A stretch of DNA of 64,000 nucleotides from Thermotogota bacterium. Lineage in GTDB: Bacteria; Thermotogota; Thermotogae; Thermotogales; DSM-5069. The position numbers and the translations under genes were made by a program. Where the stretch lies: contig JAKPGA010000012.1 in NCBI GenBank assembly GCA_029551145.1, positions 1 to 64,000 on the forward strand. Direction: 5' to 3'. The notes beneath the pieces are model-generated. The model was not told where the DNA came from, did not search any database, and saw only the letters and a program-made list of their open reading frames with translations. Of this stretch, positions 1-64,000 are shown piece after piece. Every line of letters begins with the position of its first letter. Positions within the stretch are counted from its first letter, which is position 1.

Positions 1-541
1 CTTTGTTATCAAATGTCAGTTTCTTTGCAGTCTCAACAAACTTATCCCAGGTCCATTCTTCTGGTTTTGTTGGAGGATATGGCACCTTTGCCTTGTCGAA
101 CAAATCTTTGTTGTAATATGTGATCATAAATTCAGCTGCAACTGTGATGCCTGCTGTCTTTCTGCCCTGGTCATACCTCCAGTACAGTTCTGGAAGTTTG
201 TTTGAAAGAAGAGAGTCACTCTTAATCACATCTGTCAGATCATAGAGAATACCTTTAGAAGCCCAATCCAAAACATTTGGTTCGTACAGATATCCTATGT
301 GTGGCGGTGTGCCTCCTGCGATCATAGCGGTTAGTTTTTCGATGTAGTTAGAAGGAATGTGCATGGGTACTACCTTGATATTCGGATGCGATTTGTTGAA
401 CTGCGCACAAGCTTCGTTGATTACTTGTGCTTCAAGGTCGCTTCCCCAGAAAGTGAATGTCAACTCAACCATCTTTGCTGCATAGACTCCAATGGCAAGC
501 ATAAACAGCACCAAAAGAAAAAAACACTTTGAGATTTTTAC
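1..541 (-). CDS. Sugar ABC transporter substrate-binding protein (family 1), 3' end outside window
   Basis: This is the N-terminal part (about 180 residues) of an extracellular solute-binding protein of the maltose/arabinose type. It should sit outside the cytoplasmic membrane and deliver a sugar to an ABC permease. A hydrophobic signal peptide ending near VYAA is followed by VELTFTFWGSDLEAQ and later AGGTPPHIGYLY, which fit the family. There is no lipobox cysteine. The ribosome site GAGGGGG (549-555) points to a start at 541, but that codon is GTA; the nearest canonical in-frame starts (TTG 514, ATG 502) would remove the basic part of the signal peptide. The promoter carries an AraR-like operator, so it belongs to the regulon of 2693-6299. 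Function is confident; the exact sugar is inferred. Confidence 0.85.
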
Positions 542-880
542 AAGATCACCCCCTCATTTTGGCAGAGAAAAAACCGCCTTTGAAAATGAATACCAATCAC
601 TACGATAAATGTACAGATAAACCCTTGCTAAGAAAACCGTGTGTTAAACAAACATCCGCGCGGACACACTCTAATTATGTACGTACATTTCTGACTATAC
701 ACAAATTTCTCTGCCCAGTCAATCAGCGCATTGGTGGTAAATTGAACAGATAACACCAAAAATGCAATAGATTTTTATCAATACTTTACCGTTCTTTTTG
801 TTGCTTTATTTTTCTTCATTTTCCACTGAGTATTAGAAAGCAAATCTGTTTAATGGTAGTGACTGAAAACACTAATTTCC
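542..880. other. Intergenic region between the sugar permease and the first binding protein
   Basis: Besides the promoter and operator at 677-722 and the ribosome site at 549-555, I see no gene here. The side near 740-860 is AT-rich and would hold the end of the upstream permease transcript, but I found no clear terminator hairpin. Confidence 0.6.
677..722 (-). promoter_or_regulatory. Promoter with AraR-type operator for the binding protein at 1-541
   Basis: On the minus strand TTGACT (717-722) and TATAGT (694-699) are separated by 17 bases. The perfect palindrome ATGTACGTACAT (677-688) lies immediately downstream of the -10 box, over the expected transcription start. The same core recurs at 4205-4212 and 6306-6313 in the same relative place, which supports a repressor operator. 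Confidence 0.8.
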
Positions 881-1732
881 TCACTTTACGGCTCCCAATG
901 TTAATCCTCTTATCAAATACCGTTGTGTTATCAATGCAAAAACAATCACAGGCAACATTGTTACCAATCCTGCTGCTGAGAGTGGGCCCCAAGCCACCCT
1001 CCAACCAGTTATGTATCTTCCCAGATACACCGGCAGAGTCTGAGCAGAGGCGTTGCTCGTCAAAACCAGAGCAAGTAGAAATTCACCCCAGCTTTGTATG
1101 AAAGCAAGTATTGCGGCTGCAGCAAGACCGGGGGCACTTAAAGGAAGGACAACCTGTAGGAAGGCCTGCGTTCGCGATGCACCGTCAATGTAAGCGGCTT
1201 CTTCGATTTCCTGTGGAATCTCATTGAAGAAAGATATCAACAGCCAGATAGAGAGTGCGGTAGTTGGTACGAGGTATGGAAGGATAAGAGCCCACCAAGT
1301 GTTCAGAAGTGAGATCTTTGAGAAGATTACGTACAATGGTATTGCGCTTGCGATGGGGGGTAAAAATCTCATTGAAATGAACCAACCAGCCAGACCTGTA
1401 CCACCAATTTTTGTTCTGGCGATCGAGTATGCGGCGAACGCTGCAATGATCGTTGACACTATGGAGGTTGTCGTAGCGACAACAACGCTATTTCGCAAGA
1501 AAGGTACAATTCCAGCAATTGATGTTGTAGTAGTACCAAATGTTGTTGAACCGGTACCGAGGAAATTCGATAACGTGAACTTTGAAGGCCAGAATACAGG
1601 TGGCGTTGTAAACCACTCTGATTCTTGCTTGAAGGCGGTGATCACGAGCCAGTATATGGGAAATAAAAAGATCGCAAGAACTAACAGTGCCACGCAGAAT
1701 CTGATGAGGCGAACCACATTTCTTCGGCTCAT
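881..1732 (-). CDS. Sugar ABC transporter permease, MalG type
   Basis: This is a 283-residue inner-membrane permease with about six helices. It forms the channel with the MalF-type partner encoded just upstream (1738-2625). The binding-protein-dependent transport signature, EEAAYIDGASRTQAFLQVVL followed by PLSAPGLAA, is intact at about residues 190-215 and contacts the ATPase. The start at ATG 1732 is chosen because AAGGAG stands 8 bases before it; an ATG at 1738 overlaps the upstream stop but is too close to the ribosome site. No ATPase gene is present in this cluster, which is usual when a shared MsmK/MalK-type ATPase serves several sugar systems. Confidence 0.9.
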   Translation of the reverse strand: MSRRNVVRLIRFCVALLVLAIFLFPIYWLVITAFKQESEWFTTPPVFWPSKFTLSNFLGTGSTTFGTTTTSIAGIVPFLRNSVVVATTTSIVSTIIAAFAAYSIARTKIGGTGLAGWFISMRFLPPIASAIPLYVIFSKISLLNTWWALILPYLVPTTALSIWLLISFFNEIPQEIEEAAYIDGASRTQAFLQVVLPLSAPGLAAAAILAFIQSWGEFLLALVLTSNASAQTLPVYLGRYITGWRVAWGPLSAAGLVTMLPVIVFALITQRYLIRGLTLGAVK

Positions 1733-1737
1733 GTTCA

Positions 1738-2625
1738 TCACTCCTTGGAGAGTCCAAGTTCTCTGCCTATATTCAAAACTCTGGTAAGAGTATTTATCAA
1801 GATCCCACTGACTATGACAAGGATCACACACAGTGCTGAACCATACCCTATATTCCATCCGTACGAGACGGTGACCTTGTAAGCATAGAAACTCCAAGTT
1901 GAAGTTGCTGAACCAGGTCCACCATAGGTTGTCATATAAACACTATCAAAAGTTCTCAGCACATCTATGATTCTCAGTAACAGAGTGACATACAATATAG
2001 GTCTCAGCAGCGGTAACTCTATGTGCAAGAACAATCTCCATCCATCTGCACCATCAACCTTACCGGCGTCGAGTATGTCCTTGGGCAAAGCCTGCAGTGC
2101 GGCGTAAAGAATGAGAAACACAAAAGGTGTCCATTGCCAAATCTCCACAATCATGACTGCGGTGCGAGCAGTGTTGATCTTTCCGAACCATTCTATTGAC
2201 TGAAGTCCAATAAGATTGAGGAAATAGTTTATGGGTCCGAAAATGAAGTTGAACAACATCTTCCACCCGAAACCACCAACGGCGGCAGGTACCATCATAG
2301 GGATTAGAAACAACGACCTCAGAGCCTTCTCAGCAAACAGTCCTCGAATCAGGTAGGAAAGGGCCAAGCCCAAAATCATTTCCACGGGGACAGCAATCAG
2401 CACCATTAGAGCAGTGAATTCTATAGAGGAAAGTGCAAGTTGATCTCGAACAATGTCCGTGTAGTTTCTAAGACCGACAAACTGGCCTGTTCCGCTTTTC
2501 GAAAGATCAAGATTAGTGAACGAATTATAAATCATATAAGCAAAAGGATAAACAGTCATCACAAGAAACAGAACGATCGCTGGCAATACCATGAAAAAGC
2601 CTGTCCTTTTGTGTGTCGATGTCAA
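1738..2625 (-). CDS. Sugar ABC transporter permease, MalF type
   Basis: A 295-residue membrane permease with six predicted helices. The EAA-like loop DAGKVDGADGWRLFLHIELP (about residues 193-212) is the ATPase-contact motif. It is the second gene of the binding protein - MalF - MalG operon that starts at 4018. TTG 2625 is taken as start, with GGAGGGGAG just upstream; an earlier in-frame ATG at 2673 lacks a ribosome site and its first residues are not permease-like. Expected to import an arabinose-type sugar or oligosaccharide, given the AraR-type operator at the operon promoter. Confidence 0.9.
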   Translation of the reverse strand: MTSTHKRTGFFMVLPAIVLFLVMTVYPFAYMIYNSFTNLDLSKSGTGQFVGLRNYTDIVRDQLALSSIEFTALMVLIAVPVEMILGLALSYLIRGLFAEKALRSLFLIPMMVPAAVGGFGWKMLFNFIFGPINYFLNLIGLQSIEWFGKINTARTAVMIVEIWQWTPFVFLILYAALQALPKDILDAGKVDGADGWRLFLHIELPLLRPILYVTLLLRIIDVLRTFDSVYMTTYGGPGSATSTWSFYAYKVTVSYGWNIGYGSALCVILVIVSGILINTLTRVLNIGRELGLSKE

Positions 2626-2692
2626 TTTCTCCCCTCCCTGAAAGTAAATGCAGGGGGGTAGGCAATTACTCACCTACCCCTAATTTGCATAA

Positions 2693-4018
2693 TTACTTGG
2701 TGAGAACCTTTTCCCACTCATTCGCTAATTTGTTCAATGTATCAAGAGTCAAAGGAAGTTCACCGGAAAGGATCTTCGCGAAGTTTATATTGCTGATATC
2801 CTCAAGCCTTGGCTCTTCTGGTATTCTTGGTCTGAATGTTTCGTCGGCGTAGATCGATGGAAGTACCTTCACCCACGGTATTGCATTTTGTGCCTCTGCG
2901 TCTTCAAGAGTAGATTTTCTCACGGGAGCTATCGCAAACCTAATCAGCTTCTCCTTATCTGCCCATTTCGAAGTGGCGAACTGGATGAATTTGAAGGCAG
3001 CTTTCTGTTTCTCAGTTGATATGAACTTGTTGATTCCCAGTGCCCAGTTACCGGCAACAGAGCGTCCTGGCATTGGTGCGATACCGATCTTTTCAGCAGC
3101 AGGTTGCAGGGCTGGTGAAGACTTGAATTGTAAATATGGATTGGTCCACTGCGGTACCATCGCCACTATGCCCTTTGCAAAGTACTCAAGTGTTTCACCG
3201 TAGTCTGACCCGAGTGGGTCAGGTGAATATGGCATCAATGCTTTCATATCTTCGAATGCCTTCAATCCAAGATCACTTGCGAAGGCTGGTTTTCTGTCAG
3301 CAGTGAAGTAGTCTCCGTAATCAAGATCAACTGGCCCGAAACGCGTTAAGCCTTCAACGCTTCTTCTGTACGGTCCGAAGAAAATCAGATACATGTAGAA
3401 CATGGTATGCGTCGTTGGAAACATCAAAGCTATGCCGTACTGGGTTGGAGAATTCTTATTGTAGGATTTTGTGAAGTATCTTGCAACATCAACAGCCTCA
3501 GCCCAAGTGGTAGGAACCCTCAGAGGTCTGCCAAACATTTTCTCAAATTCTTCTTTGTACTTTGGATTCTCGAAGAGGTCTTTACGGTAATAGAACAACA
3601 TCGTGTTGTTGAAGTATGGGAAACCAACCAGTTTGCCATCCCAAATGCCCAGATTCTTGGCAAGTGGTAGTAAGTCATCCATGTCGTAACTTGGGTCAAC
3701 AAGATCCGGGTTCTGCTTGATGAATTCAAACAAGTCCAGACATCCCTGGCTCACAGCTCCAGCTGTCATGACATCCCAGTTGAAAACATCAAAGGCTCCA
3801 GACTTGGCGCTTATGTCAGCCAGAATTCTTGGATATAACACCTCCCAGGATAGCGTAGTAACTTCAACTTTGATGTCTGGGTTTCTTTTCATGAACTCTT
3901 CAGCTAACCACTTCAACGAATCAGCATTGTCAGAACAAGCAACGACACTTATGGTAACCTCTGCAAAGGCGAGAACACTAAGCAATGCCAGAGCAAGCAA
4001 TAATAATTTCAACTTCAT
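2693..4018 (-). CDS. Sugar ABC transporter substrate-binding protein (family 1)
   Basis: A 441-residue secreted binding protein. It has a signal peptide (residues 1-19, cleavage after AFA) without a lipobox, then VTISVVACSDNADSLKWLAE and VFNWDVMTAGAVSQGCLDLF, typical of family 1 solute-binding proteins. It is the first and probably most expressed gene of a binding protein - permease - permease operon. GGAGGTG precedes ATG 4018. The promoter at 4219-4247 carries the AraR-type palindrome, so the cargo is inferred to be L-arabinose or an arabinose oligosaccharide. It is not closely similar to the binding protein at 1-541, so two uptake systems seem to be under the same regulator. Confidence 0.9.
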   Translation of the reverse strand: MKLKLLLLALALLSVLAFAEVTISVVACSDNADSLKWLAEEFMKRNPDIKVEVTTLSWEVLYPRILADISAKSGAFDVFNWDVMTAGAVSQGCLDLFEFIKQNPDLVDPSYDMDDLLPLAKNLGIWDGKLVGFPYFNNTMLFYYRKDLFENPKYKEEFEKMFGRPLRVPTTWAEAVDVARYFTKSYNKNSPTQYGIALMFPTTHTMFYMYLIFFGPYRRSVEGLTRFGPVDLDYGDYFTADRKPAFASDLGLKAFEDMKALMPYSPDPLGSDYGETLEYFAKGIVAMVPQWTNPYLQFKSSPALQPAAEKIGIAPMPGRSVAGNWALGINKFISTEKQKAAFKFIQFATSKWADKEKLIRFAIAPVRKSTLEDAEAQNAIPWVKVLPSIYADETFRPRIPEEPRLEDISNINFAKILSGELPLTLDTLNKLANEWEKVLTK

Positions 4019-4565
4019 AACAACACCTCCCCTGGAATTCTTACAAGATTCGTTGAGTAAGCCCTACTGAATTGCACAAGCATAATCACTAACAGATATG
4101 AGCTGGTTCTGTGTGACTTCGGTGCGTTTTTTCAGGTTATCACCCCCACATCATGACAGAAAGCCAAGACGATGATCCAAAAAAGAGAGATTAGCACACC
4201 AATTGTACGTACATTTGTATTATACACAGTTGGAATTATCAGTTCAAAATACCAAAATAGAGGCATATCAGAAAAAAAACGGAAACATTGGCAAATATTT
4301 GCTTGTTTCACACACTTTTGTTAATTCTCTGTGTTTTTCTAAAGGAATCTACTCAAATCTTCGTAGAGGATGAAACCGAAGTATGAAATTAATCGAATGC
4401 GTTTTCAAAGTCAGTTATTCTTGATTGGATTGAACTGTCCAAGAAGTTGAGATGACTTCAAGGTTCTGCGAAAAGAAAGAATAGTAATAGAAGTTCTGAC
4501 AAAACGATTGTCAGATTCCATCAATTTGAAAAATAAACTACTGTTAGACAAGCTGAGCCTATCTC
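4019..4565. other. Intergenic region between araD and the sugar ABC operon
   Basis: Contains the promoter and operator at 4201-4247. A hairpin TCTGACAA / TTGTCAGA (4495-4502 / 4508-4515) lies about 50 bases after the araD stop on the minus strand and may help end that transcript, but the T-rich tail is poor. I see no coding potential. Confidence 0.5.
4204..4247 (-). promoter_or_regulatory. Promoter with AraR-type operator for the 4018-881 sugar ABC operon
   Basis: TTGAAC (4242-4247), a 17-base spacer and a perfect TATAAT (4219-4224) form a strong minus-strand promoter. AATTGTACGTACATTT (4201-4216) lies directly downstream, with the core TGTACGTACA at 4204-4213, over the expected start of transcription. 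From memory the Bacillus subtilis AraR box has half-site ATTTGTAC, which this resembles. Confidence 0.85.
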
Positions 4566-5213
4566 TTATGAGTTGCCAGCCTGACCATATTTCGTGTGGT
4601 ATTGAGTGTTCAGTCTATCTACTTCTGAGGGGTCCAAAGGTTCCACACGTTGATTTGACAGTGCAAAATAACTCATCTTTGCCACTTCTTCTAAGAACAC
4701 AGCCTTTTTCACAGCATCATCCAAAGACTTACCTACCACTATGACGCCATGCTTTCTCAACAAAACAGTACCAGACTTTCCAATTACCTTGATTACGGCT
4801 TTACCAATTGCCTCTGATCCTACGGGAGCGTATTCTGCAAGTGGGATTTCTTCACCAAACACATCCGCGTGTGCAGTGCACAAAACAGGTATAGATTTTT
4901 CAAGCACTGCGAAGGTGGTTGCAAAAGTAGAGTGTGTATGAATAATCGATTTTGCCCATTCTATATTTCTGTAAAGGTACAAATGTGTGGCTGCGTCAAC
5001 CGATGGTTTCATGTTCCCGTCTATGACCTTCCCACTCAAATCCACAAGCACCATGTCAGACGGTTTGAGAGAAGAATATGGTACACCAGAGGGTTTTATC
5101 AGTACCTTATCGTTGATCTTCAAACTGACATTTCCACTTGTGTATGCAACTAAGCCATATTTCTCAAGAGTCAGGTGAGCCTCGTAAAGTAGTTGCCTTT
5201 CTTTTTCGTACAT
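4566..5213 (-). CDS. araD: L-ribulose-5-phosphate 4-epimerase (class II aldolase family)
   Basis: A 215-residue cytoplasmic enzyme expected to convert L-ribulose 5-phosphate to D-xylulose 5-phosphate, the last step of arabinose breakdown. Visible motifs are TSGNVS (25-30), KPSGVPY (40-46), KPSVDAATH (69-77), HTHS (92-95), HADVFGEEIPLAEY (115-128) and RKHG (153-156). The metal ligands expected from E. coli AraD map to Asp73, His92, His94 and His155. Asp, not Glu, at position 73 favours the epimerase over L-fuculose-phosphate aldolase; compare the Glu form at 33340-33984. It follows araR by 15 bases and shares its autoregulated promoter. No araA or araB is in the window. Confidence 0.9.
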   Translation of the reverse strand: MYEKERQLLYEAHLTLEKYGLVAYTSGNVSLKINDKVLIKPSGVPYSSLKPSDMVLVDLSGKVIDGNMKPSVDAATHLYLYRNIEWAKSIIHTHSTFATTFAVLEKSIPVLCTAHADVFGEEIPLAEYAPVGSEAIGKAVIKVIGKSGTVLLRKHGVIVVGKSLDDAVKKAVFLEEVAKMSYFALSNQRVEPLDPSEVDRLNTQYHTKYGQAGNS

Positions 5214-5228
5214 AAGAACCCCTCCTGA

Positions 5229-6299
5229 TCATTCTGCTGGTGAAAAGACAGAACTTCTTTCTATCAATTCCGGTTGAAGAATTAGTTTTTCGGCTTTTCC
5301 ACCGTGAATCATTTTTAAGAGAATGTCCACCGCTTTCTTCCCCACATCTTCTTTGGGATGGGCAAATGTGGTTAATGCTTCTCTGAAGTCCCCCACTGGG
5401 GCGTCGTCAAACCCGATAACAGAAATATCTTCTGGTATTCTCAAACCAAGACGTTTTGCAACAAGTTGGAGCTGAAGTGCAGTCGCGTCGTTATAGCAGA
5501 AAATAGCTGTGGGCCGCAACTGTTTAGGCAAGTCGAGAAGCTCAAAGGAACTTTGCATAGGAGCTCCCGTGAACTCAGAGACATTGAATGACTTTTCGTA
5601 AATTCTCTCGAATCCCAATTCGTTGGCGCGTTCCACGAAACTCTTTGCTCTTATGACACTTGGCAGGTGAATAGATTTATAGAGCACGGCGACTCTCTTG
5701 TGGCCAAATTGGTGGAAAATCTCTGCAGCCTTCTTGCCTCCATAAGAATCATCGAGGACAACGCTACCAGCACCGTTTATGTTCCAGTCGCTGTGAACGA
5801 GAACTATCTTTATTCCTTCTTTCACCAACGATTCCACATATTCTCTGTTTGCCCTTTTCGTAGCGCTGCAAACGGGATCTATTATCAAACCGGTCACACC
5901 AGACTCTATCCACTCGGCGATTACTTGTCTTTCCTTGCTTGGATCCTCCGATGCATTGCCGAGCAACATCTTATAACCATTTCTGAACAGATAATCCTCG
6001 GCTCCCAATACAACATACGGGAATATATAGCTTGTGATCTGCTGTACAATTATCCCGACCGTTTGGTTTTCCCTCTCTGAATTCACAAATGTGCCAACAC
6101 CCGGCCTTCTTATGATGAATCCCTTCACCACAAGCCTATCGAGAGCCTTTCTAACAGTCTCTCTACTTGCTTCGAACCTCTCCATTAATTCTTTTTCCGT
6201 CGGAAGTTTAACTCCTGAATAATACCTTCCTGACTTGAGTTCCTTTATCAAGGACTGTTCAATTAACTTGTACTTCGGGACTATGATCTCCACCTCCAA
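5229..6299 (-). CDS. araR: GntR/LacI-hybrid transcriptional repressor, AraR type
   Basis: About 350 residues with an N-terminal GntR winged helix (PTEKELMERF, SRETVRKALD and GFIIRRPGVGTFV, residues about 30-75) joined to a LacI-type periplasmic-binding-protein effector domain (VGIIVQQ to the end). This is the AraR architecture: a sugar-responsive repressor. The operon araR-araD and the neighbouring transport genes carry GTACGTAC operators, one in front of araR itself, so autoregulation is likely. The start is uncertain. TTG 6299 is given, but GGAGGTG (6291-6297) lies after it, which points to a start near 6284-6287, where only ATA and ATC are available. Confidence 0.88.
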   Translation of the reverse strand: MEVEIIVPKYKLIEQSLIKELKSGRYYSGVKLPTEKELMERFEASRETVRKALDRLVVKGFIIRRPGVGTFVNSERENQTVGIIVQQITSYIFPYVVLGAEDYLFRNGYKMLLGNASEDPSKERQVIAEWIESGVTGLIIDPVCSATKRANREYVESLVKEGIKIVLVHSDWNINGAGSVVLDDSYGGKKAAEIFHQFGHKRVAVLYKSIHLPSVIRAKSFVERANELGFERIYEKSFNVSEFTGAPMQSSFELLDLPKQLRPTAIFCYNDATALQLQLVAKRLGLRIPEDISVIGFDDAPVGDFREALTTFAHPKEDVGKKAVDILLKMIHGGKAEKLILQPELIERSSVFSPAE

Positions 6300-6304
6300 G
6301 AAAA

Positions 6305-6345
6305 GGTACGTACATTATTTTACGCGCAATTGAGAAATTAGTCAA
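6305..6345 (-). promoter_or_regulatory. Autoregulated araR-araD promoter with AraR-type operator
   Basis: TTGACT (6340-6345), 17 bases, TAAAAT (6317-6322), then GGTACGTACA (6305-6314), all on the minus strand. The arrangement is the same as at the two other AraR-type promoters, although one outer base of the palindrome differs. Confidence 0.8.
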
Positions 6346-6362
6346 GTCTGCGGAAAATCAAG

Positions 6363-6398
6363 GCAACTTTTGTCTCCAGCACAAGTTGCTGTGATAAT
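6363..6398 (+). promoter_or_regulatory. Promoter of the DUF368 gene
   Basis: TTGTCT (6370-6375) and GATAAT (6393-6398) are 17 bases apart. An inverted repeat GCAACTT / AAGTTGC (6363-6369 / 6383-6389) straddles the -35 box and spacer and could be an operator. The promoter is divergent from that of araR, about 25 bases away. Confidence 0.5.
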
Positions 6399-6443
6399 AT
6401 TAGAACTCAGTATTGAATTTGTTGGAGGTGACATAATCATATC

Positions 6444-7220
6444 ATGAAAGAAATTATTTCGGGTGTACTTATAGGCTTGGCAAATCTCATACCAGGGATC
6501 AGTGGAGGAACTATCGCCGTTGTACTTGGAATCTATGAAAAGCTGGTAAGATCCATCGCTGACCTTGCAAAACTCAGACCAAGCAGGGAGCAATTCAAAT
6601 TCATCATTCTTATTGGTATTGGAATTGTTGGGGCATTGTTGTTGGGATCTAAACTGATGAGCATAGCTCTGAAACAGGCAACGGGTTATACCTACGCTGC
6701 ATTCTTTGGTTTGGTTCTCGGCACGCTACCGTTTCTATTCAAGAAAGCCGTTAAATTAAGACTAATCTATCTCTTTGGTGGAGTCGTTCTTTTGGTAGTT
6801 GTCGAGAACCTCAAATTGTCTTTCAAGCTTTCCGGGGTCTTTCTACCTCTGACAGGCTTTGTTGCGGCATTTGCCATGATCATGCCTGGGCTGAGTGGAT
6901 CACTCATCATGCTCATTTTTGGAGCATACGAGAATGTGATAAACGCAGTTAGTACCTTGAACTTCTCCATATTAGTTCCGTTTGGTATAGGTGTGGTCTT
7001 TGGCATCCTTGTATGTGCATTATTCATGAAGTATCTGTATGAGAGGTTTCCTGACCAAACAAGAAGTTTCGTCCTTGGTCTTGTGATGGCATCGCTTATC
7101 AAGATACAGCCATTTAACAAACAAGTGTTCCATTGGTATGGGTATGTGCTCTTAATCTTGGTTATTCTTTTGAGTTTTTTTCTTTCGTTGTGGTTCACCA
7201 AATACACAAGGGAGTCTTGA
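6444..7220 (+). CDS. DUF368 membrane protein, PopT-like undecaprenyl-phosphate translocase family
   Basis: A 258-residue integral membrane protein with about eight helices. The N-terminal motif GLANLIPGISGGTIAVVLGI (about 11-30) and the repeated motif MIMPGLSGSLIMLIFGAYE (about 145-163) are diagnostic of DUF368. Members of this family (PopT) have been reported to recycle undecaprenyl phosphate across the cytoplasmic membrane for cell-wall synthesis; assigning that role here is inference from family. GGAGGTG lies 13 bases before ATG 6444, a long spacing. It is transcribed away from araR and has no obvious operon partner. Confidence 0.85.
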   Translation: MKEIISGVLIGLANLIPGISGGTIAVVLGIYEKLVRSIADLAKLRPSREQFKFIILIGIGIVGALLLGSKLMSIALKQATGYTYAAFFGLVLGTLPFLFKKAVKLRLIYLFGGVVLLVVVENLKLSFKLSGVFLPLTGFVAAFAMIMPGLSGSLIMLIFGAYENVINAVSTLNFSILVPFGIGVVFGILVCALFMKYLYERFPDQTRSFVLGLVMASLIKIQPFNKQVFHWYGYVLLILVILLSFFLSLWFTKYTRES

Positions 7221-7239
7221 GTGGAAAGAGCAAACGGTG

Positions 7240-7248
7240 TGATATAAT
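7240..7248 (+). promoter_or_regulatory. Extended -10 promoter of the amino-acid ABC operon
   Basis: TGATATAAT has both the TGn extension and a perfect TATAAT. TTGAGT at 7217-7222 is a poor -35 because it is 20 bases away. The transcript would start about 15 bases before the strong ribosome site GGAGGGG. Confidence 0.55.
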
Positions 7249-7271
7249 CAACAATTGAAAGGAGGGGTTGC

Positions 7272-7997
7272 ATGAGGATGTATCGTTGGATTCTGATTTC
7301 TCTTTTTGTGTTCGCTACCTTTGTTTATGCGAAAACCATAGCCGTTGGGACCAGTGCTGATTTTCCACCATTTGAGTACATTGAGAACGGACAGTTTGTG
7401 GGTTTTGACATGGATCTGGTTCGTGAAATTGCGAAATTGGCTGACCTTGAAGTGAAATTTATCGATATGAGCTTTGATTCGCTGATCCCGGCGCTGAGGG
7501 CAGGTCAAGTAGACGTGGTTGCAGCAGCCATGACTATAACCGATGACCGCAAGCAGATTGTAGATTTCTCGAGCCCTTACTGGACTGCCGATCAGAGTAT
7601 TATAGTCAAGGCAGATAGCGATCTAACGATTACCATTCTGTTTCAGAAGGGCAGAATAGGTGTGCAGACCGGTACGACTGGTGATCTATGATGCACGGAC
7701 AATTTAGTAGGTAAAGGCCTCTTACCAGAGAAAAATCTTAAAAGATACGATACATTTGTACTTGCGTTGAGTGATCTTTTGAATGGGAACATCGATGCAA
7801 TCGTTCTGGATTCTCCAGTGGCAAATAGGTTTGCTGCCGTAAGGCCTGTCAAGGTTGTGGGTGTCATTGTCACAGGAGAGCAGTATGGAATTGCAGTGAA
7901 AAAGGGAAACAAAGAACTTCTGGAGAAAATAAACAGTGCTATAAAGGTTCTAAACGAAACAGGGAAGATGGCAGAGTTGATCGACAAATACTTTTAG
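7272..7997 (+). pseudogene. Polar amino-acid ABC substrate-binding protein interrupted by one in-frame TGA
   Basis: Read as one frame this is a 241-residue family 3 solute-binding protein of normal length: signal peptide (1-19), TSADFPPFEYIENGQFVGFD, VDVVAAAMTITDDRKQIVDF and a C-terminal part ending MAELIDKYF. A single TGA at 7689-7691, after GTTGDL, interrupts it. Both halves stay in the same frame with no indel, so this is a point nonsense change, plausibly TGG (Trp) to TGA. The C-terminal lobe would be lost unless the stop is read through. It heads an operon with two permeases and an ATPase. Either the gene is inactivated or the base is an error. Confidence 0.85.
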
Positions 7998-8030
7998 CAA
8001 GTGGGGGGTTAGACAGTAGAGAAATTAGCG

Positions 8031-8693
8031 TTGGTTATCAATTCCTTGCCTGTGCTTCTCAAGGGCACACTTGTCACCGTTGAACTGACGATACTGGGTC
8101 TTGGATTAGGCTTTCTGATCGCGGTACCTGTGAGTTTTGCTCAAGTCTACGGTGGCCGTGTAGCCCGTCTTATCTGTTCTTTGTACGAGAGAACATTCAG
8201 GAGTATTCCTCTTCTTGTTTTGTTGATGTTGGTTTTCTATGGTCTTCCACAGATTGGGATTCGATTCGCACCTTTTGTTTCTTGTGTACTTGGTTTGGGT
8301 ATAAGAAGTTCGGCGTACCAATCACAGATTTTCAGGGGAGCAATTCTCTCTGTGGGAAAAGGACAAACTCTTGCTGCTTTGTCGATTGGAATGACACCTT
8401 TTGAATCTTTCAGATACATAGTCTTTCCACAGGCTTTGAGATTCTCCCTTGCTCCTTGGACTAATGAATTCACCATAGTTTTGAAAGACTCGTCGATGGC
8501 TTATGCGCTTGGAGTGGTGGAACTACTCAGACAGGGTAGTTACATCATTTCTACAACTTACGAGCCAATGGTCATCTTTCTCACCTGTGCAGCGATATAT
8601 CTTTTGATGACTCTATCGGCAAACAAATTGATGGGCTATGTCGAAAAAAAGTTGCAGATACCTGGTTTTGAAACCAAGGAGGTTTCACATTGA
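8031..8693 (+). CDS. Polar amino-acid ABC transporter permease (HisM/GlnP family)
   Basis: About 220 residues, with four to five helices. The signature QTLAALSIGMTPFESFRYIV then FPQALR (about residues 115-140) is the ATPase-contact loop of polar amino-acid permeases. The TTG at 8031 is the first canonical start, but its ribosome site is poor. A G-rich site (8003-8008) instead points to GTA at 8016; starting there gives 12 residues up to the Pro of LPVLL, exactly as in the sister permease at 9442. It pairs with that permease around the ATPase gene. Confidence 0.88.
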   Translation: MVINSLPVLLKGTLVTVELTILGLGLGFLIAVPVSFAQVYGGRVARLICSLYERTFRSIPLLVLLMLVFYGLPQIGIRFAPFVSCVLGLGIRSSAYQSQIFRGAILSVGKGQTLAALSIGMTPFESFRYIVFPQALRFSLAPWTNEFTIVLKDSSMAYALGVVELLRQGSYIISTTYEPMVIFLTCAAIYLLMTLSANKLMGYVEKKLQIPGFETKEVSH

Positions 8694-9445
8694 TCCAGGT
8701 CGTTTTGAAAATCGAAGACCTCAAGAAAAACTATGGTAAGGCTGAGATCTTAAAAGGTATCTCACTTGAGGTCAAGAAGGGTGAGACAAAAGTCATAATA
8801 GGACCCAGCGGAACAGGCAAAAGTACATTGCTCGCCTGCGTTAACAGATTGGTCGAGCCAGATCATGGAAGAGTGCTACTTGAAGGTGAAGAAATCACTT
8901 CGCGTAACGCACACAAGATGAGACAAAAGATAGGTTATGTTTTCCAAGATTTCAATTTGTTCAACCATCTCACAGCTCTTGACAATGTGAGAATTGGACT
9001 GATAAAGGTTCAGAAACTTTCAAAAGAAGAGGCGACACAAATTGCCTTAGAACAGCTATCCAAGGTGGGTCTATCGGAAAAAGCCAGTCTTTATCCCTCA
9101 CAACTGTCCGGTGGGCAAAAGCAGCGTGTTGCCATAGCCCGTGCGCTTGCAATGAGACCAAAGCTAATGCTTTTTGACGAACCAACATCTGCGCTTGATC
9201 CTGAACTCATTGGTGAAGTTCTCTCTGTGATGATTGACCTTGCAAGATCAGGAATGACCATGCTTGTTGTCACTCACGAACTCGGTTTTGCAAGAACCGT
9301 GGCAGATGAGATAATTTTCATGGAGAATGGTCTCATCGTTGAACAAGGACCACCTGCCTTGATATTCAGTAATCCTCAGAAAGATAGAACAAGACAGTTT
9401 CTCAGAAAACTGACTGAGTTGTATGGAGAGGAAAGAATCAAATGA
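8690..9445 (+). CDS. Polar amino-acid ABC transporter ATPase (GlnQ/HisP family)
   Basis: A 251-residue ATPase with Walker A GPSGTGKST (about 40-48), Q-loop VFQDFNLF, signature LSGGQKQR (about 139-146), Walker B LMLFDEPTSALDP and H-loop VVTHE. It drives import through the two flanking permeases. TTG 8690 is a good start, with AAGGAGG 7 bases upstream; it overlaps the upstream stop by 4 bases, and its own end overlaps the next gene by 4 bases, so translation is coupled. Confidence 0.95.
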   Translation: MIQVVLKIEDLKKNYGKAEILKGISLEVKKGETKVIIGPSGTGKSTLLACVNRLVEPDHGRVLLEGEEITSRNAHKMRQKIGYVFQDFNLFNHLTALDNVRIGLIKVQKLSKEEATQIALEQLSKVGLSEKASLYPSQLSGGQKQRVAIARALAMRPKLMLFDEPTSALDPELIGEVLSVMIDLARSGMTMLVVTHELGFARTVADEIIFMENGLIVEQGPPALIFSNPQKDRTRQFLRKLTELYGEERIK

Positions 9446-10113
9446 GCTTCTGGCAGATAATACTCCTGTCCATGCCAAAACTTCTCAGCGGCTTGACCGT
9501 GACTTTATACATGACAGTCTTTGCAGCATCTGTTGGTCTTTTTTTCGGGATCGTCCTCTGCTTAGGAAGGGTTTATGGTAATAAATTCGCAAGATTGCTC
9601 AGCTCAGGATTTATTGAACTGATACGCGGTACGCCCATGTTGGTTCAGCTTTTCATACTTTATTATGGGCTTCCAGTTTATGGCATTAGGTTGACGCCAC
9701 TTGTAGCAGCATTAATAGGTTTTTCCATCAACAGCGCAGCCTATCAAGCTGAGTACTTGAGAGGGTCAATTCAATCAATTGGAACAGGTCAGATGAAGGC
9801 AGCACTATCGATAGGAATGAAAAAGTGGCAGGCAGTGAGGTGCATCATCCTTCCACAGGCTCTCAGACGTGTTATACCTGCATGGACAAATGAATTCATC
9901 TATTTGCTCAAATACACTTCTATGGCCTACATAATTGGTGCTCCCGAGATGATGGCTCAAGCGAAATTCATTGCCAGTCGAAATTTCGAGTTCTTTAAGG
10001 TCTATCTGCTAACTGCTGCGGTGTACCTTTCGATTGTTTGGGTGCTATCCTTTGTCTTCTCTCATCTTGAAAAACGATTGAGAATCCCTGGGATGGTCGT
10101 TACCGAAAGATAG
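9442..10113 (+). CDS. Polar amino-acid ABC transporter permease (HisQ/GlnP family)
   Basis: A 223-residue membrane permease, the second of the operon. The signature GQMKAALSIGMKKWQAVRCI then LPQALR (about 114-139) matches the family, and ELIRGTPMLVQLFILYYGLP (about 55-74) is the other conserved block. ATG 9442 overlaps the ATPase stop as ATGA-type coupling. Together with 7272-9445 it forms a four-gene uptake system for an unidentified polar amino acid. A bidirectional terminator follows at 10221-10252. Confidence 0.93.
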   Translation: MSFWQIILLSMPKLLSGLTVTLYMTVFAASVGLFFGIVLCLGRVYGNKFARLLSSGFIELIRGTPMLVQLFILYYGLPVYGIRLTPLVAALIGFSINSAAYQAEYLRGSIQSIGTGQMKAALSIGMKKWQAVRCIILPQALRRVIPAWTNEFIYLLKYTSMAYIIGAPEMMAQAKFIASRNFEFFKVYLLTAAVYLSIVWVLSFVFSHLEKRLRIPGMVVTER

Positions 10114-10220
10114 TCAAGTACCTTCTGAAGGTTAGAAAGATGCGATCAATCTGATTGATTTTGCCAAATGGTGACATTGACGGTGAATGTGATATTACAA
10201 GAAGTCACTCTACAAAAAAC

Positions 10221-10252
10221 AAAACTGGGAGGCCGTATGCCTCCCAGTTTTT
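10221..10252. terminator. Bidirectional intrinsic terminator
   Basis: AAAACTGGGAGGC (10221-10233), loop CGTAT, then GCCTCCCAGTTTTT. The stem is followed by T on the plus strand and, through the A-run, by T on the minus strand. It sits between two convergent genes ending at 10113 and 10265. Confidence 0.92.
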
Positions 10253-10264
10253 CAGTCCATCTGT

Positions 10265-11812
10265 TTATTGTCTTACGTATCTGAGTTGGGAATCGTAATC
10301 TTGCACGATACCGTTCAAAACTTCCTGAATGTACTGGGACAGAACACTGTCCATAGTGAACCCTGTGTTGTATCCAGGCAGACCCTTTAACATCGTATAA
10401 CCGTCTCCGCCTTGTGCCATGTAATCGTTGGTGACAACCGTATACAATTTGTCTGACTCCAAAGGTTGTCCCTTTATCTTTGCTTCAACCACCTTGCCAT
10501 CGACACTCTTCCATATCAAACCACCCGTCTGCAGGAAAGCACCTTGTCCTTCTTTAATCGTTGCAGCATACTGCAGTACTTCCAAGAGTTGAGATCCTGT
10601 CATTTTGATCACATACAGTGTATTTCCAAACGGCAGAACTGTGAGAACATCTCTGATCGTTATTTTCCCAGGTTTTATCGATGCTCTAATTCCCCCACCG
10701 TTGGTCAAAGCTAAGTCTGCATTTACTTTCCACATCATAGAGTCGCATATCATATTCGCGAGGTTCGTGCTCTTGGATCTGACATTTGCCCTCTCGCCGT
10801 CCAGCAATATCTTTGTTTCACCGATCACGGTATTGAGTTTTTCGCTTCCAATTGATTTGAAATAATCGAGTACGGTTTTCACGTAGAAATTCTCTTCATA
10901 TGGCTTGCCAACAAACTCATAAGTATCTTTGCCATCGGCGTCTTTGCCTTTGTAAATCTTCAAGTTAACCGGTATTGGTTTCCAGCTCCAAGAAACAATC
11001 TTTCCGTTCTCGATATCAAGGTCGAGTCTGCCTACGTATTTTCCCCATTCCCAGGCCTGGGCTATAATCGTGTTGTTAACAAATTGGGCGTTTTCAAATT
11101 TGGTGTGGCTGTGACCGTCGATTATCACATCAATGCCATTGACAAGCTGTGCCAATTGTTTGCTTGTAGTCTTGCCTTCTCCTTCGGGTTCCCATCCAAG
11201 ATGAGTCAAAGCAATAACAACATCTGCCTTTGCTCTCAGTTCTGGTAACAAAGACTTGCTTGCTTGGACAGCATCTGAAAAGGTTGCTCCGTTGAGGTAA
11301 ATTGGTTCGAGGATGGCAGTTTCTTCCGTCGTGAGACCAAAGATCGCAACTTTTAGATCACCAAAATCTTTAACTACGTAAGCTTTGGTCTTCACAACAC
11401 CTTCAGGATCGCTGAAGTTGGCAGAGACGAATGGGAACTTGGCAATTGCGATCTGCTTTGCAAGAATCGATTTTGGCTTGTCAAACTCGTGATTTCCGAA
11501 GGTCGTAGCGTCCAGTTTCATGAGGTTAAGAGCGAGTATATCAGGTGCCGCATCGAGTTGATCTGATTCGGGTACACCCGTGTTTATATCTCCTGCATGC
11601 AAGAAGAGTACGTGTCCACCTTGCGACTCGACTTCTTTTCGTACTTCTTCAACAATTGTTGCTATTGCCGCAAAACCACCAATATTAGGGTTGTTTGTCT
11701 CACTGAAAGCCCATGCATGGCCATGTGTGTCGTTGATGTGCAGAATAGTCAGTTTAGCCGCAAAGCTCAGAATTGTTACCAAAATCATCAGAATAACGAA
11801 AATCCTTTTCAC
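10265..11812 (-). CDS. Secreted 5'-nucleotidase / 2',3'-cyclic phosphodiesterase family (UshA type)
   Basis: A 515-residue metallophosphoesterase with a signal peptide (about 1-18). Metal and catalytic motifs: LHINDTHGH (about 22-30), TTFGNHEFD, ALTHLGWE and IDGHSHTKFE. The C-terminal nucleotide-binding domain carries TNGGGIRASI. It should release nucleosides from extracellular or periplasmic nucleotides; the nucleoside uptake operon at 57.5-63.8 kb would make use of these. Start GTG 11812 is chosen for AAGGGGG 9 bases upstream (TTG 11815 is equally possible). It lies 76 bases behind the small oadG-like gene on the same strand and may be co-transcribed. Confidence 0.9.
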   Translation of the reverse strand: MKRIFVILMILVTILSFAAKLTILHINDTHGHAWAFSETNNPNIGGFAAIATIVEEVRKEVESQGGHVLFLHAGDINTGVPESDQLDAAPDILALNLMKLDATTFGNHEFDKPKSILAKQIAIAKFPFVSANFSDPEGVVKTKAYVVKDFGDLKVAIFGLTTEETAILEPIYLNGATFSDAVQASKSLLPELRAKADVVIALTHLGWEPEGEGKTTSKQLAQLVNGIDVIIDGHSHTKFENAQFVNNTIIAQAWEWGKYVGRLDLDIENGKIVSWSWKPIPVNLKIYKGKDADGKDTYEFVGKPYEENFYVKTVLDYFKSIGSEKLNTVIGETKILLDGERANVRSKSTNLANMICDSMMWKVNADLALTNGGGIRASIKPGKITIRDVLTVLPFGNTLYVIKMTGSQLLEVLQYAATIKEGQGAFLQTGGLIWKSVDGKVVEAKIKGQPLESDKLYTVVTNDYMAQGGDGYTMLKGLPGYNTGFTMDSVLSQYIQEVLNGIVQDYDSQLRYVRQ

Positions 11813-11888
11813 CAAAACCAGCCCCCTTTCGTATAAGCGATATTCGATGCAACAAGATTTTACTACACCCACCGATATTTTGTATTCT

Positions 11889-12017
11889 TTATCCTTTAGT
11901 CTTGGTGAAAATTCTCAAAAGCAATTTCACGAATCCAAAGAACGCAAACAGAAGTCCCACAAGAAAAAGATATCCAATGATCCCCAGTCTTAAAGCAGTC
12001 AAGAAATTCTGTATCAT
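11889..12017 (-). CDS. oadG: Small membrane protein, putative decarboxylase sodium pump gamma subunit
   Basis: A 42-residue protein with one hydrophobic helix (about residues 11-33, GIIGYLFLVGLLFAFFGFVK) and a basic C-terminus. Its ATG overlaps the oadB stop as ATGA, so the two are translationally coupled. Small one-helix subunits of this type (OAD gamma) accompany the beta subunit of sodium-translocating decarboxylases. Identification rests on position, size and topology, since the family is too short for firm recognition by eye. The alternative is an unrelated small membrane protein. Confidence 0.65.
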   Translation of the reverse strand: MIQNFLTALRLGIIGYLFLVGLLFAFFGFVKLLLRIFTKTKG

Positions 12018-13150
12018 CGTACCATACCCCCTACGAGAGAGATCAAAATCCCTCCAGCCAAAACTGAGCCTATCTGCCCTGCCGTGTTCGCACCGGCGGC
12101 ATACATCAATAGGAAATTCATTGGATCTTCCTGTAATCCCATCTTATGGATAACCCGTGCTGACATAGGAAATGCCGAGATTCCTGCTGCCCCAAGCATC
12201 GGGTTGAGTTTTCTCTTCAAAAACAGATTCAGGAACTTTGCAAATAACACTCCAGCGGCTGTATCAAAGATAAAAGCTATTAGTCCCAGCCCGAGTATCA
12301 CAAGTGTCTGTGGCCTTAGAAACTTATCGGCTGTCATTGTCGAGGCGATGGTAAGACCAAGCAGGATCGTCACAAGATTGGCGAGTTCATTTTGTGCGGA
12401 TTTTGAAAGGTTGTCCAGAACGCCACACTCCCTCAGAAGATTCCCAAACATCAGAAATCCTATCAATGCGGTGGAGTTAGGAGCAAGAATGCTTGCGACG
12501 ATCGTTACAGATATGGGAAAAACTATCTTTGCTATTCTCGGTATCTTTTGTGCTTTCGGTTGCATCCTTATGGATCTTTCTTTCTTGGTGGTCAACGCCC
12601 TGATCACCGGAGGCTGTATGATTGGAACCAATGACATATAAGAATAAGCAGCAACTGAGATTGGACCAAGCATGTGTTTTGCAAAGCGCGAGGCCACATA
12701 GATGGACGTTGGCCCGTCGGCAGCACCGATAATCCCAACAGATGCCGATTCTTTCAGATCAAATCCGAGCAATGTTGCGATCATCATCGTGCCAAATATG
12801 CCAAACTGTGCTGCGGCACCAAAAAGGAACATCACGGGATTCTCAAGGAGTGGTGTGAAATCAATCATCGCCCCTACTGCAATGAATATCAACAGAGGAA
12901 AGATCTCAGTCGCAATGCCTATGTCAAAGAAGATGCTCAAAACTCCCCTGTGTAAGACCCCCTGCAACAGTTGATCAAGCGCAGACGACAGAGGAATGTT
13001 CACCAGTATCGTTCCAAACCCAATTGGTAACAACAAAGCAGGTTCATATTTCTTTGCGATGGCAAGGTATATCAGGACCAAGCCAATGAGTATCATAACC
13101 ACGTTTCCCAAAGTCAGTGAAGCTATACCTGAAAACAACTCTGTGAGCAT
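12014..13150 (-). CDS. oadB: Sodium-translocating decarboxylase beta subunit (OadB/GcdB family)
   Basis: About 378 residues with roughly nine to eleven helices. Family motifs include FPLLIFIAVGAMIDFTPLLE (about 83-102), GIIGAADGPTSIYVA (about 139-153), which holds the Asp of the sodium site, and GAAGISAFPMSARV near the C-terminus. It exports sodium ions using the energy of decarboxylation of a biotin-linked carboxyl group. ATG 13150 is chosen for its upstream purine-rich site; ATG 13171 is possible. Only this subunit and the small gamma-like one are here; the carboxyltransferase alpha and biotin carrier must be elsewhere. Confidence 0.93.
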   Translation of the reverse strand: MLTELFSGIASLTLGNVVMILIGLVLIYLAIAKKYEPALLLPIGFGTILVNIPLSSALDQLLQGVLHRGVLSIFFDIGIATEIFPLLIFIAVGAMIDFTPLLENPVMFLFGAAAQFGIFGTMMIATLLGFDLKESASVGIIGAADGPTSIYVASRFAKHMLGPISVAAYSYMSLVPIIQPPVIRALTTKKERSIRMQPKAQKIPRIAKIVFPISVTIVASILAPNSTALIGFLMFGNLLRECGVLDNLSKSAQNELANLVTILLGLTIASTMTADKFLRPQTLVILGLGLIAFIFDTAAGVLFAKFLNLFLKRKLNPMLGAAGISAFPMSARVIHKMGLQEDPMNFLLMYAAGANTAGQIGSVLAGGILISLVGGMVR

Positions 13151-13576
13151 CTTCCTTTCCCTCGCTTTCATTGATCACAAATCACTATTATATTATAGAA
13201 AAAACATGTCAAAAATGTAGCTGTACCACGCTAAAAAAATATATTACTTCTAAATCTTAATAAGAACCTTCAACTTCTAAGAAAGAAACTGCTAAGAGCT
13301 TTCGATGAAGAATCAAAGACTACTTTTGTTGTCAAAGCGTAATTCCCGCTGAGCAACAAGTGTATGTCTTTTCGAAAAATCTCAACTAAAAAGCTTCAAA
13401 CTGCGATAACTCACTGTGTTCAACACAATCTATGTGCTAATATCTATTGAAAGAGTATCGTTCTGAAAGATGGTCGTGCTGCGTATCTGGCGAAAATGAT
13501 CTATTGGGCAACTGTCAGCAGGGGCCTACTCACTCTCAGAGAAATCTGAGTTTGATTTTGCAAAGGTGATATCGAG
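13151..13576. other. Intergenic region between divergent oadB and rnhC
   Basis: AT-rich non-coding DNA. TTGACA (13207-13212, minus strand) and overlapping TATAAT repeats (13187-13197) probably hold the oadB promoter, though the spacing to the best -10 is short (9-14 bases). A small hairpin CTCAGA-GAAA-TCTGAG lies at 13535-13550, just before the rnhC ribosome site. No gene is evident. Confidence 0.4.
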
Positions 13577-14518
13577 ATGACTATGAAGGATTTAGGCAGC
13601 ATCAAGGAAGTACTTCGACAGAATGGTTATGAAATCGAGTCAGAGAAAGTCATACAAAATGGTGTTCAACTTCGAATAAAGAATTGTGGACACCTGCGGA
13701 TTTACTGGCGCAAGGATGGTCAGACGACAATAGACTTTTCGCAGATCAATGATCTTTGCATTACCCATCTTAGAAATGTGTTAGATCAATCCGAATGTAA
13801 ATTACTTGAATCATCAATGGATGATCTTGAAATTCAAAGAAGAGTGCTTGAAAATCTTCCTACTGATCCAAGAATGATTTTGCCAGCGATCGGTTCCGAT
13901 GAATCGGGCAAGGGTGATATCTTTGGACCGGTCGTTGTAGCAGCAGTTTACATCGGCCAAGCCGAATACGCAAAGTTGAACCTTAGTCAACTTAAAGATA
14001 GTAAATTGCTGGATGACAAGAAAATCCTGTATCTGTCTGACCAGATAAGATCTCTTTGCGACTACTCGATAGCAGTTGTAGAACCAAAGGATCTAACCCG
14101 AGCTGTGAACATGAACAGACTTCTTGAAGACCTCCATGCTCGATGCATAAGTGACCTTGCGAGAAAAAGAAAACCTGTTATAGCGATTTATGACGATTTT
14201 GGTGCGAAAAAATTGAAGGAGAAACTCCGTGGTCTTGGTGGATTGGTGGTTCTTGGTTTCGTAAAAGCTGAAGTAAATGCAGCCGTTGCCGCTGCTTCGA
14301 TTGTAGCAAGGGCAGAATTTCTATCTTGGATAGAGAAAGCCTCAGGCCACTATGGCAGGAAAATACCGCTTGGAGCTGGACAAAAGGCAATCGAATTTGC
14401 CAAGAGCTTCTTGAAGGAGTACGGTCTGGCAGAGTTTGAAAAACTGGCAAAGGTGAATTTTTCAAATGTTCGGAAATTGATTGTTTCTTTTGAAGGTAAA
14501 AATCTCCGTAGTTCCTAA
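13577..14518 (+). CDS. rnhC: Ribonuclease HIII
   Basis: A 313-residue endonuclease that cuts the RNA strand of RNA-DNA hybrids in the cytoplasm. The N-terminal part (about 1-90) is the substrate-binding domain of RNase HIII, and the catalytic core begins at GSDESGKGDIFGPVVVAAVY (about 105-124), where the first acidic residues DE are those of the DE(D)D active site. KDSKLLDDKKI and AEVNAAVAAASIVARAEFL are further family blocks. AAAGGTGAT precedes ATG 13577. It stands alone on the plus strand, convergent with nth. Confidence 0.92.
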   Translation: MTMKDLGSIKEVLRQNGYEIESEKVIQNGVQLRIKNCGHLRIYWRKDGQTTIDFSQINDLCITHLRNVLDQSECKLLESSMDDLEIQRRVLENLPTDPRMILPAIGSDESGKGDIFGPVVVAAVYIGQAEYAKLNLSQLKDSKLLDDKKILYLSDQIRSLCDYSIAVVEPKDLTRAVNMNRLLEDLHARCISDLARKRKPVIAIYDDFGAKKLKEKLRGLGGLVVLGFVKAEVNAAVAAASIVARAEFLSWIEKASGHYGRKIPLGAGQKAIEFAKSFLKEYGLAEFEKLAKVNFSNVRKLIVSFEGKNLRSS

Positions 14519-14548
14519 AAGAGTACTATACCAAACTAAGTCTGTTGA

Positions 14549-15163
14549 TTATCCTTTGTACGTTTCATGAAAGTAATCACATTCCGTGCGAAAGCAGCAT
14601 TTGTTGCAAAGCGGATTACGTGGTAGACAGATTTTCCTTCCGAATTCTACCATTGCACCATTAAGTGGTCCCCACAGTTCTGAAGGAATCAATTTCGTAA
14701 GTTCCATCTCTGTTTGCTCGGGATTCTTTGTGTTGACGAAACCTATTCTGTTGGATATCCTGTGTACATGTGTGTCGACTGCTAATGCGGGTTTGCCGAA
14801 ACCATGATACAGAACAATGTTTGCTGTCTTGCGGCCGACCCCCGGGAGTTTCAACAATTCCTCAAGATCTGAAGGTACCTTTCCCCTGTATTTCTCTACG
14901 ATTATTCTTGACACTGTAACTATTCTCTCAGCTTTCTGTTTGTACATACCGGAGGCTTTGATCAGTTCATAGAGTTTCTCTGGTCGAGCCTTTGAGAGAG
15001 CGTATGGACCGCTATACTGCGAAAAGAGTTTTTCACAAGCAACTTCGGTATTCTCGTCTCTTGTTCTTTGGCTCAAAATAGTGCATATGAGTATTCTGAA
15101 GGGATCTTCTGTGAACTTATCACGAGGGAAGAGTTCAACGATTCTTTTCGCTATTTTTATCAT
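14549..15163 (-). CDS. nth: Endonuclease III
   Basis: A 204-residue bifunctional DNA glycosylase/AP lyase for oxidised pyrimidines. The helix-hairpin-helix LPGVGRKTANIVL (about 106-118) holds the catalytic Lys, AVDTHVHR (about 128-135) the catalytic Asp, and the C-terminal CLPRNPLCNKCCFRTEC fits the C-x6-C-x2-C-x5-C pattern of the 4Fe-4S cluster. ATG 15163 is given as start; a strong AAGGAGG lies about 25 bases further upstream, so an N-terminal extension of about five residues from a non-canonical codon cannot be excluded. Divergent from the peptidase gene at 15229. Confidence 0.93.
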   Translation of the reverse strand: MIKIAKRIVELFPRDKFTEDPFRILICTILSQRTRDENTEVACEKLFSQYSGPYALSKARPEKLYELIKASGMYKQKAERIVTVSRIIVEKYRGKVPSDLEELLKLPGVGRKTANIVLYHGFGKPALAVDTHVHRISNRIGFVNTKNPEQTEMELTKLIPSELWGPLNGAMVEFGRKICLPRNPLCNKCCFRTECDYFHETYKG

Positions 15164-15179
15164 TCTGGCTCGATCCGTT

Positions 15180-15208
15180 TTGCATACCTCCTTCGATTAT
15201 TGTACAAT
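15180..15208 (+). promoter_or_regulatory. Promoter of the 15229 peptidase - efp - nusB gene string
   Basis: TTGCAT (15180-15185), 17 bases, TACAAT (15203-15208). The transcript would begin within a few bases of the AAAGGAGG ribosome site, giving an almost absent leader. Confidence 0.6.
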
Positions 15209-15228
15209 GATAAAAGGAGGTGCGCGAA

Positions 15229-16305
15229 TTGGAAAGACTCAATCGATTCTTTGACAAGATCGAACAATTGGGTATAGATGTTGCCCTGATCTATAATGTG
15301 GAGTATTCTTCGAAACCTTCTACTTACTATCTATCAGGTTTCACAGGTTCTCTCAGCGTTCTTGTGCTCAACAGAGATGAGCAATTTATCATTACCGATT
15401 CGCGGTATTTCGAGCAAGCCAGGCAACAAACTAAATTTCATCTTGTAGAGTACAGAAATGGCGATTTTTTCGAAAACATAAAGATGGTGCTGGACCGTTT
15501 CAAACCGAGGACGATAGGCCTTGAATTTCAAAGGATCAGCCACAATGCTTTTCTCAAGCTCAGCGAAAAGATTAAAGCAAACTTTGTTCCCTTGGATACG
15601 GTCCTGGATACAATGAGATCGATCAAGGAACCACAAGAAATAGAGAACATAAAAAAGGCGATTTGGATCAGCGAAAAAGCCTTTCTGAAAACTATAGAAT
15701 CAGTGAGAGATGGTATAACCGAAAAGGAACTTGCCGCTGAGTTCGAGTACAACATGAAGAAATTCGGTGCCGATAGTGTTGCTTTTGAGACAATAGTCAT
15801 CAGCGGTGTTAGAACGTGTCTGCCGCATGGTAGGCCGTCAAATAAGAAAATAGTTCCCGGTGAGCCAATCACTTTTGATTTTGGTGCGGTCGTGAGCGGT
15901 TACTGCGCAGACATAACGCGCACCGTTTTCTTCGGAAAACCCGATGATGAATTCAAGAGGATTTACCAGACCGTCTACGAGGCGCAGACTCTGGCCCTTA
16001 ATGGTGGGAGCGCGAAGATGAAAGGCAAGTCAGTAGATGCACTTGCAAGAGACTACATTGTTCAGAAAGGTTACGGACAATACTTTGGCCACGGCTTGGG
16101 CCACGGAATAGGTCTTGAAGTGCATGAATCTCCGAGAGTCAATTCAACTAACGAGGAACTGTTGCCGGAATCTGCTGTTGTTACAGTAGAGCCTGGCATT
16201 TATATAGAAGGCAAATACGGGGTTAGAATAGAAGAAGATGTTTTGGTCAAAAAGGACTCTTTCGAGAAACTCACTAATTTGCCCAGAGAGCTAATGACTG
16301 TATGA
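15229..16305 (+). CDS. M24B Xaa-Pro peptidase (PepQ/PepP family)
   Basis: A 358-residue cytoplasmic dinuclear-metal peptidase acting on X-Pro bonds. The N-terminal creatinase-like domain (about 1-125) is followed by the pita-bread catalytic domain. Metal ligands are visible in FDFGAVVSGYCADITRT (two Asp), GHGLGHGIGLEVHE (His), VTVEPGIYIEG (Glu) and RIEEDVLV (Glu). TTG 15229 is taken as start with AAAGGAGG 8 bases upstream; the GTG at 15220 overlaps the ribosome site. It leads directly into efp 15 bases later. Confidence 0.9.
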   Translation: MERLNRFFDKIEQLGIDVALIYNVEYSSKPSTYYLSGFTGSLSVLVLNRDEQFIITDSRYFEQARQQTKFHLVEYRNGDFFENIKMVLDRFKPRTIGLEFQRISHNAFLKLSEKIKANFVPLDTVLDTMRSIKEPQEIENIKKAIWISEKAFLKTIESVRDGITEKELAAEFEYNMKKFGADSVAFETIVISGVRTCLPHGRPSNKKIVPGEPITFDFGAVVSGYCADITRTVFFGKPDDEFKRIYQTVYEAQTLALNGGSAKMKGKSVDALARDYIVQKGYGQYFGHGLGHGIGLEVHESPRVNSTNEELLPESAVVTVEPGIYIEGKYGVRIEEDVLVKKDSFEKLTNLPRELMTV

Positions 16306-16320
16306 TTCGGAGGTGGAACT

Positions 16321-16878
16321 GTGGTAGAAGTTGGTGATCTGAAAAAGGGTATGGTCATAATGGTTGACAAAGAACCGTACCGCGTGATCGATGTGAACAA
16401 GCATCACATGGCAATGGGAAGAGGCATTATTAGAACGAGACTGAAGAGCGTGAAGACCGGTTTGGTCAAAGAAATGAACTTCAGCAGCGGTGAACGTGTT
16501 GACGAAGCCAATCTGACCTTTAAAGCCGCACAATATCTTTACAGTGACGGAGATCATTACCATTTCATGGCCTTGGATGATTATGAACAGTACGCACTGA
16601 CAGAAGATGATATTCAAGATGCAAAGTGGTACTTAATCGAAAATCTTGAGGTCAGCATAGTGTTTCTCGAGGACAAACCGATAGGTATTCAGTTGCCAAA
16701 TGTTGTGGTACTGAGAATCGTTGAGACCGAGCCTACTTTCAAGGGAGACACCGTCTCTGGAGGCGGTAAACCAGCCACGCTTGAGACAGGTTTGAAGATC
16801 ACCGTGCCCTTTTTCGTTGAGAACGGTGAACTCGTGAAAGTGGACACGAGAACTGGCGAGTACCTTGAGCGTGCTTAG
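16321..16878 (+). CDS. efp: Translation elongation factor P
   Basis: A 185-residue EF-P with the normal three domains; it rescues ribosomes stalled at Pro-Pro stretches. The C-terminal block [19 protein letters not shown] and the end [12 protein letters not shown] are typical. The domain I tip loop reads [14 protein letters not shown]. Aligned on the conserved Arg that follows the loop, the position of the modified Lys34 of E. coli is Met here, with Arg two residues later. GGAGGTGG precedes GTG 16321. It is followed 12 bases later by an Asp23-family gene and then nusB. Confidence 0.95.
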
Positions 16879-16889
16879 GAGGTGAACAG

Positions 16890-17228
16890 ATGGAAACGAA
16901 GGGAATGGGAAGCATTGACATTTCTGACAATGCGATAAGAGAAATCGCACTGAGAAGTGTTTTCTCTGTGTTAGAGATTACAGATGAAAGAAAGCAAAAA
17001 AAGATTAGGAAGTCTCTCGAAATTGATCGCTCTCCTGAAGACAACATAACGATCAACTTGAAAATAGGTCTTCCATTTGGTAAGTCCTTGATTGAGATGG
17101 GACAAAAGATCATGGAAAGGGTGAAGATGGACATCGAAAGAATGACAGAACTTCAGGTTGTTGCTGTGAACGTGACCATAGAAGATATAGAAGAAGGAGA
17201 AGAACAGAGAACCGAAGAAAAGGAGTGA
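16890..17228 (+). CDS. Asp23/Gls24 family protein
   Basis: A 112-residue protein of the Asp23 family (DUF322): the N-terminus GSIDISDNAIREIALRSV and the central NITINLKIGLPFGKSLIEMG match the pattern. The C-terminus is very acidic (EEGEEQRTEEKE). The function in Thermotogota is not established; Firmicute members are envelope-stress or membrane-anchored proteins. The order efp - Asp23 family - nusB is common in Gram-positive and Thermotogota genomes. GGAGGTG precedes the ATG. Confidence 0.85.
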   Translation: METKGMGSIDISDNAIREIALRSVFSVLEITDERKQKKIRKSLEIDRSPEDNITINLKIGLPFGKSLIEMGQKIMERVKMDIERMTELQVVAVNVTIEDIEEGEEQRTEEKE

Positions 17229-17237
17229 TCGATCCTC

Positions 17238-17660
17238 GTGACTCGCCGCAGTAGAATGAGGGACATAGTGTTCAAGACAATTTTCCAAAATGAGTTTCGA
17301 AATGAATCAACAGAGATCTTAGTCAAAGAGATCATGGATCGTGAGAAAGAGGATTCCGTTAAAGATGACGTTGTAAGATATGTGCGTGGAATCTATGAAA
17401 ACCTACCTCAGATCGACGAGAAAATATCAGTCTGTCTTGAGAACTGGCATTTTGAGAGACTGTCATCCGTTGACAGATGTGTGTTGCGATTGGGGACGTA
17501 CGAGCTCTTATACGAGAAGGATGTGCCAATAGAGGTTACACTTGACGAAGCAGTTGAGCTTGCAAAGAAGTATGGGACAGAGAACAGCGGAAGGTTTGTC
17601 AATGGCGTACTTGATAGGATTGCGAAATCCTTTGCACCAGAACCAAAATATCACATTTGA
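17238..17660 (+). CDS. nusB: Transcription antitermination factor NusB
   Basis: A 140-residue all-helical protein that binds boxA RNA with S10 in rRNA antitermination. The N-terminal [18 protein letters not shown] and the C-terminal [20 protein letters not shown] followed by [11 protein letters not shown] are diagnostic. GTG 17238 is 12 bases after AAGGAG, a long spacing. The only closer in-frame codon is ATC at 17232. It overlaps no neighbour and lies 13 bases before fhs. Confidence 0.93.
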
Positions 17661-17673
17661 TGGAGGTGGGGGG

Positions 17674-19335
17674 ATGCTTAACGATTTGCAAATAGCGAGA
17701 ACGGCTAAATTGAGACCAGTTATTGATATAGCAAAAGATCTTTCAATTCCAAGAGAGTATCTTAGAAACTACGGGGATTACATTGCCAAGATATCTCACA
17801 AACTTGTGAACACTCTAAGTCAAAGAAAGGGTAAGTTGATCATAGTAACCGCGATGACACCGACTCCTGCTGGTGAAGGTAAGACCACAACGAGTATCGG
17901 TCTATCTATGGCTCTGAACAAACTCGGCCACAAATCCTTTGTCACGTTGAGAGAACCTTCGCTGGGCCCGGTCTTTGGTGTAAAAGGTGGAGCAGCGGGC
18001 GGTGGTTATTCACAGGTATTACCAATGGAAGAGATAAACCTTCATTTTACTGGAGACATACACGCGGTTTCAGCGGCACATAATTTGATTTCTGCCATGA
18101 TAGATGCCCATATACGTTTTGGAAATGAACTCGATATAGATTTAACTCACATAACTTGGCCTAGAACAATGGATATGAACGACAGAGCTCTGAGAGATAT
18201 TGTTGTCGGACTCGGAGGCCACGCGAATGGTTATCCAAGACAAGATCAATTCATTATCACAGCTGCTTCAGAGGTCATGGCGATACTCTGTTTGTCCAAA
18301 GATATAGTTGATCTTAAAAGGCGTTTGGGAAACATCGTCATAGGTTGGTCAAGATCAGGAAAGCCAGTAACAGTTCATGACTTGGGAGTCGACGGTGCTG
18401 CCGCTGTTATTCTCAAAGATGCTGTGGATCCGAATTTGGTGCAGACGATTGAAAACACACCGGCCTTGATTCATGGCGGCCCATTTGCGAACATAGCCCA
18501 TGGTACCAATTCCATAATTGCTACCAAGATGGCGCTTGGTCTATCAGAGTACGTCGTTACTGAAACTGGATTTGGTTCAGATCTTGGTGCAGAAAAATTC
18601 TTCGACTTCGTTGCACCTCTTGCCGATCTTAAACCGGCAGCAGTGGTGATTGTCGCAACAATCAGAGCTATAAAGTACCATGGTGGGGTCAACGCAAAAG
18701 ATCTTGGCCGAGAGAATCTGGATGCTGTCGCCAAAGGCATCGAGAATCTCAAAGCACATATAGAAAATGTCAAGAAATTCAACCTCCCTGTTGTTGTGGC
18801 TGTGAACAAATATGACACAGACACCGAGCAAGAAGTTGATTATGTTCTGGGATACGTTGAGAAGCTTGGAGTAAAAGCTTCATTGAATGAAGCCTTTGCT
18901 AAGGGAAGTGCTGGAGCAATGGATCTGGCAAAAAAGGTTATCGAAATAGCGGACGAGTCGAGATTTAGCCCCATCTACAACTGGGAGCAACCCATTGAAA
19001 GAAAGATAGAGATTCTTGCCAAAGAAATCTACCATGCACAAGAGATTGTGTACACAAAAGATGCTGTTGATTCAATGAAAAAAATCTCGAAAGAAGGTTT
19101 TTCGTCCCTACCAGTGATAGTTGCGAAAACCCAGTATTCATTATCGGATGATGCAACCAAACTCGGTGCGCCCAGCGGTTATACTTTCACCGTTAGAGAT
19201 GTGAAATTGTCTGCGGGAGCAGGTTTTGTCGTTGCAATATGTGGTGACATCATGCTAATGCCCGGACTTGGTAAAAGACCAAATGCCGTGAATATAGATA
19301 TCGATGAAAATGGGAACATCATAGGTCTATTTTAG
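17674..19335 (+). CDS. fhs: Formate-tetrahydrofolate ligase
   Basis: A 553-residue ATP-dependent enzyme making 10-formyl-tetrahydrofolate from formate. The nucleotide loop [17 protein letters not shown] (about 61-77) and the blocks [20 protein letters not shown] and [10 protein letters not shown] are standard. Length is normal for the family. GGAGGTG lies 6 bases before ATG 17674. It is followed 11 bases later by folD, so the two C1 enzymes are co-transcribed, which links this to one-carbon metabolism. Confidence 0.95.
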
Positions 19336-19346
19336 GAGATGGTCCC

Positions 19347-20168
19347 ATGTTGATTGACTGCAAGTCCATAGCAAAATCGATCGATGAAGAGACCTTGTCG
19401 TTGATTCAGAAAGCATCAGTGAAGCCAAGGCTTGTAAGTATTTCCGTAAAGCCAGATCAGGGCACTATTTCTTATCTGAGAAGCCAGCAGAAAAAGGCGC
19501 AATCTCTTGGTATTGAGTACGAAATGATAAATATCGATGACGAAGTTCAGCTTGAAGAATCCTTGCTAAGGACATCACAAGATGAGAGTGTTCATGGAAT
19601 CTTCGTATCACATCCTTTACCTCCGAATTTCGATGAGATAAAGATTGCCCATTTGATAGAAGCCAACAAAGACATTGAAGGAAGAAATCCGCTGAATATG
19701 GGACGTCTTGTCTACGGAATGGAAGATTTTGCACCATGCACAGCAACAGCAGTTGTAAGGATCCTTACCTCAGTTACCAATCTAACGGGCAAGAGTGTCG
19801 TTGTGATCGGCAGGAGCACGACGGTAGGGTTACCCACGTCGATCATGTTACTGAGGCGTGACAGGAGTGCCACGGTTACTGTGTGTCACAGCAAAACAAA
19901 AGATATTCCCCAGATCACGAAAAATGCTGATGTGATAGTTGTCGCTGTTGGTAAGGCTTGCTTTCTGACACCAGAAATGGTTCGTGACAACTCTGTTGTC
20001 GTTGATGTTGGGATAAACGTGGTTGATGGGAAAATAGTTGGTGACTCGGACATATCGGTTCAACAAAAAGCACTTGTTACCCCTGTACCGGGCGGAGTTG
20101 GGGTTGTAACAACATCTATCTTGATGAATAGAGTTGTTAAGAATGCCTTGAGAGGTGGTAAGAATTGA
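19347..20168 (+). CDS. folD: FolD-type methylene-THF dehydrogenase/cyclohydrolase with altered active site
   Basis: A 273-residue FolD-family protein with an intact Rossmann half (VVVIGRSTTVGLPTSIMLL, then VTPVPGGVGVVTTSIL). The catalytic half is unusual. In the Y-x3-K motif, YLRSQQKKAQSLG places Gln where the catalytic Lys (human Lys56) should be. VQLPL is replaced by VSHPL, losing the Gln (human Gln100), and KDVDG is replaced by KDIEG (human Asp125 to Glu). Known mutants at the Lys lose cyclohydrolase activity, so this protein may be a dehydrogenase only, or otherwise changed. It is downstream of fhs and overlaps trpS by 4 bases. Confidence 0.85.
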   Translation: MLIDCKSIAKSIDEETLSLIQKASVKPRLVSISVKPDQGTISYLRSQQKKAQSLGIEYEMINIDDEVQLEESLLRTSQDESVHGIFVSHPLPPNFDEIKIAHLIEANKDIEGRNPLNMGRLVYGMEDFAPCTATAVVRILTSVTNLTGKSVVVIGRSTTVGLPTSIMLLRRDRSATVTVCHSKTKDIPQITKNADVIVVAVGKACFLTPEMVRDNSVVVDVGINVVDGKIVGDSDISVQQKALVTPVPGGVGVVTTSILMNRVVKNALRGGKN

Positions 20169-21151
20169 GGATTTTGAGTGGAGTTAGACCAACTGGAAAG
20201 CCGCATATAGGTAATTACATAGGAGCTCTGAGAAATTGGAAAAGGCTTCAGGATGAAGGGCATGAGTGCTTCTATTTTGTGGCAGACTGGCATGCTCTGA
20301 CTACTTCGTACGATGAGACTGATGAGCTGAAATCCTACACAAGAGATGTGATGAGATCTTTCCTCGCGTGCGGACTTGATCCAGAAAAGAGCACGCTCTT
20401 TGTACAGTCGGCGGTGAAGGAACACTCTGAGCTGGCACTGTTATTTTCCATGATAGTTCCTCTGTCATGGTTAGAGAGAGTACCAACGTACAAGGAAATG
20501 AAACAGCAACTCTCCGAAAAAGACCTTTCGAACGCGGGTTTTCTGCTCTATCCTGTTCTCCAGGCGGCCGATATTTTGATCTACTTGGCGCAAGGGGTGC
20601 CAGTCGGAGAAGACCAGGTGTACCACGTCGAACTTACAAGGGAGATTGCCAGAAGATTCAATTTTCTCTACGGAGAAGTTTTCCCAGAACCTCAGTCTTT
20701 GCTATCTGTTGTTCCCAAGCTTCCTGGGACAGATGGTAGAAAGATGAGTAAGAGCTATGGCAACATAGTACCACTCGAAAACAACTATTCTGAAGTTGAA
20801 AAAAAGATACTTCCAATGATGACTGATCCGGCTCGAAAAAGAAAAACAGATCCCGGTGATCCCCAGAAATGTCCGGTGTGGAGCTATCACATAGCATTCG
20901 GGATAGATGAACAGGATAGTCAGTGGGTTATCGAAGGGTGCACAAAAGCCAAAATAGGTTGCATAGATTGTAAGAAGTTACTGCTGAGAAACATGAGGCG
21001 AGAGCTCGAACCAATCTGGGAAAGATACAGCAAAATCGACTCAGATCCACATTTTGTGGATGACGTCATAACCAAGGGTAATGAAAAAGCCAGGTTGATC
21101 GCACAAAAGACAATGCAATCTGTCAGAGACAGAATGAACTTGCTTTTCTGA
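20165..21151 (+). CDS. trpS: Tryptophanyl-tRNA synthetase, 4Fe-4S cluster type
   Basis: A 328-residue class I synthetase charging tRNA-Trp. HIGN (about 17-20) and KMSKS (about 195-199) are the two ATP motifs. The C-terminal half has C-x22-C-x6-C-x2-C (CPVWSYHI to CTKAKIGCIDC), the cluster motif known from the T. maritima enzyme. TTG 20165 overlaps the folD stop as TTGA. The anticodon-binding region thus probably carries a 4Fe-4S cluster. Confidence 0.95.
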   Translation: MRILSGVRPTGKPHIGNYIGALRNWKRLQDEGHECFYFVADWHALTTSYDETDELKSYTRDVMRSFLACGLDPEKSTLFVQSAVKEHSELALLFSMIVPLSWLERVPTYKEMKQQLSEKDLSNAGFLLYPVLQAADILIYLAQGVPVGEDQVYHVELTREIARRFNFLYGEVFPEPQSLLSVVPKLPGTDGRKMSKSYGNIVPLENNYSEVEKKILPMMTDPARKRKTDPGDPQKCPVWSYHIAFGIDEQDSQWVIEGCTKAKIGCIDCKKLLLRNMRRELEPIWERYSKIDSDPHFVDDVITKGNEKARLIAQKTMQSVRDRMNLLF

Positions 21152-21160
21152 GGTGATCTG

Positions 21161-21847
21161 TTGGAGCTTGTATTCCGCTTGCAGGAATTCGAAGGACCAC
21201 TGGACTTGTTACTCTATCTTGTGAAAAGACGCAAAATTAGTGTGCGGCAGGTTTCTGTTTCCCAATTGGCTGATGAGTTTGTCGCATATGTTGAGCAAAT
21301 GAAAAGGTTTGATTTGAATGTCACATCTGATTTTATCGCGATGGCTACTCAGTTGATGGAAATGAAATCGAAGTACATTCTTCCTTCACTTACTGAGAGA
21401 GAGACAAAACAGTTGGCTCAACAAGAAGAAGATCTGTACAGAAGAATCGAGATGTATGAGAAGATAAAAGAACTAAGCGATCAGATAAAGGAAAGAATCA
21501 AAGATGTCGGGGCAAGGCAGTTGGTGAGATTACCATCTTTGCCTCAGATTGAGCAGGAAAAACTGTCCAAGATTCTTCAAGCTGCCCTGCAGGAACTCAA
21601 CATCCGCAAGGCTGTCTACAAAATAAGAAGGCAGACTATGACAGTTGAGCAAGCCATGAACAGAGTACTTGATTTGCTTGTAGAAAGTACAGATATCGCC
21701 CTGTACGATGTACTCAGGATTGGTGAAAGCAGATATCAAGTGATTGTCTATCTTTTGGCCGTACTGGAGCTGATCTTTTTCAAGAAGGTTGTGATTTTTG
21801 AAGTAGATGGCAACCTCATATTGAGGAGGAATGATCTTGAACCTTAG
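21161..21847 (+). CDS. scpA: Segregation and condensation protein A
   Basis: A 228-residue kleisin that bridges the heads of SMC. The N-terminal LVFRLQEFEGPLDLLLYLVK (3-22) and the C-terminal winged-helix-like LLAVLELIFFKKVVIFEVDG are diagnostic. The middle (about 85-125) is a charged helix. TTG 21161 follows GAGGTGAT. It overlaps scpB by 11 bases. Confidence 0.93.
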   Translation: MELVFRLQEFEGPLDLLLYLVKRRKISVRQVSVSQLADEFVAYVEQMKRFDLNVTSDFIAMATQLMEMKSKYILPSLTERETKQLAQQEEDLYRRIEMYEKIKELSDQIKERIKDVGARQLVRLPSLPQIEQEKLSKILQAALQELNIRKAVYKIRRQTMTVEQAMNRVLDLLVESTDIALYDVLRIGESRYQVIVYLLAVLELIFFKKVVIFEVDGNLILRRNDLEP

Positions 21848-22355
21848 GGGTATGATCGAAGCACTGGTCTTTGCCGCTCGCGGCATGACTGTAGAAAAAC
21901 TCGCGAAAATCACTCAGACCAACGCAGAGACCGTTGAAAGAGTCATTGAAGAAATTGTTAGCGAATATCGTGGTGATCACCACGGTGTGGAATTGAAAAA
22001 GATTGGTGATGTGTATCGCTTCTACACAAAAACCGAGTACTCCAAATTGATCAGCAAGGTTGCGAGAACTTTCTACGCGAAACTCTCTTCAAGTCAGATG
22101 GAAATAATCGCGGCGATATTACTCAATGGCCCATGCACTGTTCAGATGCTCAACGAATTAAGAGGAAAAGATTCCAGTGCAATCGTGAGGTCTTTACACA
22201 AATCTGGCGTCCTGATGAGGAAGAAACAATCCAATACCTATGTCTATCAATTGAGCGAGAACTTCAAAGATTTTCTCATGATAGAAGGAGTGCTCGACCA
22301 GTCGATCGAGCACTCAAACCCTTCTAAGTCTTCACCTTCGACTTCTGAATCTTGA
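21837..22355 (+). CDS. scpB: Segregation and condensation protein B
   Basis: About 172 residues with two winged-helix domains, the partner of ScpA on SMC. RGMIEALVFAARGMTVEKLA is the family start, and SSSQMEIIAAILLNGPCTV begins the second domain. TTG 21837 is chosen because AGGAGG is 7 bases upstream; ATG 21831 is only 1 base from that site. The gene ends inside the 3' end of the convergent hndC-like gene (32-base overlap), a compact tail-to-tail arrangement without a recognisable terminator. Confidence 0.9.
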   Translation: MNLRGMIEALVFAARGMTVEKLAKITQTNAETVERVIEEIVSEYRGDHHGVELKKIGDVYRFYTKTEYSKLISKVARTFYAKLSSSQMEIIAAILLNGPCTVQMLNELRGKDSSAIVRSLHKSGVLMRKKQSNTYVYQLSENFKDFLMIEGVLDQSIEHSNPSKSSPSTSES

Positions 22356-23952
22356 TGAATTCACAAACACCATGCGGGCAAGAAGAAGCTTTGAGATGTT
22401 CAATGAAATCATTCCTGAAGTTCTCTACGATTGACAACAAAGGAACATTGATGCTCTGTCCAAGGCCACAAAGAGATGCTTCCTGCGTAACATAAGCTAT
22501 TTGCTTCAACGTCTCAAGATCTTCCAGTTTGCCCTGGCCCTTGCTCATTCTCTCAAGGATCTGAACTGCAAGTCTTGTACCTTCGCGACAAGGAGTGCAT
22601 TTACCACAAGATTCATGAGCGAAGAACTGCATAGTGTTGAGTGCAACATCGACAGGGCACACTTCATCGGACATTGCCAGTATAACACCTGATCCTATGG
22701 AAACTCCGTAATTCTTGAATGAATCATAGTCTAAGGGCGCATCGAGTTTATCAATACCGATGAATGTGCCAGCCGTTCCACCGGTCTGAACCATGTACAG
22801 ATCTTTACCACCAACCAAGCCACCACCAAATCTGTAGATTAGATCGCGAACGGTTGTCCCCATAGGTACTTCAACAATGCCTCGTCTGACGACGTTACCG
22901 ACAAGTGAGTAGACTTTTGTCCCAGGTGAACCAGCCGTCCCAAAAGATTTGAACCACTCTGGACCGTTCAAGATTATCTGGGGAATGTTGGCAAAGGTTT
23001 CCACGTTGTTGATCACCGTGGGTTTACCGAACAATCCATTTGTTGGGGGATATGGTGGCTTTAATCTTGGTCTACCGGACTTGCCCTCGATAGATTCAAG
23101 CAAAGCAGTCTCTTCACCACATATGTATGCGCCTGCACCAAGTCTGACCGTCAGATCAAAGTCAAATCCTGAACCCATTATATCTTTGCCCAGAAAACCA
23201 TATTCATACGCATCTTTTATGGCTTTCTGAATGTTATCCACCGATCCATAGTATTCACCGCGTATGTATATATATCCTTTCGTTGCACCTACGGCGTACC
23301 CACAGATGGTCATCGCTTCAATTACAGAATGCGGATCTCCCTCCATAATCAACCTATCTTTGAAGGTCCCAGGTTCGCCTTCGTCTGCATTGCAGACAAC
23401 ATATTTCTGATCGGCTTGCACTTTGGCCGTGAATTCCCATTTCAGTCCGGTCGGGAAACCAGCACCGCCTCGACCTCGGAGACCTGAAGCCTTTACACAC
23501 TCAAGAACCTGCTGAGGTCTCATCTCAGATAACACCTTGTGAAGTGCAAAGTATCCATCCCTTGCAATGTACTCATCTATACTCCTTGGATCGATGCTGC
23601 CTACATTTCTCAGTACAATTCTTGTTTCTGCACTGACCTTTTCCTTTTCGACAACGAGTTTCAGTCTATCCTTTGGTATTTCAAGTGAGAGAACCGATCT
23701 TCCTTTGAGTAGATGTTCGGTCACGATTTTCTCAACATCTTCTGTGGAACGAACTGAATAATAAACATCATCGGGGAAAATTGCCATGACAACGCCTTGA
23801 GTGTATACACCCATGGTACCTGTTTCCAAAACATCTACTGTATCCTGAAGGCCATACTTTCCAATTAGATCCTTTAGATAGTTGACGAAATGCTTTGCAC
23901 CAAGTAATACACTGTTAGAGTCAACCGAGACCAGCACCAACATAGGTTTCAT
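22324..23952 (-). CDS. Second NuoF/HndC-like flavoprotein, lacking the N-terminal 2Fe-2S cysteines and the C-terminal ferredoxin
   Basis: A 542-residue paralogue of the HndC at 24454. FMN and NAD(H) motifs (GLRGRGGAGFPTGLKWE, CNADEGEPGTFKDR, GAGAYICGEETALLES) and the 4Fe-4S motif SCGKCTPCREGT with SLCGLG are intact. The N-terminal thioredoxin-like domain is kept, but all four cluster cysteines are replaced (SVDSNS for CAGGAC, GTMGVY for GCMGAC). The C-terminal two-cluster ferredoxin is absent; the protein ends soon after CPHGVC. Expected cytoplasmic NADH-linked electron-transfer subunit. ATG overlaps the upstream stop (ATGA). It is the last gene of the five-gene operon. Confidence 0.88.
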   Translation of the reverse strand: MKPMLVLVSVDSNSVLLGAKHFVNYLKDLIGKYGLQDTVDVLETGTMGVYTQGVVMAIFPDDVYYSVRSTEDVEKIVTEHLLKGRSVLSLEIPKDRLKLVVEKEKVSAETRIVLRNVGSIDPRSIDEYIARDGYFALHKVLSEMRPQQVLECVKASGLRGRGGAGFPTGLKWEFTAKVQADQKYVVCNADEGEPGTFKDRLIMEGDPHSVIEAMTICGYAVGATKGYIYIRGEYYGSVDNIQKAIKDAYEYGFLGKDIMGSGFDFDLTVRLGAGAYICGEETALLESIEGKSGRPRLKPPYPPTNGLFGKPTVINNVETFANIPQIILNGPEWFKSFGTAGSPGTKVYSLVGNVVRRGIVEVPMGTTVRDLIYRFGGGLVGGKDLYMVQTGGTAGTFIGIDKLDAPLDYDSFKNYGVSIGSGVILAMSDEVCPVDVALNTMQFFAHESCGKCTPCREGTRLAVQILERMSKGQGKLEDLETLKQIAYVTQEASLCGLGQSINVPLLSIVENFRNDFIEHLKASSCPHGVCEFIKIQKSKVKT

Positions 23953-24437
23953 CGTGCATCACCTCCACTACGGAGGTTCTCGATAAGTTCCTTAACCTTC
24001 TTCGGTGTAAGATCTCCATAGTATTGATCGTTGATCATTATTACAGGAGCCACACCGCACAGTCCAAGACAGCTTGTTGTTTCCAGTGTAAAGAGACCGT
24101 CCTTAGTTGTCTCACCAAACTGCACTCCGAGCAGCTCTTTCAAGGTCTGAACTATCTCCCTACCACCAGTCACATGGCATGGCAAGTTTACACAGACACG
24201 TATCACATATTTGCCTCTCGGCTTGGTAGAGAACATTGTGTAGAAAGTGAGAACTTCGTAAACTTTTGACTTTGGCACTACGAGCTCTTCAGCGACTATC
24301 TCCGCAGCCTCAACTGGTATGTAATTGCCAAAGTAATCCTGGACTTTGTGGAGTGTGTTGATCAGTATATCTTTTTCCTCAAGAGACTCCGATTTTGCTT
24401 CTCTAACAAGAGCATGCACCTTCTCGCGATCGACCAC
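23949..24437 (-). CDS. Second NuoE/HndA-like 2Fe-2S subunit
   Basis: About 162 residues: a helical N-terminal domain (DYFGNYIPVEAAEIVAEELV, KVYEVLTFYTMFSTKPRGKY) followed by a thioredoxin-like 2Fe-2S domain with C-x4-C (CVNLPC) and C-x3-C (CLGLC). It should transfer electrons to or from its NuoF-like partner encoded next (ATGA overlap). GTG 24437 is taken as start with AAGGGGGAG 6 bases upstream and 16 bases after the hndC stop. It is a clear paralogue of the HndA at 26649. Confidence 0.88.
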   Translation of the reverse strand: MVDREKVHALVREAKSESLEEKDILINTLHKVQDYFGNYIPVEAAEIVAEELVVPKSKVYEVLTFYTMFSTKPRGKYVIRVCVNLPCHVTGGREIVQTLKELLGVQFGETTKDGLFTLETTSCLGLCGVAPVIMINDQYYGDLTPKKVKELIENLRSGGDAR

Positions 24438-24453
24438 AACCAACTCCCCCTTC

Positions 24454-26253
24454 TCACGGTGATACCTTGCTGATTGCACCAAATCTACAGACTTCAATAC
24501 AGCTTCCGCACCTTATACAAACTTCGTTATCAATTTGATGCACTTTCCGTACTTCACCGGAGATCGCATTTACAGGACAGACTCTTGCACAAGCAGTACA
24601 TCCAACGCATTTTGTGGGATCTATAACGTACCTTATCAATTGCTTACATTTGAGAGATGGACAACGTTTTTCTTTCACGTGTGCTTCGTATTCATTGCGA
24701 TAGTACCGCAAGGTGCTCAAAACAGGATTAGGGGCTGTCTGACCAAGGCCACACAATGACGTATCCTTGATGACATTTGCCAGATGCTCAAGTTCATCGA
24801 GATCTTCCTCTGTTCCTTCGCCGGAGGTTATTCTGTCCAGAATCTTTAACATCTGTCTTGTGCCTTCTCTGCATGGAGTACACTTTCCACATGACTCATC
24901 GACTGTGAATTCCAGAAAGAATCTGGCAACGTCAACCATACAGTCATCTTCATCCATTACTATCATTCCACCAGAGCCCATGATTGCACCAAGCTTCTGA
25001 AGTGACTCGTAATCTACAGGTGTGTCGAAATGCTCTGATGGGATACAACCTCCACTCGGACCACCGGTCTGGACCGCTTTGATTTTCTTCCCTGTGGAAG
25101 ATCCTCCACCGATTTCGTAAAGAAGCTCCTTCAAGGTTATACCCATGGGAACCTCGACGAGTCCCGTATTGGTGATTTTCCCTGCAAGGGCAAAGACCTT
25201 CGTCCCAGGTGATTTTTCTGTGCCGATACTTCTGAACCAGTTCGCCCCATTAACTATGATTGGTGGAATACAGGCAAAGGTCTCGACGTTGTTTATGACT
25301 GTCGGACAACCCCATACACCGCTTTGAGCAGGATAAGGTGGCTTGACACGAGGTTGACCCCTTCTTCCTTCGATTGACGCAATCAGGGCTGTTTCCTCAC
25401 CGCATACGAACGCACCAGCACCGATTCTTATTTCGATGTCAAAACTAAAGCCGCTGCCCATGATATTCTCTCCGAGAAATCCGTACTCTTTTGCCTGCGA
25501 AATAGCCGCGTTAAGTCTTTCAATAGCCAGTGGATATTCTGCTCTCACATATATATATCCCTGATTGGCACCTATTGCATAACCGCCTATGGTCATCGCT
25601 TCAAGTACTGTGTGCGGGTCACCTTCAAGAACAGAGCGATCCATGAAAGCACCAGGATCACCTTCGTCAGCGTTACAAACAATATACTTTCGCTCACCTT
25701 TGGATTTTCTGGTTAATTCCCATTTCAATCCTGTTGGGAATCCTGCCCCACCTCTGCCACGAAGTCCACTTGCTTTGACTTCCTCTATAACCTGTTCCGG
25801 ACTCATATTTTTCAAAACCTTTGCCAAAGCAAAATAACCATCTCGTGCTATGTATTCCTCAATATTCAGTGGATCTATATAACCTACATTTCGCGTTGCT
25901 ATTTTCACTTGTTTGGCGAAAAATGGGAGCTTTTCTACTGCTTCTGGAATTACTTCGCCAGTTGGCATCTTGTAAAGGTATTCCTTAACAATTCTTCCCT
26001 TTAATATGTGTTCCTCGACGATCTTTCTGGCAGCCTGAGGTGTAAGTTTTTGATAGAAAACACCTTCTGGGTAGATCACCATCAAAGGACCTAAACTGCA
26101 AGCCCCCATACATCCAGTCTCAACAACTCTGACAACATCGTTAAGAGCGTATTTTTCGATCTCTTTTTCGAGTGCTTGCTTCACGCTTTCTTCCCCAGCA
26201 GAAATGCAAGCACCTCCTGCACAGATCAAGATTGTAGTTGCTGTCAATGGCAC
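24454..26253 (-). CDS. hndC: HndC/HydB-type NADH-linked flavoprotein with full Fe-S complement
   Basis: A 599-residue subunit: N-terminal 2Fe-2S thioredoxin-like domain (CAGGAC about 11-16, GCMGAC about 47-52), the FMN/NAD core (GLRGRGGAGFPTGLKWE, CNADEGDPGAFMDR, GAGAFVCGEETALIAS), the 4Fe-4S motif SCGKCTPCREGT, and a C-terminal ferredoxin with two 4Fe-4S motifs (CVGCTACARVCP and CIRCGSCIEVC). This layout is that of HndC and of HydB of the bifurcating T. maritima hydrogenase. No catalytic hydrogenase gene (HndD/HydA) is nearby. GTG 26253 is preferred, 6 bases after GAGGTG. Confidence 0.92.
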   Translation of the reverse strand: MPLTATTILICAGGACISAGEESVKQALEKEIEKYALNDVVRVVETGCMGACSLGPLMVIYPEGVFYQKLTPQAARKIVEEHILKGRIVKEYLYKMPTGEVIPEAVEKLPFFAKQVKIATRNVGYIDPLNIEEYIARDGYFALAKVLKNMSPEQVIEEVKASGLRGRGGAGFPTGLKWELTRKSKGERKYIVCNADEGDPGAFMDRSVLEGDPHTVLEAMTIGGYAIGANQGYIYVRAEYPLAIERLNAAISQAKEYGFLGENIMGSGFSFDIEIRIGAGAFVCGEETALIASIEGRRGQPRVKPPYPAQSGVWGCPTVINNVETFACIPPIIVNGANWFRSIGTEKSPGTKVFALAGKITNTGLVEVPMGITLKELLYEIGGGSSTGKKIKAVQTGGPSGGCIPSEHFDTPVDYESLQKLGAIMGSGGMIVMDEDDCMVDVARFFLEFTVDESCGKCTPCREGTRQMLKILDRITSGEGTEEDLDELEHLANVIKDTSLCGLGQTAPNPVLSTLRYYRNEYEAHVKEKRCPSLKCKQLIRYVIDPTKCVGCTACARVCPVNAISGEVRKVHQIDNEVCIRCGSCIEVCRFGAISKVSP

Positions 26254-26268
26254 TGAGATCACCTCTTC

Positions 26269-26646
26269 TTAGATTTCTCCTCTTCGGACTAACAAATCAG
26301 TGACAACTTGGTTAGACATTATATGTAGCTTCACTATCCTTTTTGCGTTCTCAGGAGTCACATGACCATAAACAACGGGCTCCTGACCTTCCAGTCTCAC
26401 TTCAACTGTTGGTTCAACCTCGCAAAGGCCCATGCAACCCGACTGGACGACTGAAACATCATTGATGTTGTTTTCACTCAAAGCTTCGACAACTGCCTTT
26501 AGAGTATCCTTTGCACCAGCGGCTATACCACAGGTACCCATTGCCACAGTGATCTTTCCTCTCTTACCTGTATCTCTCAATTGAAGCTCCTTGACGGCTT
26601 TCTCCTTGATCTTCATTAAGTCTTCAAGTGTCTTTATCTTACTCAT
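26269..26646 (-). CDS. hndB: HndB-type 2Fe-2S ferredoxin-like subunit
   Basis: A 125-residue thioredoxin-like ferredoxin. TVAMGTCGIAAGAKDTL (about 33-49) has one Cys where four-cysteine relatives have two, and GCMGLC (about 70-75) gives the second pair. HndB proteins of NADP-reducing hydrogenase operons look like this. The N-terminal 25 residues are charged and helical. GGAGGTGAAG precedes the ATG, and hndA ends 3 bases before its start. Confidence 0.88.
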   Translation of the reverse strand: MSKIKTLEDLMKIKEKAVKELQLRDTGKRGKITVAMGTCGIAAGAKDTLKAVVEALSENNINDVSVVQSGCMGLCEVEPTVEVRLEGQEPVVYGHVTPENAKRIVKLHIMSNQVVTDLLVRRGEI

Positions 26647-26648
26647 CG

Positions 26649-27140
26649 TTACTTCACCTCCTTATATTTCTCAATGATCCTTGGAACCATATCGGGCTTT
26701 ACTCTCCCGTAGAAATCCTTTTCACCAACGAGGACTACAGGAGCCATACTGCAGGCACCGAGGCATCTAACAGGGTGAATAAAAAAATGTCCATCTTTAG
26801 TTGGTTCCTCCGGTTTCGTGCCGAGTTCTTCCAAAAATCTCTCAAATACCCTGTCTCCGCCCTTTACATAACACGCTGTGCCAAGGCAGACCTTAATTTG
26901 TACCTTTCCCTTTGGTTTGGTTGAAAAGAAGTTGTAGAAGGTCACGACTCCATAGACTTGAGAGACCGGGATGTCAAGTGCGTCAGCAATGTGTTGTTGC
27001 ACCTCGACTGAAAGATAACCAAACAGTTCCTGGGCTTTCTGCAAAACAGAGATAAGCTTGTCTGGTTTCGCACCAATCGAACTGATGTAGTTGTCCAACT
27101 CGTTGAGCAAACGTTCACCTGTCGTGCAAAGATCTGGCAA
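26649..27140 (-). CDS. hndA: HndA/NuoE-type 2Fe-2S subunit
   Basis: About 163 residues: an N-terminal helical bundle (LISVLQKAQELFGYLSVEVQ, YGVVTFYNFFSTKPKG) and a 2Fe-2S thioredoxin-like domain with CLGTAC and CLGAC. It is the first gene of the operon hndA-hndB-hndC-hndA2-hndC2. TTG 27140 is preferred, 8 bases after GGAGG; the GTG at 27149 lies in the ribosome site. A Rex-like operator lies between its promoter and start, which fits control by the NADH/NAD ratio. Confidence 0.92.
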   Translation of the reverse strand: MPDLCTTGERLLNELDNYISSIGAKPDKLISVLQKAQELFGYLSVEVQQHIADALDIPVSQVYGVVTFYNFFSTKPKGKVQIKVCLGTACYVKGGDRVFERFLEELGTKPEEPTKDGHFFIHPVRCLGACSMAPVVLVGEKDFYGRVKPDMVPRIIEKYKEVK

Positions 27141-27152
27141 CTGTTCCACCTC

Positions 27153-27170
27153 CTGTTAATAAATTCACAA
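27153..27170. promoter_or_regulatory. Rex-like redox operator in the hnd promoter
   Basis: CTGTTAATAAATTCACAA matches the Rex consensus TTGTTAA-n4-TTMACAA at all but the first base. It lies just downstream of the -10 box (27182-27187), where bound repressor would block transcription. Rex senses NADH/NAD, fitting the NADH-linked gene products. No rex gene is in the window. Confidence 0.65.
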
Positions 27171-27181
27171 ACTTCAGCTCG

Positions 27182-27190
27182 ATTATACCA
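27182..27190 (-). promoter_or_regulatory. Extended -10 promoter of the hnd operon
   Basis: On the minus strand TGGTATAAT combines a perfect TATAAT (27182-27187) with a TGn extension. No good -35 box is visible 17 bases upstream, as expected for extended -10 promoters. Confidence 0.6.
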
Positions 27191-27244
27191 CTTTCAGTTG
27201 AAAAAACCACATACGATGGTAAAGTAAAGATGGAGGGAATTGAA

Positions 27245-28261
27245 GTGACGATGTTGATTAAGGTAGACCCACTGAAGCCTGCTGAAGATGTTCTGCGCAA
27301 GGCAGCAGACCTCATAAAAGAAGGTGGCGTGGTGGCTTTCCCTACCGAGACTGTCTACGGTCTTGGTGCTGACTGTTTCAACATTTCTGCTGTGCTGAAG
27401 ATCTTTGAAATAAAGAAAAGGCCGCCCGACAACCCTTTGATCGTACACATATACGACAAAAAGCAACTTGAAGACCTAATTGACCAAGATTACCAAAAAG
27501 CTTCTGCAATCATCGATGTCTTCTGGCCAGGTCCTGTGACTCTAATATTCAGAAAAAAGTCTGATGTTCCCAGGGAGGTAACTGGGGGTCTGGAAACCGT
27601 TGCTGTCAGGATGCCAAGCCATCCTGTTGCACAAAAACTACTTTTGCTGAGTGCAACACCCATAGCTGCGCCGAGTGCAAACCTGTCGGGAAAACCAAGC
27701 CCAACACGAGCTGAACATGTAATAGAAGATTTGTACGGTTTGGTTGATGCAATCATCGATGGTGGCGAAACCCCTTTCGGAATTGAATCAACTATTATAG
27801 ATTTCTCAAGGGAAAGACCAGTTCTCCTGCGCCCCGGTCCCGCGACGATAGAGGAAATCCTAAAGCTCGTACCAAACTTGGAAATCCCAGACTTTCTGCT
27901 GAAAAAGATCAATGAGCCTGTCAGACCGCTCTCACCTGGTATGACTTACAGACACTACGCCCCTGAAAAGCCTTTGATTCTTGTTACGAACGAAAACAAA
28001 CTAGATGAAATACTTCTAAAATACCCAGAGGCTCCAGTCATCTGCCCTCAGGAAATGACCACGAGATTCTACGGAAGAAGAACTATTGTGCTGGGCACTC
28101 TAAAGGAACCTTTCACAATCGCACAGAATCTCTTTCATGTTCTGAGAACCGTTGATTCGATCACAACGAACGCTGTAATTGCCATTGGCTTTGAACCGAA
28201 GGGAATCTTGTTTTCTGTAATGAATCGTCTGAGAAGGGCTGCGACGGAGATTGTCGAATAA
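27245..28261 (+). CDS. sua5: Threonylcarbamoyl-AMP synthase (Sua5/YwlC family)
   Basis: A 338-residue enzyme making threonylcarbamoyl-AMP for the t6A37 modification of ANN-decoding tRNAs. The YrdC domain shows GGVVAFPTETVYGLGADCFN (about 26-45), KRPPDNPLIVH and SAPSANLSGKPSPT-type blocks (APSANLSGKPSPT), and the linker PVRPLSPGMTYRHYAPEKP leads to a C-terminal Sua5 domain. GTG 27245 is 7 bases after GGAGGG. It is divergent from the hnd operon. Confidence 0.92.
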   Translation: MTMLIKVDPLKPAEDVLRKAADLIKEGGVVAFPTETVYGLGADCFNISAVLKIFEIKKRPPDNPLIVHIYDKKQLEDLIDQDYQKASAIIDVFWPGPVTLIFRKKSDVPREVTGGLETVAVRMPSHPVAQKLLLLSATPIAAPSANLSGKPSPTRAEHVIEDLYGLVDAIIDGGETPFGIESTIIDFSRERPVLLRPGPATIEEILKLVPNLEIPDFLLKKINEPVRPLSPGMTYRHYAPEKPLILVTNENKLDEILLKYPEAPVICPQEMTTRFYGRRTIVLGTLKEPFTIAQNLFHVLRTVDSITTNAVIAIGFEPKGILFSVMNRLRRAATEIVE

Positions 28262-28359
28262 TCGTAACTTGGCGGTGCTGGGTTCTTAAAAATCCCTATT
28301 CACGTAGTTACCCAACAACGCGTAAAATAACAGTATAAGACCACTTTTGAGGAGGTGAG

Positions 28360-28419
28360 TTGCCTTGGAGAGTACCAGTAGTTCTTTTAGTTTGCCACCA
28401 TGAATTCTCGAGGAGGTGA
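28360..28419 (+). CDS. Putative leader ORF(s) upstream of mgtE
   Basis: A strong ribosome site AGGAGGTGA (28350-28358) stands about 70 bases before mgtE and serves no annotated gene. TTG 28360 opens a 19-codon ORF (PWRVPVVLLVCHHEFSRR after the start) whose TGA lies inside the mgtE ribosome site. Alternatively TTG 28365 opens a 12-codon ORF whose last two residues before the stop are Pro-Pro (LESTSSSFSLPP, stop 28401-28403). Either could couple translation to mgtE. It may also be a chance ORF; there is no second genome for comparison. Confidence 0.4.
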   Translation: MPWRVPVVLLVCHHEFSRR

Positions 28420-28423
28420 TGGA

Positions 28424-29764
28424 ATGAAAGTGAAGGTCCAGGTTGACATTAAGAGATTCATCGAAAATGGTGATTTTAGGACGTTAAAGATGATTTTGAC
28501 CCAGCAAGAACCCGCCGAAATACTTGAGATGATAGAAGAACTCCCAGCAGATGAAAAGATAATTGTATTTCGTCTCCTTCCCAAAGATCAAGCTGCTTTG
28601 GTCTTCAGTGAACTTGAGGCCGATGACCAGATAGCATTGATAGAATTGTTCAAAGAGGAAAGACTCAGAGAAATAATATCTTCAATGGATCCAGATGACA
28701 GAGCAGAACTTTTCGAGGAAATGCCAGCAAACGTTGTGAATAAGTTGCTTTCCTACCTCACACCGGAAGAGAGAAAGATCACTTTGTCTTTGCTCAACTA
28801 TCCTGAGAACTCCGCGGGCCGTTTGACAACTCCCAGGTGTCTTGAATTGTACTCAGATATGACAGTTGCCGAGGCTTTGGAAAAGATCAGGAAGGAGGGT
28901 AAGGACAAAGAGACAGTGCACCTTATGCCTGTGATAGATAGGTCCAGAAAACTACTTGGTACCGTCGAACTACAGGACTTGATATTTGCGGAACCGTCAT
29001 CCGCTGTCGAAAACGTAATGAATTCTAAACCCGTCTTCGTCTATGCGACTACTGATCAGGAGGAAGTTGCTCAGGTAATGAGAAAGTATGACCTTTTTGT
29101 TGTGCCCGTTGTAGATAGTGAGCAACGCTTGATAGGGATTATCACTATAGATGACATCATAGATGTGATAGACGAAGAGGCAACAGAAGATATTCAGAAG
29201 ATGAGTTCTATCGTAACAACTGAAGAACCTTATCTTCACGTCAGTGGCTGGAAGTTGATATTCAGGAGGCTTCCATGGCTTGTCGCATTGCTTTTGGTAG
29301 AGAGCATAAATGGGAATGTCATAGCGAAATTTGAGAATTTCCTCGCATCGCTACCAATAGTAGCCGCTTTCATGCCCACAATGATGGATACCGGAGGTAA
29401 TATCGGCTCGCAGATTTCGGCACTCGTCATAAGAGGTATGGCACTCGGAGAGATAAAACCGAAAGACTGGTGGAAGATAATTCTGCGTGAGATATTAATT
29501 GGTTCGGTTCTTGGAATTTTGCTCGGTCTGACTTTGTTTTTCAGATCGATGATGATCAGTTCGTCTATCAGAGTTGGGCTCGCAGTCTCATTGGCATTGA
29601 CCGTGGTTGTGATTTTCGCGAATACCTTAGGTGCTTTTCTGCCATTTCTGGCGCGCTTGATGCGCATAGACCCTGCAATTATGGCTGGACCATTGTTGAC
29701 AACAATAGTTGATGTTTCAGGAATTGTGATGTATTTCATGATCGTCCACCTAATGCTCAGATGA
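28424..29764 (+). CDS. mgtE: Magnesium transporter MgtE
   Basis: A 446-residue magnesium channel. The N domain (about 1-130, many acidic helices such as [20 protein letters not shown]), two CBS domains (about 130-250, [32 protein letters not shown]) and five C-terminal helices with [15 protein letters not shown] are in the usual order. Magnesium binding to the N and CBS domains closes the pore. AGGAGGTG is 5 bases before ATG 28424. No M-box riboswitch was recognised upstream; possible leader ORFs are noted. Confidence 0.95.
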
Positions 29765-29766
29765 TT

Positions 29767-29795
29767 TTGACTTTTTCTGCACGAGGGCGTATAAT
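29767..29795 (+). promoter_or_regulatory. Strong promoter of the cold-shock gene
   Basis: TTGACT (29767-29772), a 17-base spacer and a perfect TATAAT (29790-29795). It begins 3 bases after the mgtE stop. The leader to ATG 29847 is about 45 bases, shorter than the long leaders of enterobacterial cspA. Confidence 0.85.
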
Positions 29796-29846
29796 TTTTT
29801 AAGCCCGAAAGGGGTTATTTCGTTTTTTGTAGGGAGGAGTTGCACC

Positions 29847-30047
29847 ATGAAAGGTACAGTCAAGTGGTTTGACCCCAAAAAGGGGTACGGTTTTATCACC
29901 AAAAAGGAGGGTGGAGATGTTTTTGTCCACTGGTCCGCACTGGAAATGGACGGCTTCAAAACCCTCAAGGAAGGTCAGGAGGTTGAGTTCGAGATTCAGG
30001 ATGGTCCAAAAGGTCCTCAAGCAGCCCATGTGAAAGTTGTTGGGTAA
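29847..30047 (+). CDS. Cold-shock domain protein (CspA/CspB family)
   Basis: A 66-residue single OB-fold nucleic-acid chaperone. RNP1 [11 protein letters not shown] and RNP2 DVFVHWSAL are both present, with the N-terminal [10 protein letters not shown] typical of the family. GGGAGGAG precedes ATG. It is monocistronic: own promoter at 29767-29795 and a terminator at 30073-30094. Confidence 0.97.
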
Positions 30048-30072
30048 TAGCAGAAAAACCTGACCATAATTA

Positions 30073-30094
30073 AAGCCCCGCAAGAGCGGGGCTT
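30073..30094. terminator. Bidirectional intrinsic terminator after the cold-shock gene
   Basis: AAGCCCCGC, loop AAGA, GCGGGGCTT followed by TTCATTTTT. The GC-rich 9-bp stem serves the plus-strand cold-shock gene and, with the preceding A-rich side, probably the minus-strand gene ending at 30115. Confidence 0.92.
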
Positions 30095-30114
30095 TTCATT
30101 TTTCCATATTCAAC

Positions 30115-30642
30115 CTAAAATCTTATAGACACATTTGCACCGACAGGTACTGCAGTGCAGTTACTTGATCCGTATGTTCTCATCTCTATACCAGCGCCTG
30201 CGCCAATTGCAAAGGTATTCATATCAAAGGTGTAGTATACCCCTATTCCGACAACGTAACCAAGCTTTGTAAAACTCGTAAGTCCAGGTATCGACAGACC
30301 ACCGTAACCTTTGATCGTCACCGAAGAGAAATCATCGATTGGCAGATTATACTTCGCGGCAACTAACAGATCAAGTGCATACTGTGAATCAACGCCAAGA
30401 AATGTTGCTATGGTATCTGTTGACGGAGCAAGAAACCAAGCAAGACCTACTCCCCCGCCGATCTCTACACCTTCAGATACTTCGTAGGTTACCAGAGCAC
30501 CGAATGATACGTAAGCAGTCGGAGATGCTGCAGTAGGTGTTGCAAACAGCACGAAGTCATAAGAGCCAAAGACATCAACGTTTACTTGAGCCAAACCAAC
30601 AACAGAAATCAAAGCTACAAGTAATACTACCAGTTTCTTCAT
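30115..30642 (-). CDS. Secreted barrel-like protein, probably outer (toga) membrane
   Basis: A 175-residue protein with a signal peptide (1-18, cleavage after GLA). The rest is a run of short alternating hydrophobic/polar strands rich in Gly, Tyr and Val (VDVFGSYDFVLFATP, YVVGIGVYYTFDMNTFAIG), and the chain ends in Phe (ANVSIRF). This is the composition of a small beta-barrel. I do not recognise a named family. GGGAGGAG precedes ATG 30642. It stands alone between two terminator/promoter regions. Confidence 0.75.
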   Translation of the reverse strand: MKKLVVLLVALISVVGLAQVNVDVFGSYDFVLFATPTAASPTAYVSFGALVTYEVSEGVEIGGGVGLAWFLAPSTDTIATFLGVDSQYALDLLVAAKYNLPIDDFSSVTIKGYGGLSIPGLTSFTKLGYVVGIGVYYTFDMNTFAIGAGAGIEMRTYGSSNCTAVPVGANVSIRF

Positions 30643-30685
30643 TCATACTCCTCCCTTCAGAACAATGATTCTGTCAAACAGTATA

Positions 30686-32460
<1,775 letters not shown>

Positions 32461-33330
32461 GTGGAGAAGAAGCGGCAACAGAGGGGTATAATACGTTCTA
32501 TACTTTTCTTTGTCATAACCGCAATCGTTCTATTCTCAGTTTGTGAGAAAGATCGAAATATCGATGGTTTGAGCGTGAATCTTGCCATTGTTGATCTGGT
32601 TACAAGGTTCACGATGGCTTGCATTCTTTTTTCTTATTCACACGTCCTTCTCAAAATAGGTGCCTTCCTCTTCGCTTATGCGAAGATCTTTGGTATCGCA
32701 GGATTTGCCTGTTCAGTTCAGGGATTTTTCAAAATTGAGATGACTCTTGAGATTGTTGGTATTGCTCTCACCGTGATCAGTCTAATTCCCTTGTCTAAGA
32801 ATATCCTGGGCGATCAATTGTTCAAGCTGGCTTTCTCAGATTCACTGACAGGTTTGATGAACAGGCATGCCTTCTTGAACCAAGCGAGAAAGTTCTTGAA
32901 GATTTCAACTGAAAGAGGTAGAACAGCGGCTGTCATTTATGTGGATCTGAACAGATTCAAGTCTGTTAACGATTACCATGGTCATCACACTGGAGACGAG
33001 GTGCTTGGAACTGTTGGCAGAAGGATCAAAACAATGGTGAGAAAGGGAGATCTGGTAGCAAGAATTGGCGGTGATGAATTTGTGTTCTTTTTGTCAGATG
33101 CAGATGAGAAAATTGCCGAAGATGTTGCTAAGAGAATAGTTGATAGAATTTCTTGCCCTATCATGGCCAATGGTGTACAATTTTGCCTTGGAGCAAGTGC
33201 TGGCATAGCGATTTTTCCAAAGAACGGTGAGACAATTGAAGAACTCATCGAAAAAGCAGATAGCGCGATGTACAAGGCAAAAGCAATGGAAAGTGGTTAT
33301 ATGTTCGCATCAAAAGCTGAGAGTATTTGA
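32461..33330 (+). CDS. Membrane-anchored GGDEF diguanylate cyclase
   Basis: A 289-residue protein: about four membrane helices (residues 10-115) and a cytoplasmic GGDEF domain beginning at LAFSDSLTGLMNRHAFL. The active site is intact (ARIGGDEFVFF), as is the product-inhibition I-site RKGD five residues before it. It should make cyclic di-GMP. GTG 32461 follows GGAGTGAT. It ends 9 bases before a class II aldolase gene, so it appears to be the first gene of an unusual two-gene operon. Confidence 0.9.
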   Translation: MEKKRQQRGIIRSILFFVITAIVLFSVCEKDRNIDGLSVNLAIVDLVTRFTMACILFSYSHVLLKIGAFLFAYAKIFGIAGFACSVQGFFKIEMTLEIVGIALTVISLIPLSKNILGDQLFKLAFSDSLTGLMNRHAFLNQARKFLKISTERGRTAAVIYVDLNRFKSVNDYHGHHTGDEVLGTVGRRIKTMVRKGDLVARIGGDEFVFFLSDADEKIAEDVAKRIVDRISCPIMANGVQFCLGASAGIAIFPKNGETIEELIEKADSAMYKAKAMESGYMFASKAESI

Positions 33331-33339
33331 GGTGATAGA

Positions 33340-33984
33340 GTGTACGAACGAGACAGAGAGCTAATAGTGCAGTTTGGTCTGAGAATTTTGAGGTCTAACC
33401 ATGTGAGTGGCACCTCGGGTAACATAAGTTTGAGGGTCTCACAAGATATGATAGCGATCACACCGAGTGGAGTCCCATATGATGAACTTTCCGCGAAGGA
33501 TATACCCATAATAGATTTGGAGGGCCACTTAGTCGAAGGAAACCTAAAACCATCGGTGGAACACCAGCTTCACTGCTTGATATACAAAACCTTTCAAGAT
33601 ATTCATGCCGTCATCCATACACACTCAATCTATTCAACAGTTCTATCAATACTCCATAAACCCTTACCCGCAATTAATGAAACACTTCTGATGATTGGTG
33701 AATCAATACCAGTTAGTGAATATGCGAATGCCGGTTCTTCGCAACTGGCAGACTATGTAGTGAGCTGTATGAAAAAGAGTAAAGCGGTCATCATGGCCAA
33801 TCACGGGCTTGTTTGTGCCGCGAAAACCCTACAGGAAGCCTTTGACATGTGCGAGACCGTTGAAAGAGGCGCGCAAGTTTACGTTACAGCACTGTCAACT
33901 GGTCTTCCAATTCACTTGATTGACGAAAAATGCGCAAAGGAAGCCATTGAGTTCCTCAGCAACAATTATGGTCAGAGGCGATGA
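33340..33984 (+). CDS. Class II aldolase, L-fuculose-phosphate aldolase type
   Basis: A 214-residue zinc aldolase. TSGNIS (25-30), PSGVPY (42-47), KPSVEHQLH (70-78), HTHS (93-96) and NHG (154-156) are the family motifs. Glu74 stands where FucA has its catalytic Glu and AraD has Asp, so aldol cleavage of a sugar phosphate is more likely than epimerisation. The substrate (fuculose, rhamnulose or another ketose phosphate) cannot be read. GTG 33340 follows GAGGTGAT. It is tightly behind a GGDEF gene and convergent with a membrane protein gene 6 bases on. Confidence 0.85.
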   Translation: MYERDRELIVQFGLRILRSNHVSGTSGNISLRVSQDMIAITPSGVPYDELSAKDIPIIDLEGHLVEGNLKPSVEHQLHCLIYKTFQDIHAVIHTHSIYSTVLSILHKPLPAINETLLMIGESIPVSEYANAGSSQLADYVVSCMKKSKAVIMANHGLVCAAKTLQEAFDMCETVERGAQVYVTALSTGLPIHLIDEKCAKEAIEFLSNNYGQRR

Positions 33985-33989
33985 AGTGG

Positions 33990-34451
33990 CTATTTTTTTC
34001 TGGTGGCTGTGAGCAATATTATCCCAAATACTATAACGGTTATCCCAAAGATTATTCTCACGAACTTCCATTGATAGAGACTTATACCGAACAGGACCGC
34101 TCCAATCCCAAAGAGAACGGTCGACGCTACAAGAATACCCTTATTACGATTGACGATATAAGTTTGAATCATGCCAATAGCCGGTGCCACAACGAAAATG
34201 GGCCATAGATAACTCATGTATGAAAAACCCATGATAGTGCAGAAAAGAAAAAGCAATCCTATCGTAGTGAGGATTCCCCCAGGGATGAATCTGCCAGCAG
34301 ATTTGCCAAATGCGCCAAACTCAAAAGTCAGCCCAAGCAAAATCAATATCATCGACCAAACATAATTCACGCTCAAATTCAAGATCAGAACAAGGCCTGT
34401 GATGATCAAAAAGGTGGAAACCAAAATAGCACTTATACTCGCCCTTGGCAT
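33990..34451 (-). CDS. Hypothetical membrane protein with about six helices
   Basis: A 153-residue very hydrophobic protein with repeated helix pairs (ISAILVSTFLIITGLVLILN, WSMILILLGLTFEFGAFG, LTTIGLLFLFCTIMGFSYM). The pattern resembles small LiaI/LiaF-like or DUF5668-like membrane proteins, but I do not assign a family. It lies 11 bases downstream of proC on the same strand and is probably co-transcribed with it. AGGAGGTG precedes the ATG. Confidence 0.75.
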   Translation of the reverse strand: MPRASISAILVSTFLIITGLVLILNLSVNYVWSMILILLGLTFEFGAFGKSAGRFIPGGILTTIGLLFLFCTIMGFSYMSYLWPIFVVAPAIGMIQTYIVNRNKGILVASTVLFGIGAVLFGISLYQWKFVRIIFGITVIVFGIILLTATRKK

Positions 34452-34462
34452 TTGAACACCTC

Positions 34463-35257
34463 CTATTGATTTAATTCTTTTTGAAGTTGAATGGCCTTCA
34501 GATACGTTTCCTGAATAGTTTTCATTAGGGCACCTCGAATACCTTCTCTCTCCATTCGGTATATTCCCTCTATTGTTGTTCCCGCTGGTGAAGTAACCAC
34601 ATGTCTGAATTCACCTGGGTGGTTCCCGAGCTTGAGCAAGAGTTCTGCCGAGCCTATCATCGTTTCCAATACCATTAGCCTTGAAGTTTCGTATGAAAGG
34701 CCCATTCTGATCCCTGCATCGATCAGAGCTTCTATGATGACAAAGACAAAGGCAGGTGCGCTCCCACTCAGTGCAGTGACAGCCGCAAGATGATCTTCGT
34801 CCACTTCGACAATTTGACCCAAACAAGATAGTACCTCGCAGCACCTTTTCCAAGTGTCGTCATTCAATTTTTTCGAACGCGCAGCGCCAACCACACCCTT
34901 ACCAATCATTACGGGAATGTTGGGCATGATTCTTACGATTTTCTTACAGTTTGTCCGTTGGGCTATTTTCTCAATGCCGACTGCTGTCATCGTGCTTATC
35001 AAAATTCGATCGCCAACCTGTCCGATCTCTGAAAGTAAGCGATCACTGTCCTGAGGTTTCACGCACAAAAATGTCATCTCGCACATTTCGATTACCTTTC
35101 TGCTGGTTGCAACTTGATAACCATCTTTTGCAAAGTTCTCTATCTTCTTGAAAGAACGATTTGCCAGAACAATATCCCCAGGTTTCAAATAGCCGCTTTC
35201 AACAAGCCTTTTCGCAATGATTGATCCGATATTCCCAACGCCAATTATCCCTATCAC
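34463..35257 (-). CDS. proC: Pyrroline-5-carboxylate reductase
   Basis: A 264-residue NAD(P)H-dependent enzyme making L-proline. IGIIGVGNIGSIIAKRLVES (2-21) is the nucleotide fold, IVRIMPNIPVMIGKG (about 109-123) and the C-terminal ALSGSAPAFVF and SPAGTTIEGI blocks are diagnostic. GTG 35257 follows AGAGGAG by 9 bases. No proA or proB is nearby. Confidence 0.95.
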   Translation of the reverse strand: MIGIIGVGNIGSIIAKRLVESGYLKPGDIVLANRSFKKIENFAKDGYQVATSRKVIEMCEMTFLCVKPQDSDRLLSEIGQVGDRILISTMTAVGIEKIAQRTNCKKIVRIMPNIPVMIGKGVVGAARSKKLNDDTWKRCCEVLSCLGQIVEVDEDHLAAVTALSGSAPAFVFVIIEALIDAGIRMGLSYETSRLMVLETMIGSAELLLKLGNHPGEFRHVVTSPAGTTIEGIYRMEREGIRGALMKTIQETYLKAIQLQKELNQ

Positions 35258-35374
35258 GGTGTAGTTCTCCTCTCTATTAGAAACAATTACGAGAAATACT
35301 ACAGTACATGGAGCATGAGGGAAAACTCAGATCTTTTCTGACGATCATAGCACACAAAGCCAAGGTTTTCAACC

Positions 35375-35404
35375 TTGACATCTCAAAATCAGGAGCTGTA
35401 TTAT
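35375..35404 (+). promoter_or_regulatory. Promoter of the tctCBA catabolic operon
   Basis: A perfect TTGACA (35375-35380) and TATTAT (35399-35404) with an 18-base spacer. It lies about 60 bases upstream of the tctC start and reads into the palindrome at 35414-35434. Confidence 0.75.
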
Positions 35405-35413
35405 TGTGAAAGA

Positions 35414-35434
35414 GTATTTCATAAGGTGAAATAC
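35414..35434. promoter_or_regulatory. Perfect palindrome, probable IclR operator
   Basis: GTATTTCA, five bases TAAGG, TGAAATAC: a perfect 8-bp inverted repeat beginning about where transcription should start. The last gene of the operon encodes an IclR-family regulator, whose sites are typically short inverted repeats, so this is the natural candidate for its operator. Confidence 0.65.
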
Positions 35435-35462
35435 ACCATTTCTTATGCTGGGAGGGATTGAG

Positions 35463-36455
35463 ATGAAAAAGGTACTAACAGTTTTGCTGGTAGTTGTGTC
35501 ATTAACCTTGATCTTTGCGGAATGGAAACCCACCAAGTCCATCACCGTTATCGTTCCATGGTCGGCTGGTGGTTCAACGGACCAAGTAGCCAGAATGATC
35601 GCAAGTCAAATGGAACCGTTGCTCGGTCGCAAATTCGTGATTGTGAACACCCCTGGTGGAGCTGGTTCGATCGGTACAGTCAATACCTGGAACGCACCTC
35701 ACGATGGTTATACCTGGACGGCAAATGCGGTTCTCGATCTTACAAAGTATGCATTGCTTGAAGAAACAATACCATTCACGCACAGGAGCTGGAAGTACTT
35801 TCTGCCCATCTATGCACCGAATGTCGTTGTCGTGAATCCAAATACACCTTATAAAACGATTGATGAACTTATCCAAGCTATGAAAGCCAATCCAGAGATC
35901 GCCATTGGATCTGCAGGAACAGGCAGCGGAGGACATGTTGCAGCCGAAATCTTTGCTGAATATTTTGGATTGAAGTACAAACATACACCTTATGCTGGCG
36001 GAAATCCTGCAACCGTTGCTGTGGTTTCGGGAGAGGTCGTTGGAAATATGCAATTCTCAATGGAAGTAGCAGATATGCTTAGAGCAGGAAAGTTGAGAGC
36101 TCTTTGCACTCTTAGTGCCGAACCATTGACTATTTCAGGCTATGGCACAATACCGTCTATTCGCCAGTGGTATCCAGATTTCCCAGATGTGGGTGCCTAC
36201 TTTGGGTTGGTAATCCCAGCAGATGTACCAGCTGAAGTCTTGGAAACTGTTGGACAGGTTTTTGAGAAAGCTGCCAATTCTCAGGCTATGAAAGATTGGG
36301 CGGATAAGCAGGGTTTGGTTTCTGTTTGCATTTACGGTGATCAAGCGAGTGAAATAGTCGAGCAAGTTGCAAGACGAGTTACCTGGCTTTTGTACGACAG
36401 AGGTGTCTTAAAGATCTCTCCAGAAAAGTACAACATTCCAAGAATAGGTCAATGA
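35463..36455 (+). CDS. tctC: Tripartite tricarboxylate transporter substrate-binding protein (TctC family)
   Basis: A 330-residue secreted binding protein with signal peptide (1-19, FAE cleavage region) and no lipobox. KSITVIVPWSAGGSTDQVAR (about 25-44) is the TctC hallmark, with GAGSIGTVNTW and GSGGHVAAEIFAEYFGLK following. It captures a carboxylate outside the membrane for TctAB. ATG 35463 follows GGGAGGGA. First gene of the 35.4-44.5 kb operon; the ligand is unknown. Confidence 0.92.
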   Translation: MKKVLTVLLVVVSLTLIFAEWKPTKSITVIVPWSAGGSTDQVARMIASQMEPLLGRKFVIVNTPGGAGSIGTVNTWNAPHDGYTWTANAVLDLTKYALLEETIPFTHRSWKYFLPIYAPNVVVVNPNTPYKTIDELIQAMKANPEIAIGSAGTGSGGHVAAEIFAEYFGLKYKHTPYAGGNPATVAVVSGEVVGNMQFSMEVADMLRAGKLRALCTLSAEPLTISGYGTIPSIRQWYPDFPDVGAYFGLVIPADVPAEVLETVGQVFEKAANSQAMKDWADKQGLVSVCIYGDQASEIVEQVARRVTWLLYDRGVLKISPEKYNIPRIGQ

Positions 36456-36500
36456 TCTACGGCGCCCACACTCGTGGGCGCTATTTTGGGAGGTTTTACC

Positions 36501-36950
36501 TTGAAAGATAAGATAACCGCCGTTATTTTTATATCCTTAGCTTTGTTCTTTCTCATAAATGCTATGTTGATGCCATTCACAACTGAGTATGGAAAATACG
36601 GAGCTCCTGGCATAGTACCTATCGTTCTTTCAGTGATTGTGATCTTATTGAACCTGATTATGATGCTGCGCAAAAAACAAGAGAAAGCTCCAGTGCAAAT
36701 AACCAATGGAGATAGAAAGAAGTTGTTCTCTTTTGAAAATAAAAGGCTTTTGATCTCTGTTATATTTTGCTTAACTTATGTTCTATTGTTGGGCCATTTG
36801 AATTTCATAGCCTTGACAAGTGTTTTTGTGTCGGTTCTTTCCCTTATCTTTTACAGAAAGAAACCTATTCTGGTTATATTAACCTCGGTGCTTGTTACCT
36901 ACGGTATTTACTACATATTTCAGAAACTCTTTCTTCTGCCTTTACCCTGA
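36501..36950 (+). CDS. tctB: Tripartite tricarboxylate transporter small membrane subunit (TctB family)
   Basis: A 149-residue protein with four helices, the size and layout of TctB (ITAVIFISLALFFLINAML, then YGAPGIVPIVLSVIVILLNLIMM, and two C-terminal helices). TctB families vary greatly in sequence, so the assignment leans on its place between tctC and tctA. TTG 36501 follows GGGAGG by 7 bases. Confidence 0.88.
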   Translation: MKDKITAVIFISLALFFLINAMLMPFTTEYGKYGAPGIVPIVLSVIVILLNLIMMLRKKQEKAPVQITNGDRKKLFSFENKRLLISVIFCLTYVLLLGHLNFIALTSVFVSVLSLIFYRKKPILVILTSVLVTYGIYYIFQKLFLLPLP

Positions 36951-36964
36951 GGGAGTGTGTGCCG

Positions 36965-38470
36965 ATGAACGTACTGGGAAGTTATTTTGAATATATCGTT
37001 GAGATGCTCTCTGATCCTTTACTTTTGTTCAACATGGCTTGGGCGACCTTACTTGGCATCCTTATTGGTGTTTTGCCTGGCTTGACCGCAACGCTCGGTG
37101 TTGCTATTCTAACAACGCTCACCTTTGGTTTTCCCGCAAAGACTGCCATAGCCATGTTGATTGGTGTCTATATCGGTGCGATCTATGGAGGAAGTAGAAC
37201 AGCGATTGTCTTGAACATACCTGGAACACCTGCTAATGCCGCAACAACAGTTGACGGTTTTCCCCTTGCTCGTTCTGGCTACGCAGGTTTCGCCTTGAAT
37301 GTCGCAACTATCATGTCTGGCATCGGATCAATTATCGGTGCTCTTTTCATAGTCACGCTTGCTCCATTATTGGGTAAACTCGCTCTTCAGTTTGGTTCAT
37401 GGGAGTTTGCAGTTCTTGCTATCTTTGGCACGATCATCGCTGGCAGTCTGACGGCACCCAAGGACCCACTGAAAGGTTGGATAGCAGGTTTTCTCGGTTT
37501 GATGATCTCACAGATTGGAATGGACGAAATCACTTCCTATCCACGTTATACCTTTGGGAATATTCAATTGTATGGGGGAATTGCCCTACTTCCTGTTCTG
37601 GTCGGGGTCTATGGTATACCTGAGATCCTCATGAGTTTGAAGAGAACAACAAAGGCAGAAGTGGCTTTAGACTTTTCTAAGAAGAAAAGTGATCTGTCTT
37701 ATGGTGGAACAATTCTCAAGAACTGGCTTAACATAATCAGATCTGGAATAGTTGGCGTTTTTATCGGTGTCATCCCCGGTGTGGGTGAGGATGTTGCATC
37801 TTGGGTTTCTTATGATTTGGCAAAACGTTCAAGCAAAGAACCTGAGAAATTCGGCAACGGTTCCATTGAAGGGTTGTCATCCGCAGAAACTGCGAACAAC
37901 GCTTGTGTCGCGGGGGCGATAATACCAGTACTCACGCTTGCAGTACCTGGAAGTGCACCCGCAGCGGTGTTGCTTGCGGCTCTGTGGATACACGGTGTCC
38001 GAGCTGGACCGCTGCTACCCATCGAACATCCGGAGATGATTGGTAACGTCGCGGCTATGTTCACAATAGCAACCATCTTGATGGTAATCTTTGGATTGGT
38101 TATCACAAGATTGTTCCTCAAAATCCTTCTTGTACCAACAGAGATTCTCATGCCAATAATCTTCGTACTCTGTGTGGTTGGTACCTATGTGCTTAATGGG
38201 CGTATGTTCGATGTGTGGATAATGTTGCTCTTTGGGCTGTTGGGTTATTTCATGCGGTTGAACGATTTTCCCGCAGCTCCTTTTGTCCTTGGTTTCATTT
38301 TGGGACCGATGGCAGACACCAATTTGAGACGAGCTCTAATGCTTGCAAAAGGTAGTTTACTTCCGTTTGTAACGCGTCCTGTGTCCCTGGTACTTCTGAT
38401 TGCAATAGTTCTTGTGATAGCCTCCAAATACATCCCAAAAAGGCGAGGTGCGAAAAATGAAAACGAATAA
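36965..38470 (+). CDS. tctA: Tripartite tricarboxylate transporter large membrane subunit (TctA family)
   Basis: A 501-residue permease with about eleven or twelve helices. GILIGVLPGLTATLGVAIL (about 30-48) and the repeated FIGVIPGVGEDVASWVSYDL motif are the paired TctA signatures, and GGSRTAIVLNIPGTPANAAT is also conserved. It uses an ion gradient to import the ligand of TctC. ATG 36965 follows GAGGGAG. Its 3' end overlaps the next gene by 14 bases. Confidence 0.95.
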   Translation: MNVLGSYFEYIVEMLSDPLLLFNMAWATLLGILIGVLPGLTATLGVAILTTLTFGFPAKTAIAMLIGVYIGAIYGGSRTAIVLNIPGTPANAATTVDGFPLARSGYAGFALNVATIMSGIGSIIGALFIVTLAPLLGKLALQFGSWEFAVLAIFGTIIAGSLTAPKDPLKGWIAGFLGLMISQIGMDEITSYPRYTFGNIQLYGGIALLPVLVGVYGIPEILMSLKRTTKAEVALDFSKKKSDLSYGGTILKNWLNIIRSGIVGVFIGVIPGVGEDVASWVSYDLAKRSSKEPEKFGNGSIEGLSSAETANNACVAGAIIPVLTLAVPGSAPAAVLLAALWIHGVRAGPLLPIEHPEMIGNVAAMFTIATILMVIFGLVITRLFLKILLVPTEILMPIIFVLCVVGTYVLNGRMFDVWIMLLFGLLGYFMRLNDFPAAPFVLGFILGPMADTNLRRALMLAKGSLLPFVTRPVSLVLLIAIVLVIASKYIPKRRGAKNENE

Positions 38471-39641
38471 GATAAGAGTTGGGATAGTCGGTGCGGGATT
38501 TGTATCTCACATTCACATAAACGCCTACAGGGAGAACAAGGAATTTTTTGAGGTCGTCGGAATTTGTGCTTCTCACATCGAGAACGCAGAAAAAATGGCG
38601 AATCATTATGGGATTTCAAGAGTTTTCACAGATTATCAGCAACTTGTGAAAAGTGATTTGGTCGATGTCGTTGATGTCTGCGTGCCAACGAATGTGCACG
38701 AAGAGGTCATTTTAGCTGCGCTTGAAAACGGCAAACATGTGATATGTGAAAAACCTTTGACAGGATATTTCGGTGAAGATATCCCCGATATAGAAAAAAT
38801 TGGAGAAGTAGATAAGCAACACATGTACCAGAAGGTGTTCGCAAAGATACAGAAGATAGAGGAAGCTCTGAAATCTGGAAAGTCAAAATTCATGTATGCC
38901 GAGAACTTCGTTTACGCACCAGCCGTGAGTAAGGCAAAGAGAATGATTTCTGTTTCAAAGGCACCAATACTCGAATTGAGGGCCGAGGAAAGTCATTCGG
39001 GTTCTCATGCGAGTTATTCCAGAAAGTGGAAGACGGCCGGCGGAGGGAGTCTTCTGAGAATGGGTTCACACCCGGTCGGCGTGGTTATACATTTGAAGCA
39101 TTTTGAGGGAAGACTTAGGTATGGCAAGCCGATTCATGTCAAATCTGTTTTCGGGGAAGTAGGAAAGCTGACCAAAATTGAAAGTTTTAAGAGTTTTGAA
39201 AAACCTTACATGGTAACCGAATGGGTAGATGTTGAAGATTGGTCGTGCGCAGTTTTGACCTTTGAAGATGATTCAAAAGCGATAGTGATGTCAAACGATA
39301 TAAGTCTGGGAGGAGTAAAGAATTTCGTACAAATAAATACTGCCAATGGAATGATATACTGCAACATAACACCCAACAATATGATGGTTGCTTATTCTCC
39401 TTCCCCAGAAACTTGGGGTGGTGAGTACATAGCGGAAAAGATAGAAACAAAAGCTGGTTGGACTTTTCCATCTCCAGAAGAAGACTGGGTCAGAGGTTAT
39501 CCTCAAGAGATCAAGGATTTTGCCTTGACAATTTCCAGTAATAAGGAACCAGAATCAGGTTTTGAACTCGCAAAAGAAACTGCGATGGTTATATATGCAA
39601 CTTATCTCTCAGCAGACAAGGGCGTCAGAATAGATTTGTGA
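38457..39641 (+). CDS. Gfo/Idh/MocA-family NAD(P)-dependent oxidoreductase
   Basis: A 394-residue enzyme with an N-terminal Rossmann fold (RVGIVGAGFVSHIHINAYRE, about 6-25) and the family motif HVICEKPLTG (about 97-106) holding the catalytic-region Lys. The C-terminal domain follows; LLRMGSHPVGVVIHL resembles the usual active-site His region. Compared with most relatives there is extra sequence after EKPLTG (about 20 residues). It probably oxidises a hydroxyl of the transported compound or a derivative. ATG overlaps the tctA end. Confidence 0.88.
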   Translation: MKTNKIRVGIVGAGFVSHIHINAYRENKEFFEVVGICASHIENAEKMANHYGISRVFTDYQQLVKSDLVDVVDVCVPTNVHEEVILAALENGKHVICEKPLTGYFGEDIPDIEKIGEVDKQHMYQKVFAKIQKIEEALKSGKSKFMYAENFVYAPAVSKAKRMISVSKAPILELRAEESHSGSHASYSRKWKTAGGGSLLRMGSHPVGVVIHLKHFEGRLRYGKPIHVKSVFGEVGKLTKIESFKSFEKPYMVTEWVDVEDWSCAVLTFEDDSKAIVMSNDISLGGVKNFVQINTANGMIYCNITPNNMMVAYSPSPETWGGEYIAEKIETKAGWTFPSPEEDWVRGYPQEIKDFALTISSNKEPESGFELAKETAMVIYATYLSADKGVRIDL

Positions 39642-39658
39642 AGTTAGGAGGCTGAACG

Positions 39659-40819
39659 ATGGATCTGTCTTGCGAGTATGTTGGTCTCAGAATAAAGAAT
39701 CCTATCATTGTTGCGTCTTCAGGGCTTGCTGAGAATCTGAAAAACATGAAAAAAGCAGAAGAACATGGTGCTGCGTGTGTCGTTGCCAAATCTTTCTTTG
39801 AGGAAAAAGTGTGTCGGATATCTCCAACACCGAGGTTCGAAATCATAGATAGAAAGATGGGAAAACTGAGATCACAGACTTTTTATTCCTTTGAACAAGC
39901 GAGTCCATTTGAGGCTGGTGAGTACTTCGAGGAGATTAGAAAGGCAGTGAACACACTCTCGATTCCAGTTATACCCAGTATAAACTGTGTAACCGACGAC
40001 GGGTGGAAAAGATTTTCAAAGATGGCTGAAGAAGTTGGTGCTCCCGCGGTTGAGTTGAACGTTTCCTGCCCCCACGGCTCGATTTCTTTTAGAGGTGGAG
40101 ATGTTGAGGAGAAGATCCTGACTGTGGCGAGAATTGTGCGTGAAACGGTTAAAATACCAGTAATCGTAAAACTCCCGATGCAACTGTCTTCACCGCTCTC
40201 GATGGCGAAGATGCTTGAGAAGATTGGTATAGATGGTGTGGTCATGTTCAATCGTTTAACCGGTCTTGATATCGATCTTGAGAATGAAAGACCTATAATG
40301 CACGGTGGATATGCAGGTCATGGTGGACCCTGGGCCTTCAATTATGTTCTAAGGTGGATTGTTAACAGCAGCCCCCATCTAAATCTTTCAATAGCCGCTT
40401 CCGGCGGTGTTGGAAGTGGCGAAGACATCGTAAAGTACATCTATGCCGGTGCCGATGTTGTAGAGGTGTGCAGTTTGATATATCTTGTCGGTTACCAAGC
40501 CGTAGAGATGTTGCTTGACCAAGTCAGGAGTTTCATGACAAAGAAACACTACTCGAATTTCTTGCAATTCAGAGGCAAAATAAGTGGTAAAGCAATCCTT
40601 GGTAACGAAGAAATAGACAGAAGACGTCTTTTCAAAGCGAGGATAGATCCAGCACTGTGTACATCTTGTGGCACCTGTCGGAATGTGTGCATCTACGACG
40701 CCCCATACCCATCGAACAGAAACTACGTCGTTGGAGATCAATGTGACGGTTGCGGGCTGTGTGTTAAATTGTGTCCAGTCAAGGCTATAACGATGGTGCC
40801 CTGGGAGGATGGACGATGA
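39659..40819 (+). CDS. Dihydroorotate-dehydrogenase-like flavoprotein with C-terminal 2x[4Fe-4S] ferredoxin
   Basis: A 386-residue protein. The barrel domain starts like class 1 DHOD and dihydropyrimidine dehydrogenase (YVGLRIKNPIIVASSGLAEN) and carries VELNVSCPHG, IPVIVKLPMQ and IAASGGVGSGEDIVKYIYAGA for FMN and substrate binding. The C-terminal domain has two 4Fe-4S motifs, CTSCGTCRNVC and CDGCGLCVKLCPV. It resembles PreA but lies in a carboxylate-uptake operon without pyrimidine genes, so the substrate is unknown. Its stop overlaps the next start as ATGA. Confidence 0.88.
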   Translation: MDLSCEYVGLRIKNPIIVASSGLAENLKNMKKAEEHGAACVVAKSFFEEKVCRISPTPRFEIIDRKMGKLRSQTFYSFEQASPFEAGEYFEEIRKAVNTLSIPVIPSINCVTDDGWKRFSKMAEEVGAPAVELNVSCPHGSISFRGGDVEEKILTVARIVRETVKIPVIVKLPMQLSSPLSMAKMLEKIGIDGVVMFNRLTGLDIDLENERPIMHGGYAGHGGPWAFNYVLRWIVNSSPHLNLSIAASGGVGSGEDIVKYIYAGADVVEVCSLIYLVGYQAVEMLLDQVRSFMTKKHYSNFLQFRGKISGKAILGNEEIDRRRLFKARIDPALCTSCGTCRNVCIYDAPYPSNRNYVVGDQCDGCGLCVKLCPVKAITMVPWEDGR

Positions 40820-42594
40820 AAAAACTCTGTGCCGATGTCGTGGTGATTGGTGCTGGAGGAGCGGGATTAAGGGCCGCACTCTCTGCCAAGGAAACGGCGC
40901 CCGAACTCGACGTCTTGTTGATCAGTAAGAAACCCTTGGGAAAGGGTGGCACGACTGCCCTTGCTTGTTCCGATCGAATGGCCTTTCACGCCACATTGCC
41001 CTATACCTTGCCCGTGCAGGAAAACTACAAGCATCACGCACTGGACATATACAGAATAGGTGGAGAGGTCTCAGATTACGATCTCGCTGAAGTCCTTGCA
41101 AGGGAAAGTCATAAGGCAGTTGAATATCTTTTGAGTATAGGAGTCCCCTTTGCAAGAACAAAAGACGGAACTGTTGATCAGTTTCTCACAGACGGCTCGA
41201 TCTACCCGAGGGCGTGTTATGTTGGGCCAGAGACGGCTATAGAAATTGCCAAAGCCTTGATCAGACAAATCCGTTCTACGAACGTCCACATTGTGGAGAA
41301 TCTGATGGTCTATGATTTTGTTGTGAAAGATCAACGTGTTCTTGCTGCAAAAGCTGTAGATATTTTGAACAATGAGTTGTATCTGATTCAAGCAAAGTCG
41401 TTTGTGCTTGCAACAGGTGGTGCCGGGGCTCTTTATTCGAATAATGTATTTCCAAACGAGATGACGGGCGATGGTTACGCAGCTGCATTGAGAGCTGGAG
41501 CACAGTTAGTGAATATGGAATTCATGCAAATTGGTATATGTCATCCAAATCTTTTATTCGCAAGTTCAGGGAGTATGTTCAGAAGCCTTCCGAAAATAGT
41601 GGATGAAACAGGTAAAGAATTTCTGCTTGACTATCTTACACAAGAAGACAGGCAACAATTGGCAGTACTTGAATTCAAGAAGGGTGCGCATTGGCCTGTA
41701 TCATACGAATCTCCAACAAAGGTGATTGACCTTGTGATCTACGCACATACCATGAAAGGGCACAAGGTGTTCCTGGACTTTACCGATAATCCATCGTATT
41801 TTTCTGCTCACCAAATACCAGAGGAAATACTCAAATGGAGCGAGAAGGTAGGTAGAGAACTGTTCTTCGGTACAAACCCATTTGAAAGGCTTGTAAAGAT
41901 CAACCCAGCTGTTGTCGAGTGGTTGAAGGAAAGGCATATAGATCTTTCAAAGGAACCTTTGCAAGTGCGAAACTCTTTGCAACACTTCCAGGGTGGAATA
42001 AAAATAGACAAGAATGCCCAGACCACTGTGAAAGGGCTATATGCGGCTGGCGAGTGTGCCGGCGGGCAACACGGTGCGAATAGACCGGGCGGGAATTCCT
42101 TGCTCGACACACAGGTTTTCGGCGCGATAGCCGGGCGAAATGCAGCAATTGAGGCAAGGCAGATGACATTTGTTCCAGTTGAGACGAACCAAGATATCTT
42201 CAATTCGGGTGAGATTCCATCATCTAACGCAAGAAGATTGATCATTGAAACAATGTCCAAATCGGCTTTTTTGGTCAGAAAAGAGGGAGAAATTGCAAGA
42301 GCTCTCGACACAATTCAGTCTTTGGAAAATCAAGGCATATGCTTGGACGAAAGAGGCCTATCACATTTGCTCGAAACAAAGAACATGCTTCTTCTCGCCA
42401 AGGTAATACTAACTGCCATTCTACTCAGAGATGAAAGCCGTGGTCCTCATCTGAGATTTTCCCATTTTGAACCTCCCGTCATGAATTTTTTGCCAAGAAA
42501 AGATGAGTGGAACAAATACATCGTTTTCTGGCTCGACACAGATCAAAAGCTTCGTTATGAAGTGAGATTTCCAGTCAGACCAAGGGGTGATTGA
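40816..42594 (+). CDS. Fumarate reductase/succinate dehydrogenase-like FAD-dependent oxidoreductase
   Basis: A 592-residue flavoprotein of the FrdA/SdhA/NadB superfamily. The FAD fold begins VVVIGAGGAGLRAALSA; FVLATGGAGALY, HFQGGIKID and GLYAAGECAGGQHGANRPGG are the conserved capping and FAD motifs, and the His of HFQGG matches the family. It is soluble, with no signal peptide. Coupling by ATGA overlap to the Fe-S flavoprotein before it suggests the two pass electrons between them. The physiological substrate is not known. Confidence 0.9.
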   Translation: MKKLCADVVVIGAGGAGLRAALSAKETAPELDVLLISKKPLGKGGTTALACSDRMAFHATLPYTLPVQENYKHHALDIYRIGGEVSDYDLAEVLARESHKAVEYLLSIGVPFARTKDGTVDQFLTDGSIYPRACYVGPETAIEIAKALIRQIRSTNVHIVENLMVYDFVVKDQRVLAAKAVDILNNELYLIQAKSFVLATGGAGALYSNNVFPNEMTGDGYAAALRAGAQLVNMEFMQIGICHPNLLFASSGSMFRSLPKIVDETGKEFLLDYLTQEDRQQLAVLEFKKGAHWPVSYESPTKVIDLVIYAHTMKGHKVFLDFTDNPSYFSAHQIPEEILKWSEKVGRELFFGTNPFERLVKINPAVVEWLKERHIDLSKEPLQVRNSLQHFQGGIKIDKNAQTTVKGLYAAGECAGGQHGANRPGGNSLLDTQVFGAIAGRNAAIEARQMTFVPVETNQDIFNSGEIPSSNARRLIIETMSKSAFLVRKEGEIARALDTIQSLENQGICLDERGLSHLLETKNMLLLAKVILTAILLRDESRGPHLRFSHFEPPVMNFLPRKDEWNKYIVFWLDTDQKLRYEVRFPVRPRGD

Positions 42595-42595
42595 A

Positions 42596-43690
42596 GTGAA
42601 ATCAAAGGCTATGGTGCTTGAGCAATTCAACAAACCACTTTCAGAAAGAGAATTCGACATACCTCCTCTGCCTGAGGACGGTATCTTGGTCAAACTCCTT
42701 GCGAGTGGTGTGTGTGGAAGTGATCTTCACATGGCAAAAGGTGAGGATCCAAGAACCCCTTTGCCTATAATTCTCGGACATGAAGGTGTCGGAGAAATAG
42801 TTCAGATAAATGGCAGAAAAAGAGATCTCAACGGTGAAGAGCTCAACGTGGGAGACTGGGTGATCTGGGACCGTGGAATAGTTTGCAACGAGTGCTTTTG
42901 GTGCAAGGTAGCAAAACAACCATACCTGTGCCCGAACAGAAAGATCTATGGTATAAACCTGTCATGCAAGGATTATCCACACCTTTTGGGTGCATACAGC
43001 GAGTACATGGTTTTGTTCAGGGAGACCCAGATGATTAAAGTACCCAAATCGATCGACCCGGCGAGTATAGTACTGGCTGGTTGCTCTGGTGCAACCTCAA
43101 TGCACGGTTTTGATACACTCACAGAGCCTTTGATTGGTAAGACCGTGGTCGTGCAAGGTGCAGGACCCTTAGGTGTCTTCTGTGTAGTTGCCGCCAAGTC
43201 ACTTGGTGCATCCACAGTGGTTATGGTAAGTGGAACAAAACAAAGACTTGACTTAGCAAAGGAGGCAGGTGCAGATTTATTAATCAATCGTCATGAAAGT
43301 TCTTTGGAGGAGAGAATCGCGATCTTACAGAATCTCACGCACAATCGCGGTGCAGATGTGGTGATAGAAGCCAGTGGAAGTAGCAATGCCTTACTTGAGG
43401 GTTTCAGATTGCTCAGACGTGGGGGCACATATTTGGTGACCGGAGTTGCCGTACCTCAGCAATGTATACCTGTCGATGTCTACCAGGATATCGTTCTGAA
43501 GAATATTGATCTGAAGGGTGTATGGGTAAGCGATGCGAGGCACTTGGTTCAGGCGGTTGATTTGGTGATCCGACACACGAAGATCTTCGAAAAACTTGTA
43601 ACTCACAGGCTACCACTGAGTCAGGCAAACGAGGCGCTCAGACTGGTGGAAGAAAGGCAGGCGCTGAAGGTTGTACTCACATTTCAATGA
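42596..43690 (+). CDS. Zinc-dependent alcohol dehydrogenase (MDR family)
   Basis: A 364-residue medium-chain dehydrogenase. Catalytic zinc motifs CGSDLH and GHEGVGEIV, the structural-zinc lobe CNECFWCKVAKQPYLC (C-x2-C-x2-C-x7-C) and the nucleotide loop VVVQGAGPLGVFCVVAAKSL are all intact. It should oxidise a secondary alcohol or polyol of the pathway with NAD(P). GTG 42596 is preferred, 8 bases after AAGGGG; it follows the flavoprotein stop by 1 base. Confidence 0.92.
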   Translation: MKSKAMVLEQFNKPLSEREFDIPPLPEDGILVKLLASGVCGSDLHMAKGEDPRTPLPIILGHEGVGEIVQINGRKRDLNGEELNVGDWVIWDRGIVCNECFWCKVAKQPYLCPNRKIYGINLSCKDYPHLLGAYSEYMVLFRETQMIKVPKSIDPASIVLAGCSGATSMHGFDTLTEPLIGKTVVVQGAGPLGVFCVVAAKSLGASTVVMVSGTKQRLDLAKEAGADLLINRHESSLEERIAILQNLTHNRGADVVIEASGSSNALLEGFRLLRRGGTYLVTGVAVPQQCIPVDVYQDIVLKNIDLKGVWVSDARHLVQAVDLVIRHTKIFEKLVTHRLPLSQANEALRLVEERQALKVVLTFQ

Positions 43691-44492
43691 GTTAAAAGAC
43701 AAAAAGAGTTCTCTGGAAAGTCCAAAGAAACTGTTGAGCATTATTGATTATATTGTTCGAAGTCCTCAAGGCGTTAGCGTGGCAGATGTGGCGAAGAATT
43801 TCTCGATGAGTATTTCAAATGCCTTCAAGTACATGAAATTGCTCGAAGAGTATGGTTTTGTTGTCAAAGATCAAAGCAAGAAGTATATACCGGGTTTCAA
43901 GTTGGTCGACCTGGGGAGCATAGTACTTCGCAGGGTAGGGTTGAGAGACATCGCAAGGCCTCACCTTTTTGATCTGGCTGCGAAAACCCACCAAACGGTA
44001 AACTTGGTCGTGCGCGATGGTGATTGGGCAGTCTACGTCGAAAAAATCGAGTGTGCAGAGAGTATGCCTTTGATGTCACGCATTGGCATGCAGATGCCAT
44101 TGTACAGTACCAGTTTTGGTAAAGCAATACTGGCTTGGTTGCCAAGTGAGGAATTGCAGGAGTATCTCTCACGGGTCAAACTTGTGAAACGAACCAACAA
44201 AACCATTACCGAGCCCCAGAAACTTGTCGAGCACCTGAAGCAGACAAGGCAACGTGGTTATGCGATCGACGATGAAGAAAATGAGTACGGAGTAAGGTGT
44301 GTGGGGGCCGCCATTTTGAACCACGATGGTAAACCGGTTGGTGCTGTGAGTATAGCGGGTTCGAAGAACAAGCTCACGGCGAAATTGATAAAAAGATACG
44401 CATCATTGATAACATATTGCGCCATGGAAATCTCAAAAAAGCTTGGATACAAAGGATCAAATGAATTTTGCCCGAACCAGTCTTTTTCGTAG
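43671..44492 (+). CDS. IclR-family transcriptional regulator
   Basis: About 273 residues: an N-terminal winged helix (LLSIIDYIVRSPQGVSVADV, SISNAFKYMKLLEEYGFVV) and a C-terminal effector domain (GDWAVYVEKIE, RIGMQMPLYSTSFGKAILAW, GYAIDDEENEYGVRCVGAAI). It likely senses the operon's substrate or an intermediate and binds the palindrome at 35414-35434. The start is uncertain: TTG 43671 overlaps the dehydrogenase gene by 20 bases and has only a weak ribosome site. Last gene of the operon. Confidence 0.9.
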   Translation: MYSHFNELKDKKSSLESPKKLLSIIDYIVRSPQGVSVADVAKNFSMSISNAFKYMKLLEEYGFVVKDQSKKYIPGFKLVDLGSIVLRRVGLRDIARPHLFDLAAKTHQTVNLVVRDGDWAVYVEKIECAESMPLMSRIGMQMPLYSTSFGKAILAWLPSEELQEYLSRVKLVKRTNKTITEPQKLVEHLKQTRQRGYAIDDEENEYGVRCVGAAILNHDGKPVGAVSIAGSKNKLTAKLIKRYASLITYCAMEISKKLGYKGSNEFCPNQSFS

Positions 44493-44582
44493 AAGCCGTA
44501 GTCACACCGATTGATACAAACTGCTATCTTTGCATGGATTTTCTGTGTCGTGTTCTAAAATAACTATCAAGGAAGGATTTTA

Positions 44583-44783
44583 TTGAAATTGGAACCCAAT
44601 ACCGTCGCAGGATTCTTCGATGTTATCTTGTACAAGAACGGCGAAAAGAAGATCTTCTCAGAGAAGAAGAGAGTGAGAACTCGAAAGATGGGTGACTGGC
44701 AAAGTAAAAAGACCACGCAGTTCACCTTACGCAAACTGCGTGGGATAGCAAACTTGGCTATAGGGGTTAGAATTCGAAACTAA
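44583..44783 (+). CDS. Possible small basic protein, doubtful
   Basis: A 66-codon ORF starting TTG 44583, 6 bases after GGAAGGA. The product is rich in Lys and Arg (KKIFSEKKRVRTRKMG) and has no recognised domain. It runs through the terminator hairpin at 44713-44743 and 17 bases into the convergent gene, which argues against it. Kept only because the ribosome site is reasonable. Confidence 0.2.
   Translation: MKLEPNTVAGFFDVILYKNGEKKIFSEKKRVRTRKMGDWQSKKTTQFTLRKLRGIANLAIGVRIRN
44713..44743 (-). terminator. Intrinsic terminator of the secretin operon
   Basis: CCACGCAGTT (44713-44722) pairs with AACTGCGTGG (44734-44743), a 10-bp stem. On the minus strand it is followed by TCTTTTTACTTT. It lies 24 bases after the stop of the 44767 gene. 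Confidence 0.88.
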
Positions 44784-45924
44784 GGCCTACTCTCAGGTAT
44801 ATCTTTCCATTGAGTGAATACTCAGCACCGATGAGTATGAAAAACATTTGGTTTACCTTGATTTGGCCGTCGCACCAGAAGGATATGTCATCGTTGTTGT
44901 ACGCTCCGAGTGTGATATTGAAACCTTCAAAATCAAGCTCAGCACCAACCTTCCAGGACGGAGTGACAAATTTCAGTTCATCTATGAGCAATTTGAAAGG
45001 ATAGAACTCTGCGAAAAGGGTAAGAACATCAGAAAGCCTTGAATAGTCAGAAGCACCAAGTGCCAAATAGAATCCTTCGTCATAGATGAATCTTATCCCT
45101 GCTCGGAGTCCTTCCTTTCCCACCGAACTCTCTACTCCAACCATAAAACTGAAAGGCACCAGGATCAACTTTGACTGAAATGAGAGTGAATCCAAAACCC
45201 ATATCGATGCACCTATTTCACCACCAAAATCCATGAAATCTGTCGTGACAAGAGCATATATCTCGCTTGTTTTGTTCACAGCAGGCTCAAAGAGATTTGA
45301 CAGTTCATCCATGCTTCCGATCATAAAGACATTCTCTTTTGGCAACTCACTGAGAAAGGACGCTCTTGCATAAATGGCGAAGTATCTTATGCTGTCCTGC
45401 GTTTTCGTCGTCACCAGGCAGATCGGTGCAAAATCCTGACCTACCCACAGTTCGTTATCGAAGACAGTCGGACTGTATGGATCTGAGATGACTATCTTTG
45501 TGGATACTTTTCCATCGGTGATGTTCAAAGGTGTCAGTTGAACCTTGATGCCAGTCCCGGTTGTTGTGCCGGTTCTCAAAGACAATTCCTCAGATCCAAC
45601 ATAGAGTACCGCGGATTTCCCAAGCAAGGTTGACACCCAAGGTCTTGAAGAGGTTTTTTCTTTTTCCTGTCTTGTTCCCACATCAAATGTAGTTGTGATA
45701 AAAGGTATCTTCACCAAGAGTTCCATCACAGAAGGGTCATAGGTTATGCGAAAATCGAAAGCAGAGAGATCCGGTTTGTCTATGTGCAATTCTTTGAGTC
45801 CGAGTTTGCTTGTTAGTTCATCACTCAGTTGAAAAATTTCAAGCTGGTAGATCACAATAGTTTGCTGCGCAAAAGCAAAAAAGCACACCAGAACAAAAAG
45901 AAAGATGAGTATTGTTTTTCTCAT
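44767..45924 (-). CDS. Secreted barrel-like protein, last gene of the secretin operon
   Basis: About 385 residues with a signal peptide (about 1-20, FFAFAQQ). The second half is a series of strands with alternating residues (FGGEIGASIWVLDSLSFQ, GLRAGIRFIYDEGFYLALGA, WKVGAELDFEGFNITLGAY) and the chain ends in Phe (LRVGLSFEF), like an outer-membrane barrel. The first half may be periplasmic or surface. I do not recognise a family. It starts 13 bases after the secretin stop; TTG 45930 is an alternative start. Confidence 0.75.
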   Translation of the reverse strand: MRKTILIFLFVLVCFFAFAQQTIVIYQLEIFQLSDELTSKLGLKELHIDKPDLSAFDFRITYDPSVMELLVKIPFITTTFDVGTRQEKEKTSSRPWVSTLLGKSAVLYVGSEELSLRTGTTTGTGIKVQLTPLNITDGKVSTKIVISDPYSPTVFDNELWVGQDFAPICLVTTKTQDSIRYFAIYARASFLSELPKENVFMIGSMDELSNLFEPAVNKTSEIYALVTTDFMDFGGEIGASIWVLDSLSFQSKLILVPFSFMVGVESSVGKEGLRAGIRFIYDEGFYLALGASDYSRLSDVLTLFAEFYPFKLLIDELKFVTPSWKVGAELDFEGFNITLGAYNNDDISFWCDGQIKVNQMFFILIGAEYSLNGKIYLRVGLSFEF

Positions 45925-45937
45925 CTTCAACACTTCC

Positions 45938-47095
45938 TCATAAGATCTCTGCGCTCAAAAATATCACAAGCTCTCTTTTGTTTTCACTATCTGACTTGAC
46001 ACCGAAAAGATACCTTAAGAGTGGTATGCTCCCGAAAAACGGAAATCCTGCATAGGAGTCAGATGACTGTTCAACGGTGAGGCCGCTTATCACAACCGTT
46101 TGCCCACTTTGTATACAAAGTGTGGTGGACAGTTCACTTCTCTTTGTTGAAAGAGAACTGCTTGTCTGTGCTGTTGTAAAATGACTCACAGTTGGTGCAA
46201 TCGCAATTTCAAGTTCATTATTCCCAACCACTCTTGTTGTAATGTCAAGGCCGACTCCGACATCGACGGTCTGAGTTGTCGCGGTCCCGCCCTCCGGCTG
46301 AATGATTATTATTTCCCTTTGCCCCACAAACAGCCTTGCTGGCTTGTTCTCCTGAACGATGATCCACGGGTCTGCCTTTATGGTTGCCTTACGTTGTTCC
46401 TCAAGAGCCTGTATTCTCGCAACAATCGTTCCGAAGACATCTGTCTGAACCGATAATACCCCAGATACCAGTCCCAAAATCGCGGTCCAGTCTTCCTTAA
46501 CCTGCTGATTTGCCCCAAAGGTGTAACCGAGTTGATCCAGTCCAAGGTCCATCATTGCATCCTTTGAGACCTCTGTTACAACGACACTTATTTTAACCTG
46601 CTTCGGTGGTACATCTATCTTTTTGAGATCTTCCTCGAATCTTTCTATGATTTGTTCTGGTGCCGTTATGGTGATCAGATTGTTCTGAGTATCGATTTTC
46701 ACAAACGGCTCATAGAATGAAGGCAGCAGATTTTTGATCGCATCAACTTGCAGGTAATTTGGTTTTATCGTCTTGGTCTGCGCGAGGTATCTGAAAGCCG
46801 GGTTTTTCGGATCCGGTGCACCGACGAAATAGAACCCATCTACTTTTATAAAGGTGTACCCACCGGGCATCAGAATCATTCTCAGCGCCTTTTCCAAAGG
46901 TACTTCATTGAGCTCGATCGTGACAAAGCCACTCACCGTCGTGTCTGCAATGATCGGAATACCAGTCTGAGCGGCAATATCAGAGAGTGCGTCTAAGATG
47001 TAAGTGTCCTGGAAGAAATTAGAAACCAGTGGTTCTTCACCCCCGAAAGCCAGCAAAACAAGTAAAATCACAGCTATGGCAAACAGTTTTCTCAT
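45938..47095 (-). CDS. Short stand-alone secretin (GspD/PilQ superfamily)
   Basis: A 385-residue outer-membrane pore protein. After a signal peptide (1-18) come an STN/N0-like domain (about 22-95, ILDALSDIAAQTGIPIIADT and KALRMILMPGGYTFIKVDGF), one N1-type ring domain (about 105-165, LQVDAIKNLLPSFYEPFVKI, LITITAPEQIIERF) and the secretin core (about 165-385) with GLDITTRVVGNNELEIAIAP and AGFPFFGSIPLLRYLFGV, the end motif. It is shorter than most GspD/PilQ proteins because it has only one N1 domain. No ATPase, pilin or inner-membrane secretion gene is nearby. Confidence 0.9.
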   Translation of the reverse strand: MRKLFAIAVILLVLLAFGGEEPLVSNFFQDTYILDALSDIAAQTGIPIIADTTVSGFVTIELNEVPLEKALRMILMPGGYTFIKVDGFYFVGAPDPKNPAFRYLAQTKTIKPNYLQVDAIKNLLPSFYEPFVKIDTQNNLITITAPEQIIERFEEDLKKIDVPPKQVKISVVVTEVSKDAMMDLGLDQLGYTFGANQQVKEDWTAILGLVSGVLSVQTDVFGTIVARIQALEEQRKATIKADPWIIVQENKPARLFVGQREIIIIQPEGGTATTQTVDVGVGLDITTRVVGNNELEIAIAPTVSHFTTAQTSSSLSTKRSELSTTLCIQSGQTVVISGLTVEQSSDSYAGFPFFGSIPLLRYLFGVKSDSENKRELVIFLSAEIL

Positions 47096-48729
47096 TGCCC
47101 CTCTCCCCCTTCTATCTTAATTGTTCTCTTGATTAACAACGGTTCCACACCGCCAAAATCAATTCTCGCTACTATATCGTATTCACCAGGTTCAAGCTTA
47201 ATTGGCATCGTAACACCGAAAAGCCTCTCAGTTTTCGGTAACACAGGTGTTTCCTCAGTATAAGAGGCACTGGCAAGCCTCTGTGTCGTGGCTGGCAGTA
47301 TAATTCCACTGGGTTCTTCTTTTGGAGGTATTCGTTTTTCTACACCAATTGTTATCGAGGGTAACAAATGTATAGTGCCATCATTTCTGATAATCAGATC
47401 GATGTCCAAACCATTCTCTGTTAACTTGATGAGTTCAAAATCCGCCAAAATCTTTTTCACAATTGTGTCGTCCGCTCCAACATAAACCAACAAATTAGCG
47501 CCGAATTCGGTTCTTACATCCACGGTGGCAGATGAAAAGGCTATATCAAAGTAGTAACCACCCAGCATATCCTTTGGTGGGTTCGCCGTTATTCTGATTC
47601 TTCTACTCTGATTCGGCTTGAGCTGGAACGAACCGGGATTAACCTCTACCCAATCAGGTGCCTTTGCTCTTTCCTCTGCAGGGACAAGCTCTCCGTAGAC
47701 GTCGTATTCAAGAGGATAAATGGAAGCAGTTATATTCGCAGTTTGCTGACCCCGGTTTGTGATTTCGACGGTGGTGCTCCTGAAGGTCCCTGGCAGTACC
47801 TTGAGCTCGATATTTCCAGGATCAACATAGAACATGGGAGCTTCACCGACTTTGGCTTGAGAAATCTTTGCCCCCGTTTCTTCGATTGTGAATTCAGTCT
47901 CTATCATTGCAGGTCTATGACCCCCGTAGTAAACTACTCCTTTTGCCACGTAGGTACCTGCTGGGAACTGCTTTAGAGTTATACTTCTAATTTTCACTTT
48001 CGCATCTGGCAGGATAACACCCCTACCTGCCCCGAGCGGAATTTTGGAGATTGTTCTTCCTTCCTTCGTCTTTATCGTCAGTTCACCAGTGACCTCGATG
48101 TGTATGTTGCTTTTGTTCCAAACTGTGACACTGAACACATTCGCATCGTCGCCCACTGTCTGTTTTATTTCAGCCAAAGATGGGATTTCACCTATCTTCT
48201 GGACCTCGATCTGGGTTGCGTATGCCTCCATTTTCTTGCGCCCAGCTTCCACCGACAACTCGAGATAGCTCGGTAACTGGAATTGAAACTGAGCGGCAAT
48301 TCCCATAGCTTCAGGCATCACCTCTGGTTTTTGTGAAGGCGGGACGATTCTGAAGACAATCGCAGCGTATCTACCTCCAACCGTACCTCTTGGAACATTC
48401 ACCTCGACCGTTACTACCTGTCCACCTGCTGGCTGAAGCGTGAAGTTGGTTGGAGTGACCTTTACCCATTTTGCAGCTGAATACAAAGTTGTTCCTGCTT
48501 CGGCAATGTTGTAATTTCCCTCTATGTCCTGCACAACATCTGCGACCACTACCTCTATACCAACCGAGTTGAATTCGTCTGCATTTTCAAGGAATATGTT
48601 GTAACTGAACTTATCACCCTGCGAAACTGTCTTTGTCACAACCAACGGATCGAGTCTCAAGCTGAATGACCCCTGTGAAACAGCCAAGTTCGCCAACAAA
48701 ATCAGAAGAATGACTGTCATCTTTTTCAA
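47092..48729 (-). CDS. Large periplasmic protein with Ig-like/DUF916-like repeats
   Basis: About 545 residues with a signal peptide (1-19, NLAVSQG). Two tandem beta-sandwich units of the same kind are visible: SFSLRLDPLVVTKTVSQGDK ... WVKVTPTNFTLQPAGGQVVT ... GGRYAAIVF, and again FYVDPGNIELKVLPGTFRST ... WVEVNPGSFQLKPNQSRRIR ... GGYYFDIAF. The layout recalls DUF916/NEW3-type Ig-like proteins. No C-terminal anchor helix is seen. TTG 48729 is preferred, with AAGGGG 8 bases upstream. Its stop overlaps the secretin ATG, so the two are coupled. Confidence 0.78.
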   Translation of the reverse strand: MKKMTVILLILLANLAVSQGSFSLRLDPLVVTKTVSQGDKFSYNIFLENADEFNSVGIEVVVADVVQDIEGNYNIAEAGTTLYSAAKWVKVTPTNFTLQPAGGQVVTVEVNVPRGTVGGRYAAIVFRIVPPSQKPEVMPEAMGIAAQFQFQLPSYLELSVEAGRKKMEAYATQIEVQKIGEIPSLAEIKQTVGDDANVFSVTVWNKSNIHIEVTGELTIKTKEGRTISKIPLGAGRGVILPDAKVKIRSITLKQFPAGTYVAKGVVYYGGHRPAMIETEFTIEETGAKISQAKVGEAPMFYVDPGNIELKVLPGTFRSTTVEITNRGQQTANITASIYPLEYDVYGELVPAEERAKAPDWVEVNPGSFQLKPNQSRRIRITANPPKDMLGGYYFDIAFSSATVDVRTEFGANLLVYVGADDTIVKKILADFELIKLTENGLDIDLIIRNDGTIHLLPSITIGVEKRIPPKEEPSGIILPATTQRLASASYTEETPVLPKTERLFGVTMPIKLEPGEYDIVARIDFGGVEPLLIKRTIKIEGGEGQ

Positions 48730-48763
48730 GGTACTCACCCCTTATTGTCTTCTCTCTTAAAAA

Positions 48764-48787
48764 CAGTAGGGGGATAACCCCCTACTG
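48764..48787 (-). terminator. Terminator inside the secretin operon
   Basis: CAGTAGGGGG, loop ATAA, CCCCCTACTG: a 10-bp stem followed on the minus strand by TTTTTAAG. It separates the two secreted-protein genes from the Ig-like, secretin and barrel genes. Only about 35 bases remain before the 48729 start, with no room for a full promoter, so downstream genes would depend on read-through. Confidence 0.85.
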
Positions 48788-48831
48788 CGTCTCACAACTT
48801 TGCTTGAAGCCACCCAATCATTGTTTTTCAA

Positions 48832-49494
48832 TTAAAAGTTAAATCCACCTGTAGCTGGGTCAATCCAAGGTTTAATTCTCTGGAGTGTGATCGTTACAGT
48901 GCCTCTTCCAATATAGTTGCAAGCAGAGTTGCAGTTCACAACTTGAATCATGTTCCACAGTTTTCTTGAAATACCTCCGTGTAGATCTGCACTGTCTGGT
49001 ATGAAAATTCTTGCTTGATTCAACTGTTCTGCTGATACCATTTCTTCAATATCCTCTGGGAGATTACCTAAGCCATAGCCGTACCAAGCATCAACGGTGT
49101 CTTTCACATGGCTGAAGGTAGCTGCATAAGTCGGACTCTCAAAACCACTGAAGCTTATGACAATTTCTCCGTTGCTCTGGATGAAGAAGCTGATGCAGTC
49201 AGTTATATACTTTCCAGGTTTTCTGACATACCATGTCCATTTTGTTCCATCAAGCTGCCAGTTAATCCATTGTGCTACCTGAACCTCTGTCTCAATGTCC
49301 ACTGTCCAGTTCTGCTTGTTGCAAGAACCATTTGCTGCACCAGATTTGTATGCCCTTGCCTCTGCAAATGGATCTGTCATGCTCAGCGTTACCCATTCAC
49401 CTTCAACATCTTTCCAAACTGTTAATTGCGATGCACCAAAGATTGTGAGAGCAAAAGCTACGGTTAAGATCAGTAAAAGAACCACCTTTTTCAT
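48832..49494 (-). CDS. Secreted protein of unknown function, paralogue of the 49529-50593 product
   Basis: A 220-residue protein with a signal peptide (1-20, MKKVVLLLILTVAFALTIFG). The mature part begins SQLTVWKDVEGEWV and includes WYVRKPGKYITDCISFFIQS, EEMVSAEQLNQ and GTVTITLQRIKPWIDP, each of which has a counterpart in the upstream gene product. Several cysteines (NGSCNKQ, VVNCNSACNY) suggest disulfides or surface exposure. No named domain. GGAGGG precedes ATG 49494. A terminator follows its stop by about 45 bases. Confidence 0.75.
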   Translation of the reverse strand: MKKVVLLLILTVAFALTIFGASQLTVWKDVEGEWVTLSMTDPFAEARAYKSGAANGSCNKQNWTVDIETEVQVAQWINWQLDGTKWTWYVRKPGKYITDCISFFIQSNGEIVISFSGFESPTYAATFSHVKDTVDAWYGYGLGNLPEDIEEMVSAEQLNQARIFIPDSADLHGGISRKLWNMIQVVNCNSACNYIGRGTVTITLQRIKPWIDPATGGFNF

Positions 49495-49528
49495 GTGAAG
49501 ATCCCTCCTTCTAACCCCTTGACAGAAA

Positions 49529-50593
49529 TCATTTTCTGTCAACGTATGCCTTTGTGTTTTGAAGAGTGAAAGTTATTGTGCCCACGTTCTTGTAAATACC
49601 TGACGACTGAGTTTTCAGATCTACAAGCTGGTAGAAATTCAAAGATGATGAACCGGAACTCAGTGTCAAAACCATGCTGTTAAGACTCTGAGCTGTTATC
49701 CATTCAAAGTTACTTGGAAGATCATCACTTATCGTGTAGAAAACATCTATCTTTTCAACCCCTATCCCCCCTTGTGGTTGAAGGTTATCGAAGTTGCTGA
49801 ATGTGACAACAACAGGGTATGAACTGTTCACGCTTACTTCAAAGGCGTTAGTGGTGTACTTTCCAGGCTTTCTTATGTACCAGAGGCTACCCGTATTCGA
49901 GATCGTTACACACATATCTGAGGGAGGTTCACCTCCAGCCCACGCAGTCTCTTGCTGATTGCCTTTTTTCACTGAAAGATGAAGAAGTATGTATATTTTT
50001 TGACCAACCTGAGGGCATCTGTTCAGGTATGCGATCACATATTCATCTTCGCTAACAGCTGGGTTGTAGGTGCGTTTGTAAGGAAATTGACCTGGATTCT
50101 GATTGCCCGTTGGCTTTTGGTTGTCTATTTTCAGCTGTGACTGTTCCGCAAGCCATCCACCGATCAACTCAAACTTGATATGAATGTTTGAGTTGTCATT
50201 CCAAACGGTCGTGGTACCAATGTTGTAATTCTGACCAGCTATAACACCGTAATAACTCTTAGTTGTATTGTCCTTGATCTGGTATTCTATGTAGTAGTAC
50301 CACTGTGCTTTTGTCGTAACGGAACTTGAGGATTGTGTGTTCAAGCTATTGGACGGCTGAACAACAATTGTGCCGTTTATCCCCAAAGAAACAGATGAGT
50401 TCGACGTACCACTAAGCGGGGAAGAGATTACAACAACTTCTGATATATCTTGACTCACTCTTTGCCAAAGACCAGTTTCTGGATTGTATCTGTAAACTTT
50501 TGGGGAATAGGAAAGTGCGACTGTGGTTATGAGAATGAATAAGACCATTATCAACTCTCTAAATATCACCTTATCACTTAGAAATCTATCCAC
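49529..50593 (-). CDS. Secreted protein of unknown function, paralogue of the 48832-49494 product
   Basis: About 354 residues: an N-terminal hydrophobic segment (FRELIMVLFILITTVALSYS) followed by VYRYNPETGLWQRV, a Ser/Thr/Asn-rich stretch (about 55-95) and a C-terminal domain with WYIRKPGKYTTNAFEVSVNS, DVFYTISDDLPSNFEWITAQ and GTITFTLQNTKAYVD. The C-terminal third and the first mature residues are clearly related to the next gene's product. First gene of the operon. GTG 50593 is preferred to ATG 50599 by ribosome-site spacing. Possibly cargo or a surface component of the secretin system. Confidence 0.72.
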   Translation of the reverse strand: MDRFLSDKVIFRELIMVLFILITTVALSYSPKVYRYNPETGLWQRVSQDISEVVVISSPLSGTSNSSVSLGINGTIVVQPSNSLNTQSSSSVTTKAQWYYYIEYQIKDNTTKSYYGVIAGQNYNIGTTTVWNDNSNIHIKFELIGGWLAEQSQLKIDNQKPTGNQNPGQFPYKRTYNPAVSEDEYVIAYLNRCPQVGQKIYILLHLSVKKGNQQETAWAGGEPPSDMCVTISNTGSLWYIRKPGKYTTNAFEVSVNSSYPVVVTFSNFDNLQPQGGIGVEKIDVFYTISDDLPSNFEWITAQSLNSMVLTLSSGSSSLNFYQLVDLKTQSSGIYKNVGTITFTLQNTKAYVDRK

Positions 50594-50695
50594 CCCCATA
50601 ACCTCCTGGCATAAACTCTACCAAGAGTCTTGAAAACCTGTTGATAAACTCCTGATAATCTGCTAAAAATATACTCAAAATATGCTGAAAGACGC

Positions 50696-50716
50696 AGGGC
50701 GAGCAGAGCTCGCCCT
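50696..50716 (-). terminator. Hairpin after trpB2, probable terminator
   Basis: AGGGCGAGC, loop AGA, GCTCGCCCT lies 12 bases after the trpB2 stop on the minus strand. The 9-bp GC-rich stem is strong, but the tail (GCGTCTTTC) is only weakly T-rich, so efficiency is uncertain. Confidence 0.6.
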
Positions 50717-50728
50717 AAAAGGAGGGAA

Positions 50729-51997
50729 TTACACGTAAGCAGTCAGGTCAAACAATCCGTGGCCACTGAGGTTGAAAACGATTACCTTTTGTAGTTTTTC
50801 TTGCTTTGCCTTCTGAGCTTCTCTGATCGCGCCAGCGATCGCGTAAGAACTTTCTGGTGCCGGTACAATGCCCTCTAAGCGTGCAAATAACTTTGCTGCC
50901 TGAAAGACTTCGTCCTGATCCAATGCTATTGCTTGCACAAGGTTTTCTTTCACTAATCTCGAAACTATTGGTGCAGCTCCATGATATCGCAAGCCGCCAG
51001 CATGAATCTTTGGTGGTATGAAATCCTTACCCAATGTATACATCTTCAACAAAGGAGTCATGCCCGCTGTATCGCCGTAATCATACTCATACCGGCCTTG
51101 AGTCAATGATGGGCAAGCAGTCGGTTCACAGGCGAGAAGCTTGATATCCTTTCCGCTCAGCTTGTCTGGGATGAACGGCAGGATGGTGCCACCGAAATTC
51201 GAGCCGCCACCGTGACATCCTATCACCACATCGGGTTTTTCATTCAAAACCGCCAGCTGTTTCTTGATTTCCAAACCTATCACCGTTTGATGCAGAAGCA
51301 CATGGTTGAGCACACTTCCAAGGGAGTATTTTGTCTTCGAATCTGAAAGGGCAACTTCAATTGCCTCGCTTATCGCTATGCCAAGACTTCCTGGCATGTC
51401 ACCATTCTTCTCAAGCAAGGATTTACCAAACTTTGTTCGATCGCTCGGGCTTGGCACAACATCCCCACCGAAAAGTTTCATCAAATACTTGCGCATGGGT
51501 TTTTGTTCGTAACTAATCTTCACCATGAAAACATTCACCTTTAGACCAAACTTTGTTCCCGAGTAGCACAGCGCGCTACCCCATTGACCAGCCCCGGTCT
51601 CTGTGACAAGCCTTTCTGTACCAGCGATTTTGTTGTAGTAAGCTTGTGCGAGAGCAGTGTTCGTCTTATGACTACCCGTTGGGCTTGCACCTTCATACTT
51701 GTAATAGATCCTTGCCGGCGTTTGCAGAAACTGTTCCAAGTAGCTTGCCCTGAATAAGGGCGTGGGCCTGAAGACAGCGTATTCTTCAAGAACTGGTTCT
51801 GGAATCGGAATTTCTCGCCTATCGCTCACCTCTTGTTCGATCAAAGGCAGGGGAAAGATAGCAGCAAGCGCGTCGGGCGAGATAGGTTGTCTTGTCTTTG
51901 GATCAAGCGGAGGATCCAGTTTGAACGGAAGATCTGCCAAAACATTGTACCAGTACCTTGGAATCTCATTAACCTTCAAATCCACCCTGATTCTCAT
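50729..51997 (-). CDS. trpB2: Tryptophan synthase beta chain, TrpB2 (long) type
   Basis: A 422-residue PLP enzyme joining indole and serine to give tryptophan. GSHKTN (with the PLP Lys) at about 107-112, [16 protein letters not shown], the phosphate loop [11 protein letters not shown] and the C-terminal NLSGHG are all present. The extended N-terminus ([20 protein letters not shown]) and overall length mark the TrpB2 class, which often lacks a TrpA partner; T. maritima TM0539 is the example known. AGGAGGTGG precedes ATG 51997. It is preceded by a leader that reads as a tryptophan attenuator (52021-52219), and no trpA is adjacent. Confidence 0.95.
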
Positions 51998-52020
51998 AAA
52001 GCCACCTCCTGATGATATCA

Positions 52021-52055
52021 AAATAAAAAGGGGCTCTCTTTGTTAAGAGAGCCCC
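52021..52055 (-). terminator. Attenuator terminator (3:4 hairpin) in the trpB2 leader
   Basis: GGGGCTCTCTT (52030-52040) and AAGAGAGCCCC (52045-52055) form a perfect 11-bp stem with a 4-base loop, followed on the minus strand by TTTTTATTT (52021-52029). It lies 24 bases before the trpB2 start, so it would end transcription before the gene. Confidence 0.93.
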
Positions 52056-52112
52056 AATTCGGTGTGACAAAACAAAAAGTGGTACTACCCCACCGAATCG
52101 GGGCAGTACCAC
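52052..52112 (-). promoter_or_regulatory. Mutually exclusive 1:2 and 2:3 (antiterminator) structures of the trp attenuator
   Basis: The 1:2 hairpin pairs 52079-52086 with 52105-52112 and 52088-52091 with 52100-52103. The alternative 2:3 structure pairs 52091-52103 with 52052-52064 over 13 base pairs (one G-U), which takes up the CCCC side of the terminator stem at 52052-52055. The two forms share 52091-52103, so only one can exist at a time. The Trp codons overlap the 1:2 arm, as in classic attenuators. Confidence 0.85.
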
Positions 52113-52168
52113 CACCATTGATTGTTAGAAACTGTAGCGTTGCTGGATACTCTGAACAACCTTCTCAA
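52085..52168 (-). CDS. trpL: TrpL-type leader peptide with three consecutive Trp codons
   Basis: TTG 52168, 9 bases after AAGGAG, opens a 27-codon reading frame ending TAG at 52085-52087. The peptide is MRRLFRVSSNATVSNN then QWWWYCPDSVG. The three TGG codons at 52109-52117 lie in the 5' arm of the 1:2 hairpin, and the stop codon lies in its 3' arm. Trp is otherwise very rare, so a triple run in a short leader directly before a tryptophan synthase gene is hard to explain by chance. A ribosome stalled there would free 52091-52103 to form the antiterminator. Confidence 0.88.
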   Translation of the reverse strand: MRRLFRVSSNATVSNNQWWWYCPDSVG

Positions 52169-52190
52169 TTCATTGCACTCCTTTTAAAAT

Positions 52191-52219
52191 ACTTTACACC
52201 TAAGATAACACAAAGTCAA
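52191..52219 (-). promoter_or_regulatory. Promoter of the trpL-trpB2 transcript
   Basis: TTGACT (52214-52219), 17 bases, TAAAGT (52191-52196) on the minus strand. The transcript would start near 52184, immediately before the leader-peptide ribosome site AAGGAG (52178-52183). Confidence 0.75.
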
Positions 52220-52692
52220 GAGGTTTTAAGAGATGCTTTTTCATGGTTTACCAGACTGAGCCTTGATCACATTCTTCTGTTTTTCTTTTGTACAATTCCC
52301 AATCAAGTTTCACTGATTCTATCGTATTTTCTTCATCGACAAGCTGCCTTCGAACGACGCTCTTCACAGTGAACCATTGTTCCAAAACACGATTAAGCAC
52401 GCTTCTAAGGACCATCATCACAGCTTAGACCAATGCCAATGTACGATGGTTCCGTTCGATTAGGTTCCTGGGCAAGCTTGTCCAATATATATAATACGAA
52501 TTTCGTACAGAACGAAAAACAATCAATTCAGCATGAGAACTATGAAAGAACACATTTTGTGAGATCTTTCCGCTATTGACCATCATTATGGAACTTATCT
52601 GTGTCTAACAATCACCTTGTGATTCTCTCCAGCCTAAATGGTGGTAAAATTCAGATGGTACTATAAGCGAACAATGAAGAGGTGACGAAGCC
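52220..52692. other. Intergenic region between trpL and the S9 peptidase gene
   Basis: AT-rich non-coding DNA. A palindrome TACGAA-T-TTCGTA (52495-52507) follows a TATATAAT stretch and could be an operator, but no good -35 box matches it in either direction. A poor TATAAG box near 52660 may belong to the peptidase gene. I see no gene or RNA. Confidence 0.4.
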
Positions 52693-54690
52693 ATGGATAG
52701 GTTGAGGATCGACGATTTTCTCAGGTACAAATTCCTTTCAAATCTAACCTTCTCGCCCAACGGAAGCAACATCGCCTTTCTTGTTCACGAGAGCGATTGC
52801 GATGAGAACAGATATTTCTCGACGATCTGGCTTTACGAATTGGCAAGTGGGAGACTTAAGCAGTTGACAACGGCTGGTCAGGAGAGTCTGCTTACCTGGT
52901 TGGATGAACGAACGATTCTGTTCTCAAGTGTGAGAGAAGAAAAAGACAGAAAAAGAAAGGAAGCTGGAGAACCATTAACGGTTTTCTACCAGATCGAAAC
53001 CTGTGGTGGCGAAGCCAAAAGAGCCTTTGAGATACCTCTGGTAGTTAAGCAGATCGAACAACTGACAAGAGGATCTCTTGTTTTCACAGCGATCTTTGAT
53101 AAAACTTCTGATATTCTTGCAGAGGCAGACGGGAGAGAAAGAGAAGAACTTCTGAAAAAACAAAAAGAAGAGAAGGATTATCAAGTGCTGGATGAAATCC
53201 CATTTTGGTCGAACGGGAGTGGTTTTACCAACAAAAAGAGGGTCAGACTTTATTGGTATGACATTGACACATGTAACTTAGTGCCGATTAGCGATGAACT
53301 GACAAATGTTGAACAGTTTTCTGTGGACAAAGAGAGAAAACGGTTGGTATTCATCGGAAACACTTTTGACAGCAAGATGGAAGTACAGTCAGATCTTTAT
53401 CTGTACGACTTTGATTCGAAAGATCTCACCAAATTGACTCACAAGAAACCCTTTGACTATTCCTTTGCGCATTTTCTGCAAGATTTGATCGTTTTCGCAG
53501 GAACCGATATGGAAAAGTATGGGATCAACGAAAATCCGAAGATCTACGCGCTAAATCCCAAGACCAACAAAGTGAGCCTCTTGACGCCCAATTTGGATGT
53601 GAGCATGCATAACAGTGTCAATTCAGACTGCCGGTATGGAAACAACAGAACGAGTAAAGTGGACGGGCCATATCTTTACTTTGTCACAACACAATGGCAC
53701 AGTTCGTACCTAAACAGGATCGACACAGATGGAAAGATAGAAAGGCTCACCCTGGATAATGGTTCTGTCGACGGTTTTGATGTCTTCGATGGTAAGGTCA
53801 TCTTTGTCGGTCTGAGAGACATCAAGTTGCAGGAACTGTACGAGCTCACCAGACAGAAAGAAAGGCAGATAAGCTTCTTCAACGAATGGGTACAAAAAGA
53901 GAGAACGGTCTTCAAACCTGAGAGATTCACTTTTTCCTCAGCGGATGGGACAACCCTTGAAGGTTGGATCATCAAGCCTGCAGATTTTGACCAATCCAAG
54001 AAATATTCTGCGATACTGGACATACACGGTGGTCCCAAGACTGTTTATGGCGAGGTTTTCTTTCACGAAATGCAGTTTTGGGCGAATGAGGGTTACGTTG
54101 TTCTGTACACCAACCCGCGGGGCAGCGATGGTAGGGGTAACGATTTTGCCGATATCAGGGGGAAGTATGGGACTGTTGACTACGAAGATCTCATGAGATT
54201 TGTAGACGAATCAATCAGAAGGTTCACATTCATAGATGAAAACAGACTTGGAGTCACGGGTGGTTCATATGGTGGTTATATGACGAACTGGATTATTGGT
54301 CAAACAGATCGTTTCAGAGCAGCGGTCTCTCAGAGAAGCATATCCAATTGGATCAGTAAGTTTGGTACCACCGATATAGGTTATTTCTTTGTCCAAGACC
54401 AGCACCTTGCAACGCCTTGGAGTGATTTTCAAAAACTGTGGTGGCATTCACCGATGAAATATGCGGATAAGGTGAAAACACCGACTCTGTTTATTCATTC
54501 AGATGAGGACTACAGATGCTGGCTTACTGAGGCAATTCAGATGTTCACCTCTCTCAAATACCACGGTGTTGATTCAAGAATGGTTATCTTCAAAGGGGAA
54601 AACCATGAACTCAGCAGAAGTGGAAAGCCAAAGCATAGACTGAGAAGGCTTAAGGAGATCACAGATTGGTTCAACAAGTATCTGAAATGA
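52693..54690 (+). CDS. S9 family prolyl oligopeptidase/acylaminoacyl-peptidase
   Basis: A 665-residue serine peptidase: an N-terminal beta-propeller (about 1-400, LTFSPNGSNIAFLV, DLYLYDFDSKDLTKLTHKKP) and a C-terminal alpha/beta hydrolase. GVTGGSYGGYMTNW holds the nucleophile Ser, HSDEDYRC the Asp and GENHELSRSGKP the His. ILDIHGGPKTVYG and TNPRGSDGRGNDF are standard oxyanion-region blocks. No signal peptide, so it is cytoplasmic, trimming peptides. GAGGTGA precedes ATG 52693. Confidence 0.95.
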   Translation: MDRLRIDDFLRYKFLSNLTFSPNGSNIAFLVHESDCDENRYFSTIWLYELASGRLKQLTTAGQESLLTWLDERTILFSSVREEKDRKRKEAGEPLTVFYQIETCGGEAKRAFEIPLVVKQIEQLTRGSLVFTAIFDKTSDILAEADGREREELLKKQKEEKDYQVLDEIPFWSNGSGFTNKKRVRLYWYDIDTCNLVPISDELTNVEQFSVDKERKRLVFIGNTFDSKMEVQSDLYLYDFDSKDLTKLTHKKPFDYSFAHFLQDLIVFAGTDMEKYGINENPKIYALNPKTNKVSLLTPNLDVSMHNSVNSDCRYGNNRTSKVDGPYLYFVTTQWHSSYLNRIDTDGKIERLTLDNGSVDGFDVFDGKVIFVGLRDIKLQELYELTRQKERQISFFNEWVQKERTVFKPERFTFSSADGTTLEGWIIKPADFDQSKKYSAILDIHGGPKTVYGEVFFHEMQFWANEGYVVLYTNPRGSDGRGNDFADIRGKYGTVDYEDLMRFVDESIRRFTFIDENRLGVTGGSYGGYMTNWIIGQTDRFRAAVSQRSISNWISKFGTTDIGYFFVQDQHLATPWSDFQKLWWHSPMKYADKVKTPTLFIHSDEDYRCWLTEAIQMFTSLKYHGVDSRMVIFKGENHELSRSGKPKHRLRRLKEITDWFNKYLK

Positions 54691-54736
54691 TCCTCGTTTT
54701 CCGGAAATTGTCACTGTATTTTATTAATAAAATATC

Positions 54737-54765
54737 TTGACTGTTCAAATTCTTAACTATATAAT
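54737..54765 (+). promoter_or_regulatory. Promoter of the RND exporter - pseudouridine synthase pair
   Basis: TTGACT (54737-54742), 17 bases, perfect TATAAT (54760-54765). The start of transcription would be about 40 bases before the ATG at 54810. Confidence 0.85.
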
Positions 54766-54809
54766 CTCGATGACACTGCACATGTCAATCCATGTCATGG
54801 AGGAATATT

Positions 54810-56876
54810 ATGAAAAGATACCGTTCGACAGTTTTCTTTTTGATCCTCGCACTTGCCTTTGGCTTCATAGCCTTTTTCAAAGGAAAGATAAACGCTGACT
54901 ATGTCGTTTTTTTGCCCGGATATACCCCAGGTGCCTCACTGGAACAGATTCAAAATCAAGACTTAAAAGACCTCCTCGATGTTTCCAACAAGTTTTCAGA
55001 CGGGACACAGGTAGTCATAATACTCAGTTGTGATCAAACCTTTTTTCAACCGAACGAGATGGCGAAGGTTATCAATCTTCAAGGCGATTTGTCGAAACTG
55101 GAAGGTGTCAAAACAGTTCTGAGTGTAGTAAACTACGCATTCAAGATGCCATATCTCAGTGGTACTACTCTCAATGAGAAAATCGTTGAAGATCCTGAAT
55201 CAAAGTCCTTTATTTCCAAGGATGGAAAGTACTTACTCCTCAATTGCATGCTCGCACCTTCTGATGATGCAAAGCCCGTTTTGAAAAAGATAGATGACGT
55301 CTTGAAAAGATACCAGAGTTTGTCACCGCTTGTCTTTGGACAAATAGTGATAAACGACCAGTTGTTCAGCGAAATCATAAAACAGGTGCTGGTCTATCCA
55401 TCATTGATGTTTTTGGCAATACTGATAGTCTTCTGGATTCAAACGCGTTCTCTAAAAGCGAGCCTAATCTCCCTTTTCATTCCACTAATCGCGACGGTCA
55501 TAGTTTATGGCTTTTCAGCACTCCTCAAAGTTGAACTTAACGTTATGACTGTTATGTGCGTCAGTTTTCTACTCGTCATAGGTTCAGCCTATGGATTGCA
55601 TTTTTACAACGGTATTGTACGTTTTGGTAAAGACGTCAGAAAGAAAATGTTCAAACCGATATTCTTCTCCATGTTCACAACTGCGGTTGGCTTTCTGTCC
55701 TTCTTGTTTGTGAAGATAACAGCCTTCAAACAGCTCGGGTTGATGGTGTCCTCAGGTCTCGCACTGATATTCTTAATGCTTTTTACGGCAGGATACGAGT
55801 TATTTTACGATGAGAGGAAAGAATACGTTAGAACATTCTCTGCAAAGATTAACGGTAAAGTGGTGGGTAAGATCATGATCTACGCAGTGCTGGTGGTCTG
55901 CGCAATTTCACCCTTTGTTCTGCCTCGAATAAAGGTGGGTATGGATCAAGCATCGTATTTTTCAAAGAACAGTCAAATAGGTCACGCTTTGAAAATTCTC
56001 AACGAGGAATTCTCGTATCGTGAACCAGTCTACATAATGATCCAGAAAGATAGTTTTTTCACAGTGAAAGATACAGAGACGGTCAGGCAGATAGTTGAAA
56101 GGATCAGCGATGTGAACGGTGTCACTTCTGTTCAGTTTCCAACTTCATACCCAATCCCAACTCTTGCATTGCTTGCAAGACTTCAACCGGCGATAAGTTA
56201 CTTCGTTGCTGATGGCAAAACAATAAGAATTGTCGCGAACATAACAGATGACGCTTACAGGCAAGCAGGGAAAATCAAGAAGGCTTTGTATGAGAAGCTG
56301 AAAGATTACAAAGACTACAAATTCACAGTCACAAGTGCGTCATTCATCGTGGATCAGATAAATTCACAGATAATGAAAAGCCAATTACAGAGTCTGATAA
56401 CATCTTTAATCTTGATCTTTGCTTCTATTGTCATCGCATTCAGAAGTATCGGCTTCTCGGCAGTTATAGTGATTCCCGTTCTTTTAACAGCCCTTTCCAA
56501 CTTCATCTTTATCTATCTAATGAGACTCAGACTGGATATTGCGACGTCGATTGTCGCGAGCATATTGGTAGGACTTGTGGTAGACTATTCTATACACTTA
56601 GCACATGACTTAAAAATGACCAAAAACATAACACAGTCGATCGAAAATGTCGGCATGCCAGTTCTCACAAACGCGCTTGGTCTGATCGCTGGTTTTGCGG
56701 TGATGTCTCTTTCAAGGCTTGCGCTCTTTAGAAACGTATCTTTACTTCTGGCTTTGGGTATAGCCTTTGGAGTATCCTTCACGATATTCTCCCAGCCACT
56801 CATAATACAGAAGATGGTGAGAAAGCTTGAGACTGGACAGGTTTCTCTCAAACGCAAAGATGGGTACGAGAAATGA
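54810..56876 (+). CDS. RND/MMPL-family exporter
   Basis: A 688-residue membrane protein with two repeats, each of one helix, a large extracytoplasmic loop and five more helices (about 12 in all). The core helices VMTVMCVSFLLVIGSAYGLHF (about 247-267) and the second-repeat counterpart SIVASILVGLVVDYSIHLAHD (about 578-598) hold the Gly-x3-Asp/Tyr pattern of proton-driven RND exporters. The substrate is unknown; lipids or hydrophobic compounds are usual. GGAGG precedes ATG 54810. Its end overlaps the next gene by 50 bases. Confidence 0.9.
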   Translation: MKRYRSTVFFLILALAFGFIAFFKGKINADYVVFLPGYTPGASLEQIQNQDLKDLLDVSNKFSDGTQVVIILSCDQTFFQPNEMAKVINLQGDLSKLEGVKTVLSVVNYAFKMPYLSGTTLNEKIVEDPESKSFISKDGKYLLLNCMLAPSDDAKPVLKKIDDVLKRYQSLSPLVFGQIVINDQLFSEIIKQVLVYPSLMFLAILIVFWIQTRSLKASLISLFIPLIATVIVYGFSALLKVELNVMTVMCVSFLLVIGSAYGLHFYNGIVRFGKDVRKKMFKPIFFSMFTTAVGFLSFLFVKITAFKQLGLMVSSGLALIFLMLFTAGYELFYDERKEYVRTFSAKINGKVVGKIMIYAVLVVCAISPFVLPRIKVGMDQASYFSKNSQIGHALKILNEEFSYREPVYIMIQKDSFFTVKDTETVRQIVERISDVNGVTSVQFPTSYPIPTLALLARLQPAISYFVADGKTIRIVANITDDAYRQAGKIKKALYEKLKDYKDYKFTVTSASFIVDQINSQIMKSQLQSLITSLILIFASIVIAFRSIGFSAVIVIPVLLTALSNFIFIYLMRLRLDIATSIVASILVGLVVDYSIHLAHDLKMTKNITQSIENVGMPVLTNALGLIAGFAVMSLSRLALFRNVSLLLALGIAFGVSFTIFSQPLIIQKMVRKLETGQVSLKRKDGYEK

Positions 56877-57516
56877 GGTGAAAAAGTTCATAAGATCTGG
56901 GCTCGTTACAGTAAATGGAATTGTAGTCAAAAACGAAGCCTTCCACGTTTCTGAAAAAGATGTCGTCAGACTGAATGGAAAAACAGTAGCTGCACACAGA
57001 AAGGTCTATCTCACATTCAACAAACCAGCTGGATATGTCAGTGATAGGGTGGAAGATACCGCTTCGGTCTACGATCTTTTAGATCATCCATACGTTGATG
57101 AATTACAGGTTGCAGGCAGACTCGACAAGGATGTTGAAGGCCTGATAATTCTTTCTAATGATGGTAACTTCATACACAGAGTGATAAGTCCGAAGAATCA
57201 CTTGCAGAAGGAGTATCTTGTGTGGTTTGAAGGCGATTTGACAATCGAGAAAATCAGACTTGTTGAGAACGGTTTGAAAACTGGAACCGAGGAGTTCAAA
57301 CCTGCCGTTGTAAGACCAATTCAACGAGGTTTGCTGAGTCTCATCATAACCGAAGGAAAATATCACCAAGTGAAAAAGATGATGGCTCTCCTCGATCTAA
57401 AGTATTCAAGGATACGCAGAGTGAGGATTGGCAATCTTGAACTGGGCGAATTGAAACCAGGTGATTTCCGCGAGCTCTCGCAGGAAGAAGTTGAATCACT
57501 GTTCCTGAATTCTTGA
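56827..57516 (+). CDS. RsuA/RluB-family pseudouridine synthase
   Basis: A 229-residue rRNA-modifying enzyme. It has an N-terminal S4 RNA-binding domain (RLDRFLSNAKMGTRNEVKKF, 2-21, and SGLVTVNGIVV) and a catalytic domain with QVAGRLDKDVEGLIILSNDG, in which the Asp of GRLDKD is the nucleophile. KPAGYVSD and ITEGKYHQVKKMM are further family blocks. TTG 56827 lies within the exporter gene (50-base overlap), which is needed to keep the S4 domain complete. Convergent with the permease gene at 57496 (21-base overlap). Confidence 0.92.
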   Translation: MRLDRFLSNAKMGTRNEVKKFIRSGLVTVNGIVVKNEAFHVSEKDVVRLNGKTVAAHRKVYLTFNKPAGYVSDRVEDTASVYDLLDHPYVDELQVAGRLDKDVEGLIILSNDGNFIHRVISPKNHLQKEYLVWFEGDLTIEKIRLVENGLKTGTEEFKPAVVRPIQRGLLSLIITEGKYHQVKKMMALLDLKYSRIRRVRIGNLELGELKPGDFRELSQEEVESLFLNS

Positions 57517-58410
57517 GTGAGATCTAATCTTAGATCTTGCATAGATCACAAGAACGACAATTGTAAGGACAAAAGGCAACATGTTTGTGATCTCCGAAGG
57601 TATTCGCAAGGACTGCAGGGTGATCCCAGCCGCTTCGGCTATACCAAACAACAATGCGCCGAAAGCACCAAACAACGCAGAATTACCACCAAGGGCCTGT
57701 GCAGCAATCGAGATGAACCCTCTGCCCGCAGTCATATCCCTTGCAAACCATGAAACGTAGCCCATCGATAGAAATGCCCCACCAAATCCAGCAAGAATCC
57801 CACTGAGAATTAGCGAGAGAAATTTCATCCTGTTGACCGAAATACCAACTGAGACAGCGGCATCAGGGTTCTCACCAACAGATCTCATCCTTATGCCCAG
57901 AGGTGTTTTTTTCACCAGATAATTCACAACGAAAACCGAGAGTATAGCTATATAGGTCAATGCATTGTGTCCGCTCAGAATCTTGCCAACAAACGGGATC
58001 TCTTTCACCAATGGAATGTCGACACGTGGTATGGTGAAACTCCTCAAAGATGCAGATGAACCTTTGTCACCTGTGATAGCATACAGCAAGAAAACAGTCA
58101 GGCCAGATGACAACAGATTGAGAGCAACACCGCCAATGACCAAATCTGTCTTCAATTTCAAGTGGAAATAGGCAAGTATCACGGCGAGTATTATCGAGGA
58201 TGCGACACCAGCCAAAAGACCAATCCAAGGATTTTGTGCGAATGAAGCCACTATCGTTCCCCAGAAGGCAGACATCAACATCATGCCCTCGATTCCTATG
58301 TTAATCGTTCCTGTTATAGAACTCAGAAGCGCTGCCAACACACCGAAGAGAATCGGTGTGGAGACTCTAATAACACTGTACCAAAACGCCGGATTGAGAA
58401 AGTCACTCAC
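57496..58410 (-). CDS. Nucleoside ABC transporter permease (RbsC-like, NupQ/YufQ type)
   Basis: A 304-residue membrane permease with eight to ten helices. LLSSITGTINIGIEGMMLMS (about 23-42) and IRMRSVGENPDAAVSVGIS are typical of the second permease of BMP-type nucleoside systems. It pairs with the 58403 product. GTG 58410 overlaps that gene's end by 8 bases. It is the last gene of the operon. Confidence 0.92.
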   Translation of the reverse strand: MSDFLNPAFWYSVIRVSTPILFGVLAALLSSITGTINIGIEGMMLMSAFWGTIVASFAQNPWIGLLAGVASSIILAVILAYFHLKLKTDLVIGGVALNLLSSGLTVFLLYAITGDKGSSASLRSFTIPRVDIPLVKEIPFVGKILSGHNALTYIAILSVFVVNYLVKKTPLGIRMRSVGENPDAAVSVGISVNRMKFLSLILSGILAGFGGAFLSMGYVSWFARDMTAGRGFISIAAQALGGNSALFGAFGALLFGIAEAAGITLQSLRIPSEITNMLPFVLTIVVLVIYARSKIRSHSRIQEQ

Positions 58411-59452
58411 CTTTCATCGCCTCTTTAGCAATGGCCTTTTGCTTGAATTTTTCTAACAATGCCTCAGCAGTGATCAAAAGTATCATCAAACTCTGAAGAA
58501 CTATGACTATCTCGGGTGCCACTCCTGTGGTTCTGCCCATGATGTTGGCACCTATTCTCAGATACGCAATGAACAATGCGCTCGGTATAACAAGAAAAGG
58601 ATTGTTCCTCGCCAATATGGCCACTATGATCCCGTCAAAACCATATCCCGGCAACGACTGCCACACAAATCTTCTGTACATCGCGGTCAGTTCGATCCCA
58701 CCGGCAAGTCCCGCCACCGCTCCAGACAGTATTTGCACCCAAAACATGATGCTCATGGTTCTCATTCCACTGTAAAGCCCGAATTTCTTGTTTACTCCTA
58801 TAACCCTTATCTGGTATCCCCATTTTGTTCTGTAGATTAGCAAACCCATCAAAATCGAAAGCAAAACGGCTATGAACAACCCGGAATTCAGTCTATACTT
58901 TGTGATCACAGATAACCAGGCTGTTTGTGGAAATCTGTACGAAACAAGGGCACCTGCACTCTTGTCACGAAAGTAATTGTTCACCAGGAACAGAACCAGA
59001 AAGTAGGAAATATAATTCATCATCAGTGATGAAACAAGTTCACTTGCCTTCCACTTTGTTCTCAGAAAAGCTGGGACGAAGGCCCATATTGAACCAAAGA
59101 GTGCAGATCCGATCAGAGTCATGATCAGGTGCAACCACGAAACTTGTGGAAAATTAAGAGCAAAGAGCATAGCTCCAAAAGCCCCGAAGAACAACTGTCC
59201 CTCAGCACCTATGTTGAATACCTTTGCCTGGAATACCAGCGATAACGCCAATCCCGTCATCATCAATGGGACTGAGTTGTTGAGGAATTCAAAAAACCTC
59301 CGCTGTGTCGTCAAAGGACCGGTCAGAAAAAGTTTGAAAGCTTCATAAGGTTTATCTGTACTGAAGAGCAGGAAGATATACCCTATCAGAAGCGCAATGC
59401 CCACAGTTATGACAAATCTTGTAAATTCAAGCACCAAGAGTGTCTTTTTCAT
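58403..59452 (-). CDS. Nucleoside ABC transporter permease (RbsC-like, NupP/YufP type)
   Basis: A 349-residue permease. FQAKVFNIGAEGQLFFGAFG (about 74-93) and YQIRVIGVNKKFGLYSGMRT are the family blocks, and GYGFDGIIVAILARNNPFLV is also conserved. It forms a heterodimer with the 57496 product. ATG 59452 overlaps the ATPase stop as ATGA-type coupling. Confidence 0.93.
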   Translation of the reverse strand: MKKTLLVLEFTRFVITVGIALLIGYIFLLFSTDKPYEAFKLFLTGPLTTQRRFFEFLNNSVPLMMTGLALSLVFQAKVFNIGAEGQLFFGAFGAMLFALNFPQVSWLHLIMTLIGSALFGSIWAFVPAFLRTKWKASELVSSLMMNYISYFLVLFLVNNYFRDKSAGALVSYRFPQTAWLSVITKYRLNSGLFIAVLLSILMGLLIYRTKWGYQIRVIGVNKKFGLYSGMRTMSIMFWVQILSGAVAGLAGGIELTAMYRRFVWQSLPGYGFDGIIVAILARNNPFLVIPSALFIAYLRIGANIMGRTTGVAPEIVIVLQSLMILLITAEALLEKFKQKAIAKEAMKGE

Positions 59453-60996
59453 ACTTTCATTGACTCCTTTATCTGTTCATCACTCTGCCGCTTAGCGCCG
59501 AGCATGTAATAACCAAGGTCTGTCTCAGTTATGTTCTCGTTCTTCAGGTGCGCCACTATCTCACCTTTGTAAAGTACAAGTATTCTATCTGCTATTTGCA
59601 AAATCTCTTGAAGGTCGGTCGAGATGAGAAGAACTGCCTTTCCGTCATCTCTCATCTGAATGAGTTTCTTGCGAATGAATTCGCTTGAAGCGACATCTAT
59701 GCCATGGGTTGGCTGATTTGCTATGACTATTCTCGCAGAATTTGTCATTTCGCGTGCAACTACTACCTTCTGCATATTACCACCAGAAAGCATTCTAACA
59801 ATTGTCGTCGGGCTCTTGGCTCTGACATCGAACTCCTTCATCATCTTCTTGCCGAATTCGAGTACCTGTCTTTTCCTGTAAATCAACCGACCAGAGAAAG
59901 GTTTTGTGTGAAATCTATCAGATATCAAATTCTCCGATATCGGTAGATCGAGCGCACATCCCACTTCAATTCTGTCTTCTGGAATATGTGAGATTCCCAT
60001 TTGTCTTATCTTTTTCGGATGCGCGCCGAGTATATTGGTACCGTTTAGCAGGATCTTGCCCTCAGCCTTTTCTCTCAGCCCCGTCAGTATTTCAACAAAT
60101 TCTTTCTGACCATTGCCTTCAAGCCCTGCTATCGCCAGTATCTCTCCAGCTCTAAGAGAAAAGCTGAGATTCTTGATGATATGAGCACCGTCTTCGCGAA
60201 AATAGTTCACATCTTTCACCGTAAGAAGAACCTCGCCTGGTTCGCGTCTTTCCCTTTTTATGTCATACTCGAATTTCCTTCCAATCATCAGTTCGACAAT
60301 ATCGGTCTCAGTGACCTCTCTGTTTTCGTAAGTTCCAACCACTTGCGCGTTCCGCATGATCGTTATTCTGTTAGCGATTTGTTTGACTTCATTCAACTTG
60401 TGTGTTATGAAGATAACCGTCAAACCGTCTTGCACCAATCTTCTGAGCACGTCAAACAGGTCATTTACTTCTTGTGGTGTAAGTACCGATGATGGTTCAT
60501 CGAGAATCAGTATTCTTGCACCTCGCACAAGCGCTTTGAGAATCTCTATCCTCTGTTTAACTCCCACAGGCAAGTCCAAAACCTTCTCCCAAATTGGAAC
60601 CTCAAAATTCAGACGTTTTGCATATTCAGTGATGACATTTTCCATCTTCTTAAAGTCGACAGAGAAAAAGCCTTTCTTTGGTTCTATGCCGAGCATGATA
60701 TTTTCAGCGACGGTAAAGGATGGAACAAGCATGAAGTGTTGATGCACCATGCCTATGCCAAGGGAAATAGCTTCTTTCGGAGAACTGATATGAACAGGTT
60801 TTTCAAAGACTCTGAGTTCACCACTCGTTGGCCTTTCGATGCCAAAAAAGATCTTCATTAACGTGGTCTTCCCAGCACCATTCTCTCCAACTATTGCGTG
60901 AACTTCCCCCTGTTCAATGGAGAGATTCACACCTCTGTTTGCCACAACACCATTTGGGTAGACCTTCGTGATATTAACAGCTTCGATTGCTTTCAT
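59449..60996 (-). CDS. Nucleoside ABC transporter ATPase with two ATP-binding domains
   Basis: A 515-residue double ATPase of the RbsA/NupO type. The first half has Walker A GENGAGKTT (about 36-44), VGVKQRIEILKAL and Walker B ILILDEPSSVLTPQE. The second half has GLEGNGQKE in place of a perfect Walker A and LSGGNMQKVVVARE as signature. One degenerate domain is normal in this family. ATG 60996 is the preferred start. It follows the binding-protein gene across a terminator. Confidence 0.93.
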   Translation of the reverse strand: MKAIEAVNITKVYPNGVVANRGVNLSIEQGEVHAIVGENGAGKTTLMKIFFGIERPTSGELRVFEKPVHISSPKEAISLGIGMVHQHFMLVPSFTVAENIMLGIEPKKGFFSVDFKKMENVITEYAKRLNFEVPIWEKVLDLPVGVKQRIEILKALVRGARILILDEPSSVLTPQEVNDLFDVLRRLVQDGLTVIFITHKLNEVKQIANRITIMRNAQVVGTYENREVTETDIVELMIGRKFEYDIKRERREPGEVLLTVKDVNYFREDGAHIIKNLSFSLRAGEILAIAGLEGNGQKEFVEILTGLREKAEGKILLNGTNILGAHPKKIRQMGISHIPEDRIEVGCALDLPISENLISDRFHTKPFSGRLIYRKRQVLEFGKKMMKEFDVRAKSPTTIVRMLSGGNMQKVVVAREMTNSARIVIANQPTHGIDVASSEFIRKKLIQMRDDGKAVLLISTDLQEILQIADRILVLYKGEIVAHLKNENITETDLGYYMLGAKRQSDEQIKESMKV

Positions 60997-61007
60997 CTCA
61001 TCCCCCA

Positions 61008-61034
61008 AGAAAAAGAGGGAGCCGAAGCTCCCTC
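61008..61034 (-). terminator. Internal terminator between binding-protein and ATPase genes
   Basis: GAGGGAGC (61015-61022) and GCTCCCTC (61027-61034) with a UUCG-type loop on the minus strand, followed by TTTTTCTT (61007-61014). The stem overlaps the stop codon of the binding-protein gene. It would lower expression of the transporter genes relative to the binding protein. Confidence 0.88.
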
Positions 61035-62097
61035 AGGGTCTCACACTCATTCTGAGCTTGTTGAGATCATCCTGTGACATACCGAAGACCGTACCAACTT
61101 TGATTTCACCCTTGGTTATCTTATCCTCTATTTCTTTGATTTTGTTGCGGAACGCCTCTGGTACATTTTCTCTGTAGTACTTGTTATCAGCTACACCAAC
61201 GCCACCCTCTAAGATCCCAAGAGCCTCTGCCTGTCCGTAGACGAGTCTACCTTCCATGTGCATCTTGATGCCTCTGAAAATCGAGAGATCAACGTTTTTC
61301 ATCATGGAGGTCACTATCCTCTTTGCTATCTCAGGATCTGTGCTTTCGTATATTATCGCTTGGTCTGAATCGACACCTATCGCCCAACGATCGACTTCCT
61401 TTGCGGCCTCAAGCAGACCTATCCCAGTATTCCCAGCAACGTTGAAGATGATGTCTGCACCTTGGCGGTACATGGCAAGGCTCAGTTCTTTTCCTTTCGC
61501 AGGATCGTTGAAGGATCCAACGTAGGAAATGAGAACCTTTATGTTTGGGTTTATGAACTTTGCACCTTCAATGTAGCCGACCAGAAAGTCGTTTATAACA
61601 GGAATGTCCATGCCACCAAGGAAACCAATGATTGGTTCGGCGTTCGTCTTCGGCATCCCTGAAGTCGTAATCATTGCCGCCAAAGCTCCCATGAGGAAAG
61701 AGCCTTCGTTCTGTTTATACAATATGGAGTAAACGTTTTTGAGACCTGGCTTACTGTAATCAACTGAAGTGTCAAAGATGAAATACTTCTTGTTCGGATT
61801 CATTGGAGCTACTTCTTCCAAAATCTCCTGCATTTGCCAGGTTCCAACGATGATTATGTCGTAGTCTTGATCTGACAGATCTTCCAGATAGGGTCTCCAG
61901 TTCTCCTGCTTGTAGGAAGCTTCGATGATCTTTCCTTGAATCCCAAGTTGTTTCATCGCCAGTTCCAGACCTCTACCCGCAGAATCAAAGAAAGACTTGT
62001 CTCCGAGTGTGCCGTTCAAAAGTAATGCAACCTTAAGAGACTTTGCAAAACTCACGATTGCGATGATAACCAGCAAAACAATCAACAGTCTTTTCAT
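61033..62097 (-). CDS. BMP-family nucleoside-binding protein
   Basis: A 354-residue secreted binding protein with a signal peptide (1-18, VSFAKS) and no lipobox. KVALLLNGTLGDKSFFDSAG (about 22-41), GFLGGMDIPVINDFLVGYIE, ADIIFNVAGNTGIGLLEAAK and AIGVDSDQA are the BMP/Med family motifs, where Asp and Phe side chains hold the nucleoside. It feeds the ABC complex encoded downstream. Its ATG overlaps the phosphorylase gene stop by 4 bases. Confidence 0.93.
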   Translation of the reverse strand: MKRLLIVLLVIIAIVSFAKSLKVALLLNGTLGDKSFFDSAGRGLELAMKQLGIQGKIIEASYKQENWRPYLEDLSDQDYDIIIVGTWQMQEILEEVAPMNPNKKYFIFDTSVDYSKPGLKNVYSILYKQNEGSFLMGALAAMITTSGMPKTNAEPIIGFLGGMDIPVINDFLVGYIEGAKFINPNIKVLISYVGSFNDPAKGKELSLAMYRQGADIIFNVAGNTGIGLLEAAKEVDRWAIGVDSDQAIIYESTDPEIAKRIVTSMMKNVDLSIFRGIKMHMEGRLVYGQAEALGILEGGVGVADNKYYRENVPEAFRNKIKEIEDKITKGEIKVGTVFGMSQDDLNKLRMSVRP

Positions 62098-62843
62098 CTG
62101 CCAACACCTCCCTCAATTAAGATCTCTATAGCTCTGATGGCTATCTTGATAGAATTCTCGAGTCCCTTTTCGAATCTCTCACCAGCCTGTACATAACCTT
62201 CGTCTGTGAGCTCCTCTCTGACGGTCAAGACTGCTCCAGTTTTCAGTCGCTTTATTCCTCCTACGATGTACAAGGCACCTATTTCCATCTCAATTGCAAG
62301 AACACCCGCTTTGACAAGCTGACTTTCCAGGTGATTGTGTTTTTCTGGATCAAAAGCCCTTCCATAGTACGAATCAGTGGAGAGTACGATACCGACATGA
62401 AAAGGATTTTTCACATCCTGTGCAGCCTTGACCAGTGCATCTACAACCTGAAAATCTGCAACAGCTGGATACTCGGGGATTATGTACTGAGAGGTTGTAC
62501 CATCTAACCTCACCGCTGCGTTGACGATCACACTGTCACCAAGTTTTAGATTCCTTTGCGCCGCTCCAGTTGTTCCAACTCGTATCACGACCTTGGCATT
62601 TGTTGTAGCCAGTTCCTCTATACCGATCGCCATGGCAGGAGCGCCCATGCCCGTTGACATGACACTGACCTTCTCGCCCTTCACATAACCTGTGTAGGTG
62701 AGATACTCACGGTTGTCGCCAACTTTGACAGCATCTTGAAAGTACTTTGCCACGCGTTCGACCCTACCCCTGTCACCAACTACGATGACGTATTTACCCA
62801 CATCCTTCGGATCAACTTTTATGTGATATCTCGGATCTACCAT
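62094..62843 (-). CDS. Nucleoside phosphorylase (uridine/purine phosphorylase family)
   Basis: A 249-residue PNP/UDP-family enzyme that cleaves nucleosides with phosphate to base and (deoxy)ribose 1-phosphate. YVIVVGDRGRVERVA (about 18-32), STGMGAPAMAIGIEEL (about 63-78), VIRVGTTGAAQ and VLAIEMEIGALYIVGG are conserved; the last is the ribose and base-binding block MEIGALY. Uridine phosphorylase activity is the best guess. It lies between the nucleoside hydrolase and binding-protein genes. Confidence 0.9.
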   Translation of the reverse strand: MVDPRYHIKVDPKDVGKYVIVVGDRGRVERVAKYFQDAVKVGDNREYLTYTGYVKGEKVSVMSTGMGAPAMAIGIEELATTNAKVVIRVGTTGAAQRNLKLGDSVIVNAAVRLDGTTSQYIIPEYPAVADFQVVDALVKAAQDVKNPFHVGIVLSTDSYYGRAFDPEKHNHLESQLVKAGVLAIEMEIGALYIVGGIKRLKTGAVLTVREELTDEGYVQAGERFEKGLENSIKIAIRAIEILIEGGVGR

Positions 62844-62846
62844 GAG

Positions 62847-63770
62847 CTACGCCTCCCTTAATTGACTGAGTTTTTCGAAAAAGAGATCGAAGAATCTCAT
62901 TCTATCTGCTCTCAACATGACCTTCGCATTCAGAGTCTTGCCCGTTGTTCGCCACACATCAACTACGGTCTGCCCGTAGGTGAGTTCACCCTTTGTTTCA
63001 ACATCAACGTGGTAGTCCTTTGTTTCGAATATCTCTGGATGAATCAAGTACATTACGGTGCACGGATCATGCAGCGGGACACCTTCTATGCCAAAAACTC
63101 TTTTGTAGGTTGATTTGAAGAAAACCAGAAGATCGGCAAGTAGATCGAACTTCGCTCCGAGTAACCTCATTTTCCGTACCTCTTCTTCTGTGACCACAAC
63201 TTGGTGAGTTACATCCAAAGGTGCCATCACGATAGGAACTCCAGATTGGAAGACAATCTTTGCAGCTTCTGGGTCTGCAAAGATGTTGAACTCAGCGGCA
63301 GGTGTCACATTACCAAAGGCAATACCACCGCCCATCAAGACTATCAAGGCTATCCTTTTGATGAGATGTGGGTAACGGATCATGAAAAGTGCAATATTAG
63401 TCAGAGGACCCGTTGGAACAAGCACAACATCAGAATATTTCTCCAAAGTCTGAGCGATGAAGTCAACGGCATGAAGTCTTTCTATAGGACGCTTTGCTGG
63501 TGGAAGTTGAGCGCCTTCAAGGCCTGACTTACCGTGGATATCTGGAGCCACTATGACATTCCTGAAAAGTGGTTTGTCACACCCGGCAAATACGGGTACA
63601 TCAATATCGAAGAGATCGAGAACCGTCCGTGCATTCTTTGTCGTGTTTTCCAGGTAGGAATTACCAACAACGGTGGTGACACCAAGTAATTCAATCTCCT
63701 TAGATGCAACAGATAAAAGAATAGCAAAAGCATCGTCATGACCAGGATCGCAATCCAAAATGATACGCAC
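62847..63770 (-). CDS. Nucleoside hydrolase (inosine-uridine preferring family)
   Basis: A 307-residue calcium-dependent hydrolase releasing base and ribose from nucleosides. ILDCDPGHDDAFAILLS (4-20) is the diagnostic Asp cluster; VLVPTGPLTNIAL, MGGGI with FNIFADPEAA, and LHDPCTV with its Asp complete the active site. GTG 63770 follows GAGGTG. It is the first gene of the nucleoside operon, which thus contains both a hydrolytic and a phosphorolytic route. Confidence 0.95.
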   Translation of the reverse strand: MRIILDCDPGHDDAFAILLSVASKEIELLGVTTVVGNSYLENTTKNARTVLDLFDIDVPVFAGCDKPLFRNVIVAPDIHGKSGLEGAQLPPAKRPIERLHAVDFIAQTLEKYSDVVLVPTGPLTNIALFMIRYPHLIKRIALIVLMGGGIAFGNVTPAAEFNIFADPEAAKIVFQSGVPIVMAPLDVTHQVVVTEEEVRKMRLLGAKFDLLADLLVFFKSTYKRVFGIEGVPLHDPCTVMYLIHPEIFETKDYHVDVETKGELTYGQTVVDVWRTTGKTLNAKVMLRADRMRFFDLFFEKLSQLREA

Positions 63771-63815
63771 AGGAACACCTCACTTTGTCTGCTCTGAGAA
63801 GTTGGTTTCTTTTAG

Positions 63816-63844
63816 ATTTTATCATTTACTCCACGGTTGTTCAA
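63816..63844 (-). promoter_or_regulatory. Promoter of the nucleoside operon
   Basis: TTGAAC (63839-63844), 17 bases, TAAAAT (63816-63821) on the minus strand, about 45 bases before the GTG at 63770. Confidence 0.75.
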
Positions 63845-63845
63845 T

Positions 63846-63878
63846 AATTCTCCAAAACTTTGCGAAATTTGGAGAATT
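63846..63878. repeat. 11-bp inverted repeat upstream of the nucleoside promoter
   Basis: AATTCTCCAAA and TTTGGAGAATT flank an 11-base centre. It abuts the -35 box of the nucleoside operon and lies between divergent genes, so it may be an operator. It is not followed by a T-run in either direction, which argues against a terminator. Confidence 0.6.
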
Positions 63879-63997
63879 CAACGCAACTCAATTTTTCCGA
63901 ACTCTTCAACGGCAAAATTCTCAAACTCTTTTGTTACAAACAATGACTACAGAAAAGTCGGTGGTGAACCTAAAATCTTCTTCAGGAGGTGTTCAGA

Positions 63998-64000
63998 TGT
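63998..64000 (+). CDS. Start of a gene running out of the window
   Basis: AGGAGGTG (63986-63993) is followed by an ATG at the very end of the window, in good spacing for a plus-strand gene divergent from the nucleoside operon. No more can be said about it. Confidence 0.5.

What the first reader, a model, noticed from the sequence alone, without database searches (positions are those of the whole stretch)
44767..50593. Small secretin locus with no known secretion machinery
An operon encodes two paralogous secreted proteins, a double Ig-like periplasmic protein coupled by overlap to a 385-residue secretin with a single N1 domain, and a barrel-like protein. No ATPase, pseudopilin or inner-membrane platform is present. 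This may be a minimal outer-membrane (toga) export or surface-assembly system in which the paralogous proteins are cargo or the surface layer.
Basis: partly seen in the sequence, partly recalled or inferred. Interest (0 to 1): 0.7.

Follow-up and report, generated by a model that had tools for sequence, protein, structure and literature searches.

The report
Secretin with its own fimbrial chaperone
A five-gene operon in heat-loving bacteria, kept in the same order in a second, distantly related phylum, pairs an outer-membrane secretin channel with a PapD-like fimbrial chaperone and pilin-like surface proteins, which suggests that pili or fimbriae can be built through a secretin without the usual usher or motor ATPase.

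Summary
Five genes (large P5, small P4, four-Ig protein, 385-aa secretin, barrel-like protein) form one unit in Pseudothermotoga. Across Thermotogota 38 of 40 inspected Ig genes are followed directly by the secretin, mostly with a 4-nt overlap, while flanking genes vary. The complete five-gene order recurs in another phylum, a diderm class of Bacillota (probably Limnochordia). No ATPase, pseudopilin, platform or usher belongs to it, and the genome's type IV pilus has its own PilQ in a pilMNO-like operon.

Structure prediction suggests an identity. The Ig protein's first half matches Gram-positive WxLIP (Z 14.5), its second half PapD-family chaperones (CsuC, Z 14.2). The P4 core matches chaperone-usher pilins, best CsuA/B, from the same solved complexes. 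P5 is an extra N-terminal region plus a P4-like domain, like a tip adhesin. A terminator-like hairpin separates subunit genes from assembly genes in most loci.

Best explanation: a chaperone-secretin pathway, in which pilin-like subunits are stabilised by an Ig chaperone and exported or polymerised through a secretin instead of an usher. Fold and synteny are shown; polymerisation and use of the secretin as exit are inferred.

The parts
49529..50599 (-). P5, large subunit, 356 aa: hydrophobic N-terminus, 'VYRYNPETGLW' motif, extra N-terminal region, C-terminal P4-like domain (about residues 224-356). Candidate tip adhesin.
   Evidence: paralogue before P4 in most f1/f3 relatives and in Limnochordia
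48832..49494 (-). P4, small subunit, about 220 aa from ATG 49494; Sec-type signal peptide; conserved KWxW(Y/F)VRKPGxY motif and two cysteines conserved among P4s; pilin-like beta-sandwich after a low-confidence N-terminus
   Evidence: (pLDDT 73.9)
48759..48787 (-). terminator-like hairpin CAGTAGGGGG-TTAT-CCCCCTACTG + TTTTT between subunit genes and assembly genes
   Evidence: in this gap more stable than all 25 shuffles, as in most relatives
47092..48738 (-). Ig protein, 548 aa, four Ig domains: N-half WxLIP-like, C-half PapD-like chaperone fold
45938..47095 (-). Small secretin, 385 aa: signal peptide, N0-like, N1, secretin domain; overlaps the Ig gene by 4 nt
44767..45933 (-). Third gene, 388 aa (or ATG 45924): partial secretin beta-domain then barrel-like region ending in ...LSFEF
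44708..44743 (-). operon-end terminator, 13-bp stem + TCTTTTT

Best explanation
A 'chaperone-secretin' pathway. P4 (pilin-like subunit) and P5 (binding region plus pilin-like domain, the likely tip or adhesive subunit) enter the periplasm by Sec. The Ig protein captures them by lending a beta-strand, as PapD-type chaperones do to pilins. The secretin, tightly co-translated with the Ig protein, replaces the usher as outer-membrane exit; its wide lumen lets folded subunits through. As in chaperone-usher assembly, subunit-subunit strand exchange rather than ATP would drive export, which would explain the missing ATPase and platform. The third gene, a secretin fragment fused to a barrel-like domain, is taken as an outer-membrane companion that caps or aligns the secretin. 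The hairpin between subunit and assembly genes would give many subunits per channel. SHOWN: genes, order, conservation in two phyla, secretin identity, WxLIP homology by sequence, hairpin. SUPPORTED BY PREDICTED MODELS ONLY: four-Ig architecture, PapD-like fold of the Ig C-half, pilin-like fold of P4. INFERRED: complex formation, strand exchange, filament, exit through the secretin, role of the third gene.
For: (1) Ig gene directly followed by secretin in 38 of 40 loci, most with a 4-nt overlap; whole order large-small-Ig-secretin-barrel in Limnochordia; flanks differ. (2) AF2 of Ig (pLDDT 82.5): N-half = WxLIP Z 14.5/14.3; C-half = CsuC Z 14.2 (181 residues, 3.7 A), CfaA 13.3, Caf1M 12.8, FimC 12.7, PapD 12.3. 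(3) AF2 of P4, searched separately: Foldseek top hits FimG, CsuE, CS17, AbpA, CsuA/B; VIA top CsuA/B Z 8.3, 116 residues, 2.8 A, most of the 50 rows pilins or other filament subunits. Chaperone and pilin of the same CsuC-CsuA/B entries come up for the two proteins. (4) WxLIP homology by sequence: E 7e-10, hhalign 1.5e-13, DUF916 in 16 of 18 members at E <= 0.1, best 2.6e-8; WxLIP binds its cluster's surface proteins (PMC10599100; PDB 9i25 is a WxLIP-long WxL complex). (5) Two-domain large plus one-domain small subunit. (6) Hairpin before the Ig gene. (7) Omp85 in 70 of 72 genomes of the second class, so it is diderm. (8) No usher in the phylum; cassette secretins distinct from PilQ.
Against: No filament or interaction has been seen. 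AF2 alignments were shallow (10 and 6 sequences). P4's Foldseek E is 2e-3 and Z 8.3 is at the level that unrelated models reach; its N-terminal ~50 residues are low-confidence, so a donor strand is not demonstrated. Part of the Ig resemblance is shared by all ASH/PapD-like Ig domains (cilia proteins rank high). The c8 subunit family of f10 genomes does not join the others by sequence. No pilotin was identified. I know of no secretin that works with a PapD-like chaperone. Some loci (L070, L077, L078, L096, L097) lack a typical upstream subunit pair or have the Ig gene reversed.
Confidence: 0.55

Rival explanations
1. Diderm counterpart of the WxL surface complex: the Ig protein anchors and displays P4 and P5 as a non-polymeric surface complex; the secretin only lets them out.
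For: WxLIP homology, WxLIP Z 14.5, same small + large + WxLIP set as monoderm WxL clusters (PMC10599100).
Against: P4/P5 share no detectable sequence with WxL domains (hhalign E 0.5; PF13731 in 0 of 72 genomes). No C-terminal membrane helix on the Ig protein. Ig C-half looks like fimbrial chaperones and P4 like pilins. Does not explain the hairpin as simply.
Confidence: 0.27
2. The small secretin serves the type IV pilus or DNA uptake (TM1117 was listed as a pilQ candidate in PMC5637354).
For: Secretin domain close to PilQ models; PilB and PilT-like ATPases exist elsewhere in the genome.
Against: A separate 1207-aa PilQ lies behind PilM/N/O-like genes and a large secretin occurs beside the small one in many relatives. 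Cassette secretins form their own side of the tree and travel with the Ig gene.
Confidence: 0.06
3. Structural surface-layer or toga component: the secretin and barrel are OM porins and the Ig protein a spacer.
For: All products look secreted; NCBIfam gives a weak 'putative S-layer' match for the Ig protein (E 0.017).
Against: Cassette also in a class without a toga as far as known; operon logic and chaperone fold unexplained.
Confidence: 0.08
4. Remnant of a filamentous phage (pIV-like secretin).
For: Size and N0-N1-secretin layout resemble pIV.
Against: Conserved through a phylum with constant partners; no phage gene recognised in the cassettes.
Confidence: 0.02

Closest known systems
Chaperone-usher pili, archaic/Csu and alternate CFA/I types
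   Same: Predicted PapD-like two-domain chaperone, predicted pilin-fold subunit, two-domain large subunit, no ATPase
   Different: No usher; secretin instead; chaperone is doubled and fused to a WxLIP-like half; extra barrel gene
WxL clusters of Lactobacillales (small WxL, large WxL, WxLIP)
   Same: Small subunit, large subunit with shared C-terminal domain, and a homologous Ig protein
   Different: Monoderm hosts, no secretin; WxLIP has one DUF916-DUF3324 pair and a membrane helix; subunits show no WxL similarity
Type IV pilus / type II secretion secretins (PilQ, GspD)
   Same: N0-like, N1 and secretin domains
   Different: No ATPase, platform, pseudopilins or PilMNOP in the unit; separate clade
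TasA/AbpA/thread-type donor-strand filaments
   Same: P4 model resembles some of them (AbpA bundling pili, Sulfolobus 0406, CanA)
   Different: Those need no outer-membrane channel

Membership tests
Chaperone-usher pathway | usher (PF00577) as outer-membrane channel | tested here: not met
   none in the window's genome; none over cut-off in 103 Thermotogota
Chaperone-usher pathway | PapD-type two-domain chaperone fold | tested here: met
   Ig C-half vs CsuC Z 14.2, FimC 12.7, PapD 12.3; predicted model, fold only. No PapD model among the 25 Pfam families shown
Chaperone-usher pathway | incomplete-Ig pilin subunits | tested here: inconclusive
   P4 model vs CsuA/B Z 8.3, Foldseek E 2e-3 to FimG; moderate confidence
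Chaperone-usher pathway | donor-strand exchange / polymer | not testable with these tools
   needs complex prediction or biochemistry
WxL cluster | WxLIP (DUF916/DUF3324) homologue | tested here: met
WxL cluster | WxL domain in the surface proteins | tested here: not met
   by sequence: hhalign E 0.5; PF13731 0 of 72 in the second class, positive control rings in L. lactis. A shared fold is not excluded
WxL cluster | C-terminal transmembrane helix on WxLIP | tested here: not met
   Ig protein ends in beta-strand and ...KIEGGEGQ
Type IV pilus / T2SS | secretin domain | tested here: met
   PF00263 1.8e-34
Type IV pilus / T2SS | ATPase, platform, class III pilins in the unit | tested here: not met
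   own PilQ operon elsewhere
Filamentous phage pIV export | phage assembly ATPase (pI/Zot) and coat genes alongside | not tested
   no dedicated search; neighbourhoods show none by inspection

The most novel reading that the evidence does not exclude
A distinct kind of pilus or fimbria assembly, the chaperone-secretin pathway: PapD/WxLIP-type chaperones hand donor-strand subunits to a secretin in Thermotogota and diderm Bacillota, with energy from subunit folding. It would link the diderm chaperone-usher logic with the monoderm WxL surface clusters, which could be its remnant after loss of the outer membrane.
Probability: 0.45. Interest if true: 0.92.

Novelty: categorically new. Interest (0 to 1): 0.8.

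Why it matters
A survey of secretion systems found Thermotogae to be the only diderm clade with none of the known ones and guessed that they have their own (PMC4793230). This cassette is a concrete, conserved and testable candidate. If right, secretins are not tied to ATPase-driven machines, ushers are not the only partner of PapD-type chaperones, and the WxL clusters of gut Firmicutes gain a diderm relative.

Tried and rejected
Type IV pilus secretin: rejected for the reasons above. Prepilin motifs in the subunits: 0 of 78. WxL membership of subunits: no sequence support; the solved WxL chain was not among the listed fold matches, which is not evidence of absence. Pfam and NCBIfam for subunits in ten relatives: nothing. 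Limnochordia barrels versus Thermotogota third genes: no profile similarity, so they are equated by position only. Sigma-70 promoter scan: no more than chance. The general terminator count in the region is also no more than chance; the hairpin claim rests on its conserved place and on the shuffles of that gap. A blastx of PilB may not have run; it was repeated with blastp. Only window proteins and proteins of loci from the search for related loci were folded, so alignments were shallow. Literature: no paper pairs secretin with WxL, or Thermotoga with such a system, in an open-access library only.

Full report
WHAT IS THERE. The window lies on contig C58 of a 2.1-Mb draft genome; a close relative (L103) is titled Pseudothermotoga. 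Five minus-strand genes are confirmed: P5 (49529-50599), P4 (ATG 49494 to 48832), Ig protein (48738-47092), secretin (47095-45938) and third gene (45933-44767). The Ig and secretin genes overlap by 4 nt. A terminator-like hairpin stands between P4 and Ig, another after the third gene. The secretin has N0-like, N1 and secretin domains and scores below every curated full-length secretin cut-off in NCBIfam.

CONSERVATION. I compared 40 neighbourhoods from other Thermotogota with the window. The cassette is kept while flanks change. Of 40 Ig genes in the window and these loci, 38 are followed directly by the secretin, most with a 4-nt overlap. Upstream lie usually one to four small, secreted, beta-rich proteins. 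Profile comparison joins several subunit families: P4 with the P5 C-terminal domain (E 1.5e-26) and with c5 (1.4e-9), the joint P4/P5 family with c53 (3e-12), and c5 with c12 (3e-16); c8 stays apart. The third gene varies but is often secretin-derived: in the window's family its N-terminal part matches the secretin beta-domain (E 7.7e-8), in families f2 and f8 it has a secretin N0-N1 part (E 1e-35); c17 matches c4 over most of its length (E 4e-11). Most end in an aromatic residue.

A SECOND PHYLUM. A genome scan with the Ig alignment returned four Thermotogota contigs and one MAG labelled Bacillota. In the class of that MAG 55 of 72 genomes encode the Ig protein, 70 of 72 have Omp85, so the class is diderm, and many loci show the complete order large-small-Ig-secretin-barrel. 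The class is unnamed in the tools; I infer Limnochordia from the label and from a 3.82-Mb single-contig member. In the secretin tree the cassette secretins of both phyla form one side against 11 type IV pilus PilQ (support 100), and the two phyla interleave there, which suggests old duplication or transfer.

THE IG PROTEIN. A profile search of PDB sequences gave only Enterococcus WxLIP (E 7e-10); hhalign against WxLIP from lactic acid bacteria gave 1.5e-13 for the first half and 1.6e-5 for the second; Pfam finds the WxLIP domain in 16 of 18 members at E up to 0.1. AlphaFold2 gave a confident four-Ig model (pLDDT 82.5). VIA-align ranks WxLIP first for residues 2-265 (Z 14.5, 232 residues, 5.5 A) and CsuC first for 279-515 (Z 14.2, 181 residues, 3.7 A), followed by CfaA, SafB, SfaE, Caf1M, FimC and PapD. 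Ig domains of eukaryotic ASH proteins also rank well, so fold alone does not prove chaperone function.

THE SUBUNITS. P4 has no family match. Its model is moderate (pLDDT 73.9; the core from about residue 50 is better, the N-terminus poor). Foldseek's best hits are chaperone-usher pilins and other strand-exchanging filaments (E 2e-3 and worse); VIA ranks CsuA/B first (Z 8.3, 2.8 A over 116 residues) and most of the 50 rows are pilins. Z 8 is borderline by itself; the weight comes from the uniform list and from the Ig protein independently hitting the chaperone of the same complexes. P5 adds a unique N-terminal region to a P4-like domain, as tip adhesins and large WxL proteins do. Both P4 and P5 carry an N-terminal motif like VYxYxxxTGxW, present in many Limnochordia homologues too, a candidate donor segment.

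THE HAIRPIN. In 17 of 22 loci the gap between the last subunit gene and the Ig gene holds a terminator-like hairpin that is more stable than all 25 dinucleotide shuffles of the gap; 15 of 22 reach -15 kcal/mol against 10 of 55 other co-directional gaps in the same neighbourhoods. Stem sequences differ between families, so the position rather than the sequence is kept. This fits abundant subunits and scarce assembly machinery.

WHAT IT IS NOT. Thermotogota have no usher. The type IV pilus has its own 1207-aa PilQ behind genes that look like PilM, PilN and PilO (the PilMNO reading is by inspection) and ATPases elsewhere. WxL domains are absent from the subunits by sequence.

MECHANISM. I propose Sec export, capture of P4/P5 by the Ig chaperone, delivery to the secretin, exit and probably polymerisation by strand exchange, P5 leading, energised by folding. 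Only synteny, homology and predicted folds are shown. A non-polymeric WxL-like surface complex exported through the secretin is the main rival.

PRIOR KNOWLEDGE. PMC4793230 reports that Thermotogae lack all searched secretion systems. PMC5637354 lists TM1117 as a pilQ candidate; equating TM1117 with the small secretin is my inference. PMC10599100 describes WxLIP. I found no report of this cassette.

Noticed in passing
L090:12167-13228; L073:7351-8406; L066:11634-12722; L077:7738-8511; L137, L150, L154: A family of SARP/BTAD-like regulators (cluster c3, by sequence look only) sits beside the cassette in several Thermotogota families and some Limnochordia loci, but not next to the window's copy: a possible dedicated regulator.
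   Followed up: partly
G012, G053, G091 and Limnochordia genomes: Several genomes hold two or more different cassettes. In Limnochordia a second type has secretin and c4-like gene before the Ig gene (L145, L149-L151).
   Followed up: partly
L096, L097: In genus g26 of family f9 the Ig gene is on the opposite strand, beyond the third gene, one of few broken pairs.
   Followed up: no
L107:1-150: The Bacillota contig has a subunit fragment (WYLRKPGDYY) fused in frame to the Ig gene, probably an assembly chimera.
   Followed up: no
CP069367.1:102061-102465: A Klebsiella pneumoniae plasmid record carries a WxLIP-like stretch 56% identical to the E. faecium protein, probably contamination or misassembly of the record.
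   Followed up: no
L064:9874-10683 and relatives (c63): Some family f8 cassettes carry one more secreted gene after the third gene.
   Followed up: no

Follow-up and report, generated by a model that had tools for sequence, protein, structure and literature searches.

A predicted tryptophan leader-peptide attenuator upstream of stand-alone trpB2 in Thermotogota

Architecture of the trpB2 leader

The window analysed here, the whole stretch of 64,000 nucleotides from a Thermotogota bacterium, carries on its minus strand trpB2 (50729..51997, ATG at 51997), which encodes a TrpB-like PLP enzyme of 422 aa (NCBIfam NF009057, 698 bits) and is the gene proposed to be controlled by the element described below. 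The product scores 672 bits against TIGR01415 (cut-off 519), compared with 155 bits against the TrpB1 profile TIGR00263 (cut-off 392). Also on the minus strand, at 48832-50599, are two adjoining genes of related sequence, apparently encoding exported products, which have no NCBIfam match and which both contain W-Y-x-R-K-P-G-K-Y motifs.

All parts of the leader are read on the minus strand. A sigma-70-like, promoter-like site, TTGACT-17-TAAAGT (52191..52219), agrees with the consensus at 9 of 12 positions, which is weak when taken alone, and its TTGAC is invariant in nine aligned members of the family. An SD-like GGAG lies 9 nt 5' of a TTG at 52168, where a leader peptide ORF of 27 codons, MRRLFRVSSNATVSNNQWWWYCPDSVG, begins, ending with a TAG stop at 52085 (52085..52168); in the family alignment the start codon is NTG, mostly TTG. 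Within this frame are three adjacent Trp codons, UGG UGG UGG (52109..52117), which are invariant in the alignment and are the proposed stall site. The run is not rare as a string, as TGGTGGTGG has 31 copies in the 2.1-Mb genome and each of the 30 others is covered by an open frame of 146 codons or more, measured stop to stop; because of these copies the Trp run by itself is weak evidence.

Folding predicts a hairpin 1:2 of 15 bp (52078..52113; 52113-52099 with 52092-52078), which includes the third Trp codon and the stop codon of the leader. Its CCCC/GGGG part is common to all relatives in the family, and the register of the outer arm varies by genus. Segment 2, GCCCCGATTCGGTG (52091..52104), can pair alternatively with segment 3, CACCGAATTGGGGC (52051..52064), the 3' end of which is the base of the 5' arm of the terminator; the 2:3 pairing comprises 14 bp, 52104-52091 with 52064-52051, one G-U among them. 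The last element is an intrinsic terminator 3:4 (52021..52055), with an 11-bp stem GGGGCTCTCTT/AAGAGAGCCCC (arms 52055-52045 and 52040-52030) followed by the T tail, TTTTTATTTT. The free energy of the leader fold is -63.1 kcal/mol, compared with -41.2 +- 3.9 kcal/mol for dinucleotide shuffles (z -5.6). Hairpin 1:2 also has a T-rich stretch, TTTTGTTTTG, on its 3' side (hairpin and stretch together 52113-52069), and a terminator scan picks it up as well; the family's other genera have not kept this T run.

A sequence-only reading of this DNA had proposed a promoter at 52191-52219, a ribosome site, a 27-codon leader at 52168-52085 with three adjacent Trp codons, and an 11-bp terminator with a T tail at 52055-52021 just before trpB2, all of which are found as it described them. 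Its claim that the structures exclude one another also holds, in that the 14-bp 2:3 pairing overlaps both hairpin 1:2 and the terminator. Two details are corrected here. Hairpin 1:2 exists, and its 5' arm holds only the third Trp codon and two bases of the second, not all three codons; the alternative pairing likewise exists and is one G-C pair longer than the 13 bp first given.

Conservation and covariation across the phylum

TrpB2 was found in most of 103 Thermotogota genomes, and 67 trpB2 loci had readable upstream DNA, a few others being truncated at contig ends or lying outside the set that was read. Of the 67, 57 combine a Trp-run leader with a terminator and a 2:3 pairing, and these come from nine families (f1-f3 and f6-f11). 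An alignment of these upstream regions had been suggested by the earlier reading, which would have been contradicted by relatives lacking a conserved Trp run or the antiterminator pairing; both features, the pairing with covariation, are present in the 57 loci. The run is WWW, extended to WWWW in part of f2 and altered to WYWW in one locus. All 57 leader frames are short and end ahead of the terminator near trpB2. The peptides are otherwise dissimilar, for example NNQWWWYCPDSVG in f1, NNWWWISPPI in f3, VWWWNSGNCPPPLLW and FWWWWTTGGCPP in f2, MFWWWSCPFGGG in f9 and AWWWYDRYFGRT in f8, and the Trp run is their sole constant part, the remainder varying freely by family.

For each locus we determined the best pairing of the RNA after the Trp codons with the region around the 5' arm of the terminator, terminators being located by a scan with a strict T-tail requirement; one locus (L133) was assessed by eye. 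In 54 of 56 loci the 2:3 pairing was better than that of mononucleotide shuffles (p <= 0.014). Of the two others, L106 has a weaker pairing (p 0.12) in an unchanged register, and the pairing of L157 falls outside the narrow search window, a wider one giving 10 bp. Segment 2 usually starts at W+12 to W+16, counted from the first Trp codon (W+13 in the window), and segment 3 overlaps the 5' arm of the terminator by 4-10 nt.

The sequence of the 2:3 helix differs by family, from GCCCCGATTCGGTG/CACCGAATTGGGGC to CCCCCGATCTG/CAGATCGGGGG, CGGCAATTGTCC/GGACAATTGCCG, CCGGTATTTTGGC/GCCAAAATACCGG and AGCCCCTTCA/TGAAGGGGCT, and between 3 and 6 pair types are seen in each of helix columns 1-9. Within the family of the host, segment 3 changes from GAATTGGGG to GAATCGGGG with pairing retained. 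When one locus was taken from each of 23 genera and partners were swapped between genera, segments paired with their own partners at -28.4 kcal/mol and with permuted partners at -17.7 +- 1.0 kcal/mol, and none of 20,000 permutations was as low; related genera share motifs, so that kinship is not wholly removed from this comparison. An alternative pairing that covaries in this way is, as judged from sequence, the signature of an attenuator.

This conservation bears on whether the leader is an element at all. The hairpins could constitutively terminate an upstream transcript or serve as a processing site, the leader ORF being a chance frame, and the 31 genomic copies of TGGTGGTGG and the terminator-like appearance of hairpin 1:2 with its T-rich tail both point that way. 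We consider this the least probable of the explanations weighed, and extremely unlikely. The small ORF and the structure are not readily ascribed to chance because they are kept, with covariation, in 57 loci, and only two of the 73 trpB2 loci examined outside the phylum have a WWW leader upstream. A terminator of upstream transcription is argued against by the conserved promoter-like site, which sits directly 5' of the leader, so that the element belongs to trpB2.

It may also be asked what selects the structure, given that a terminator with an antiterminator looks alike in any attenuator. A protein or ligand (a TRAP-like protein, a riboswitch or a T-box) might make the choice, the small ORF being incidental. 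Against this, the 57 loci preserve the in-frame Trp run, the nearby stop codon and the set distance to segment 2, and the RNA sequence around them varies. Searches of Rfam gave no riboswitch, T-box or leader match at the site and no T-box in the window or the genome, and reading of the sequence showed no run of GAG/UAG triplets of the kind expected for TRAP. A selector of this kind is thus quite improbable.

Predicted mechanism of the switch

The locus has every feature by which ribosome-mediated attenuation is defined at the level of sequence, and trpB2 is very probably controlled by a leader-peptide transcription attenuator of this type. With ample charged tRNA-Trp, the ribosome would reach the stop codon within hairpin 1:2 and cover segment 2, whereupon terminator 3:4 would form and transcription would end before trpB2. 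If Trp runs short, the ribosome would stall at the first Trp codon with its edge just 5' of segment 2; segment 2 would then pair with segment 3, depriving the terminator of its GGGG base, and RNA polymerase would continue into trpB2. Without translation hairpin 1:2 would form and termination would be the default. We infer that termination falls and read-through rises as charged tRNA-Trp falls, and the switch would turn on indole salvage under Trp shortage.

The geometry of the leader agrees with this proposal. A ribosome with the first Trp codon in its A site covers approximately 12 nt past the start of that codon, and therefore a ribosome stalled there is expected to leave segment 2, which starts at W+13, free. 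In the model a stalled ribosome frees segment 2, and one at the stop codon covers it. In simulated folds of the element in the window, placing the ribosome at the stop codon left a fraction of 0.85 of the terminator bases paired inside the terminator, compared with 0.46 when it was placed at the first Trp codon; the part lost upon stalling was the GGGG/CCCC base of the terminator, which adjoins the T tract. Across the phylum a simulated stall at equilibrium clearly removed the terminator base in only 22 of 56 loci, so the equilibrium fold is only partly informative and was rejected as proof of switching. The fold largely keeps the terminator despite the stall in the other 34, and because equilibrium favours the terminator there, the outcome at these loci would hang on the order of co-transcriptional folding. 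Folding order is also held to decide the outcome in classical attenuators.

Besides the equilibrium folds, points counted against the attenuator are the TTG start codon of the leader, the weakness of the promoter by consensus, the absence of the element from the best-studied relative, the genus Thermotoga, and the fact that Thermotogota are not known to couple transcription with translation.

A leader that senses Trp could also act mainly on translation, or its peptide could act in trans like peTrpL of Sinorhizobium; the literature describes a trp leader peptide that acts in trans (PMC7298713). Evidence against this reading is the T-tailed terminator near the gene in which the conserved structure ends, together with the free variation of the peptide sequence, apart from the Trp run, from family to family. 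We regard such an output as highly unlikely, and transcription attenuation remains the preferred reading.

The mechanism proposed is the classical one, and it is the phylum and the stand-alone target that are new, so far as the open literature shows. The trp attenuator of E. coli (trpL; RF00513) resembles the element in having a leader with adjacent Trp codons, pairings 1:2, 2:3 and 3:4, and the same geometry of stall site and segment 2. It controls trpEDCBA, whereas the element here precedes a single stand-alone trpB2, and the peptides are unrelated save for Trp, with three Trp codons in the Thermotogota leader (four in part of f2). The Rfam Trp leader model RF00513 gave no cmscan match at the gathering score or at E <= 10. 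T-box leaders and TRAP in Bacillota likewise respond to Trp or tRNA-Trp through a choice between terminator and antiterminator, but without a ribosome stalled on a Trp-codon leader before the controlled gene. In Chlamydia, trpRBA (TrpR, YtgR) similarly combines Trp synthase genes lacking the full pathway with Trp-dependent control, but there repressor proteins act on trpBA, in contrast to the switching of leader-peptide stems proposed here (PMC7755916).

Trp attenuators predicted in Actinobacteria (Corynebacterium, Streptomyces) share the double or triple UGG run, the antiterminator and the terminator (PMC1262725). The nearest statement that we found is the attenuator predicted before trpB2A of C. 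diphtheriae, membership of the TrpB2 subfamily being taken from the gene name (PMC1262725); that gene lies in a trp operon with trpA, and the conserved motif gGCC-rGCy-GGCC given for the actinobacterial attenuators differs from the motif here (PMC1262725). The open literature, most subscription journals lying outside the search, yielded no report of a trp attenuator in Thermotogota, in agreement with the earlier reading, which knew of no such element; in its available text a survey of Rfam leaders names Thermotogales for other motifs only (PMC3766115).

TrpB2, the tryptophan pathway and the distribution of Trp leaders

The physiological role of the TrpB2 family is disputed. TrpB2 reportedly has high affinity for indole and uses O-phosphoserine (PMC11917138, citing Hettwer and Sterner 2002 and Busch 2014), a role as serine deaminase has been predicted from phyletic patterns (PMC1854888), and the NCBIfam entry TIGR01415 is still a hypothetical equivalog. 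In profile searches of the host genome (94.6% complete) there was no trpA above cut-off and no match to IGPS, to the TrpE N-domain or to PRAI; the TrpE profile also misses the trpE of another genome of the phylum (G002), so that failure to find TrpE counts for little by itself. Within the genus, trpA and IGPS are likewise missing from three other genomes, each 99% complete. The host thus appears to have no recognisable trpA, trpC, trpE or trpF, and for this reason TrpB2 probably joins scavenged indole to serine or phosphoserine, giving Trp.

A Trp-codon attenuator spread across the phylum, in many genomes without the rest of the pathway, would be independent evidence that TrpB2 supplies Trp, since a predicted Trp-sensing leader in nine families suggests that the cells treat TrpB2 as a source of Trp. 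We lean towards a history in which the attenuator already preceded trpB2 in the ancestor of Thermotogota, TrpB2 is a principal Trp-regulated Trp synthase of the phylum and not a serine deaminase or a side enzyme, and the element was lost in Thermotoga and its sister genus, which have a full trp operon. If this is true, leader-peptide attenuation is an old device of a phylum for which we found none described, and indole salvage is the role of TrpB2 where the pathway is missing. The elements would extend classical leader-peptide attenuation to Thermotogota, and they offer 57 natural examples of attenuators that covary, many of them from thermophiles.

Trp leaders are also found at other loci. 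Besides an attenuated trpB2, genome G002 has a second, independent WWW attenuator on a complete trp operon (L161, G002:C1, 2431-2730), with a terminator and a strong 2:3 pairing (-33.0 kcal/mol, p 0). In five f10 genomes (L223, L224, L225, L226 and L227) leaders ending NWWWHL or NWWWHLG precede trpE and are followed by two tandem terminators; no Trp leader was found at the trp operon of the genus Thermotoga. Outside the phylum, Trp-run leaders with terminators lie before trpB2 at L025, L055, L023 and L045, the genome labels including Actinobacteria (L025) and Melioribacter, and L025 and L055 have a plausible 2:3 antiterminator (p 0.008 and 0.002). WW leaders at L010, L019, L034, L050, L054 and L061, also outside the phylum, were set aside because the terminator is lacking or the antiterminator is unconvincing.

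The attenuator is absent from all eight loci of Thermotoga and its sister genus, and these eight genomes retain trpA and trpC and keep the trp operon. It is also absent from two f2 genomes with rearranged loci, in one of which (G011) trpB2 lies close behind another gene and in the other (G013) behind unrelated DNA. In most of the order the attenuator is confined to genomes without a trp operon, but this was rejected as a rule because G002, G021 and members of f8, f10 and f11 possess the operon as well as the attenuator. In these genomes the attenuated trpB2 is accompanied by other trp genes, so that a missing pathway is not a condition for the switch. In one genome of the Thermotoga group trpB2 is in separate pieces approximately 1.3 kb apart, as if by insertion (G036:C1:121937-124302), and a genome with an intact attenuated trpB2 also carries a decayed second fragment of the gene with stop codons (G009:C1:1952345-1952688).
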